From IMG/VR virus record IMGVR_UViG_3300009158_000109, positions 1 through 36,553 of that record: a stretch of 36,553 nucleotides of DNA. One strand, 5' to 3'. The stretch comes from a virus. Positions 1 to 36,553 of the stretch are shown here, piece by piece (the stretch's first letter is position 1; each line of letters begins with the position of its first letter). The notes beneath the pieces were generated by a model. The model worked only from the letters and a program-made list of their open reading frames with translations. It ran no database searches and was not told where the DNA came from. The position numbers were made by a program, and so were the translations under genes.

Positions 1-729
1 GAAGATTACACATTAGAAGAGATTCAAGACTTCATGGTATCTGAAGATTTTGACCAATTAGATGAGTTGTCTAAAGGTACATTATCTTCATATGTAAATA
101 AAGCAGCACAAAGTGCTAGAATACATGGTATTATGCAAGGGGACTTTGACAGTAAAAGTAAAAGTGCTAGAAAACCAGGTACAAAACAAGCTTGGTCTAA
201 AATGAAAAGTGATGCACAAAATACCGGATGGAAACGTCAAGATGGTATTAAAACTGCGGTTAGCAAATTAGCTAAAGAAGAAGTAGAACCAATTGATGAG
301 TTATCTAAAAAGACTTTAGGTTCATATGTTAAAAAATCTAAAGATGATATGGCAGATGCTGCTTGGGAAAAAGCTACAGTTAGACGCAATGATAATGAGA
401 AAAAGTTTGATGCATTACATAATAGAATGGACAAACGAGATAAAGGTATCAATAAGGCAGTTGACAAATTAACTAAAGAAGAAGTAGAACCAATTGATGA
501 GATATCAAAAAGTACTTTAGGCTCATATATTAAGAAAGCCGCAGTAGATGCTTCTAATAATGCTGATATAGGTGGTCAAAAAATTGGTTTAGGTAAACCT
601 GGGTCTTGGGATTCTTATAAAAAGTCTTTAATGAGACATAGGGGTATTAGTAAAGCAGTTGACAAATTAACTAAAGAAGAAGTTGAAGAGATTGAAACTC
701 TTGCAGCTAAATATGGTCTAGGAGAATAG
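1..729 (+). CDS. Repeat-containing prohead core-like protein, 5' end missing
   Basis: The reading frame is open from base 1, so the gene starts outside the window; the first ATG at 34 is internal. The visible protein has about three diverged repeats of 65-78 residues. Each carries a block like DELSKxTLGSYVKKA (numbering from the ATG at 34, near residues 10, 88 and 155) and ends in a lysine-rich piece like GINKAVDKLTKEEVE. It is highly charged with no membrane segment. The repeats contain L/I-D-E, which fits the (I/L)-x-E consensus of T4-type prohead proteases. Lying two genes before protease 21, it is plausibly a prohead core component like T4 gp67/gp68, but it shows no clear similarity to either, so the role is inferred from position and composition. 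Confidence 0.6.
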   Translation, partial: EDYTLEEIQDFMVSEDFDQLDELSKGTLSSYVNKAAQSARIHGIMQGDFDSKSKSARKPGTKQAWSKMKSDAQNTGWKRQDGIKTAVSKLAKEEVEPIDELSKKTLGSYVKKSKDDMADAAWEKATVRRNDNEKKFDALHNRMDKRDKGINKAVDKLTKEEVEPIDEISKSTLGSYIKKAAVDASNNADIGGQKIGLGKPGSWDSYKKSLMRHRGISKAVDKLTKEEVEEIETLAAKYGLGE

Positions 730-730
730 T

Positions 731-1192
731 ATGGCAATGATTTTAACCCAAATTAAAAATACAGTACAAGAGGTTATCTATCATTTTGATTGTGTTACCG
801 CTTCTTCAGATACTATTGTAATTGCAGATCTTGCATGTGGTACACAGGTTAGAAATACAGATGCACCAAAAGTAAACATTGTTAGATTTCTTTCTACAGG
901 GTTTGATTCTGCAGGGGTAAGAGTAACTCGATCAGGTAAAAACATCATTGCATGTGCACCTGAAAATGCACCATTTTTAGATTTTACTTCAAATGGTTGG
1001 ACTGAAAGTATTCATAATGATGCAGATATTATTATAACAAGTGATGTGGCAGTTCCTGTTACAGGTTATATTGTATTACGTAAAGTACAAGGTTGGAATG
1101 GTACAGTTGAAAATGCTACTTATGGTTCATATGATGATCCAACAAGAGTAGGTGCTTCTACCACTGTTTTTGGTAGTCCGGATAAAGTTTAA
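731..1192 (+). CDS. Hypothetical protein in head gene cluster
   Basis: This 153-residue protein is not recognised. It is rich in Thr, Val, Asn and small residues, with alternating hydrophobic stretches that suggest an all-beta soluble fold, and no signal or membrane segment. It starts one base after the preceding stop and ends ten bases before the protease gene, so it is co-transcribed with head morphogenesis genes. A minor structural or head-decoration role is possible from context only. The ATG at 731 has GGAG just upstream (in ggagaatag), which supports this start; an ATG two codons later is also possible. Confidence 0.6.
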   Translation: MAMILTQIKNTVQEVIYHFDCVTASSDTIVIADLACGTQVRNTDAPKVNIVRFLSTGFDSAGVRVTRSGKNIIACAPENAPFLDFTSNGWTESIHNDADIIITSDVAVPVTGYIVLRKVQGWNGTVENATYGSYDDPTRVGASTTVFGSPDKV

Positions 1193-1202
1193 GGAACCCA
1201 CA

Positions 1203-1856
1203 ATGAAGCTAATTAAAGAAGTGGTGGAAACCACAAACATTATTGTAGAAGAGAAACTGGGTAAAGGTAAACAATACTATATCGAAGGTACATTTCTTCA
1301 ATCTGAGATTGTAAACCGTAATGGTCGTATGTATAAAGAAAATATAATGGATAAAGAAGTTAATCGTTATATTAAAGAATATGTTGATAAAAATAGAGCG
1401 TATGGTGAATTAGGTCATCCAGATAGTCCTTCCATTAATTTAGATCGTGTATCTCATATGATTGTTGGATTAACCAAGGAAGGCACTAATTATCGTGGTA
1501 AAGCTAAAATTTTAGATACTCCAATGGGTAAGATTGCTAAAGGACTCTTGGATGGTGGTGCTAATTTAGGAGTATCAAGCAGAGCAATGGGTTCTTTGAA
1601 GGCAAACAATGAAGGTGTGCAAATAGTTCAAGATGACTTTATGTTATCAACAGCTGCAGATATTGTTGCTGATCCTTCTGCTCCTGATGCATTTGTAAGA
1701 GGAATTATGGAAAATGTAGATTGGGTCTATAACACTAATTCTAAATCTTGGGAAGTAACTGAACAAATTAAATCTAAAATCAGATCTAGTTCAACTAGAG
1801 TTATTGCAGAGAATCAAGCTAAATGGTTTAAGTCATTCTTAAATTCAATTAAATAA
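1203..1856 (+). CDS. 21: Prohead core protein protease (gp21-like)
   Basis: The product is a 217-residue serine protease of the T4 gp21 family (MEROPS U35 type). It would act inside the prohead, cutting scaffold, capsid protein and internal proteins after I/L-x-E. Visible marks are an N-terminal block with SEIVNRNGRMY, the His-containing AYGELGHPDSP segment, the Ser-containing GANLGVSSRAMG segment and the Asp-containing DIVADPSAPDAF segment, in the order expected for the family. I chose the ATG at 1203 (MKLIKEV) because the upstream in-frame ATG at 1152 lies inside the preceding gene, and 1203 follows an AAGGA sequence. It precedes scaffold and capsid genes as in T4. Its likely substrates include the leader-bearing proteins at 34627-36553. 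Confidence 0.92.
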   Translation: MKLIKEVVETTNIIVEEKLGKGKQYYIEGTFLQSEIVNRNGRMYKENIMDKEVNRYIKEYVDKNRAYGELGHPDSPSINLDRVSHMIVGLTKEGTNYRGKAKILDTPMGKIAKGLLDGGANLGVSSRAMGSLKANNEGVQIVQDDFMLSTAADIVADPSAPDAFVRGIMENVDWVYNTNSKSWEVTEQIKSKIRSSSTRVIAENQAKWFKSFLNSIK

Positions 1857-1950
1857 ATTACAGCTTGGGCGCTGGCTTATATAGCATAAACCCTTAAAAA
1901 TTGATGGAATTAAGTGATAACATATATGTTAGAGTTGAAAATTCTAATAT

Positions 1951-1958
1951 TATAAATA
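1951..1958 (+). promoter_or_regulatory. Late promoter TATAAATA before gene 22
   Basis: This is an exact match to the T4 late promoter element recognised by sigma factor gp55, 41 bases before the scaffold gene start, in a 143-base non-coding gap. No other -35-like element is needed for this promoter class. The first part of the gap (1857-1950) holds only a weak CAGC/GCTG inverted repeat near 1862. Confidence 0.75.
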
Positions 1959-1999
1959 TTAAATACAATATCTATTAGATATAAAATAGGAGATTAAGA

Positions 2000-3010
2000 A
2001 TGTCTATCGAACAAAAAATTGCAGAGATGCTTGCAGAATCAAGAAATAAAGCGGAAGAAGTAGAAGATCTAGATGAAGAATTAGATGAAGCAATTGCTAG
2101 CAATAGAGCTACTCAAGGTGCTTCTGCACAAGAAACAAATAATTTAACAGGTGCTCCGTTTACAGAGAATCCTGACAATGCAAGAAATAACGTTGATAAT
2201 CAAAATGGTGCAGCAAATGCAACATCTAAAAAATCAAATCCTGCAAATGATAAAGCTGAAGCCGGTGATAAGACGGTTATTAATTCAGTTAAAGAAGATA
2301 TTGATGCACTAGTTAATGGTGAAGATTTATCTGAAGAGTTTAAAGAGAAAGCAACTACAATTTTTGAAGCTGCTATTCTTAATAGAGTGAAGCTAGAAGT
2401 TGCTCACTTAGAAGAAGAATTTGAAGCACGTCTTGAAGAAGCCGCTGCTGAAAATCAAGAGGGTCTTGTTGAAAAAGTTGATGGATACCTTAACTATATA
2501 GTTGAGACGTGGATTGCACAAAATGAAATTGCCCTTGAACGTGGTATGAAGTCTGAAATCCTTGAGAATTTTGTTTCCGGTTTGAAAGGTTTATTCGAAG
2601 AAAATTATATCGATATTCCTGAAGAAAAATTTGATGTTGTTGGTCAAATGGAAGCAGCTATTGAAGAACTACAAGATAAGTTGGATGAACAATTAGCAGC
2701 TAATGTTGAAATGAATAAAATCATTTCTGAAGCTGTTCGTGCTGAAATTGTTAGAGAAGCATGTAACGGTTTGACAGATACAGAAGTTGAAAAGTTCACC
2801 GGTTTAGCAGAAGAATTAGTATTTGAAAATGCTGATACTTTTGAGAATAAGGTTCAGACAATTCGTGAAAACTATTTCACAAACAAGGTAACAACGAAAG
2901 TTGTTGAGTCTATTGTAACAGATGCACCTGTTTCTTTAAATGAAGAGGCTGAAACATATGTTGCTCCTCAAATGAAAAATTACATGTCAGCATTAAACAA
3001 CTTAAAATAA
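2000..3010 (+). CDS. 22: Prohead core scaffold protein (gp22-like)
   Basis: This 336-residue acidic, Glu-rich, largely helical protein lies between protease 21 and major capsid 23, the T4 position of scaffold gp22. The N-terminal 100 residues are low-complexity and rich in Asn, Ala and Glu. The rest contains long heptad-like stretches (for example residues 125-155 and 215-250) suited to coiled-coil core assembly. L-x-E motifs near the start (MLAES) and along the chain would be cut by gp21 during head maturation, as known for T4. The start has a clean AGGAG eleven bases upstream and a late promoter at 1951. Confidence 0.88.
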   Translation: MSIEQKIAEMLAESRNKAEEVEDLDEELDEAIASNRATQGASAQETNNLTGAPFTENPDNARNNVDNQNGAANATSKKSNPANDKAEAGDKTVINSVKEDIDALVNGEDLSEEFKEKATTIFEAAILNRVKLEVAHLEEEFEARLEEAAAENQEGLVEKVDGYLNYIVETWIAQNEIALERGMKSEILENFVSGLKGLFEENYIDIPEEKFDVVGQMEAAIEELQDKLDEQLAANVEMNKIISEAVRAEIVREACNGLTDTEVEKFTGLAEELVFENADTFENKVQTIRENYFTNKVTTKVVESIVTDAPVSLNEEAETYVAPQMKNYMSALNNLK

Positions 3011-3027
3011 TAAAAAAGGAAATTAAA

Positions 3028-4323
3028 ATGACACAACGTCAAGATCTAATTAAAAAATGGGCACCGATACTAGAACATAGTTCATTGCCTGCTATTAAAG
3101 ATAACTACCGTAAGGAAGTTACAGCGATTCTTTTGGAAAACCAAGAACGCGAAATGTTAAAAACTTCACAAGTTCTTTTTGAAGATTCTCCAACTAACCA
3201 TGCAGGTGCCATGCCTGATGCAAACGGTGTTGCTAAATTCGATCCAGTATTGATCAGTTTAGTACGTCGTGCAATGCCACAAATGATCGCTTACGACATT
3301 TGCGGTGTACAACCAATGACACAACCTACTGGTTTGATTTTTGCAATGAAATCAAAATATACATCACAAGATGGTACAGAAGCTTTGTTTAACGAAGCAG
3401 ATGCAGGTTTCTCTGGTGACGGTACAGCTAACGGTGGTTCAAACCCTGTTTCTGGTACTTATGATATCGGTCGCGGTATCTCTACATCAGCTGCTGAACG
3501 TTTAGGCCAAGGCGGTTCTGGTGATGGTACTTTTGCTGAAATGTCTTTCTCAATTGAGAAAACTTCAGTTGTTGCTAAAACTCGTGCTCTTAAAGCTGAG
3601 TACTCAGTTGAATTAGCACAAGACTTGAAATCAGTTCATGGTCTTGACGCTGAAGCTGAATTATCAACAATTCTTTCAACAGAAATTCTTGCTGAAATCA
3701 ACCGTGAAGTTATCCGTACTGTTTATAAAACAGCTAAACCAGGTGCTCAAGTTGGTACAGCAGTTGCAGGTACTTTCGACTTAGATGTTGACTCAAATGG
3801 TCGTTGGTCTGTTGAAAAATTCAAAGGTCTATTGTTCCAAATCGAACGTGAAGCCAATGCGATTGCACAACAAACTCGTCGTGGTCGTGGTAACTTCATC
3901 CTTTGCTCTTCAGATGTTGCATCTGCATTAGCAATGGCCGGTGTTCTTGATTACGCTCCTGCTTTAAGCACTTCATTGAATGTTGACGAAGCTTCAACAA
4001 CATTCGCCGGCGTATTGAATGGTAAATATAAAGTTTATGTTGACCCATATTCAGCAAACCAAGGTGCTACACAGTTCTTCACTGTAGGTTATAAAGGTAC
4101 TTCAGCATTTGATGCAGGTTTATTCTACTGTCCTTATGTTCCTTTACAACTTGTTAGAGCTGTAGATCCACAAAGCTTCCAACCAAAAATTGGTTTCAAA
4201 ACTCGTTACGGTATGGTTGCAAACCCATTTGTTGATCTTGATGATTCATCAGGTTCTACAGGTGATTTGATTGCTAACAAAAACTACTACTATCGTCGTG
4301 TTGCTGTTACAAACTTAATGTAA
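3028..4323 (+). CDS. 23: Major capsid protein (gp23-like)
   Basis: This 431-residue protein is the T4-type major capsid protein. The N-terminal segment (LIKKWAPILE, then ENQE) and the block LVRRAMPQMIAYDICGVQPM (about residues 80-99) match the conserved gp23 pattern. Family members are cut by gp21 after an (I/L)-x-E site; here L-F-E at residues 50-52 is a likely site, leaving DSPTN at the mature N terminus (inference). Codon use is noticeably richer in C-ending codons than in neighbouring genes, as expected for a highly expressed gene. An AAGGA site precedes the ATG and a strong intrinsic terminator follows. Confidence 0.97.
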   Translation: MTQRQDLIKKWAPILEHSSLPAIKDNYRKEVTAILLENQEREMLKTSQVLFEDSPTNHAGAMPDANGVAKFDPVLISLVRRAMPQMIAYDICGVQPMTQPTGLIFAMKSKYTSQDGTEALFNEADAGFSGDGTANGGSNPVSGTYDIGRGISTSAAERLGQGGSGDGTFAEMSFSIEKTSVVAKTRALKAEYSVELAQDLKSVHGLDAEAELSTILSTEILAEINREVIRTVYKTAKPGAQVGTAVAGTFDLDVDSNGRWSVEKFKGLLFQIEREANAIAQQTRRGRGNFILCSSDVASALAMAGVLDYAPALSTSLNVDEASTTFAGVLNGKYKVYVDPYSANQGATQFFTVGYKGTSAFDAGLFYCPYVPLQLVRAVDPQSFQPKIGFKTRYGMVANPFVDLDDSSGSTGDLIANKNYYYRRVAVTNLM

Positions 4324-4352
4324 TAATACCCGTAAGGGAACTGCATTATGTT

Positions 4353-4377
4353 GGGGATCTTTGGATCCCCTTTTTTA
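4353..4377 (+). terminator. Intrinsic terminator after gene 23
   Basis: A perfect 7-bp stem GGGGATC/GATCCCC with loop TTTG is followed directly by six T residues. It lies 30 bases after the capsid stop codon and separates capsid transcription from the next late promoter at 4391. Confidence 0.92.
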
Positions 4378-4390
4378 TTGTACAAAATAT

Positions 4391-4398
4391 TATAAATA
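4391..4398 (+). promoter_or_regulatory. Late promoter TATAAATA before tail-tube-like gene
   Basis: Exact TATAAATA, 38 bases before the ATG at 4436 and just downstream of the gene 23 terminator, so it restarts late transcription for the following structural gene. Confidence 0.75.
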
Positions 4399-4435
4399 GT
4401 ATATAATAAATATAGTATCACTAATAGGAACAATT

Positions 4436-4975
4436 ATGTCTACATTAACTTGCCCAATGCCATCTAATATTAATCCATTATCTCCTAATGGATTCCTATT
4501 CAATATCACAAAATTACCTGATGTGAATTTCTTTTCACAACAAGTTAATCTACCAAATATTAGTTTAGGATCAATTGATCAAGGAACTCCATTTGTAATA
4601 GTTCCAATTCCAGGTGAGATGCTTACATTTGGCTCACTTGAATTGCAATTTATTGTTGATGAGGATATGAAGAACTACACATCCATATTCAATTGGATGA
4701 AGGGGTTAGGCTTTCCCCATGATTATAAGCAATATACAGATTTTATTGCAGAGGATAATATGGGATTTACCCGTGCTGAATTATCAAAGAATTATTCAGA
4801 TGCAGTATTGCAGATCTTAAATAGTTCCAATAATGTGGTATCTTCAATTCAATTTAGGGATATATTTCCGGTTAGTTTAGAAGCATTAACATTTTTAAGC
4901 ACAAGTCAAGATGTACAATATCTAACAGGAACTGCATCATTTAGATTTAGTTACTACGAATTTATGACGGTATAA
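4436..4975 (+). CDS. Virion structural protein, tail-tube/gp19-like
   Basis: This 179-residue protein contains NGFLFNITKLPDVNFF, then QVNLPNISLG, PIPGEML, and a central LQFIVDEDMKNYTSIFNWM segment. The pattern resembles the tail-tube and tube-initiator fold of T4-type and other contractile phages (gp19/gp54-like), in which a beta-sandwich is followed by a helix carrying a W-containing motif. It has its own late promoter and lies after the major capsid gene, where T4 itself has gene 24. I am fairly sure it is a virion protein; the assignment to tube, initiator or completion protein is an inference from pattern resemblance. Confidence 0.65.
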   Translation: MSTLTCPMPSNINPLSPNGFLFNITKLPDVNFFSQQVNLPNISLGSIDQGTPFVIVPIPGEMLTFGSLELQFIVDEDMKNYTSIFNWMKGLGFPHDYKQYTDFIAEDNMGFTRAELSKNYSDAVLQILNSSNNVVSSIQFRDIFPVSLEALTFLSTSQDVQYLTGTASFRFSYYEFMTV

Positions 4976-4978
4976 ATA
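4971..4978 (+). promoter_or_regulatory. Late promoter TATAAATA before uvsY
   Basis: Exact TATAAATA that overlaps the stop codon of the preceding structural gene and lies 23 bases before the uvsY ATG. It suggests that this recombination mediator is made late as well as by any read-through. Confidence 0.7.
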
Positions 4979-5001
4979 CAATATAATATTATGGAGTTGT
5001 T

Positions 5002-5439
5002 ATGAAAATAGATGAAATTCAAGTGATGTGGGAGCAAGATTGTGGGATAGATGATAACTATCTTGGAGAAGCTGCCACATCAACACCAAAGTTACATTCA
5101 AAATATATTAAGCTTTTGATAGAGGCAAAATTAAAACTATCAAAATTGAACTCGGATTACAATACAATTAGAAAGATAAAATTTAGATACTATCGTGGTG
5201 AGATGACACGAGAGGAACTAAAGAATGAAGGATGGGATCAATATCAAGGAATCAAACCACTTAAGAATGAGATGGATGAGATCCTTACCGGTGATGATTC
5301 TCTTAATGGTATCACTTTAAAAATAGAGTATTTGTCTTCCATGATATACCTATTAGAGTCCATACTAGGACAAATTCGTTCTAGAGACTTTCAAATTAAA
5401 AATGGAATAGCATGGAAGCAATTCCTTGCTGGAATGTAA
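5002..5439 (+). CDS. uvsY: Recombination mediator UvsY
   Basis: This 145-residue protein matches the T4 UvsY layout: an N-terminal acidic segment, then SKYIKLLIEAKLKLSKL, RYYRGEMTREE, and a C-terminal YLLESILGQIRSRDFQIKN block that corresponds to the conserved IKSRGFAIK region. UvsY loads the UvsX recombinase onto Gp32-covered single-stranded DNA and is central to recombination-dependent replication. In T4 it is beside uvsW; here a homing endonuclease gene separates the two. The ATG follows a GGAG seven bases upstream, and a late promoter lies at 4971. Confidence 0.9.
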   Translation: MKIDEIQVMWEQDCGIDDNYLGEAATSTPKLHSKYIKLLIEAKLKLSKLNSDYNTIRKIKFRYYRGEMTREELKNEGWDQYQGIKPLKNEMDEILTGDDSLNGITLKIEYLSSMIYLLESILGQIRSRDFQIKNGIAWKQFLAGM

Positions 5440-5461
5440 TGATGGTTGAATTCAGTTCTTT

Positions 5462-5469
5462 TATAAATA
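5462..5469 (+). promoter_or_regulatory. Late promoter TATAAATA before homing endonuclease
   Basis: Exact TATAAATA, 16 bases before the endonuclease ATG and followed by a strong AAAGGAG ribosome binding site. It gives the inserted gene its own late transcript. Confidence 0.65.
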
Positions 5470-5485
5470 TTATAAAGGAGATAAT

Positions 5486-6199
5486 ATGCAAACACATAAA
5501 TTAATGATTAAAACCCATATTAGCACTGGATTAAAATATCTATGTTATACTAGATCAGATGGTGAAGAATATAATAATTATAAAGGTTCAGGTAAATTAT
5601 GGAAAAGACATCTTAAAAAATATGGTGATATAATTAAAACCGAATTAATTTATGAATGTGAAGATTTTAATAATTTTAAAAATTATGCAATAGAAAAAAG
5701 TTTGGAATATAACATCATTAATTCTAATGAATGGGCAAACTTAAAATTAGAAGAAGGTGATGGTGGAGATACTGTATCAAATAAGAGATGGATTACCGAT
5801 GGAATTAATGATGTTTATATATTAAAAAGTAAAGAAATTCCTATTGGTTGGAAACAAGGAAGATCTAATTGTGTATTTAATAATAGTTTAAATCAATCTA
5901 ACTTTAGTTCTAAAGCATTAAAAGAAAATAAAATAAAAGGAATGACCAATGCTTGGAAAGAAGGAAAAATGGATAAAAGAGATAATTCTAAGTGTGGTAT
6001 AAAAGGAGATAATAATCCTGCAAAGAGGCAAGAAGTAAAAGATAAAATAAGTAAAGCATGGGAAAACAGAAACACCGATAAGTATAAAGAGTCTGCAATA
6101 AAAAGGGCAAATAGAAAAATTACTTGTCCATATTGCAATAATGTATTTGGTGAACAAGGATATAATAGGTGGCACGGTGAAAAATGCAAATTAAAGTAG
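5486..6199 (+). CDS. Free-standing homing endonuclease (GIY-YIG-like, zinc finger)
   Basis: This 237-residue protein has an N-terminal domain with YKGSGKLWKRHLKKYG (residues 31-46), a signature of phage homing endonucleases related to the GIY-YIG group. A middle segment has KRWITDG and PIGWKQGRS, typical of NUMOD-type DNA-binding modules. A repeat-like NUMOD3 stretch rich in Lys and Asn follows (about residues 150-200), and the C terminus has a C-x2-C...H-x4-C zinc finger (CPYCNNVF...WHGEKC). It sits between uvsY and uvsW, which adjoin in T4, and its end overlaps the uvsW start by 16 bases, so the insertion left uvsW intact. It is slightly more A-rich than its neighbours, consistent with a mobile gene. 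Confidence 0.82.
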   Translation: MQTHKLMIKTHISTGLKYLCYTRSDGEEYNNYKGSGKLWKRHLKKYGDIIKTELIYECEDFNNFKNYAIEKSLEYNIINSNEWANLKLEEGDGGDTVSNKRWITDGINDVYILKSKEIPIGWKQGRSNCVFNNSLNQSNFSSKALKENKIKGMTNAWKEGKMDKRDNSKCGIKGDNNPAKRQEVKDKISKAWENRNTDKYKESAIKRANRKITCPYCNNVFGEQGYNRWHGEKCKLK

Positions 6200-7668
6200 A
6201 AAAGTTAAATGAGGTATATTTACGAGTTATGTGTGATGATCATGGTATAGAACAAGATATTTCCCAGTTCTTTACCTTTGAGGTTCCGGGTGCTAGGTTT
6301 ACTCCAGCCTTTAAGGCTCGTATATGGGATGGGCGTCTAAGACTTTTTGATATGCTTAGAAAGACTTTATATGTTGGTCTATTGGATTATTTAATTAAGT
6401 TTGCAGAACGAAATGACCTTGAGATTGAATACAAAAATGAAGTTGTTTCTAAGACTAAAGTAACAATTGAAGAAATAAAATCATATGTTGAATCTTTGAA
6501 TCTATATGGTAAAGGTAATCCAATAGAGGTTAGAGATTATCAAATTGAAGCCATATACCAGGGAATATATAATAATCGTTCTATTCTATTATCTCCAACC
6601 GGTTCAGGTAAGAGTTTAATCATATATGTCATTATGAGATGGCACCTTGAGAATGATAAAAAATGTTTGATTGTGGTACCAACAACAAGTTTGGTTGAAC
6701 AATTATTTTCTGATTTTGAAGATTATTCATCTGCAAATGGATGGGATACTTCAGAATATTGTCAAAAATTATATTCAGGATTTAGTAAGGATTTCACTAA
6801 AGAAGTATTACTAACCACATGGCAATCTATATTTAGACAACCAAAGAATTGGTTCGATCAATTTGATGTATTGTTTGGTGATGAAGCACATCAATTTAAA
6901 GCAAGATCTTTGACCTCCATTATGGAGAAGTTAACCGATACCAAATATAGAATTGGTACAACAGGTTCATTGGATGATTCTAAGATTAATAAGTTAGTGT
7001 TAGAAGGGGTATTTGGACCTGTTTATAAAGTAACCACCACTAAAAAGTTAATGGATTCGCAAAAACTATCAGAGCTTAGAATTAATGGTATTATTCTAAA
7101 GTATGATGAATCAATTAGAAAAGAAATGAATAAAGCCACATATCCACAAGAAATGGACTTTATTGTTAGAAATGAAAAACGAAATAAGTTTATACGTAAT
7201 CTAACATTAAAAACTGAAGGTAATACATTACTATTATTCCAATATGTGGAGAAACATGGTAAGATCTTATTTGATTTAATTTCAACTAAGGTAGATGAGA
7301 ATAGAAAAGTATTTTTTATTCATGGTGGTACTGAAGTGGCAGATAGAGAAAATATAAGACATATTGTGGCAGAAGAAAACAATGCGATTATTATTGCTTC
7401 ATTTGGTGTATATTCCACAGGAATAAATATACCATCAATCGAGAATATTATATTTGCATCACCCTCTAAATCTAAAATTAGAAACTTACAATCGATTGGA
7501 AGAGGCCTTAGGTTAAATAATGGAAAAACCTATTGTAGTTTATATGACATTGCGGATGATCTCTCATATAAATCTTGGAGAAATCATACCATTAAGCATG
7601 CCGCTGAAAGATACAAATTATATACCGAGGAGGAATTCTCGGTGAAATTAATAGAGGTGGTATTATGA
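6184..7668 (+). CDS. uvsW: RNA-DNA/DNA helicase UvsW
   Basis: This 494-residue superfamily 2 helicase matches T4 UvsW. It has a small N-terminal domain (about residues 1-110), then the Q-type VRDYQIEA motif, Walker A PTGSGKS at 138-144, DEAH at 233-236, the TGSLDD motif III region, and QSIGRGLR motif VI near 437. UvsW unwinds branched recombination intermediates and R-loops, shuts off origin-dependent initiation and favours recombination-dependent replication. The ATG at 6184 overlaps the end of the inserted endonuclease gene. Confidence 0.95.
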   Translation: MQIKVEKLNEVYLRVMCDDHGIEQDISQFFTFEVPGARFTPAFKARIWDGRLRLFDMLRKTLYVGLLDYLIKFAERNDLEIEYKNEVVSKTKVTIEEIKSYVESLNLYGKGNPIEVRDYQIEAIYQGIYNNRSILLSPTGSGKSLIIYVIMRWHLENDKKCLIVVPTTSLVEQLFSDFEDYSSANGWDTSEYCQKLYSGFSKDFTKEVLLTTWQSIFRQPKNWFDQFDVLFGDEAHQFKARSLTSIMEKLTDTKYRIGTTGSLDDSKINKLVLEGVFGPVYKVTTTKKLMDSQKLSELRINGIILKYDESIRKEMNKATYPQEMDFIVRNEKRNKFIRNLTLKTEGNTLLLFQYVEKHGKILFDLISTKVDENRKVFFIHGGTEVADRENIRHIVAEENNAIIIASFGVYSTGINIPSIENIIFASPSKSKIRNLQSIGRGLRLNNGKTYCSLYDIADDLSYKSWRNHTIKHAAERYKLYTEEEFSVKLIEVVL

Positions 7669-8060
7669 CAGAAGTATCAATAATAAAATTAACATCAGGT
7701 GTTGATGTGGTTGGAGTTATTCTTAATATGGATGACTTTACAATAACAATATCTAATCCATTTGAAATAATGTATAATCCTCAATCAGATTCAATTACAT
7801 TTGTACCATTATGTTTTTGGTCTTATGATTCAGAATTTACCATATCAACCAATCAAATATTGTTTACTGCATCAAGTATGCCATTACTTGCAAAAAGGTA
7901 TAACGATGTAATCATTAAAACAAATAAAGAAGATAATACTAATGTAGAAGAATCATCTGATGACATCATAGAATCTATATTTAATGATAATTATGATGAA
8001 TATGAATATGATGATTTTGAATTGAATATTGAATTAGAAAGTAATAATATATTACATTAA
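7665..8060 (+). CDS. Small Sm-like (beta-barrel) hypothetical protein, paralogue of 21786-22082
   Basis: This 131-residue protein overlaps the uvsW stop by four bases (ATGA). The first 85 residues have the pattern IIKLTSGxDVVGVIL...ITISNPFEIMY, which resembles the small beta-barrel of Sm/LSm-like proteins. The last 40 residues are a very acidic, low-complexity tail rich in Asp, Glu, Asn and Tyr. The second gene at 21786 shares the opening IKxTSGxxI, the central Y-x-Q and the overall length of the core, so the two are probably paralogues. No function is known to me; RNA or DNA binding is a fold-based guess. Confidence 0.65.
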   Translation: MTEVSIIKLTSGVDVVGVILNMDDFTITISNPFEIMYNPQSDSITFVPLCFWSYDSEFTISTNQILFTASSMPLLAKRYNDVIIKTNKEDNTNVEESSDDIIESIFNDNYDEYEYDDFELNIELESNNILH

Positions 8061-8139
8061 GCATTACTTAACGGTCCCAATAAAGATATAATAACACTAA
8101 AAAGAATTAATGTACAATTTATTTTAGGTTGTAATTAAA

Positions 8140-8169
8140 TTGTACTTATATCAATTAATGTTGTATAAT
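8140..8169 (+). promoter_or_regulatory. Early/middle-type promoter for gene 55
   Basis: TTGTAC at 8140-8145 and TATAAT at 8164-8169 are separated by exactly 18 bases. The site is 29 bases before the sigma factor gene. It is one of fourteen sites in the window with the same spacing and boxes. The gap 8061-8139 before it is AT-rich with nothing else recognisable. Confidence 0.8.
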
Positions 8170-8198
8170 GAATCTAATATAATAATAAAGGCAATAAT

Positions 8199-8726
8199 AT
8201 GGCATCAGCTCATTACGTAAACAATCCGGATTTCTTAGCAGCACTTATAAAATATAAAATATTGGTCAATGCAGCTTTAGTGGTAGATGCCGAACGTCCA
8301 CAAGTTTCTAATTATATCGGTGAATGCATTCTTAAGATTGCCAATCATTTATCATATAAATCTAACTTCATTAACTACTCATATAAAGATGAAATGATTT
8401 CAGATGGTATAGAAAATTGTCTTAGGTATATAGATAACTTTGATCCGGATAAATCAAGCAATCCTTTTGCATACTTCACCCAAATCATTTACTTTGCTTT
8501 CTTACGTCGTATAGCAAGAGAAAAGAAACAAAGTGTTATTAAGGGTAAGCTAATGAGAGATATGACATTTGAATCTTTTGAACTTCAAGGTCATGATGAT
8601 GATAGTCACTATATTAATAGCTATATAGAATTTATGCAAAATAATGACAATTTTGACGATTTTATTGAGAAAAAGAAAGAAAAAACAAAGAAAAACCAAC
8701 CAAATTTAGAGGAATTCATTGAATAA
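8199..8726 (+). CDS. 55: Late-transcription sigma factor gp55
   Basis: This 175-residue protein matches T4 gp55, the minimal sigma factor that directs host RNA polymerase to TATAAATA late promoters. The conserved region-2-like core is visible: YKDEMISDGIENCLRYIDNF followed by NPFAYFTQIIYFAFLRRIAREKK (about residues 63-109). The C-terminal end is Lys-rich and then acidic (PNLEEFIE), fitting the gp33/sliding-clamp-binding tail known for gp55. The window contains several exact TATAAATA sites for it to use. Confidence 0.93.
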   Translation: MASAHYVNNPDFLAALIKYKILVNAALVVDAERPQVSNYIGECILKIANHLSYKSNFINYSYKDEMISDGIENCLRYIDNFDPDKSSNPFAYFTQIIYFAFLRRIAREKKQSVIKGKLMRDMTFESFELQGHDDDSHYINSYIEFMQNNDNFDDFIEKKKEKTKKNQPNLEEFIE

Positions 8727-8740
8727 TCAGGGAGTAGTAT

Positions 8741-8875
8741 ATGTATAAAGTATCATATGTTAAAGGTGAGTTTAAGGCGCTTTTTAAATGGTTTAAAACA
8801 TTTGAACTAGCATCAACATTTGCGGCAACCCAACCACCGGAGTCTATACTTGAGATTAAACATTATCCTAATTAA
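8741..8875 (+). CDS. Small hypothetical protein, 44 aa
   Basis: An ATG at 8741 preceded by GGAG (8731-8734) opens a 44-codon frame beginning MYKVSYVKGEF and ending HYPN. The next promoter's TTGTAC box starts two bases after its stop, so gene and promoter are packed together. It is basic and has an FKTFELASTFAAT segment, loosely like the NLNTFLNNHP segment of the small gene at 12045. No function is recognised. Confidence 0.6.
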   Translation: MYKVSYVKGEFKALFKWFKTFELASTFAATQPPESILEIKHYPN

Positions 8876-8876
8876 A

Positions 8877-8906
8877 TTGTACATTAATTGAGGGTTGTAT
8901 TATAAT
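8877..8906 (+). promoter_or_regulatory. Early/middle-type promoter for gene 47
   Basis: TTGTAC 8877-8882, an 18-base spacer, then TATAAT 8901-8906. It lies 27 bases before gene 47, which also has a GAGGAAAG ribosome binding site. Confidence 0.78.
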
Positions 8907-8932
8907 AATGAATTAAGTGAGGAAAGCAATAC

Positions 8933-9985
8933 ATGAAGATAGCCATTCTTGGTGATACACACTTTGGTGCACGTAATGATTTAAAAGTATTCCATGAGTA
9001 CTTTCAAAAGTTCTATATGGATCAATTCATCCCATATCTGATTGAAAATAATATTGATACAGTAATACAATTGGGAGATCTATTTGATCGCCGTAAATAC
9101 ATCAATTATTATTCATTGTCTGCTTGTAAGAAATATTTCTTTGACGAATTAGAAAAACATAACATTACTTTACATACCCTTGTGGGTAATCATGATATCT
9201 ATTGGCGTGAGTCATTGGAGGTTAACTCATCCTCATTGGTATTAGGTGAATATGGAAACGTAAATGTTCATACTAAACCCACCACAATTTCTAGAAATAA
9301 AACATTTATCGATATCATTCCATGGATATGTCCTGAGAATGAAAAAGAAATCCATGAATTCATTAAGAATAGTAAATCAGATATATGTGTAGGTCATTTT
9401 GAGATTGCAGGATTTGCAATGTATCGAGGTATGGAATGTCATGATGGAATAAGTAAAGATTTGTTTAGGAAATATGAACAAGTTTGGTCAGGTCATTATC
9501 ATACTAAATCTAAACAAGAAAATATTACTTATGTTGGTACTCCTGCTGAGATGACATGGCAGGATTATGGAGATCCAAAGGGGTTCCATACATTTGATCT
9601 TGAGACTAGACAATTAGAATTTATTCAAAATTATTATACAATTTTTGTTAAATTAGAATATGATGACTCAGATGGAGAACCAATTGATTTACGTGGAATG
9701 GCACTTAAAGATGCATTTGTAAAATTAGTTGTGGTTAAGAAAACTGATTATTATAAGTTTGATAAGTTTGTAACTCAATTATATGCTAAAGGTTGTTATG
9801 ACATTAAGATAATTGAAGATCTGTCTGAATTCTCTGATGGTGAAGTTAATGAAGAAATTAATCTAGAAGATACCATTAGTGTATTATCACATTATATTGA
9901 TAGTGTACAAACAGATATGGATAAAGAAAAGATTAAAACATATATGAAAGCTTTATATGTTGAAGCATTAAATATGGAGGTATAA
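8933..9985 (+). CDS. 47: Recombination nuclease subunit gp47 (Mre11/SbcD-like)
   Basis: This 350-residue calcineurin-like metallophosphoesterase carries all the family motifs in order: GDTHFG (residues 7-12), GDLFDRR, GNHDIYW, GHFEIAG and GHYHTKS. In T4, gp47 forms a complex with gp46 that resects DNA ends for recombination, repair and host DNA breakdown. It is followed, after one small gene, by gene 46, the usual pairing. Its length is close to T4 gp47 (339 residues). Confidence 0.95.
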   Translation: MKIAILGDTHFGARNDLKVFHEYFQKFYMDQFIPYLIENNIDTVIQLGDLFDRRKYINYYSLSACKKYFFDELEKHNITLHTLVGNHDIYWRESLEVNSSSLVLGEYGNVNVHTKPTTISRNKTFIDIIPWICPENEKEIHEFIKNSKSDICVGHFEIAGFAMYRGMECHDGISKDLFRKYEQVWSGHYHTKSKQENITYVGTPAEMTWQDYGDPKGFHTFDLETRQLEFIQNYYTIFVKLEYDDSDGEPIDLRGMALKDAFVKLVVVKKTDYYKFDKFVTQLYAKGCYDIKIIEDLSEFSDGEVNEEINLEDTISVLSHYIDSVQTDMDKEKIKTYMKALYVEALNMEV

Positions 9986-9986
9986 T

Positions 9987-10265
9987 ATGTATCAACAAGA
10001 AATAGAATTTTTTTGGCCATTAAGAGAACAAATACCATTAGATTTAGATTTTTCAAATTGTCAATCAATTAAAGTTAGTTATAGTATTTGTGGAGCAGGT
10101 GGAACTGGAAGTCTTGTTAATTTCAATGGTGCTTGTGGTGGTGGTGGTAATAAAGGTTTTAATATTGATGAAGGTAATGTGACAATTAATGTCAAAGAAC
10201 AACCATCTTTTTTTCGTAAATGTATATATAAACTTATAGGTTTTAATTGGGAGATTAAACATTGA
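9987..10265 (+). CDS. Hypothetical protein between genes 47 and 46
   Basis: This 92-residue protein starts one base after the gene 47 stop and ends in the four-base overlap TTGA with gene 46, so it is translationally coupled to both. It contains a glycine-rich centre (CGAGGTG and ACGGGGN, about residues 32-55) and a C-terminal Lys/Phe-rich segment. It is not recognised. T4 also carries small reading frames between these two genes, but I see no specific similarity. Confidence 0.6.
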   Translation: MYQQEIEFFWPLREQIPLDLDFSNCQSIKVSYSICGAGGTGSLVNFNGACGGGGNKGFNIDEGNVTINVKEQPSFFRKCIYKLIGFNWEIKH

Positions 10266-11980
10266 TAACCTTTAAAACAATAAAATGGAAGAACTTTCTA
10301 TCAACAGGAAATGTGGCCAATGAGTTACAATTAGATAGTCATACCTCAACTCTTATTGTTGGTACCAATGGTGAAGGTAAATCCACAATGTTGGATGCAC
10401 TTACATTTTCATTATTTGGTAAACCATTTCGTAATGTTAATAAGAATCAACTCATCAATAGTATCAATAAGAAAAATTGTTTAGTTGAAGTTACATTTGA
10501 AGCAAACAATAGAGAGTATAAAATTATTAGGGGTATTAGACCCAATATTTTTGAAATATATTGTGATAATGAATTAATTAATAAAGATGCTGCCCTTAAA
10601 GATTATCAAAAGGTATTAGAGCAGCAAATCCTTAAACTAAATTATAAAACCTTTACCCAAGTTATTATTCTTGGTAGTTCTTCTTTTGTCCCATTTATGC
10701 AACTCCCAACAGGTCAACGTAGAGAAGTTATTGAAGATATTTTAGACATCAGAGTATTCTCGGTCATGAATTCCATTCTTAAAGAAAAGGTAACTGAAAC
10801 TAAAGACAATTTAAATAATATTGAGCATAAAGTAATTACTGAAAAAACTAAGATTGAATCCCAAAAGAATTTAATTGAGGTATTGGTTAATTCCAAACAA
10901 GATACTATTGCAAATATTCAAAAGAAAATAGATAACAATGCTTCTGAAATTCAATCTGCAAGATCCGTTATTGTACAATTAAATGAAGAGATAACAAATT
11001 TAAAAGCAAAAACCATTAAAGAGAAAGAAATATTATTGAATATTGATAAGGCCAAATCTCTTAAGGTTAAGACTCGTCATACCATTGAGTCATGTGCCCA
11101 TGATATGAACTTCTTTTCAAACAATGATGTGTGTCCATCATGTTCTCAAGATATTAATGAGATTCATAAACAAAAAGTAATTGTGGATTTAAATACAACT
11201 ATTGAAAGTAATTTAGCAAAAATTACTGAATTAGATGAAGTTATTGTTAAATTACAAAATCAAATTGATGTTATTTTGGAAATATCAAATCAAATTACTG
11301 ATAAGAATATTGACATATCAACATATAATAATACCATTACTATATTAAATAATCAAATTACTGAACATACATCTGAGATTGAGCAAATAAAATTAAATAC
11401 AGGTGATATTGATGTTGAGAAAAAGAAATTAAAAACTATTGCAGAAGATGCTATGCTTCTCATTACCAATAAAAATACATTATTGGAACAGAGAAATCTT
11501 CAAGAAGCAGCACAAATTTTACTTAAAGATACAGGTATTAAAACCGCAATCATTAGAGAATATTTGCCTGCAATGAATAAACTTATTAATAAGTATTTAA
11601 CTGCAATGGACTTCTTTATTCATTTTGAATTAGATGATGGATTTAATGAAGTTATTAAATCTCGTCATCGTGATGAATTTACTTATTCATTATTTTCTGA
11701 AGGTGAAAAACAAAAGATTGATTTGGCATTATTGTTTTCATGGAGAGAAATAGCTAAGATAAAGAATTCAGCAAATACAAATCTATTAATTATGGATGAG
11801 ATCTTTGACTCAAGTTTAGATGCATCAGGTACAGAGATGCTTATGCAATTATTAAATGAGATGCCTTTAGGTCATAATGTTTATGTAATATCCCATAAGG
11901 GAGATCAATTACTTGATAAGTTTGAGAACACAATTAGATTTGAAAAGAAAAATGAATTTTCTATAATTTGTTCAACTTAA
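10262..11980 (+). CDS. 46: Recombination nuclease ATPase subunit gp46 (Rad50/SbcC-like)
   Basis: This 572-residue protein has the Rad50 architecture: Walker A GTNGEGKST at 34-42, a long central coiled coil interrupted by the zinc hook CPSC (residues 291-294), then the ABC signature FSEGEKQKIDLALLF and Walker B LLIMDEIFDSSLD. It pairs with gp47 for end resection. The start is a TTG at 10262 that overlaps the previous stop and has GGGAG eight bases upstream; no in-frame ATG lies at a suitable position, and MITFKTIKWKNF matches the family N terminus. Confidence 0.95.
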   Translation: MITFKTIKWKNFLSTGNVANELQLDSHTSTLIVGTNGEGKSTMLDALTFSLFGKPFRNVNKNQLINSINKKNCLVEVTFEANNREYKIIRGIRPNIFEIYCDNELINKDAALKDYQKVLEQQILKLNYKTFTQVIILGSSSFVPFMQLPTGQRREVIEDILDIRVFSVMNSILKEKVTETKDNLNNIEHKVITEKTKIESQKNLIEVLVNSKQDTIANIQKKIDNNASEIQSARSVIVQLNEEITNLKAKTIKEKEILLNIDKAKSLKVKTRHTIESCAHDMNFFSNNDVCPSCSQDINEIHKQKVIVDLNTTIESNLAKITELDEVIVKLQNQIDVILEISNQITDKNIDISTYNNTITILNNQITEHTSEIEQIKLNTGDIDVEKKKLKTIAEDAMLLITNKNTLLEQRNLQEAAQILLKDTGIKTAIIREYLPAMNKLINKYLTAMDFFIHFELDDGFNEVIKSRHRDEFTYSLFSEGEKQKIDLALLFSWREIAKIKNSANTNLLIMDEIFDSSLDASGTEMLMQLLNEMPLGHNVYVISHKGDQLLDKFENTIRFEKKNEFSIICST

Positions 11981-11982
11981 CT

Positions 11983-12012
11983 GTGTACTTTAATTAGCAT
12001 TTGTGGTATAAT
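11983..12012 (+). promoter_or_regulatory. Early/middle-type promoter
   Basis: GTGTAC 11983-11988, an 18-base spacer and TATAAT 12007-12012, directly after the gene 46 stop. It drives the small gene at 12045. Confidence 0.8.
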
Positions 12013-12044
12013 GGTTACTTAACTAATTGAGAAATAAACTAATT

Positions 12045-12203
12045 ATGACAAATTTAATCATTATACTACATGCAATCATTCCTGAAACAAATCATACATT
12101 CACCGAATTATTTACAAATATAGAAAATCTAAATACATTCCTAAATAATCATCCAAATGTTACTAAACAAGAAATAACATTGCATGAAATTAATCCAAAA
12201 TAA
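12045..12203 (+). CDS. Small hypothetical protein, 52 aa
   Basis: An ATG at 12045, about 30 bases after a well-formed promoter, opens a 52-codon frame starting MTNLIIILHAIIP and ending HEINPK. The AATTGAGAAATAAACT leader resembles that of neighbouring genes but has only a weak ribosome binding site. Its stop is two bases before the next promoter. The promoter-gene-promoter packing argues that it is real. No function is recognised. Confidence 0.55.
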   Translation: MTNLIIILHAIIPETNHTFTELFTNIENLNTFLNNHPNVTKQEITLHEINPK

Positions 12204-12205
12204 CT

Positions 12206-12235
12206 GTGTACTTTAATTCATTAATATGATATAAT
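12206..12235 (+). promoter_or_regulatory. Early/middle-type promoter for VWA/peptidase-like gene
   Basis: GTGTAC 12206-12211, 18 bases, TATAAT 12230-12235. The downstream leader contains GAGAAAGAAA before the ATG at 12269. Confidence 0.8.
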
Positions 12236-12268
12236 GGTATCATAAATTGAAATTGAGAAAGAAACTAT

Positions 12269-14380
12269 ATGATGGAAAATAAAGCAACAGATTTAATAGC
12301 AAAATTACTTGCCAATGAGGACATTTCAATTGTCCATAGCAATGTATCAACTGCATCATTTCAAATTGACAAACGAATTCTAACCCTTCCTATCTGGGAA
12401 AACATGACACCTGATCTTACAGGTATGTTGGTTGGACATGAAGTTGGTCATGCACTATATACAACCACAGAATACTTTGAACATGAATTCAAAGATGAAC
12501 CAAAATTCCACGGTTATTTAAATGTGTTGGAAGATGTACGTATTGAAAAATTCATGAAACGTCGTTATCCCGGTTTACGTAAAACCTTTTCACTTGGTTA
12601 TGCTGAATTAACAGATAGAGATTTCTTTGGTGTTAAAAATAAAGATCTTTCTGATATCAATTTAATCGATCGTATTAACTTATACTTCAAAGCAGGTTTT
12701 GCTTGTGGTGTTTCTTTCACTAAGAAAGAAAAGACATATATTGAACGTGCAGAACATACTGAAACTATCCAAGATGTTATTCAATTGGCTAGAGAATTGT
12801 TTGAATTAGCAAAAGAAGAAAGTGCTAAAAAACAAGAAGATCTTAATAAAGATAAAACTGATGAAGTTAAAGAATCAGATGGTCAATCAGATGATGATGA
12901 GTATGATTATGATAACTCAGATGACTCAGATGATGATCAAGATGATGCCGATGACTCAGATGATGACTCAGAAGAAGATGAACAAGAACAAACTGAAGCA
13001 GCTCAAAAACAATATGACCAACAAAATATTGATGAAGATATTACCGCTTCAACTGATGTTGCATATCAAAAGAAAATTGAAGAATTATCAGATGCTTCTA
13101 TCATATACAAATATTGGACAGTTGGTAAATTTAATTATAATCCATTAGTTCCACATACTGAAATTGCTAAATTCTTTAAAGGATATGCTGATTATTATAT
13201 TCCAACTTATAAATTAGAACAAGTTGAAAAGTTTAAATCAAGTTCAACAGGTGTAGTTAACTACTTAGTTAAAGAATTTGAAATGAAAAAAGCTGCTAGT
13301 ATGTATAAACGTACTACAATTTCTAAAACAGGACAATTAGATACTCGTAAGTTGTATAACTACAAATTGTCTGAAGACATTTTTAAACGGATTAATGCTG
13401 TCAAAGAAGGTAAAAACCATGGCATGTTGTTCTTATTAGATTGGTCAGGTTCTATGAATAAATGTATTGATGAGACTATCGATCAAGTAATTAACCTAGC
13501 AATGTTTTGTCGTAGAGCTCAAATTCCATTCCAAGTGATGGCATTCTCTTCACAATGGGCAAATGAAGATTATAAATTGAATAACCCATATGATTCAAAA
13601 GGCAATAGAACAAATACAAATGATGGTGTTTTAAATCCAAATATTGAAAGAGTTAGTTTACTTGAATTCTTTAGTCACAAAATGACTAATATTGAATTCA
13701 ACAATATGGTATTAAATTTAAAATTACGTAGTAAAATTTTATCATTAGGACAAACTCCTTTAAATGAATCTCTTGTTTATATGGATACATATATCAATAT
13801 ATTTAAAAATCAACATAACGTTGAAAAATTGACATTCATTACTCTTACGGATGGTGCAGGTGATAAATTACGTGGTAATGAAAATATGCAAAGCAATAAG
13901 TATGTTTCAATTGACGGTATTATGAAAATGGTGAAAGTTAAACACTTTTTAGTTGATCCTATCACTAAAAAGAATTATGAAATTAATGGTTATCATTCAT
14001 CATCACATACAAATACTTTATTGAATATGATTAAAGACCACCATGATGTTACAATATTAGGGTTCTTTTTAACAGGCATAAGCCAAAGTTCATTAACAGT
14101 AGCTGTTAGAACACATAATGAAAATGAAACAAACTCATTACCAATTGTTGCTCGTATGAAAAAAGAAATTCGTGAAAAAGGTTATGCTTCATTGAAAGGT
14201 ACAGGAAGAGATGATTTGTTTATCATTCCTTTATCTTCAACTAAAATTATAGATACAACGCTAAGTGATATTGATCCAACTGTTTCTGCTGCATCAATTG
14301 CTAAAAAATTTGGTAAAATGTTAAATACTAAAAAGACATCAAGAATTCTTTTATCTAATTTTATTGATTATGTTGCATAA
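12269..14380 (+). CDS. CobT-like VWA protein with HEXXH peptidase motif
   Basis: This 703-residue protein has an N-terminal zinc-peptidase-like motif, GHEVGHALY (HEVGH at residues 57-61), followed by LNVLEDVRIEKF, which could supply a third metal ligand. A very acidic linker of about 60 residues rich in Asp and Ser follows (about 195-255). The C-terminal half is a von Willebrand A domain with the MIDAS motif DWSGSMN (391-397) and a downstream LTDGAG segment. This resembles CobT, the partner of the AAA+ CobS subunit, and the VWA partners of MoxR ATPases. The next gene encodes exactly such an ATPase. T4-type marine phages often carry these genes, annotated as peptidase and CobS. Cobalt chelation is doubtful without the large CobN subunit; remodelling of a protein target is an alternative. 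ATG codons at 12269 and 12272 are both possible. Confidence 0.8.
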   Translation: MMENKATDLIAKLLANEDISIVHSNVSTASFQIDKRILTLPIWENMTPDLTGMLVGHEVGHALYTTTEYFEHEFKDEPKFHGYLNVLEDVRIEKFMKRRYPGLRKTFSLGYAELTDRDFFGVKNKDLSDINLIDRINLYFKAGFACGVSFTKKEKTYIERAEHTETIQDVIQLARELFELAKEESAKKQEDLNKDKTDEVKESDGQSDDDEYDYDNSDDSDDDQDDADDSDDDSEEDEQEQTEAAQKQYDQQNIDEDITASTDVAYQKKIEELSDASIIYKYWTVGKFNYNPLVPHTEIAKFFKGYADYYIPTYKLEQVEKFKSSSTGVVNYLVKEFEMKKAASMYKRTTISKTGQLDTRKLYNYKLSEDIFKRINAVKEGKNHGMLFLLDWSGSMNKCIDETIDQVINLAMFCRRAQIPFQVMAFSSQWANEDYKLNNPYDSKGNRTNTNDGVLNPNIERVSLLEFFSHKMTNIEFNNMVLNLKLRSKILSLGQTPLNESLVYMDTYINIFKNQHNVEKLTFITLTDGAGDKLRGNENMQSNKYVSIDGIMKMVKVKHFLVDPITKKNYEINGYHSSSHTNTLLNMIKDHHDVTILGFFLTGISQSSLTVAVRTHNENETNSLPIVARMKKEIREKGYASLKGTGRDDLFIIPLSSTKIIDTTLSDIDPTVSAASIAKKFGKMLNTKKTSRILLSNFIDYVA

Positions 14381-14384
14381 AGCA

Positions 14385-14414
14385 CTGTACTTTAATTAGA
14401 TAATATGATATAAT
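14385..14414 (+). promoter_or_regulatory. Early/middle-type promoter for CobS/MoxR-like gene
   Basis: CTGTAC 14385-14390, 18 bases, TATAAT 14409-14414, beginning four bases after the stop of the VWA gene. Downstream, TTGAGAAGGAAA is the ribosome binding site for the ATG at 14452. Confidence 0.82.
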
Positions 14415-14451
14415 GGTTCTATCAAATGATTAATTGAGAAGGAAATATACT

Positions 14452-15543
14452 ATGACTAAGAACGAAATTTTTGAAACAAGACTTTATGAAATGTTCCCTG
14501 ATACTAAAACTACAGGAACTATCACCACTAAAAATATTGAAGCAGTAATGAAGGATGTAAAAACTTCTTACTTCCCACGATTTCTATTGTCACATCGTGT
14601 ACAACGTGGTTTGTATGCTGTTAAAGGTAGCTATCGTGAGGATGAAGTTGTGAATACACCTACAGTAAAATTATCACTCATTCCTAAGATTGATGATAAC
14701 TATGTACCATTTGGTAACCACAAAGATGTGGAAACAATTATCAAAGCAGGTATCTTCTATCCTACTTACATTTCAGGTCCTACCGGAAATGGTAAATCAA
14801 CAATGATCGAACAGATTTGTGCAACACATAACAAAAATCTTATTCGCGTTAACTTGAATATGATGTCAGATGAAGACCAATTAATTGGTTCTAAAACTCT
14901 TGAAGATGGTAATGTTGTGATTGTTGAAGGTCCTGTTTTAATTGCAATGAGAGCAGGAGCCACACTTTTGTTGGATGAAGTTGATGCAGGTTCTGCAAAT
15001 ACTTTGTTATGTTTACAACCAATTCTTGAAGGCAAACCATACTACTTCAAACTTAAAAATGAAGTGATTTTACCTACCAAGGGTTTTAACATCATTGCAA
15101 CTGCAAATACAAAAGGTAAAGGTTCAGATGATGGTCGTTATATTGGTACCAACATTTTAAATGAAGCTTTCCTTGAACGCTTTGCTGTTACTTTTGAACA
15201 AGAATATCCAAATGCTAAGATTGAATTGAAAATCATTTCAAATCTTATGGACTTCTATAATTGTAAAGATGTTGAGTTTGCTGAAACTCTTGTTAAATGG
15301 GCTGATGCTATTCGTCGCACATTTGATGATGGTGGAGTTGATGAAACAATCACCACACGTCGTATGACACACATCATTCGTGCATTTAGTATCTTTAAGA
15401 ACAAAAAGAAAGCAATTGAATTATGTTGTAATCGTTTTGATAATACAACTAAAGCAGCTTTTCAAGATTTGTTTGATAAAGTTTCAAATCCTGATGTTCC
15501 ATCATCTGATACTAATACAACTAATGATGACAATTCATTCTAG
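14452..15543 (+). CDS. AAA+ ATPase, CobS/MoxR-like
   Basis: This 363-residue ATPase has an N-terminal region, Walker A GPTGNGKS (109-116), the MoxR/CobS-type SDEDQLIGSKTL segment, Walker B LLLDEVD (172-178), and the sensor-1 region IIATANTKGKG. It ends in a Thr/Asn/Asp-rich tail. The upstream in-frame TTG at 14434 is rejected because the ribosome binding site GAGAAGGA lies inside that extension; the ATG at 14452 fits. It likely works with the VWA protein encoded just before it, as CobS with CobT or MoxR with its VWA partners. Phage versions are usually called porphyrin biosynthesis proteins, but the substrate in phages is unsettled. Confidence 0.85.
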   Translation: MTKNEIFETRLYEMFPDTKTTGTITTKNIEAVMKDVKTSYFPRFLLSHRVQRGLYAVKGSYREDEVVNTPTVKLSLIPKIDDNYVPFGNHKDVETIIKAGIFYPTYISGPTGNGKSTMIEQICATHNKNLIRVNLNMMSDEDQLIGSKTLEDGNVVIVEGPVLIAMRAGATLLLDEVDAGSANTLLCLQPILEGKPYYFKLKNEVILPTKGFNIIATANTKGKGSDDGRYIGTNILNEAFLERFAVTFEQEYPNAKIELKIISNLMDFYNCKDVEFAETLVKWADAIRRTFDDGGVDETITTRRMTHIIRAFSIFKNKKKAIELCCNRFDNTTKAAFQDLFDKVSNPDVPSSDTNTTNDDNSF

Positions 15544-15551
15544 GAGAAAAT

Positions 15552-15836
15552 ATGATAGCACAAGGATATAGTAAAAAGTCTTCACAGGACTTCATTGTGG
15601 AGGAATGTGAAGCTATTAAAGAGTTACTACTTACAAAGAATCGAAAGTATGGTGATAGTGCAATCAATCCTATTCGAATCTTTGCTAAGACAGATGCTCT
15701 TGAACAAATTCGAGTTCGTATTGATGACAAACTAAATCGTCTATTAAATAGACAGGAAGATGAAGATGAAGATCTTATTCAAGATTTAATTGGTTATTTA
15801 ATACTATATCGAGTAGCACAAAAGTCTCAAAAATAA
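15552..15836 (+). CDS. DUF1599-like (nucleotide pyrophosphohydrolase-like) protein
   Basis: This 94-residue protein has the pattern ECEAIKELLLTKNRKYGDS...RIFAK, then RIDDKLNRLLN and DEDLIQDLIGYLILYR. This matches DUF1599, an all-alpha MazG-related family found in phages that modify nucleotides or DNA. It begins eight bases after the CobS-like stop and ends two bases before the gene 45 promoter. A second protein of similar type lies at 27353. A role in clearing or editing a dNTP is plausible but not shown. Confidence 0.72.
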   Translation: MIAQGYSKKSSQDFIVEECEAIKELLLTKNRKYGDSAINPIRIFAKTDALEQIRVRIDDKLNRLLNRQEDEDEDLIQDLIGYLILYRVAQKSQK

Positions 15837-15837
15837 A

Positions 15838-15867
15838 TTGTACAATAATTCGTCATTGATATATAAT
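15838..15867 (+). promoter_or_regulatory. Early/middle-type promoter for gene 45
   Basis: TTGTAC 15838-15843, 18 bases, TATAAT 15862-15867, 24 bases before the clamp gene, which has AAAGGATAA as its binding site. Confidence 0.8.
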
Positions 15868-15891
15868 GATCTTTTAGGTAAAGGATAACAC

Positions 15892-16557
15892 ATGAACTTG
15901 AGTAAAGAAACAATTAATAAATTGAAGAATTTTGCGGAGATTAATAGTAATCTTCTCATTAAACCTGGAACTAAACTTAGTACTCTATCTGTTGGCAAAG
16001 CATTAGCCGCTGATGCAATTGTACCTGAAACATTTAATGTTCCTGAAACTGGGTTTGGTATCTATGACCTAAATGAATTTCTAGGCATTATGAGTCTATT
16101 TGAAAATCCTGATTTAGAGTTTAGTAATAAATTTGTTACCATCTCTGAAGGTAAAACAAACATCAAATACTTTGCAGCGGATCCTAGTGTATTAACATAC
16201 GCAACTAAAGAGATTAAGTTCCCTGAAGCTGAGATTAACTTTACATTACAATCAAGCATTTTACAATCAATTCGTAAAGTTGCATCTGTATTAAAAACCA
16301 CAGACATCTCAATTGTTGGTGATGGTGAAGAAATGACCATTCAAGTTGGTGATAAGAAAAATGCCACAGCAAATGCATATAATTCAGTGATTGGTAAAAC
16401 CGATAAAGAGTTTACCGTTAATCTTAAGGTGGATAATCTTAAATTATTACCCGGCGATTATGATGTATCGATCTCTTCAAAAAAGATCTCTCGCTTTTGT
16501 TCTTCTGATATGACATATTACGTGGCAATTGAAGCAGACTCAACCTTTTCATTTTAA
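15892..16557 (+). CDS. 45: Sliding clamp gp45
   Basis: This 221-residue protein is the T4-type trimeric sliding clamp; T4 gp45 has 228 residues. Recognisable parts are the N-terminal LSKETINKLKNFAEINSNLLIKPG, the FGIYDLNEFLGIMSLF segment, and the C-terminal SSKKISRFCSSDMTYYVAIEADSTF. It gives processivity to DNA polymerase 43 and, in T4, activates late transcription through gp33 and gp55. Clamp loader genes 44 and 62 and regA follow, the conserved T4 order. Confidence 0.95.
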   Translation: MNLSKETINKLKNFAEINSNLLIKPGTKLSTLSVGKALAADAIVPETFNVPETGFGIYDLNEFLGIMSLFENPDLEFSNKFVTISEGKTNIKYFAADPSVLTYATKEIKFPEAEINFTLQSSILQSIRKVASVLKTTDISIVGDGEEMTIQVGDKKNATANAYNSVIGKTDKEFTVNLKVDNLKLLPGDYDVSISSKKISRFCSSDMTYYVAIEADSTFSF

Positions 16558-16572
16558 TAAAGGGTTTATATT

Positions 16573-17526
16573 ATGATAATAGGTGATCCAAATGAATTCA
16601 TTTGGACGGAGAAATACCGTCCGCAAACAATAGATGAATGTGTACTTCCTTCTACAATCAAACAGTCATTTAAAGACTATATTGTACAAGGACAACTACC
16701 AAACTTTCTATTAACAGGAACAGCAGGTATTGGTAAAACCACAGTTGCAAAAGCATTATGCAATGAGATTGGTGCTGAATATCTGTTCATTAACGGTTCA
16801 GATGAGGGTCGTAGTATCGATATTCTTCGAACTACCATCCGTGGCTTTGCATCTACCGTATCTCTTACCGACTCTAAAAAAGTTGTCATTATAGATGAAG
16901 CGGACTACATGAATGCTCAAACCATTCAACCAGCTTTGCGCTCTTTCATCGAAGAGTTCTCAGCAAACTGTCGTTTCATTTTCACATGTAACTTCAAAAA
17001 TCGTATCATTGAACCATTACATTCTCGTTGTGCTGTTATCGATTTTAAAATCGATTCCAAAGACAAGCAAGAGCTAGCAGGCACCTTCTTCAAAAGGGCC
17101 ATTAATATTCTAAAACAAGAAGGGATTGAATACGATCCCAAAGTTGTGGCAGAGTTAGTAACTAAACATTTTCCTGACTTTCGTAGAGTATTGAATGAGT
17201 TACAGCGTTATTCAGTTTCAGGTAAGATTGATTCCGGTATTCTTGTAAATATAAATAAAGAATCATTCAAAGATCTTATTGGTAATTTAAAGGATAAGAA
17301 CTTTACCGAGGTTCGTAAGTGGGTTGCCAAGAATTCAGATGGTGAACCTTCATACATATTCCGAGAGTTATATGATAGTGCATCTGAACATATGGTACAA
17401 AGTACAATTCCACAATTAGTATTAATTATTGCTGAATACCAATATCGAAATGCTTTTATTGCAGATGCTGAGATTAACCTAATGGCTGCCATGACAGAGA
17501 TTATGATACAATGCAAGTTCTTATAA
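16573..17526 (+). CDS. 44: Clamp loader large subunit gp44
   Basis: This 317-residue AAA+ protein has WTEKYRPQTIDEC at its start, Walker A GTAGIGKT (49-56), Walker B with DEAD (108-111), and the SRC arginine-finger motif (151-153). T4 gp44 has 319 residues. Four gp44 subunits with one gp62 open and load the gp45 clamp. The gene follows gene 45 closely, with AAAGGG upstream. Confidence 0.96.
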   Translation: MIIGDPNEFIWTEKYRPQTIDECVLPSTIKQSFKDYIVQGQLPNFLLTGTAGIGKTTVAKALCNEIGAEYLFINGSDEGRSIDILRTTIRGFASTVSLTDSKKVVIIDEADYMNAQTIQPALRSFIEEFSANCRFIFTCNFKNRIIEPLHSRCAVIDFKIDSKDKQELAGTFFKRAINILKQEGIEYDPKVVAELVTKHFPDFRRVLNELQRYSVSGKIDSGILVNINKESFKDLIGNLKDKNFTEVRKWVAKNSDGEPSYIFRELYDSASEHMVQSTIPQLVLIIAEYQYRNAFIADAEINLMAAMTEIMIQCKFL

Positions 17527-17837
17527 CAAATATTATTGCTATTTTTGGATTCATTTTCATTGGGTGGAAACTCAGAGAATGTTATGCCCAATATCAATTG
17601 CATAGATTACTTAAAACAGTACAAACAATAGATGAAATTGAACCACAAAAGATACCAAAGATTAAGGTATTGATTGAACGAAATAAAGATATGTTTTATT
17701 TGTATAATAAAGAGACCGATGTGTTTTTAGCTCAAGGTACAAATCGTAAAGAGATACAAACTTATTTAGAAAAAACGTATCCTAATACAAGTTTTCAAGC
17801 TGATATGGATAATGTGAAGAAGGTAAAATTTAAATGA
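17511..17837 (+). CDS. Small membrane-anchored hypothetical protein
   Basis: This 108-residue protein starts inside the end of gene 44 and ends with the ATGA overlap to gene 62. Residues 4-20 form a single hydrophobic segment (LITNIIAIFGFIFIGWK), followed by a charged soluble part containing KVLIERNKDMFYLYNKETDVFLAQG. It is probably an inner-membrane-anchored protein with a short N-terminal helix. T4 has no gene between 44 and 62, so this is a lineage-specific insertion; its function is unknown. Confidence 0.65.
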   Translation: MQVLITNIIAIFGFIFIGWKLRECYAQYQLHRLLKTVQTIDEIEPQKIPKIKVLIERNKDMFYLYNKETDVFLAQGTNRKEIQTYLEKTYPNTSFQADMDNVKKVKFK

Positions 17838-18214
17838 CTCCTTTTGATTTTTTAAATTCAATTAATGATACTAAAATAGATTTGTTTAAAGATCCACAAG
17901 CCATTAAAGATTATAAAGCCTTTATGGTGAATAGAGGGTTATCTTATTTTGCTGATACCATTATGTATGCAAATGAGATGAATAGATATTATGATTTAGA
18001 TAATGAAATGCAATTTGATTTCTTATTGCATAGTGTACCAAAGAAACGTCGATTTTCTAAATGGGTTAAGAAAGATGTAACTCCTGATAGATTAAATGCA
18101 ATTATGGTATATTATAAATATAATGAAGTCAGAGCACTGGAAGTGTTGAGTATTCTGTCCGATGAAAAAATAATAATAATTGAAGATAAACTGTATAAGG
18201 GTGGAACTACATGA
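17834..18214 (+). CDS. 62: Clamp loader small subunit gp62
   Basis: This 126-residue protein has TPFDFLNSIN at the start, a central YFADTIMYANEMNRYYDLDNEMQ-type segment, and KKRRFSKWVKK, consistent with T4-type gp62, though it is much shorter than T4's 187 residues. Position between gene 44 and regA supports the call. It overlaps both neighbours by four bases (ATGA), which implies translational coupling. Confidence 0.82.
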   Translation: MTPFDFLNSINDTKIDLFKDPQAIKDYKAFMVNRGLSYFADTIMYANEMNRYYDLDNEMQFDFLLHSVPKKRRFSKWVKKDVTPDRLNAIMVYYKYNEVRALEVLSILSDEKIIIIEDKLYKGGTT

Positions 18215-18633
18215 CTAACGAAATAATCTATTACGACTGGACTCCTGAGTCTATGTTGGAAATAACATTACTTGAACCTGATAATTTTCTTAAAGTTAGA
18301 GAAACATTAACTCGTATTGGTATTGCATCACGTAAGGACAAAAAACTATATCAATCTTGCCATATATTACATAAGCAAGGTAGATACTTTATTGTCCATT
18401 TTAAAGAACTTTTTGCACTTGATGGTAAAGAAAGTAACATTTCAATTAGTGATATTGAACGTAGAAATGCAATTGCATTATTACTTCAAGATTGGGAATT
18501 ATTGACTATTGTAAATAAGTTAGATATGGATCCAGGATCTATTCTATCTCAAATTAAAATAGTATCATATAAGGAAAAAACTGATTGGGAATTAGTTCCT
18601 AAGTATAATATTGGGAACAAAAAGAAGCAGTAA
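18211..18633 (+). CDS. regA: Translational repressor RegA
   Basis: This 140-residue protein matches T4 RegA (122 residues) from residue 15: MLEITLLEPDNFLKVRETL, DKKLYQSCHILHKQGRYFIVHFKE, a central variable part, and a C-terminal WELVPKYNIGN. RegA binds AU-rich start regions of early mRNAs, including those of 44, 45 and 62, and blocks translation. The start at 18211 adds 14 residues (TNEIIYYDWTPES) not present in T4; it overlaps the gene 62 stop and has GGGTGG upstream. The internal ATG at 18253 aligns with the T4 start but lacks a good binding site. Confidence 0.92.
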   Translation: MTNEIIYYDWTPESMLEITLLEPDNFLKVRETLTRIGIASRKDKKLYQSCHILHKQGRYFIVHFKELFALDGKESNISISDIERRNAIALLLQDWELLTIVNKLDMDPGSILSQIKIVSYKEKTDWELVPKYNIGNKKKQ

Positions 18634-18659
18634 TTTTATAATTTTATAGGAAGAACAAT

Positions 18660-18839
18660 ATGGCCGCAATTAAATTAGAATTAGAAATTCAAGAAATAAA
18701 CACAATTTTAAAAGTGTTAAGCAGACATCCATTTGATGAAGTAGTTGGATTAATTAACAAAATTCAAACTCAAGGTAATCCTCAAGCCGCTGCAATTGAA
18801 GAAGCAGAAGCTCAACAACAATCTGTTCCTGCACCTTAG
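18660..18839 (+). CDS. Small conserved phage protein, 59 aa
   Basis: An ATG at 18660 preceded by AGGAAG opens a 59-codon frame, MAAIKLELEIQEINTILKVL, followed by HPFDEVVGLINKIQTQGNPQ and an Ala/Gln-rich end. The N-terminal 45 residues look like a two-helix unit. I recall similar short proteins in other T4-type phages but know no function. It follows regA by 26 bases and is probably in the same transcript. Confidence 0.65.
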   Translation: MAAIKLELEIQEINTILKVLSRHPFDEVVGLINKIQTQGNPQAAAIEEAEAQQQSVPAP

Positions 18840-18926
18840 TAAAAAGATCACACCTCAGGGCCGTGACGTTGACTCGACGGGATGGATTGAATTCGCTACT
18901 TAGTCCATCCAAAGAGCATAATAATA
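18840..18926 (+). other. GC-rich hairpin region before promoter
   Basis: This 87-base non-coding gap is far richer in G and C than its surroundings. It contains a 7-bp stem GGATGGA (18880-18886)/TCCATCC (18904-18910) with a 17-base loop, preceded by CCGT/ACGG half-sites near 18861-18880. No T-run follows, so it is not a classical terminator. It may be a small structured RNA or a 3' end signal for the regA transcript. Confidence 0.4.
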
Positions 18927-18956
18927 CTGTACTTTAATTAGATAATATGTTATAAT
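18927..18956 (+). promoter_or_regulatory. Early/middle-type promoter for accessory/tmRNA region
   Basis: CTGTAC 18927-18932, 18 bases, TATAAT 18951-18956, followed by GGTTCTATAAATTGATAAAGGAG, nearly the same leader as at 22118. It is the nearest upstream promoter for the genes at 18987-19687 and possibly for the tmRNA. Confidence 0.82.
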
Positions 18957-18986
18957 GGTTCTATAAATTGATAAAGGAGTTTTATT

Positions 18987-19361
18987 ATGAAAAAAATTGC
19001 ATTGATTACTGTATTACTTTTAGCATCTATTAGTGCTAATGCAGATGATTATACCGGCGAAATTATAGGTGGTATTGCAGGTGGAGTAATTGGTAACCAA
19101 ATTGGTGGTGGTTCAGGTAAGTTAGTTACCACTGCTATCGGAGCTGTTATTGGTAGTCAAGTTGGAAGTAGAATGCAACAACAACATAGACAACAAATGC
19201 AACAGGTTTATCCACAGCAAATTGTTTATGTACAACAACAACCTCAACAAAGAACAGTTTATGTATATCCTGTTAATTCTCCTACACCATTAGGTATGTA
19301 TTGTGAGTTACAAAGTGTATATGTTGCAGGACAAGTAATTGTAAACAACTATTGTTATTAG
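18987..19361 (+). CDS. Exported glycine-zipper protein (17-kDa antigen-like)
   Basis: This 124-residue protein begins with a clear signal peptide: KK, a hydrophobic core IALITVLLLASISA, and a likely cut after NADD's Ala (SANA|DD). A glycine-zipper segment follows (residues 24-60: GEIIGGIAGGVIGNQIGGG, then AIGAVIGSQVGS), as in the glycine-zipper 2TM family of outer-membrane lipoproteins such as the rickettsial 17-kDa antigen. Then come a Gln-rich stretch and a C-terminal part with two Cys residues. No lipobox Cys is present at the signal peptide end. In a phage it could act in the envelope, for instance in superinfection exclusion or lysis; this is speculative. It is probably host-derived. Confidence 0.75.
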   Translation: MKKIALITVLLLASISANADDYTGEIIGGIAGGVIGNQIGGGSGKLVTTAIGAVIGSQVGSRMQQQHRQQMQQVYPQQIVYVQQQPQQRTVYVYPVNSPTPLGMYCELQSVYVAGQVIVNNYCY

Positions 19362-19368
19362 GATAAAA

Positions 19369-19596
19369 ATGAAAAAACGTGAAGTACAAAGAGTAGATGT
19401 GGCAAGGGCAATGGAAGTAAATCTAGAAGCTACAGGTAAAAGTATGTATGCAACTATTATTGAAGCAGCAGCTAGAGCTAGAGCAATTAAAAGTTCTAGG
19501 GATAAAAATGATGCCAAATATGAAAAATTACATTTTCATACGTATAAACCCATTAGTCAAGCTCTTCAAGATATTATTGACGAACATACTAATTAG
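19369..19596 (+). CDS. Putative RNA polymerase omega-like (RpoZ-like) protein
   Basis: This 75-residue protein resembles the bacterial RNA polymerase omega subunit: VDVARAMEVN near the start, then YATIIEAAARARAI (like the omega LVAARRARQM helix), a polar stretch, and YKPISQALQDIIDEH (like the omega KTTVIALREI helix). Length and order of these pieces agree with omega. If real, it could replace or modify host omega on polymerase during infection. The similarity is read by eye from short motifs and needs a profile comparison. It follows the glycine-zipper gene by seven bases. Confidence 0.5.
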   Translation: MKKREVQRVDVARAMEVNLEATGKSMYATIIEAAARARAIKSSRDKNDAKYEKLHFHTYKPISQALQDIIDEHTN

Positions 19597-19606
19597 GTAG
19601 AACAAA

Positions 19607-19687
19607 ATGAAATGCTATGCAATAACATTATTTGCGGTAGTCGTATTTTCAGTAATTGTAGTTAAATTTGTTTTAACATTGTTGTAG
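19607..19687 (+). CDS. Possible 26-aa membrane peptide
   Basis: An ATG at 19607 opens a 26-codon frame (MKCYAITLFAVVVF, then SVIVVKFVLTLL) that is almost one hydrophobic helix. It lies ten bases after the omega-like gene and ends just before the tmRNA acceptor piece. The upstream TAGGTAGAACAAA gives only a weak binding site. It could be a chance frame, but its composition and fit to the gap make a small membrane protein plausible. Confidence 0.35.
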   Translation: MKCYAITLFAVVVFSVIVVKFVLTLL

Positions 19688-19741
19688 AAGCTCTAAAGTA
19701 ATACATGTTGGACGGCGGTTCGATTCCGCCCAGGTCCACCA
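19688..19741 (+). ncRNA. ssrA: tmRNA acceptor piece
   Basis: This segment would be the separate 3' RNA of a two-piece tmRNA. It carries CTCTA (19691-19695) that can pair with TA(A)GAG in the coding piece, the CATGTT strand of P2, the T arm, the 3' acceptor strand and an encoded ACCA end. Its 5' limit is not defined by the sequence. Confidence 0.8.
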
Positions 19742-19804
19742 AAAGCATATTGTCACTAAGGTCCCGTAAGGATTATGTCTTTAGCGAGATAGTATGCTTC
19801 TGAT
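19742..19804 (+). other. tmRNA intervening segment (removed hairpin)
   Basis: The segment between the acceptor CCA and the coding-piece 5' end folds into an imperfect hairpin: AAGCATA near 19743-19749 pairs with TATGCTT near 19793-19799, and CTAAG pairs with CTTTAG nearer the loop. Such a hairpin brings the two mature ends together for processing, as in known permuted tmRNA precursors. Confidence 0.7.
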
Positions 19805-19967
19805 GGGCCTGACCAGGTTTCGACAGCGTGGGATAGGATAAGAGTCAACACGTGGGATCACGTTAAATACAAAAAATCGTAAATGCAAATGATAGCAATT
19901 ACAACTATGCCTTAGCGGCTTAGTCTGGGTTCGCCGGTTCCTTGTCATCCAATACCGGCACTATTTT
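19805..19967 (+). ncRNA. ssrA: tmRNA coding piece with tag ANDSNYNYALAA
   Basis: It starts at GGGCCTG, followed by ACCAGGTTTCGAC. A hairpin ACGTG/CACGT (about 19851-19864) is in the pseudoknot-1 area. The A-rich stretch and resume codon GCA (19885) follow, then the 12-codon tag. After the TAG stop, GGGTTCG and the hairpin GCCGGT (19933-19938)/ACCGGC (19954-19959) with a 15-base loop lead into ACTATTTTT. That hairpin could be both pseudoknot 2 and a terminator. The last part is antisense to the C-terminal codons of the endonuclease gene. Confidence 0.8.
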
Positions 19968-20621
19968 TAATTTATTTTTGGCTCTAGTTTCTAACATTTT
20001 TTTAATAGATTCAGGATTTTTCATTGGATTGTTTGTAGAAAAACATGTACTACCAGATAAACCTTTATTCCAACTGGGTTTATCTCTTTTGAATGTAGTT
20101 CCCTTAGTAGTTTTTTTGCCATATTTACCATTAAATCTAGCACAACAACTAAGAGAACAGAAGGGAAGTAATTGTCGATGATGATGAATGAATTCTAGTT
20201 TATAGAAAGTATCTCTGCAAAAGGTACATTCATACTCTCTAGTTTCTTTTGGTTTTGATTTGGTTTTTTTATTATATTCTGCTAAATCTGGTCTAGCAAA
20301 TCCTAGCATTGAATATTTTGTAGTAGATTGCCAATGTTTATTGAGTATTAATGGATTTGAGAAGTTTTCTTGTATTAGTGATTGTTCGAATTGATAGGCT
20401 GAATCTTTATCAAAAAATTCAGCAATAATTTGTATATCAAACTCATTAAATTTTGATTTAACTGTTTTTGAAGATGTAAAATATTTAAATCCTAAATCTT
20501 CAGATGAAGGAACTTTATTTGAACATCTAAACCCAATATAAAATTCATTTGTTGTTTTGTGGGTTAATAAATATACGTAAGGCAAGATATGTGTTTTCAT
20601 ATTATTATTTATATAATTCAT
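19920..20621 (-). CDS. GIY-YIG homing endonuclease inserted in tmRNA gene
   Basis: This is the only convincing minus-strand gene in the window. The 233-residue product begins with a GIY-YIG domain: PYVYLLTHKTTNEFYIGFR gives the VY...FYIG core and the catalytic Arg, and YQFEQSLI supplies the conserved Glu. The middle has a Cys/His-rich finger (CTFC...HHH...CSLSC). The C-terminal part has a NUMOD3-like DNA-binding stretch (WNKGL...NNPMKNPESIKKM). ATGs at 20621 and 20600 are both possible starts. The stop at 19920-19922 falls inside the tmRNA tag end, and the start lies against a second tmRNA segment at 20622. The gene therefore sits exactly between two versions of the tmRNA 3' coding region. 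Confidence 0.85.
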   Translation of the reverse strand: MNYINNNMKTHILPYVYLLTHKTTNEFYIGFRCSNKVPSSEDLGFKYFTSSKTVKSKFNEFDIQIIAEFFDKDSAYQFEQSLIQENFSNPLILNKHWQSTTKYSMLGFARPDLAEYNKKTKSKPKETREYECTFCRDTFYKLEFIHHHRQLLPFCSLSCCARFNGKYGKKTTKGTTFKRDKPSWNKGLSGSTCFSTNNPMKNPESIKKMLETRAKNKLKIVPVLDDKEPANPD

Positions 20622-20743
20622 GAATTCGCTTTCGCATTAGCAGCCTAAAAACTGCTTAGGGTTCGGTAGGGTCCTAGTAACAGAATCCCTACCAAAGCAT
20701 ACTGAACTCGACCAGGCAATTGAAGCCAAAATCCCGTAGTATG
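20622..20743 (+). pseudogene. Displaced second copy of tmRNA 3' coding segment
   Basis: Bases 20622-20648 read EFAFALAA and TAA, a second tmRNA tag end. The stop lies in the loop of an AGCAG (20639-20643)/CTGCT (20652-20656) hairpin, as in tmRNA helix P5, followed by TTAGGGTTCG. The stem GGTAGGG (20665-20671)/CCCTACC (20687-20693) then matches the layout of the left copy (GGGTTCG, stem, TCCT-rich loop ending AAT, stem). A further stem CATACT (20698-20703)/AGTATG (20738-20743) looks like another pseudoknot half. Without its 5' half this copy is separated from the rest of the tmRNA by the endonuclease gene. It is either a relic, or the true 3' part if the insert is removed from the RNA. Confidence 0.65.
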
Positions 20744-20744
20744 G

Positions 20745-20856
20745 TATAATAGAGAATATATTAGTGCCACTTAATCAATATATGCGGAGTCGTTCTAGAC
20801 TGTGACCTTCCGCGGGTTACTGACAGGCCAGTCGGACTAGTATATTCCCTATTATA
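20745..20856 (+). ncRNA. Long-hairpin structured RNA or regulatory element
   Basis: Bases 20745-20765 and 20836-20856 are inverted repeats that form a 21-bp stem with one A-C mismatch and one G-U pair. The enclosed 70 bases contain a second stem GCGGA (20784-20788)/TCCGC (20809-20813) and ACTG/CAGT around 20819-20832, giving a three-way-junction shape. It is non-coding on both strands. The left arm begins with TATAAT and the right arm contains the start of a TATAAATA late promoter, so the element may be an RNA, a DNA hairpin regulating that promoter, or both. Confidence 0.5.
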
Positions 20857-20860
20857 AATA
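20853..20860 (+). promoter_or_regulatory. Late promoter TATAAATA in the RNA region
   Basis: Exact TATAAATA overlapping the right arm of the long hairpin. By the T4 spacing, transcription would begin near 20866, producing the pseudoknot RNA that ends at the terminator at 20924-20950, with any read-through serving hsp20. Confidence 0.65.
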
Positions 20861-20865
20861 ATATG

Positions 20866-20923
20866 CAGTACAGGAAAGCATACGGAACTGAGAGCCTGTA
20901 TCTCGTTGAAGTTCCTGCTTTAC
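20866..20923 (+). ncRNA. Predicted H-type pseudoknot of a late small RNA
   Basis: GGAACT (20884-20889) pairs with AGTTCC (20910-20915), extended inside by GAGA (20890-20893)/TCTC (20901-20904). The loop CCTGTA (20895-20900) is complementary to TACAGG (20869-20874) upstream, giving a pseudoknot. It starts right at the expected late start site and is followed by an intrinsic terminator, so an 85-base late RNA is predicted. Alternatively it is a structured leader for hsp20. Confidence 0.5.
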
Positions 20924-20950
20924 ATCTATGCCTTCGGGGTAGATCTTTTT
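20924..20950 (+). terminator. Intrinsic terminator with UUCG loop
   Basis: ATCTAT/GTAGAT plus CC/GG form a stem with one bulged G and a TTCG tetraloop (20933-20936), followed by C and five T residues. It lies 27 bases before hsp20. Confidence 0.8.
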
Positions 20951-20976
20951 AAAAACTCGCTTAATAGGAGAATAGT

Positions 20977-21519
20977 ATGAAAAATATAGCAACGGGTCGC
21001 ATGTCTTTTGGACCAATCCACCACAGTATCTTAGGTACATCATTAGGATACGATTCAATGTTCTATGAATTAGATCGAATTCTACAAGCCGCAGGCGCAT
21101 CTGGTAGTCAATCTGCAGAAAAATATCCACCCCACAATATCATCAAACTAGATGAATATAATTATGTAGTAGAATTGGCTGTGGCCGGATTTTCTAAATC
21201 AGAAATTGATATCACAGTTGCAGATGGTCTCTTAACCATAAAGGGCGAAAAGAAACCAACTGATGAAGAACTAACCTTCATGCTAAATGTAGATTATCTT
21301 CATAAAGGCATTTCTGCTAGAGCCTTCACCAAAACTATCCGCATTGTGGATACAGTTGAGGTATTGGGTGCAGAGTATGTTGATGGAATTTTATGTGTTA
21401 AATTAGAGAATGTAATTCCTGAATCTAAGAAACCACGTAAGATTGAAATTGGTGGACCTAACCCTTCAGTGGTTACAGATACCAAACAATTTTTGGCTGA
21501 AGATGGGTTGATGGTGTAA
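20977..21519 (+). CDS. Small heat shock protein, Hsp20 family
   Basis: This 180-residue protein has a variable N-terminal part and an alpha-crystallin domain from about residue 50: PPHNIIKLDEYNYVVELAVAGFSKSEIDI, LLTIKGEKK, then GISARAFTKTIRI, and the conserved end YVDGILCVKLENVIPE followed by PRKIEIG. Such ATP-independent holdases are common in marine T4-type phages, where they may help fold virion proteins. AATAGGAG precedes the ATG. Confidence 0.93.
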   Translation: MKNIATGRMSFGPIHHSILGTSLGYDSMFYELDRILQAAGASGSQSAEKYPPHNIIKLDEYNYVVELAVAGFSKSEIDITVADGLLTIKGEKKPTDEELTFMLNVDYLHKGISARAFTKTIRIVDTVEVLGAEYVDGILCVKLENVIPESKKPRKIEIGGPNPSVVTDTKQFLAEDGLMV

Positions 21520-21548
21520 AATATACCAAATAATATTAGTGATTAATT

Positions 21549-21570
21549 TAAGGGAGAGTAATCTCCCTTA
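21549..21570 (+). terminator. Hairpin after hsp20
   Basis: An 8-bp inverted repeat (TAAGGGAG/CTCCCTTA, loop AGTAAT) lies 30 bases after the hsp20 stop. The following bases are TAAATACTTT, not a clean T-run, so it may be a weak terminator or an mRNA-stabilising end. Its last bases overlap the TATAAATA at 21569. Confidence 0.5.
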
Positions 21571-21576
21571 TAAATA
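21569..21576 (+). promoter_or_regulatory. Possible late promoter TATAAATA
   Basis: Exact TATAAATA directly beside the hsp20 hairpin. The expected start site (near 21582) is two bases before the ATG at 21584, so a message from it would have almost no leader. Confidence 0.5.
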
Positions 21577-21583
21577 CTTTGTC

Positions 21584-21793
21584 ATGAAAACAAATATAAG
21601 CAAACATTTAATATCCTTTCAAACCGTTCGTCGGGGCAATTGGCAAATTAAACTCTCAATCTTTAAAGATAAGCAATTAATGCTTTATGCTATGCATATA
21701 ATATCAGAGGAGTCATTGCTTAAGTTTTTTTATGATAATGATACAGCAGCAAATTTTATAAATTTTTTAGCGGAGCGAGATGACTATGAGTGA
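21584..21793 (+). CDS. Hypothetical protein, about 69 aa
   Basis: The frame is open from a GTG at 21539, but that part covers the hsp20 hairpin, so I use the ATG at 21584 (MKTNISKHLISFQTVRRGNWQIKLSIF). No clear binding site precedes either start. The protein is short, basic at first and acidic at its end (FINFLAERDDYE), probably alpha/beta, and not recognised. It overlaps the next gene by a few bases. Confidence 0.5.
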   Translation: MKTNISKHLISFQTVRRGNWQIKLSIFKDKQLMLYAMHIISEESLLKFFYDNDTAANFINFLAERDDYE

Positions 21794-22082
21794 GATTCAA
21801 TTAATTAAATTTACATCAGGTGAAGAAATTATCTGTACAATATTAAGTCAAAATGATGATCAGATTCATATTGAAGATGGAGTTACATTGGTATATCACC
21901 AAAATGAACAAGGATCTGTATCGGTTGGGTTCTCACCCTATATGCCATATTCAGATGGTACTATTCATATCAAAGCACAATCAATTCAATCAATATCTAT
22001 TGTAAAATCTGAATTACTCAATGAATATAAACGAGTATTTTCTAAGATAGTTATTGCCCCTGCTAGCACAATTATTATGTAA
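21786..22082 (+). CDS. Sm-like hypothetical protein, paralogue of 7665-8060
   Basis: This 98-residue protein (100 if the ATG at 21780 is used) begins MSEIQLIKFTSGEEIICTIL, followed by QIHIEDGVTLVYHQNEQGSV and a C-terminal LLNEYKRVFSKIVI. The opening and the beta-strand pattern match the product of 7665-8060, which suggests gene duplication. Both have an Sm/LSm-like small beta-barrel look. GGAG lies ten bases before 21786. The function is unknown. Confidence 0.65.
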   Translation: MSEIQLIKFTSGEEIICTILSQNDDQIHIEDGVTLVYHQNEQGSVSVGFSPYMPYSDGTIHIKAQSIQSISIVKSELLNEYKRVFSKIVIAPASTIIM

Positions 22083-22087
22083 TAACT

Positions 22088-22117
22088 GTGTACTTTAATT
22101 CATTAATATGTTATAAT
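22088..22117 (+). promoter_or_regulatory. Early/middle-type promoter for 22148 operon
   Basis: GTGTAC 22088-22093, 18 bases, TATAAT 22112-22117, followed by GGTTCTATAAATTGATGAAGGAG, the same leader type as at 18957. Confidence 0.82.
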
Positions 22118-22147
22118 GGTTCTATAAATTGATGAAGGAGATATATT

Positions 22148-22354
22148 ATGTCTGTAACTAAAACATTTGAAACAATTCGTAAAACCAAACGGGTTTTTGA
22201 CCCAACAAATGAAGATGATAAAGGTCTATACCGAGAGTATCTTCGTAACAAAGGATGGGGCGTGGATGGTTGCCCTTTCATTCTTGAATTCCCACATTTA
22301 ACAATTCCAAATATGATTAATGATAAGTTAATATATCATTTTTTAGAGGTGTAA
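22148..22354 (+). CDS. Hypothetical protein, 68 aa
   Basis: This protein reads MSVTKTFETIRKTKRVFDP, then LYREYLRNKGWGVDGCPFILEFPH and a hydrophobic end. It has a good GAAGGAG binding site and its own promoter. It begins a chain of tightly packed genes that runs to dexA. The WGVDGCPF region is distinctive and I believe it recurs in other T4-type phages, but I know no function. Confidence 0.65.
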   Translation: MSVTKTFETIRKTKRVFDPTNEDDKGLYREYLRNKGWGVDGCPFILEFPHLTIPNMINDKLIYHFLEV

Positions 22355-22355
22355 T

Positions 22356-22550
22356 ATGGATACCCCAAAATTAATTGAAAAGATTCGTGCAAGATCTAAA
22401 GAACGTAGAGAGATTATGTGTGAATATGGTGACCAAGATACTATATGTGATTTGCTTGATGAGGCAGCAGATGGTTTAGCTAGAGTATATGATGAAGCAT
22501 ATATAGCTAAACTTCAAAATGATTTATATCGTGAGGCTTTACATGCATGA
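22356..22550 (+). CDS. Hypothetical helical protein, 64 aa
   Basis: It starts one base after the preceding stop, with GAGGTG upstream, and overlaps the next gene by eight bases. The sequence is charged and helical (IEKIRARSKERREIM, DLLDEAADGLARVYDEAYI). No function is recognised. Confidence 0.6.
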   Translation: MDTPKLIEKIRARSKERREIMCEYGDQDTICDLLDEAADGLARVYDEAYIAKLQNDLYREALHA

Positions 22551-22989
22551 AGTTCAAATTAAAGAGTTAGACAATGGCGATCAATACATAGTAATTCCAG
22601 ATGAATTAGTTAATGATGTTGGTTGGGAAATTGGAGATGAAATCCAATGGATTGATAATAAAGATGGGAGTTGGACTATGAAAAAAGTGGAAGAAGAAAT
22701 AACAAAAACTGAATTTGTATTGGTGGAATCTATTCATACCTTTCGTATGAGACATATTATTGAAGTGCCTAAGGGTAATCAAGCATGGGCAGAAGCAATG
22801 GTTGATATGAATGAACCTAAAGAATTCTCACAAGAATTTATTGGTAATACAATTGTTTCATCTAGAGTAATCCCCAAAGAAGATATTATACCATTATGCG
22901 ATAAAGATAATGACTATTGTAGAATGTGGAATGATGAACATAAGATGAATACATTTGTGACTTTTCTTAAAGACGATCCTGATGTTTAA
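22543..22989 (+). CDS. AbrB/SpoVT-like domain protein
   Basis: From the ATG at 22543 the protein has 148 residues; an in-frame start at 22519 would only add residues inside the upstream gene. Residues 1-45 (VQIKELDNGDQYIVIPDELV, then VGWEIGDEIQW and the WTMKKV strand) match the swapped-hairpin AbrB/MazE-type DNA-binding domain. The remaining about 95 residues form a second domain with RMRHIIEVPKGNQAWAEAMV and a C-terminal acidic part; this type of domain recurs in phage proteins without known function. It could be a transcription regulator. Confidence 0.65.
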   Translation: MHEVQIKELDNGDQYIVIPDELVNDVGWEIGDEIQWIDNKDGSWTMKKVEEEITKTEFVLVESIHTFRMRHIIEVPKGNQAWAEAMVDMNEPKEFSQEFIGNTIVSSRVIPKEDIIPLCDKDNDYCRMWNDEHKMNTFVTFLKDDPDV

Positions 22990-23164
22990 ATATTTTACAA
23001 CTTTACAAGGCAATTCAATTGCCATTAATCCATTACATGTTATGCATGTTTCTGAATATGTATTAACCAAACCCAATTGGGTAACACTCACCATGACAAA
23101 TGGTGAAAAAATTGGTATCACCAATCCATATCTTGATGTGGTTGCTTCTCTTTCACAGGTTTAG
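22982..23164 (+). CDS. Small beta-rich hypothetical protein (FlbD-like pattern)
   Basis: This 60-residue protein overlaps the preceding gene by eight bases. The pattern FTTLQGNSIAINPLHVMHV, then VTLTMTNGEKIGI and a short helix resembles the small FlbD/YlzI type of protein. Its role in the phage is unknown. Confidence 0.55.
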   Translation: MFKYFTTLQGNSIAINPLHVMHVSEYVLTKPNWVTLTMTNGEKIGITNPYLDVVASLSQV

Positions 23165-23172
23165 GAATAATT

Positions 23173-23748
23173 ATGTTTATGTTTGATGTTGAGACTCTAG
23201 GTATTGAGTCAACCTCTGTAATCCTTTCAATGGCTTGTATTCATTTCAATCCTGAAGATAAACCAACTTTTAAACAATTAGTTGAGTCTGCATTCTTTGT
23301 TAAGTTAAATGTAATGGATCAATATGATCGATTAGATAGGACTGCATCTAAAACTACCTTGGAATGGTGGGATAAACGAGGTCTTTTACTTAAGAAACAA
23401 TCATTATTGCCTTCAATTAGTGATATACCTACAGAAAAAGCAATTGACAATATGAAAATTTGGTCAGAACAATTTCCTAATCATAACAAATGTATAGTAT
23501 GGGCACGTGGTAACTTTGATGAAATGGTATTAGGTTCCATGCATCGTAAACTTAGTCAAGATGATTTGTTTAACTTTAGTCGTTGGAGAGATGTAAGAAC
23601 AGCGGTTGATATTCTAACCAACTCCAATAATGGATATTGTGAAGTGGATCATCCTGAATTTAATAGAGATGAAGTTATTAAACACAATCCGGTTCATGAT
23701 TGTGCATATGATATTATGATGTTATTATATGGGAAAGTTGTACAATAA
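23173..23748 (+). CDS. dexA: 3'-5' exonuclease, DexA-like
   Basis: This 191-residue DnaQ-fold nuclease has exo I FDVETLG (residues 4-10), TTLEWWDKR, exo II WARGNFDEMVL, and exo III HDCAYDIMML near the C terminus, giving the DEDDh residues. T4 DexA (227 residues) has the same WW-D and RG-FD patterns. It degrades single-stranded DNA and, in T4, aids recombination and nucleotide recycling. Here it directly precedes the DNA polymerase. AGGAATAATT is the binding site for the ATG. Confidence 0.85.
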   Translation: MFMFDVETLGIESTSVILSMACIHFNPEDKPTFKQLVESAFFVKLNVMDQYDRLDRTASKTTLEWWDKRGLLLKKQSLLPSISDIPTEKAIDNMKIWSEQFPNHNKCIVWARGNFDEMVLGSMHRKLSQDDLFNFSRWRDVRTAVDILTNSNNGYCEVDHPEFNRDEVIKHNPVHDCAYDIMMLLYGKVVQ

Positions 23749-23767
23749 ATACGATTTGTGATATAAT
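23738..23767 (+). promoter_or_regulatory. Early/middle-type promoter for DNA polymerase
   Basis: TTGTAC 23738-23743 (inside the dexA end), 18 bases, TATAAT 23762-23767, 25 bases before gene 43. Confidence 0.8.
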
Positions 23768-23792
23768 GGTTCTATAATTTGAAAAGGTATTT

Positions 23793-26270
23793 ATGTATAC
23801 AAATGTGATGACATGGGGTAATAAGATATTAGTCCGTGGATATGATAAGCAAGGACGACCATTTAGACATAAAGTGGACTTCAAACCCACTTTGTTTGTT
23901 GATGCAAAAAAGACAGATCAGATATCTGAATGGAAAACTCTTGAAGGTAAGACAGTTTATCCAATAAAACCCGGTTCAATTAAAGAATCCAAAGAATTCC
24001 TAGAACGTTATAAAGATGTGACAGGATTTACCACTTATGGTATCAATCAATTTGAATATCAATTCATCTCTGACACATATCCTGATGTCATTAAAGCCGA
24101 TACATCCCTAATTAAAATTTGTTCAATTGATATTGAAACCACAACTGAAGAAGGTTTCCCAAATGTCAATCAAGCAAATGAAGCTATATTACTAATTACC
24201 ATTAAAGATAATCATACCAAGTTAATTAGAACATATGCATATAACGATTATGTTAATACAAATCCAAATGTAACTTTCATTAAGTGTGCATCTGAATTAC
24301 AAATGCTCACAATGTTCCTTCAATCTTGGGTTATGAATACTCCGGATGTAGTTACAGGTTGGAATGTCAATAACTTTGATATACCATATCTAGTTAATCG
24401 CTTAAGACGTTTTGGCCTTGATGCAGATACCTTATCACCATGGAATATCCTTAGAGATCAGAAGTCTCGTGAGACTGATATCATCACATATAGTATTGGT
24501 GGTATTGCCATCCTTGATTACCTAGAACTATATAAAAAGTTTACATTCACATCACGTGAAAATTATAGATTAAATACCATTGCTGAGATTGAATTGGGTG
24601 AACGTAAATTAGAAAACACATATGATACATTTAAAGAATTCTATACCAAATCATGGCAAGAGTTTGTTGATTATAATATACATGACGTGGAATTAGTGGA
24701 TAAACTTGAAGATCGTTTGAAATTAATTGAACTGTCTTTCATTCTTGCATATAAAGCTAAGATTAATTATGAGGATGTATATTCTCCTGTACGAACATGG
24801 GATATTCTAATCTATAACTATCTTTCTAAAAAGAAAATTGCTGTACCATTAAAATCTGCTGCTCGTCCTATCCCATTTGAAGGTGGATTTGTTAAAGACC
24901 CAATTGCAGGATTACATAATTGGGTATGTTCATTTGACTTGACATCATTGTATCCTCATATTATTATGCAAAACAATATGAGTCCTGAAACTATTTCAGA
25001 TACCACAATGGCGGTAAAGGTGGATGCATTGGTCTATAAAGATATAGATTTAAATTACATACATGGGGTTAATGTGGCAATGGCTGCAAATGGTTCATGT
25101 TATCGTAAAGACATTAGAGGATTTCTTCCATCTCTAATGCAAGAATTATATGATGAACGTAATCTATCCAAGAAACAAATGATTAGATTACAAAAAAAAT
25201 ATGAAGAGAATAAAGATCCTAAGACAGGTAAAGAGATTGCAAGGTTATCCACACTTGAACAAGCAATTAAAGTTACTCTAAACTCAGGTTATGGTGCAGT
25301 AACTAATGCATACTTTAGATACTTTGATATGCGAATTGGTGAAGGTATCACCATGACAGGTCAACTTGCATCTCAATGGATATCTCGTAAGCTTAATGAG
25401 TATTTGAATAAAGCTTTGAAAACTCTTGATGTGGATTATGTTATCTATTCAGATACAGACTCATGTTATCTTACATTGGATAAAGTGGTTCAAATTCATG
25501 CTAAGAATAAGGATACTCTTGGTAAGATTGAATTTATGACCAACTTTGCCCTTAAGATACTTCAACCATACATTGACAAATCATTCCAAGAACTTGCGGA
25601 TTACACCAATGCATATGAACAAATGATGAAGATGAAGCTTGAAGTTATTGCTGATGTTGGTATCTTCTATAAGAAGAAAAAGTATCTATTGAATGTATAT
25701 TCATCTGAAGGTGTGGTATATGCTGAACCTAAGTTAAAAGTAAAAGGTTTAAGCATGATTCAATCTTCCACTCCGGAGATATGTCGTGATAGTCTTCGTG
25801 CTTCAATAAAGGTTGCATTATCCGGATCTGAAGCTGAAGTTAGACAGTTTAAGAAAACATTCCAAACTAAGTTTAACTCTCATTCTGCTGAAGATATATC
25901 ATTTCCAAGATCTGTAAATGGTATTGATACCTATGGTACTAGTAAGGGTATTTACGCTAAAGGTACTCCAATTGCAGTTCGAGGTGCATTACTTTACAAT
26001 CACCATATTAAAAGATTAAACCTCGATAAAAAGTATACTTTAATTAAGAATGGTGATAAAATTAAGTTTATATATTTAAAGATGCCCAATCCATTCCATG
26101 AAAATGTTATTGCATTTCCACAAAATCTACCAAAGGAATTTGGATTAGATGGGTATATAGATTATGATACACAGTTTGAGAAAGCATATACAGATAGTTT
26201 AGTTGATTTAGTTGAACCAATGGGTTGGGAAATAAATGATGTTTCTAATTTGAATGATTTTTTTGGATAG
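23793..26270 (+). CDS. 43: Family B DNA polymerase gp43
   Basis: This 825-residue polymerase, shorter than the 898 of T4, has the proofreading motifs SIDIETT (D113, E115) and TGWNVNNFDIPYL, and IHDVELVDKL. It has the polymerase motifs DLTSLYPHII (motif A), KVTLNSGYGAVTN (motif B) and YSDTDS (552-557, motif C), and KKKKYLLN after it. A C-terminal end rich in Asp, Asn and Phe (DVSNLNDFFG) fits the clamp-binding tip that lets gp43 ride on gp45. The catalytic residues expected for both activities are present. Confidence 0.97.
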   Translation: MYTNVMTWGNKILVRGYDKQGRPFRHKVDFKPTLFVDAKKTDQISEWKTLEGKTVYPIKPGSIKESKEFLERYKDVTGFTTYGINQFEYQFISDTYPDVIKADTSLIKICSIDIETTTEEGFPNVNQANEAILLITIKDNHTKLIRTYAYNDYVNTNPNVTFIKCASELQMLTMFLQSWVMNTPDVVTGWNVNNFDIPYLVNRLRRFGLDADTLSPWNILRDQKSRETDIITYSIGGIAILDYLELYKKFTFTSRENYRLNTIAEIELGERKLENTYDTFKEFYTKSWQEFVDYNIHDVELVDKLEDRLKLIELSFILAYKAKINYEDVYSPVRTWDILIYNYLSKKKIAVPLKSAARPIPFEGGFVKDPIAGLHNWVCSFDLTSLYPHIIMQNNMSPETISDTTMAVKVDALVYKDIDLNYIHGVNVAMAANGSCYRKDIRGFLPSLMQELYDERNLSKKQMIRLQKKYEENKDPKTGKEIARLSTLEQAIKVTLNSGYGAVTNAYFRYFDMRIGEGITMTGQLASQWISRKLNEYLNKALKTLDVDYVIYSDTDSCYLTLDKVVQIHAKNKDTLGKIEFMTNFALKILQPYIDKSFQELADYTNAYEQMMKMKLEVIADVGIFYKKKKYLLNVYSSEGVVYAEPKLKVKGLSMIQSSTPEICRDSLRASIKVALSGSEAEVRQFKKTFQTKFNSHSAEDISFPRSVNGIDTYGTSKGIYAKGTPIAVRGALLYNHHIKRLNLDKKYTLIKNGDKIKFIYLKMPNPFHENVIAFPQNLPKEFGLDGYIDYDTQFEKAYTDSLVDLVEPMGWEINDVSNLNDFFG

Positions 26271-26279
26271 GAGAAATAA

Positions 26280-26690
26280 ATGGCAATAGTTAATAATAAT
26301 TGGGTAAAAGATATTGCGGATATGCATGCAAAGTATGGTGTTAATCCCAAGGTTCGTGAGTTTGATAAAGAAAAGTTACAGAAGTTTCTTGAGTTTCGTA
26401 TTGCATTTCTACAGGAAGAACTTGATGAAATGAAATCTGCAAAAGATGGTGATGATGTGGTTGATGCATTAATTGACTTATGTGTTGTGGCAATTGGTAC
26501 ATTAAATGCATTTGATATTGATTCTCAAAAAGCATGGAATAGAGTACATTGTGCTAATATGAATAAAGAAGTTGGTATTAAAGCATCTCGGCCAAATCCA
26601 CTTGGTTTACCTGATTTAATTAAACCTGAAGGATGGACAAGTCCTATTCATACAGACAATATTGGTTTACTAAACAAAATCTACGAATAA
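26280..26690 (+). CDS. MazG-like nucleotide pyrophosphohydrolase
   Basis: This 136-residue protein has the all-alpha NTP pyrophosphatase metal-binding pattern: FLQEELDEM (EExxE) and DVVDALIDLCVVAIG (ExxD-like second half). A C-terminal NPLGLPDLIKPEGW segment is characteristic of the T4-type and T7-type phage versions, often labelled phosphoribosyl-ATP pyrophosphohydrolase-like. It would hydrolyse a (d)NTP to the monophosphate, perhaps to shape the nucleotide pool. It follows the polymerase by nine bases. Confidence 0.82.
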   Translation: MAIVNNNWVKDIADMHAKYGVNPKVREFDKEKLQKFLEFRIAFLQEELDEMKSAKDGDDVVDALIDLCVVAIGTLNAFDIDSQKAWNRVHCANMNKEVGIKASRPNPLGLPDLIKPEGWTSPIHTDNIGLLNKIYE

Positions 26691-26694
26691 ATGT

Positions 26695-26724
26695 GTGTAC
26701 ATTTATTAAGTTGCAGTGTATAAT
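26695..26724 (+). promoter_or_regulatory. Early/middle-type promoter for 26762 gene
   Basis: GTGTAC 26695-26700, 18 bases, TATAAT 26719-26724, with AAAGGAAC before the ATG at 26762. Confidence 0.75.
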
Positions 26725-26761
26725 TATAATTATATCTTAAATTGATAAAGGAACTTAATTT

Positions 26762-27298
26762 ATGAATAATAAAGCATATTGTATACATGGAGAACCCGTA
26801 CTATTCCCTGCCCATTGTATAGATGAAAATACTAGGCAGGGATATTGGGGAGAGTTTTATATGTATCGGTATTTCCAAAGGCTTGGTTTGGAAAATGGAA
26901 TAAAGAGTGTTAAATTTAATAAAAATCAATTTGGTGCGGTTGATTTAATTGTAACATTTACAAATGGCAAAAAGATTAAAGTCCAGGTTAAAACTATTAG
27001 TCGCTATAGAAAAGACAATGAGTTTGGTATATCTATTGGTGTTACTGGTGATGCTTATAGAGCAATACAATTTTGTGATGTTTTGATTTTAGTGATAAGA
27101 GAACCTCAATCTAAATTAGTTGATGGTGATAAAGAATGGGGTGGCCAAGTATTACTTGTAAAAGATCATAGAAAATATCCTTTAGTTGATAATATGGTAA
27201 AGATCCCAGCCATTTCAGAAAATTTTATAAAATTAACTCAAATGTGGCCAGAACATTTAGCACAAGTTAATACATTCAGGAGTTTTAAAAGATATTAA
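26762..27298 (+). CDS. Putative PD-(D/E)XK nuclease-like protein
   Basis: This 178-residue protein has a pattern typical of the restriction-nuclease fold: a helix with GYWGEFYMYRYFQRLGL (E about 31), then FGAVDLIVTF (D about 60) and KKIKVQVKTI (Q-x-K about 74-76). E, D and QxK spaced like this are the core of Holliday-junction resolvase-type and related nucleases. It has its own promoter and lies among nucleotide metabolism genes. No closer family is recognised, so nuclease activity is an inference. Confidence 0.55.
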   Translation: MNNKAYCIHGEPVLFPAHCIDENTRQGYWGEFYMYRYFQRLGLENGIKSVKFNKNQFGAVDLIVTFTNGKKIKVQVKTISRYRKDNEFGISIGVTGDAYRAIQFCDVLILVIREPQSKLVDGDKEWGGQVLLVKDHRKYPLVDNMVKIPAISENFIKLTQMWPEHLAQVNTFRSFKRY

Positions 27299-27300
27299 TG

Positions 27301-27330
27301 TTGTACTTTAATTCAATTTTGTTATATAAT
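27301..27330 (+). promoter_or_regulatory. Early/middle-type promoter for 27353 and gene 42
   Basis: TTGTAC 27301-27306, 18 bases, TATAAT 27325-27330, starting two bases after the preceding stop. Confidence 0.8.
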
Positions 27331-27352
27331 ATTATTTTAAATGAGGTAAATT

Positions 27353-27793
27353 ATGAAAGAATATACAAGACCGTCTGCTAGTATTCTTCTTGAAGCTGCA
27401 GATATTCAAGAAGCAAAGGGCAATGATTATAATAATGCAGCAAGTCGAGTGACTCAAGCTGATTACTATCCTAATGGAGTTTATACCATTTTAGATACAT
27501 GCCAATCAAAAGTTCTTAGAATGTATTCAGTTTTAGATACCATGAAAGATGGTGGTAAAGTAAACTTTGAATCAGTTGAAGACTCATGTTTAGATTTAAT
27601 TAACTATGCATCATTTATTGTGGCATATATGCGAGGCCAAGTTCCCGGTCAAAAAACAGATCGTGATATCTTTAATCGTATAGGACAAACAAATGAAGCT
27701 TTAATCCCAAGTAAATTTAGAAGAAAAGCAGAAAAAGATCCACAATCAAATGAAGTATGTCGACCAGGGAGAATTATTCGTGCTAAATGTTGA
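27353..27793 (+). CDS. DUF1599-like protein beside gene 42
   Basis: This 146-residue protein has ILLEAADIQEAKGNDYNNAAS, CQSKVLRMYSVLD, and SVEDSCLDLINYASFIVAYMRG. This resembles DUF1599 and related all-alpha pyrophosphohydrolase-like proteins, like the shorter product of 15552. Its end overlaps the start of the dCMP hydroxymethylase gene, so the two are translationally coupled. A role in the modified-cytosine pathway, such as removing dCTP, is attractive but unproven. Confidence 0.65.
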   Translation: MKEYTRPSASILLEAADIQEAKGNDYNNAASRVTQADYYPNGVYTILDTCQSKVLRMYSVLDTMKDGGKVNFESVEDSCLDLINYASFIVAYMRGQVPGQKTDRDIFNRIGQTNEALIPSKFRRKAEKDPQSNEVCRPGRIIRAKC

Positions 27794-28511
27794 TAGTATT
27801 AGATATGACCTTTCATTTAAATATCGTGATAGGGACTTTGTAATAGATAAATCAGGTGTTAAATGCATTGAAATTATGAATGCATGCTTTATTGCAGATG
27901 AGAAATCTATCTTTGGTGAAGTTAATGATGAGTATGTTGAACGTGAATTAGAATGGTATTTATCCATGTCATTGAATGTCAATGATATTCCTGCACCTGT
28001 TCCTACAATATGGAAACAAGTGTCATCTCCTAATGGGATTATTAATTCTAATTATGGATGGTGTATCTTTTCAAAAGATAATGGTTCACAATATGATAAT
28101 GTTTTATCACAATTAAAGGCCAATCCTGATTCTCGTAGAGCAACCATGATTTATAATCGTCCATCAATGCATGTTGATTATAATAAAGATGGTATGTCTG
28201 ATTTTATGTGTACCAATTGTGTACAATATTTGATTAGAGATGGTAAGGTTAATGCATTGGTTTATATGCGATCAAATGATGCAATATTTGGGTATAAAAA
28301 TGATTATGCATGGCAAAAATATGTGTTGGAAATACTATCAGCGGAATTAAAACTTCCTGTTGGTAATATCTATTGGAATGTGGCATCATTACATGTTTAC
28401 GAATCACAGTTGTATCATATCCAACATTTCATTAGATGTGGTGAAACAAGTGTTACCAAGAAAAAGTTTGATGAAGTTTGGGTTGATTATGAACCAAATA
28501 TATTAGAATAG
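27780..28511 (+). CDS. 42: dCMP hydroxymethylase (gp42-like)
   Basis: The protein matches T4 gp42 over nearly its whole length: RDFVIDKSGVKCIEI, NDEYVERELEWY, IWKQVSS, INSNYGW, PDSRRATMIYNRPSM, GMSDFMCTNCVQYLIRDGK and NDAIFGYKNDYAWQKYVL. The Cys in FMCTN is the nucleophile. The Asp in YKNDYAW sits where thymidylate synthases have Asn, the known change that selects dCMP. I prefer GTG at 27780, which has AGGGAGA upstream and gives a T4-like N terminus; an ATG at 27750 would add ten residues. The enzyme makes 5-hydroxymethyl-dCMP, so the phage DNA probably contains hydroxymethylcytosine. Confidence 0.9.
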   Translation: MLNVDSIRYDLSFKYRDRDFVIDKSGVKCIEIMNACFIADEKSIFGEVNDEYVERELEWYLSMSLNVNDIPAPVPTIWKQVSSPNGIINSNYGWCIFSKDNGSQYDNVLSQLKANPDSRRATMIYNRPSMHVDYNKDGMSDFMCTNCVQYLIRDGKVNALVYMRSNDAIFGYKNDYAWQKYVLEILSAELKLPVGNIYWNVASLHVYESQLYHIQHFIRCGETSVTKKKFDEVWVDYEPNILE

Positions 28512-28513
28512 TA

Positions 28514-28543
28514 CTGTACTTTAATTCATATTTGTGATATAAT
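28514..28543 (+). promoter_or_regulatory. Early/middle-type promoter for 28574 gene
   Basis: CTGTAC 28514-28519, 18 bases, TATAAT 28538-28543, followed by GGTTCTATAAATTAATAAAGGA, the recurring leader. Confidence 0.82.
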
Positions 28544-28573
28544 GGTTCTATAAATTAATAAAGGAACAATATC

Positions 28574-28840
28574 ATGAAAATTAAAACAAACCGTACCTCA
28601 ATTGATTATCGTTTTACCGTTGATCTTAATAATCCTAAAGATGTTAAGTTGGTAAAACAATTAAAGGAATTGGTAAAACAAACCAATAAATCAAGTTGGA
28701 AACAACAAAGAGTTTGCCTTAAAGGTCGTCTAGGAAAAGACAATCCAATGGCATATAAGTATAAAGGTAATCCTTGCTATACCGTTGCTATGGCTGATGC
28801 TGCATATTTTGATGTGTATGTTTATTTTAAAAGTAATTAA
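28574..28840 (+). CDS. Hypothetical protein, 88 aa
   Basis: This basic 88-residue protein (KTNRTSIDYRFTVDL, LVKQLKELVKQTNKS, CLKGRLGKDNP, then a Tyr-rich VYVYFKSN end) has a strong leader and promoter. Its Lys content suggests nucleic acid binding. I do not recognise a family. It precedes the dCMP deaminase gene by nine bases. Confidence 0.62.
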   Translation: MKIKTNRTSIDYRFTVDLNNPKDVKLVKQLKELVKQTNKSSWKQQRVCLKGRLGKDNPMAYKYKGNPCYTVAMADAAYFDVYVYFKSN

Positions 28841-28849
28841 GAGATAATA

Positions 28850-29344
28850 ATGCTATTAGGATGGGGTATGGACGCATTTACTAAATCAACAAAAATGAAT
28901 AACATTTGGATAACCCGCTTTCTTAGTCTTGCAATTGAATACTCTAAGTGGAGTAAAGACCCAACCACACAAATTGGTGCTGTTGCTATTGATCCCACAA
29001 CTCGTAGAGTTCTTTCAGGTGGTTATAATGGATTCCCTAGAGGAATGTGGGATAATGCTGAACGATTAAATGATCGTGAAACAAAATTAAAATATGTGGT
29101 TCATGCCGAAGCCAATATGATATATAATGCCACTCGTTCAGGGGTTAGTTTAAAAGATACCCATGTATTTGTACATGGTCTTCCTATTTGTTCTGAATGT
29201 GCAAAAGCACTTATTCAAGTGGGAGTTTCAAAAGTCTATATTGAATCCACAAGTCTTGGATCTGAAAGATGGGACGAATCATGGAAACTTTCAAAGGCAA
29301 TGTTTGATGAATGTGGAGTTGAAGTTGAGATTGTTGAGGTATAA
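28850..29344 (+). CDS. cd: dCMP deaminase
   Basis: This 164-residue cytidine/deoxycytidylate deaminase family protein has the zinc motifs HAEANMI (His and catalytic Glu) and PICSECAKALIQVGV (two Cys ligands), with SKDPTTQIGAVA and GGYNGFPRG upstream. It converts dCMP to dUMP for dTTP supply. It is shorter than T4 Cd (193 residues). The ATG at 28850 has AGAGAT upstream; an alternative at 28868 follows AGGATGGGG, and homology would also allow the ATG at 28892. Near gene 42 it completes a dCMP-using branch. Confidence 0.9.
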   Translation: MLLGWGMDAFTKSTKMNNIWITRFLSLAIEYSKWSKDPTTQIGAVAIDPTTRRVLSGGYNGFPRGMWDNAERLNDRETKLKYVVHAEANMIYNATRSGVSLKDTHVFVHGLPICSECAKALIQVGVSKVYIESTSLGSERWDESWKLSKAMFDECGVEVEIVEV

Positions 29345-29477
29345 TTTACATGGTAAATATCAATGGTGTTTGAATACATCTAATGGATGGATTCGAATTT
29401 ACCATATTATAATTAGATGGAATACTACATGGACATTACCATATACATATTTCTCTATAACTAACACGGGAAAATAA
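29331..29477 (+). CDS. Possible small protein with TTG start, 48 aa
   Basis: The 132-base gap between two tightly packed genes is covered by an open frame from TTG at 29331 or 29334. It reads LRYNLHGKYQWCLNTSN, then GWIRIYHIIIRWN, and ends FSITNTGK at a stop that overlaps the next ATG. Its Trp/Tyr-rich, strand-like composition looks like a genuine small protein rather than a random frame. The binding site (GGAG about 15 bases upstream) is poor, so I am unsure. Confidence 0.4.
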   Translation: MLRYNLHGKYQWCLNTSNGWIRIYHIIIRWNTTWTLPYTYFSITNTGK

Positions 29478-30025
29478 TGAAAAATATAAGAGTTATTCAA
29501 ACCGGAATTGATGTATCTAAAATCTTAGCACAAATACATGAATATCCCGATGATTGGGGAGCGGTTGCTAAGATAAACAATACAGAATCATTATTAGATC
29601 AAGGATTTCCTAAGCTATCTGCAGGAGTCCTTCAATTAGTTATGGGTGGGGTACTTCATAAGGATGATTTTGTTGGAGATACCGACATATGTATTCCTAC
29701 TCCTGCCGCAAAACATCATTCAGAAATTATGAATTTTATTTCATCAAGATTTCAAAAAATTAGTAGATGTGGATTTCTATCATTACCTATTGGTGGTTCT
29801 GTTGGTACACATATCGATAAAGGTGATTATTATTTAACACGTGATCGATATCATTTATCTATTCAAGGTCGATATGAATATACAGTAGGTGATGAAATGG
29901 TGGTGGTGGAGCCAGGAACACTTCTTTGGTTTGATAACAAATTAGTTCATGGTACTAAAAATATTGGTGATGACGTGAGAATTACATTTGTGTTTGATAT
30001 ACCACATTCAAAGGATAATTTATAA
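29477..30025 (+). CDS. 2OG-Fe(II) oxygenase, aspartyl/asparaginyl hydroxylase-like
   Basis: This 182-residue protein has the iron site H112-x-D114 (GTHIDKGD), distal H158 (NKLVHGT) and the 2-oxoglutarate-binding R168 (DDVRITFVF). The stretch YHLSIQGRYEYTVGDE followed by PGTLLWFDN matches the aspartyl/asparaginyl beta-hydroxylase type. The substrate could be a protein or a base; its place near dCMP hydroxymethylase makes a nucleic-acid substrate worth considering. It overlaps the next ATG by one base. Confidence 0.8.
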   Translation: MKNIRVIQTGIDVSKILAQIHEYPDDWGAVAKINNTESLLDQGFPKLSAGVLQLVMGGVLHKDDFVGDTDICIPTPAAKHHSEIMNFISSRFQKISRCGFLSLPIGGSVGTHIDKGDYYLTRDRYHLSIQGRYEYTVGDEMVVVEPGTLLWFDNKLVHGTKNIGDDVRITFVFDIPHSKDNL

Positions 30026-30237
30026 TGGATGCAGATAGATTAAGAACTGCTAAGTTTGCAAGAGATGAAGTGGTTAATTGGTTAGCCAATAGACCTCGTG
30101 TGGGATTAGATGTCACAGATGTAATGGCATTAGTGGATGGGTTTGACTATCTAACTAGTTTACTACTCAAAATATATGAAGAGTCTCCTCCTGAGTCATT
30201 ATCTCAATATGGATTAGATTATGAAGATGATACCTAA
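30025..30237 (+). CDS. Hypothetical helical protein, 70 aa
   Basis: The ATG shares a base with the preceding stop (TAATG). The protein is helical and charged (FARDEVVNWLANRPRVGLD, VDGFDYLTSLLLKIYEE) and ends in an acidic tail. It is not recognised. Confidence 0.6.
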   Translation: MDADRLRTAKFARDEVVNWLANRPRVGLDVTDVMALVDGFDYLTSLLLKIYEESPPESLSQYGLDYEDDT

Positions 30238-30243
30238 TTAAAA

Positions 30244-30273
30244 TTTTACTTAAATTGAGGAATAGTATATAAT
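30244..30273 (+). promoter_or_regulatory. Probable early/middle-type promoter for uvsX
   Basis: TTTTAC 30244-30249 is a weaker upstream box, but the 18-base spacer and TATAAT 30268-30273 fit the other sites. The -10 box overlaps the first in-frame ATG of uvsX (30272), so a message made from here can only use a later start. Confidence 0.55.
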
Positions 30274-30346
30274 GACTATTGGAATTAATAATGATGATAC
30301 CGATTGGTATCCAAAAGAATCAACCGACAAAAAGGTACATAAAAAT

Positions 30347-31423
30347 ATGAGTATATTAGATAAAATCCGTAAGAACACCACAATTAAAGATTCAGCCCTT
30401 TTATCTGAATCTAAGTTTTTCAAGAAAAAAGATATGATACCAACTTCCATTCCTGCTATTAATATTGCATTATCCGGTAAATTAGATGGTGGGTTAACCC
30501 CAGGTCTTACCATGTGGGCGGGTCCTTCTAAGCACTTTAAGACAGCATTCTCATTATTAATGGCTAAGTCATATATGGATAAGTATCCCGATGCTGCCAT
30601 GTTATTCTATGACTCAGAATTTGGTACACCTCAATCATATTTCGATTCATTTGGGATTGATACAAATCGTGTTATCCATACACCATTAACCAATGTTGAA
30701 CAACTTAAATTTGACATTATGACTCAATTGGAAGGTATTGATCGTACGGATCATATAATCATATTAGTTGATTCAATTGGTAATCTTGCATCTAAGAAAG
30801 AAGTTGAAGATGCACTTGATGGTAAATCAGTTGCAGATATGTCAAGAGCAAAACAAATCAAATCATTATTCCGTATGGTGACTCCTCATCTATCATTAAA
30901 AGATATCCCAATGGTTGTTGTTAACCATACATATAAGACAATGGAGATGTATGCTAAAGATGTGGTTGGCGGAGGTACAGGATCTTACTACTCAGCAGAT
31001 AATATCTTTATTCTAGGTCGTCAACAAGATAAAGATGGTACAGAGTTACTAGGTTATAACTTTATTATTAATGTGGAGAAATCACGATATGTCAGAGAAA
31101 AGTCTAAAATTCCTGTCTCAGTTAAATTCGATGGAGGGATATCTCGCTGGTCTGGCCTTCTTGATATGGCTCTTGAATCAGGTCATGTAATCAAACCTTC
31201 AAATGGTTGGTACTCAAAAGTTAATACCGGTACAGGTGAGATTGAAGATAAGAAATGGCGAATCAAAGAAACAGATTCAAAAGAGTTTTGGTTACCAATT
31301 TTAATGGATAAATCTTTCCAAGATTGGGTACAATCAAATTATCAAATTTCAAATGGTGCAATTATATCAGATGAAGATATTGATGAAGAATTGGCAGCAA
31401 TAGGAGACGATGATGAAGATTAA
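30347..31423 (+). CDS. uvsX: RecA-like recombinase UvsX
   Basis: The protein (358 residues from 30347) matches T4 UvsX: LSESKFFKKKD, a Walker A variant GPSKHFKT, MLFYDSEFGTPQSYFDSFGID, DSIGNLASKKEVEDALDGK, and VVGGGTGSYYSADNIFI. It forms filaments on single-stranded DNA with UvsY and carries out strand exchange. I choose ATG 30347 (MSILDKIRKN) because T4 UvsX begins at the same place (MSDLKSRL) and because the promoter -10 box overlaps the upstream ATG at 30272. The longer frame would add 25 residues (MTIGINNDDTDWYPKE...) after a GAGG site; it remains possible if an upstream transcript is used. The end is acidic. Confidence 0.93.
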   Translation: MSILDKIRKNTTIKDSALLSESKFFKKKDMIPTSIPAINIALSGKLDGGLTPGLTMWAGPSKHFKTAFSLLMAKSYMDKYPDAAMLFYDSEFGTPQSYFDSFGIDTNRVIHTPLTNVEQLKFDIMTQLEGIDRTDHIIILVDSIGNLASKKEVEDALDGKSVADMSRAKQIKSLFRMVTPHLSLKDIPMVVVNHTYKTMEMYAKDVVGGGTGSYYSADNIFILGRQQDKDGTELLGYNFIINVEKSRYVREKSKIPVSVKFDGGISRWSGLLDMALESGHVIKPSNGWYSKVNTGTGEIEDKKWRIKETDSKEFWLPILMDKSFQDWVQSNYQISNGAIISDEDIDEELAAIGDDDED

Positions 31424-31817
31424 ATTTACATCAATTGATAAAAATGGCAAAAACACCATTAAAATACAGGCAGAAACTTGGCGTGTAATTGCTGAACAAT
31501 TTTATTTATTTTTAATTGCTTCAGGTTATGGGTTATCTAAAGAAGATTTAGGTCATCATTTTCTAAGTGAAGCAGAAGATATTGAAGCTTCGATATATGA
31601 TGATGGAACTGAAATGGGATGCCCTTCATGTGGTGATTTTGATCCATTTCCTAATCAAATTTTAAGAAATGAATTACCAAAAGCATATGTTGGGCACTCT
31701 AAAATCCCTCAGAAGTTTGAGACCGACCCATTTCTAAATGAAAAAAGAACTAATGTTAATCCTAATTTAAATATGTCTTCAACAACATCAAATAAAGGAG
31801 TAGGTTACATTGATTGA
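31410..31817 (+). CDS. Hypothetical protein with CPSCG motif
   Basis: This 135-residue protein overlaps the uvsX end by 14 bases. It starts MMKIKFTSIDKNGKNTIKI, with a helix (WRVIAEQFYLFLIASGYGL), then EMGCPSCGDFDPFPNQI and a disordered Asn/Ser-rich tail. The single CxxC could be half of a metal site. Its position between uvsX and helicase 41 suggests a replication or recombination accessory role, but none is known to me. Confidence 0.62.
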   Translation: MMKIKFTSIDKNGKNTIKIQAETWRVIAEQFYLFLIASGYGLSKEDLGHHFLSEAEDIEASIYDDGTEMGCPSCGDFDPFPNQILRNELPKAYVGHSKIPQKFETDPFLNEKRTNVNPNLNMSSTTSNKGVGYID

Positions 31818-32121
31818 GTATGAAGAAATGGGTGTCCTCCCCGATGGGGCTATGAAATTAAAGTTTACAAATAATAAGTTTGATGATATAATATTCACTA
31901 TTGGATCAGTTTCATTTGGTGAAGGTGAAGAAGAAGGTAAACTGATTTATGATTATAATGTAATTGAACATACCAATCCTTTCATTAGAGAAGAATTAGA
32001 TATCCAAATTGGTGACTTAATTCTTCAGATAATTGAAACCGGTCTTAAAAATAATGATTTAATATATGCAGGCGGGGTAGATGAGAATAGAAACCAAAAT
32101 ACTGAGCAACCTAATTTATAA
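31810..32121 (+). CDS. Hypothetical protein with TTG start
   Basis: This 103-residue acidic protein starts at TTG 31810, with AAAGGAG nine bases upstream and an eight-base overlap with the previous gene. It contains GAMKLKFTNNKFDDIIFTIGS and IREELDIQIGDLILQIIETGL. Its end overlaps gene 41 by 41 bases. It is not recognised. Confidence 0.6.
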   Translation: MIEYEEMGVLPDGAMKLKFTNNKFDDIIFTIGSVSFGEGEEEGKLIYDYNVIEHTNPFIREELDIQIGDLILQIIETGLKNNDLIYAGGVDENRNQNTEQPNL

Positions 32122-33460
32122 TGAAGAGTATTGTAGAAAAGTATCACCATTTTTAACACCACAGTATTTTGCAGAAAGAACTGACAGAGTATTATCCCAA
32201 GAAATTCTAAAGTTCTTTTCTACTTACAATAAACCAATCACTAAAGAAGTATTATTGATTGAAATTGGAAATAGAACCGACATTTCTGCAACTGAATTAG
32301 TATCACTAAAGGATGCAGTAATTGCATTCACAAATGAAAAGACCAATGAAACTTGGTTATTAGAAAATACTGAAAAGTTTTGTAAGGATAGGGCAGTATA
32401 CAATGCAATTCTTGAATCGATTAAAATTATTGATGGCACAGATGATAAGCATACACAGGAGGCAATCCCGAATATTCTATCTGATGCTTTGGCCGTTAGT
32501 TTTGATAATAACGTTGGTCATGATTATATTAATGATGCTGACAGCCGTTTTGATTTTTACCATAGAATAGAGGAAAAGTTATCCTTTGGTTTAGACCTAA
32601 TGGATAAGATTACCGCAGGTGGTTTAAGTCGTAAGAGTCTTAATGTTGTATTGGCAGGTACAGGTGCAGGTAAGACTTTATTTATGGGTCATCTTGCAGC
32701 TTCGGCATTAACTCAAGGTAAGAATGTATTGTATATTACCATGGAAATGGCGGAAGAACGTATTGCCGAACGTATTGATGCAAATCTATTAAATCTTTCT
32801 ATGGCAGAATTAAAGGTAGTTGATAAGAAAACATTTGATTCTCGTTTAAGTAAATTGGCAAAGAAAACCCATGGTAAGTTAATCATTAAAGAGTATCCAA
32901 CTGCAGGAGCACATTCCGGTCACTTTAGGGCTTTACTTGAAGAACTTAAAATGAAACGTGAGTTTAAAGCTGATCTTGTGATTGTGGATTATCTAAACAT
33001 TTGTGCATCTGCTCGTATTAAACATGGTGCAAATGTTAACTCATATACATATATTAAATCAATTGCAGAAGAATTACGTGGTCTTGGTGTTGAGTATAAT
33101 GTACCAATTATGACTGCAACTCAAGTTACTCGATCAGGATTTAATAGTTCCGATGTTGAATTAACAGATACATCTGAATCATTTGGTTTACCTGCAACCG
33201 CAGATCTTATGTTTGCTTTGATTCGTACCGAAGAGTTGGATGAACTAAATCAAGTTATGATTAAACAACTTAAGAATCGTTATAATGATCCTTCATATTA
33301 CAAACGATTTGTACTTGGTATTGATCGATCTAAGATGAAACTATATGATGTTGAAGAATCAGCACAAAAAGGGTTATCCGATACAGGACAAGATTTGACT
33401 CCGGTATTTGATAAGAGTGCATTTGGAAGTAGAATGAAGACTGAAGGGTTCAAGTTCTAA
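32081..33460 (+). CDS. 41: Replicative DNA helicase gp41 (DnaB-like)
   Basis: This 459-residue helicase has an N-terminal helical domain and a RecA-like C-terminal domain: FGLDLMDKITAGGLSRK, Walker A GTGAGKT (193-199), VLYITMEMAEERIAERI (H1a), LVIVDYLNI (Walker B) and ATQVTRSGF. It unwinds the lagging-strand template and works with primase gp61, which is not in the window. T4 gp41 has 475 residues. A GGCGGGG site precedes the ATG. Confidence 0.96.
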   Translation: MRIETKILSNLIYNEEYCRKVSPFLTPQYFAERTDRVLSQEILKFFSTYNKPITKEVLLIEIGNRTDISATELVSLKDAVIAFTNEKTNETWLLENTEKFCKDRAVYNAILESIKIIDGTDDKHTQEAIPNILSDALAVSFDNNVGHDYINDADSRFDFYHRIEEKLSFGLDLMDKITAGGLSRKSLNVVLAGTGAGKTLFMGHLAASALTQGKNVLYITMEMAEERIAERIDANLLNLSMAELKVVDKKTFDSRLSKLAKKTHGKLIIKEYPTAGAHSGHFRALLEELKMKREFKADLVIVDYLNICASARIKHGANVNSYTYIKSIAEELRGLGVEYNVPIMTATQVTRSGFNSSDVELTDTSESFGLPATADLMFALIRTEELDELNQVMIKQLKNRYNDPSYYKRFVLGIDRSKMKLYDVEESAQKGLSDTGQDLTPVFDKSAFGSRMKTEGFKF

Positions 33461-33478
33461 CTTAGATTAATTAAAAAA

Positions 33479-33499
33479 GGCTACTTCGGTAGCCTTTTT
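33479..33499 (+). terminator. Intrinsic terminator after gene 41
   Basis: GGCTAC/GTAGCC with a TTCG tetraloop, flanked by A-run and T-run, lies 18 bases after the helicase stop. The A/T flanks make it potentially active in both directions. Confidence 0.93.
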
Positions 33500-33503
33500 C
33501 TTT

Positions 33504-33511
33504 TATAAATA
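33504..33511 (+). promoter_or_regulatory. Late promoter TATAAATA before 33516 gene
   Basis: Exact TATAAATA just after the gene 41 terminator. The expected start site is within a base or two of the ATG at 33516, so translation would be leaderless or nearly so. Confidence 0.65.
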
Positions 33512-33515
33512 TAAT

Positions 33516-34577
33516 ATGGCCTATAACTTTTTACCAACAACTGCAAAAGAAATCAGTGATAAATTCCCTGATAAAGCATTGTATGCTGAATTGATTTTAA
33601 TACTTACTGATTTACAGCATTTATTTCCATCAATTAAAGATCCTATTGCATTGGACCCATTATTACCAAAGTCAGTTAAAGTTACACGTAAAATTCAAAC
33701 TGAATTCGATCTTAAACCATTACAAAAGAAACTTAAATTATGTAAACTTTCTTTTGGTGAAGGTTCAAGGGGTGGTAGAGGAGTTGGTAATAAAGGTAAT
33801 CTATTTGAAATTCAATTGGCAAAGGATTTAGATAATTGGTGGAAGGGTGAAGATGTTTCCAATAAAGATACTAAATTATTAATTGATGAATTAGCTTCTG
33901 TTTATAAATTAAATACATGGAAAGATTTATTTATTGATGCTGAAGGTGCAGCAAATAAACCAAGACCTTTAATAATATCAGGAAGTAGTGTTTTAGTTTC
34001 ACCTGGATTAATTGATATTGGTTCCACTGTTACTGACATTACACTAAGACAAGGTAAAAACGAACAGTCACCTGCAGGAGCATATTTGTCATTAAAATTT
34101 TCAGGTACAGTTACCTTTTTTAATGCAGGTACTAAAAAATATTTAACAGATGCTGAATTGATGTCAGGTATTATTACCAATAAAGGTGGTTTAGTTTTAT
34201 TGGATATGTTTGGAATTGATAACTCTAGATTTTGTTCAGTATTTAATGGTAAAGGTAAGAAAGGTAGTCTTGAAATTACCACAAATAGAGTTAATAAAAT
34301 AGCTTTACAAAATTTAATTAAATCAGGAATTGGATATGGATATCATATGATTCATAAAACAAATTCTAAAATGGTATCACAGGTTATTGATAAGGCATAT
34401 AGAGACAAAGCATCTGAAGTAAAAACAGTTACTGTATATTATGGTGGTAAAACTGGGACAGGTCAACGAGTAGACATTGAAGTTATAACTCCTAAATACA
34501 TTCTTAAATTTAATTTTAGAAATAAACAGGGTGGTAAATTTATTTCTCATCTAATGTGCGATTATAGTTACAAATAA
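33516..34577 (+). CDS. Late hypothetical protein, possible PD-(D/E)XK nuclease
   Basis: This 353-residue protein lies alone between a late promoter and an early/middle promoter. It contains FGEGSRGGRGVGNKGNLFEI, followed by a helix (QLAKDLDNWWKG), then GSTVTDITLR and AYLSLKFSG. E, D and SLK in this order and spacing resemble the PD-(D/E)XK nuclease core. The C-terminal 130 residues are rich in Lys and aromatic strands. No binding site precedes the ATG. It could be a virion-carried or packaging-related enzyme; this is inference, and no close family is recognised. Confidence 0.6.
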   Translation: MAYNFLPTTAKEISDKFPDKALYAELILILTDLQHLFPSIKDPIALDPLLPKSVKVTRKIQTEFDLKPLQKKLKLCKLSFGEGSRGGRGVGNKGNLFEIQLAKDLDNWWKGEDVSNKDTKLLIDELASVYKLNTWKDLFIDAEGAANKPRPLIISGSSVLVSPGLIDIGSTVTDITLRQGKNEQSPAGAYLSLKFSGTVTFFNAGTKKYLTDAELMSGIITNKGGLVLLDMFGIDNSRFCSVFNGKGKKGSLEITTNRVNKIALQNLIKSGIGYGYHMIHKTNSKMVSQVIDKAYRDKASEVKTVTVYYGGKTGTGQRVDIEVITPKYILKFNFRNKQGGKFISHLMCDYSYK

Positions 34578-34590
34578 TTACAATATAACA

Positions 34591-34620
34591 CTGTACAACA
34601 TATAGGAACTATGGTATAAT
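34591..34620 (+). promoter_or_regulatory. Early/middle-type promoter for capsid-targeted gene run
   Basis: CTGTAC 34591-34596, 18 bases, TATAAT 34615-34620. The expected start site coincides with the A of the ATG at 34627, which has no ribosome binding site, so a leaderless message is likely. Confidence 0.75.
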
Positions 34621-34626
34621 AACAAT

Positions 34627-35247
34627 ATGAAGAAGTTTTCAGAATACATAAAAGAAGAAAAAGAATATCAAGATGGTGCACTTACTGTTTTCGATATTGA
34701 TGATACTCTCTTTCATACAACTGCTCAAATAACAGTTGTCAAACATGGTAAGAAGATAAAAGATCTTACTAATCAACAATTCAATACCTATAAACTTGGT
34801 GATAGTGAATCTTTTGATTATGGTCAATTTAGAGATGCTGCTAAGTTTAATACAGAATCTAAACCTATCGGTGCAATGCTAAATAAAGCAAAGTTAATCC
34901 TTAAAAATTCTGAAAGAAATCCAAACTCTAAAGTGATTATAGTTACCGCTAGAGATGACTTTGATAATAAAGAATTATTCTTAGATACTTTCCGTAAACA
35001 TGGATTTGATATTGATAAAGTTAGGGTTGAACGAGCAGGTAAAATTAATGATGTTTCTGATATAGCTTTCAAAAAGGTTATCATTATTAGAAACTATATA
35101 AATACTAAACGATTCAAACGAATTAGATTGTTTGATGATAGTATGACCAATTTAAAAGCATTCCTAAAATTACAACCCGAATTTCCAATGGTTAAGTTTG
35201 AAGCATACTTCGCTAATCATGATGGAACAGTAAAGAAAATAAGATGA
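34627..35247 (+). CDS. HAD-family phosphatase with capsid-targeting leader
   Basis: This 206-residue protein begins MKKFSEYIKE, which matches the T4 internal-protein leader (MKTYQEFIAE) in length and has I-K-E at 8-10, the prohead protease cut consensus. After it comes a HAD phosphatase domain: VFDIDDTLFH (D23 and D25), IIVTARDD (motif II), a Lys near FKKVIII, and RIRLFDDSMTNL (motif IV acidic residues). The predicted mature enzyme would be packaged inside the head and perhaps injected. Substrate unknown; nucleotide or nucleic-acid end phosphates are possible. The next gene overlaps its stop (ATGA). Confidence 0.8.
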   Translation: MKKFSEYIKEEKEYQDGALTVFDIDDTLFHTTAQITVVKHGKKIKDLTNQQFNTYKLGDSESFDYGQFRDAAKFNTESKPIGAMLNKAKLILKNSERNPNSKVIIVTARDDFDNKELFLDTFRKHGFDIDKVRVERAGKINDVSDIAFKKVIIIRNYINTKRFKRIRLFDDSMTNLKAFLKLQPEFPMVKFEAYFANHDGTVKKIR

Positions 35248-35504
35248 TTAAGTTTAAAGAATTCATAGTAGAAGATAAAGAAACATTTGACTATCTTATT
35301 GGTAAACTACTTAAGACGGCAAAAACTATTAACACCCATAAATCTTATGGTGGTCACTCAAGAACTGACCGTGCTTTTGAGTTGGCAACGAGATATGATA
35401 ACATATTAGAAAAGATAAGACACAAATATCGCCAAGAATGGTATTTGTATTGTGATAAACGAGGTTGGGCTCATAATCATGACGGTGGGGATATGTATGC
35501 TTAA
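35244..35504 (+). CDS. Small protein with capsid-targeting leader, 86 aa
   Basis: The protein starts MIKFKEFIVE|D, with I-V-E at residues 8-10 as in T4 internal proteins cut by gp21. The rest is basic and aromatic (KLLKTAKTINTHKSYGGHSR, RQEWYLYCDKRGWAHNH), suited to DNA packing or injection. It overlaps both neighbours by a few bases. Identity beyond the leader is unknown. Confidence 0.68.
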   Translation: MIKFKEFIVEDKETFDYLIGKLLKTAKTINTHKSYGGHSRTDRAFELATRYDNILEKIRHKYRQEWYLYCDKRGWAHNHDGGDMYA

Positions 35505-35766
35505 GTTTAACGAATATATTACAGAAGAGAAAGCTCCTGAAGGAGTCCCACAAAAGATATGGGACTTACATCTCAAACATAAGAATGTCGAGAAAGATAA
35601 TCCAGATAGTGGTAGTACTAGTGGTGTTCAAAAGACAAGACAAACAATGTCATTTAGACGTTTGAATAATGCTATTAAATCCCACGTTGGGGATGACGAC
35701 AGAAAGCAGTTAGAATATCATTGGAAACTAAATGACCACTATAACGAAAGACACCCAAATGATTAA
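35497..35766 (+). CDS. Small protein with capsid-targeting leader, 89 aa
   Basis: I use the ATG at 35497, where the leader MLKFNEYITE|E begins; the upstream in-frame ATG at 35452 lies within the preceding gene. I-T-E is at residues 8-10. The mature part is hydrophilic and rich in Lys, Arg, His and Asn (IWDLHLKHKNVEKDNPDSGS, HYNERHPND). It is probably an internal head protein. GGTGGGG precedes the start. Confidence 0.68.
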   Translation: MLKFNEYITEEKAPEGVPQKIWDLHLKHKNVEKDNPDSGSTSGVQKTRQTMSFRRLNNAIKSHVGDDDRKQLEYHWKLNDHYNERHPND

Positions 35767-36094
35767 GTTTAAAGCATACATAACAGAAGCGGCTAGTCTC
35801 TCCACTAAAGAAGGAGTGATTGCTGATGGAATTGACCGATTAATTAAAGCTTATAGAAAGCATGGTGATTGGGGAAGTTATCAATATAGTGGTAGAGCTT
35901 GGGCGTCTATCGATAAGATTGAAGATGGCATTATAGCTAGATTCGTAAAATTAGGTATATCCCATAAAGATGCTTTTGATATTGTATTTGGTACTATTAG
36001 GTCTGCCGCTACTAAGGCTCATCATGCATACCAAGAAGCAGAAATGGCTAAATGGGAAGCAGCAGATGCTAAAAATAAAAGGAATGCTAATTGA
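35759..36094 (+). CDS. Protein with capsid-targeting leader, 111 aa
   Basis: The ATG at 35759 gives MIKFKAYITE|A, again with I-T-E at 8-10; the frame's earlier ATG at 35732 would only extend into the previous gene. The mature part is helical (GVIADGIDRLIKAYRKHGDW, then a Lys/Ala-rich end AEMAKWEAADAKNKR). It overlaps the previous stop by eight bases. The likely fate is packaging into the prohead core and cleavage by gp21. Confidence 0.68.
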   Translation: MIKFKAYITEAASLSTKEGVIADGIDRLIKAYRKHGDWGSYQYSGRAWASIDKIEDGIIARFVKLGISHKDAFDIVFGTIRSAATKAHHAYQEAEMAKWEAADAKNKRNAN

Positions 36095-36553
36095 TGATTA
36101 AGTTTAAAGAATATATTACAGAATCATTAGTGGTACCATCTCATATGCCATTAACACATGGTGCAATTGAAGGTAGAGTTAAAGAACGATTTAATGCTGC
36201 CTTAGAAAATCTTAAAATGGCACTTAAAGATGGCACAATACGTAAGGCAGATCTTGATACCATTAAAGATGCATTAAATCGTGCAAGTGAAGCAACATGG
36301 GAAAAATGGTATGCTAGACCTTATTTTTGGGGTAAAATAAAGGATCCTAATATAACCGAGCAAGAGATGGATATATATTATAAGGATAAAGGTTTTAGAG
36401 GTGCCCCTGGTATTATTAAAAACTATACTAAGTTCGCAAATCAATCTAAGATTATAGCAATGGCACTTCAGATTGCCAATGAATTTGCTCCATTTAAAGA
36501 TATAATGGAACATCTTAAAGCCAATATGACAACTGGTAGAGCTCCTTCTACTA
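36094..36553 (+). CDS. Protein with capsid-targeting leader, 3' end missing
   Basis: The gene starts in a one-base overlap with the previous stop (TGATG) and runs off the window after 153 codons. It begins MIKFKEYITE|S, with I-T-E at 8-10. The visible mature part is helical and basic (GRVKERFNAALENLKMAL, RKADLDTIKDALNRASEATW, then YARPYFWGKI). It is the fifth protein in this run with the leader. Its full length and function are unknown. Confidence 0.68.
   Translation, partial: MIKFKEYITESLVVPSHMPLTHGAIEGRVKERFNAALENLKMALKDGTIRKADLDTIKDALNRASEATWEKWYARPYFWGKIKDPNITEQEMDIYYKDKGFRGAPGIIKNYTKFANQSKIIAMALQIANEFAPFKDIMEHLKANMTTGRAPST

Follow-up and report, generated by a model that had tools for sequence, protein, structure and literature searches.

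A run of five genes in a T4-like phage whose products share a leader resembling the capsid-targeting sequence of T4 internal proteins

The 36,553-base IMG/VR virus record analysed here (the window, i.e. the whole stretch of DNA) comes from an uncultured T4-like phage and carries five consecutive genes, the products of which all begin with a ten-residue leader of the type known from T4 internal proteins as the capsid-targeting sequence (CTS). The reading that we favour, with a probability of roughly 0.85, is that these genes form a modular cassette of CTS-directed cargo, packed in the head, cut after Glu10 and injected. The leader is present, it behaves as a module, the genes behind it are shuffled among relatives, and its occurrence agrees with the published virion proteomes of relatives. 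Packaging of leader-bearing proteins in the head is well supported by homology, the virion detections being those of relatives, and is the best reading because the leader, the gp21/gp22 system and the proteomes agree; cleavage after Glu10, injection and the individual functions in the window phage would follow by analogy with T4.

All five genes lie on the plus strand. Gene 1 (34627..35247; leader MKKFSEYIKE, 34627-34656) continues into a HAD phosphatase with a mature part of ~196 aa and a pI of 9.5; gene 2 (35244..35504; MIKFKEFIVE, 35244-35273) into a basic 76-aa protein with no family found; gene 3 (35497..35766; MLKFNEYITE, 35497-35526) into a 79-aa domain; gene 4 (35759..36094; MIKFKAYITE, 35759-35788) into a basic 101-aa protein, again with no family found; and gene 5 (36094..36553, cut by the window end; MIKFKEYITE, 36094-36123) into the start of a protein. 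The sequence-only reading had proposed that the products start with M-[KIL]-K-F-x-x-[YF]-I-x-E, that the genes overlap by one to eight bases and that the mature parts differ; read directly, the leaders fit in 5 of 5 cases with the glutamate at residue 10, the overlaps are 4, 8, 8 and 1 bases, and no sequence relationship links the mature parts. Residues 4, 7, 8 and 10 are fixed (F4, Y/F7, I8 and E10), and residue 11 is E, D, E, A and S in genes 1 to 5, respectively. In-frame starts also exist upstream of the leaders of genes 3 (35452 and 35479) and 4 (35732), but the choice of start codon is settled by the orthologues of both genes in the close relatives L003 and L004, which begin exactly at the leader.

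The first ten residues of T4 IPIII suffice for packaging, and genetic work on its CTS assigned residues 4 and 7 to targeting and residues 8 and 10 to processing (PMC9026906). The likeness to the T4 internal-protein leader that had been recognised from the sequence thus extends to function-bearing positions, since the four positions fixed in the window are those of the IPIII CTS. Assignment to the T4 CTS type is supported by the presence of gp21, gp22 and gp23 on the same contig, by the recovery of T4 internal proteins with the unchanged pattern, and by virion proteins detected by mass spectrometry (MS) in relatives (S-CREM2, S-SCSM1 and the S-SM1 cytidylyltransferase).

The head genes, likewise on the plus strand, encode a gp21-type prohead core serine protease (1200..1856; PF03420, 3.9e-37), a gp22-type scaffold (2000..3010; T4_CASP, 2.6e-67) and a gp23-type major capsid protein (3028..4323; Gp23, 1.1e-143). 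A cognate protease and core are therefore encoded on the same contig as the cassette; the protease is presumed to be the leader-cutting enzyme and the scaffold the docking partner, docking on gp22 being a step that we infer. A little upstream of gp21, positions 1-729 encode the C-terminal portion of a protein in which EEVEPIDELSKKTLGSYV units recur. Replication genes run up to gp41 at 32.1-33.5 kb, followed by a 353-aa gene (phrog_8438) and then the cassette; the gp41 helicase and the slot behind it (32081..34577, plus strand) mark the cassette locus. The slot itself, at 33516-34577 between gp41 and gene 1, is hypervariable, being occupied by several unrelated protein types across relatives. 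A solitary minus-strand gene elsewhere in the window (19920-20621) has a weak GIY-YIG match and, judged by its sequence, probably encodes a homing-type endonuclease. The late-promoter motif TATAAATA showed almost no enrichment in the window over shuffled sequence, with no exact copy immediately upstream of gene 1, and a DNA-level search of the cassette against the phage collection gave no match. Contig L002 (IMGVR_UViG_3300010885_031902), which is 100% identical, stops at the same base, 36553, inside gene 5; the shared end suggests that assembly broke off in the cassette, which is rich in repeats.

Agreement with experiment comes from purified particles of relatives. With the strict pattern, M..[FYW]..[FY][ILV].E, three annotated gene starts of S-CREM2 match, namely those of a SAM hydrolase (MKDFDSFLEE), an APH-like kinase (MKRFDAFLTE, with a GTG start) and a cytidylyltransferase (MKNFSSFLTE). 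The S-CREM2 virion proteome comprises 52 of 219 ORFs (PMC10665884, Table 3) and includes all three (p = 0.013 against all CDS and 0.003 among non-structural ones); the trio constitutes all three of the 'regulatory' virion proteins of that study, whose authors could not distinguish them from contamination. In S-SCSM1 the single strict gene-start match is an NMNAT flagged as a virion protein (1/1), and many of the proteins encoded after gp41 and mazG are likewise flagged. This MS-based test of the leader covers four strict genes in two proteomes, and the published sets derive from CsCl-purified particles, for which their authors allow for carry-over and report no new N terminus at residue 11. 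When the pattern is relaxed, S-CREM2 gains ORF13 and ORF136 (both in the virion) and ORF175 (55 aa, undetected), and S-SCSM1 gains gene 30, which is neither flagged as a virion protein nor known to be packaged. In S-SM1 the cytidylyltransferase T4-GC190, a protein found in virions by MS (PMC3037559), begins MKKFSAFLNE. S-CREM2 ORF12 (L064:7704-10313, minus strand), a virion-detected nuclease annotated as Cas9, has the leader-like stretch LRFASFMAE at residues 17-25; lying away from the start, it was left out of the count, and it opens with CTG, which is no usual initiation codon.

The HAD domain of gene 1 retains the invariant DxDxT, TAR, K and DD motifs (D23, D25, T27, T107, R109, K150, D170 and D171), and its structure was modelled with a pLDDT of 90.4, the leader part being of low confidence. 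The top Foldseek match is another HAD domain; on structural realignment the best match is the T4 Pnkp 3'-phosphatase (5uj0, 1ltq; Z 14.1, rmsd 2.5 Å over 133 residues), the Pnkp1/Rnl/Hen1 repair complex scores Z 13.7, and the top five are all Pnkp phosphatase chains, with other HAD phosphatases at Z 11-12. On the basis of this realignment and of a match to the phrog_415 polynucleotide kinase family (E 2.6e-5), gene 1 models as a putative T4 Pnkp-like 3'-phosphatase.

Searches of genes 2-5 in Pfam, PHROGs, PADLOC and NCBIfam gave no significant family except, for gene 5, phrog_11549, a family without known function, and scans of viral contigs with the single proteins of genes 2 and 4 returned only the identical contig with the same end base. 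The mature part of gene 3 has the same starting point as a domain of 2,000-2,800-aa proteins, and two of the giants carrying it internally also carry ART-PolyVal and LPD38. This domain (PQKIWDLH...RNQTMSFRRLN) is an uncatalogued module in giant phage polyvalent proteins (L057:3763-12255, L059:4162-10362, L058 and L060); gene 3 itself, a single 79-aa domain that is part of a multidomain protein only in its homologues, was not classed as a polyvalent protein. The gene 5 homologue in relative L005 has 302 aa, and another, phiCbK gp185, has no leader and starts after the leader region; gene 5 and gp185 both retain a CxxC...HHGY...C motif. DUF6267 (PF19782), a family absent from the window, is common in marine T4-like phages, where it often bears the leader (L011:2521-3759, L004:7140-8369). 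It has an invariant KxDG motif; Foldseek gave no match to its model at E of 0.001 or less, and among chains realigned with VIA-align, DNA/RNA ligases make up most of the top 50, the best being T4 Rnl2 and REL1 (Z 7.3). The motif and these weak structural matches are no more than suggestive of a ligase-fold nucleotidyltransferase.

The most serious alternative is that docking on the prohead core, brought about by the leader, serves a structural or assembly role, such as that of a scaffold accessory, which IPIII in part has; the mature parts would then not be effectors aimed at the host. The same leader would yield the same localisation in that case, and T4 IPIII mutants do show head-assembly defects, with internal proteins co-purifying with gp22 (PMC9026906). 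However, the cargo includes complete enzymes, such as the gene 1 HAD protein with all of its catalytic motifs, the cargo of relatives includes NMNAT, SAM lyase, kinase and RimK ligase, and the content and order of the cassette vary among close relatives. Furthermore, T4 requires IPIII on one E. coli strain, where the protein functions in the host cytoplasm even when it has no CTS (PMC9391042). We thus consider a purely structural role unlikely, albeit the most credible of the alternatives to injected cargo.

The case for a modular injected cassette also draws on how the leader and cargo are distributed. Homologues of gene 1 occur in 45 viral loci. Most keep a leader ending at residue 10, with a variable linker between it and the HAD domain; the leader is absent in L017 and L044 and broken in L009, L018-L020 and L029, which speaks against the proposal in that gene 1 is not always dependent on it. 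Where gene 1 is 83-84% identical to that of the window, relatives have the cassette in another order, namely gene 3, 4, 2 (L003), gene 3, 2 (L004) or gene 2, 5 (L005), and farther downstream DUF6267 and cytidylyltransferase genes are also leader-bearing (L004, L011 and L016). In the cultured relative Melnitz-3, two genes immediately after gp41 start with strict leaders, and a RimK-like gene has a shifted one. The mature parts are basic and poorly conserved, in a locus that is plastic in order and content among close relatives.

At the DNA level, an unprompted repeat search recovered the leader as a five-copy family. Mean pairwise identity is 0.22 at bases -6 to -1, 0.69-1.0 at bases 0 to 29 and 0.31 at bases 30-35, so that the identity block runs exactly from ATG to codon 10, as a 30-bp repeat. 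The identity of 67-93% among the five copies might indicate that the genes are tandem duplicates of one ancestor, with an N terminus conserved by happenstance and without targeting function. Against this, identity ends abruptly at codon 10 and the mature parts share no sequence relationship, leader-less relatives of gene 3 (in polyvalent proteins) and gene 5 (in phiCbK) occur in unrelated phages, and the leader is found on other enzyme families in distant phages; simple duplication is thus very improbable. Comparison of 13 leaders from five related phages gave, for small-cargo genes, a leader DNA identity of 0.82 within a phage versus 0.74 for orthologous leaders between phages (p = 0.007). 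Genes 3 and 5 of the window have leader DNA that is 93% identical, whereas gene 3 and its L003 orthologue have leader DNA only 67% identical with mature parts 81% identical. The sequence comparisons indicate homogenisation of leader DNA inside individual genomes. T4 is known to recombine through short homologies (PMC9391042), making it plausible, as we infer, that swapping of cargo is mediated by the leader repeat.

The pattern is specific as well as portable. A scan of the rest of the window for the leader, as the sequence-only reading had recommended, gave as its sole further match an internal methionine in gp47 (9017), and none at any other gene start. The strict pattern fits 5 of 10,139 internal 10-mers of other window proteins (4.9e-4), a rate at which five consecutive chance matches would have a probability of ~3e-17. 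In six-frame scans of T4 it recovers only ipII and ipIII among ORFs of at least 60 aa, gene 61.1 being added at 50 aa and above, and it found no match in six frames of P-SSP7, lambda, HTVC010P and 62 kb of phiCbK, four control phages of which none is T4-like. That an AT- and K/E-rich genome yields such N termini unaided is accordingly of negligible probability, because, although isolated matches occur at the internal rate (gp47, T4 61.1), here they lie in five consecutive genes at one locus, as an exact DNA repeat, with other window gene starts and the control phages free of strict matches. The 46 distinct leaders collected have F/Y/L at position 4, F/Y/L at position 7, mostly I/L at position 8 and E at position 10, a composition that is descriptive only, having been selected by the pattern. 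T4 gene 61.1 (L052:18966-19130) encodes 54 aa starting with a full CTS-like leader, MKTFKEFIKE; its protein is acidic, unlike the window cargo, and is not known to be packaged, although from its sequence it is possibly an unrecognised head-targeted T4 protein.

In the mechanism that we propose for the cassette, the leader, through aromatic residues 4 and 7, aliphatic residue 8 and Glu10, would dock each protein on the prohead core, gp21 would cut after Glu10, and the basic mature protein would remain in the head with the DNA, to be ejected into the host as infection begins. In T4, the model for these steps, IPI inhibits a type IV restriction enzyme (PMC9026906). The 30-bp leader is a portable module behind which relatives gain, lose and reorder cargo genes, whose homologues also exist without it. 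The cargo is probably a first-strike toolkit for nucleic-acid end repair, nucleotide/NAD metabolism and counter-defence. More tentatively, and with the odds somewhat against it, marine T4-like phages at large may carry a swappable, leader-addressed virion kit, comprising 3'-end phosphatase, ligase-like DUF6267, NMNAT, SAM lyase and polyvalent domains, that would heal nucleic acids, rebuild NAD and block restriction before any phage gene expression; the 30-bp leader would then be both packaging signal and gene-capture site, doubling as a recombination tract for capturing new cargo.

The leader offers a sequence rule for in-particle proteins of T4-like viruses, which works from raw sequence and includes uncultured ones, and a concrete mechanism for a puzzle of proteomics, i.e. 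the NMNAT/cytidylyltransferase, kinase and SAM hydrolase in cyanophage virions. If the proposal is correct, many 'hypothetical' or 'auxiliary metabolic' genes may be first-strike effectors, active before phage transcription, and the leader repeat would be a simple route for effector swapping among phages. An incomplete search of the literature found no description of the leader in marine T4-like phages.

Several known systems invite comparison. The T4 Pnkp 3'-phosphatase domain shares with gene 1 its fold and the invariant motifs, whereas gene 1 has no kinase domain, has a packaging leader and is only 13% identical in sequence. Polyvalent proteins, for which packaging and injection have been argued (Iyer et al. 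2017, PMC5512222), have an internal domain homologous to the mature part of gene 3, and both they and the cassette look like the delivery of disparate activities alongside DNA; gene 3, however, is a small stand-alone protein with a putative cleavable leader, not fused into a giant. The cyanophage cytidylyltransferase/NMNAT enzymes (T4-GC190) have the same leader at the same positions, and in S-SM1, S-SCSM1 and Syn9 share with the cassette the gp41-mazG neighbourhood. MS has detected them in virions of S-SM1, S-SCSM1 and S-CREM2; they differ in being a single conserved enzyme per phage, and the available part of their authors' report puts forward no packaging signal. The closest likeness is to T4 IPII and IPIII (and IPI and Alt), which have the ten-residue leader with aromatic residues 4 and 7, I8 and E10, basic mature proteins (pI 9.6 for ipII and 9.7 for ipIII, compared with 8.3-9.5 in the window, gene 5 via its L005 homologue), a gp21/gp22/gp23 head and accessory genes that are not conserved. 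The T4 proteins ipII and ipIII carry A at residue 11, which in the window varies, a point against the proposal; the window cassette is longer, with five contiguous overlapping genes, its leader repeat is exactly 30 bp and homogenised within the genome, and its cargo is without detected similarity to T4 internal proteins and includes new types, such as the Pnkp-like phosphatase and the polyvalent-protein domain.
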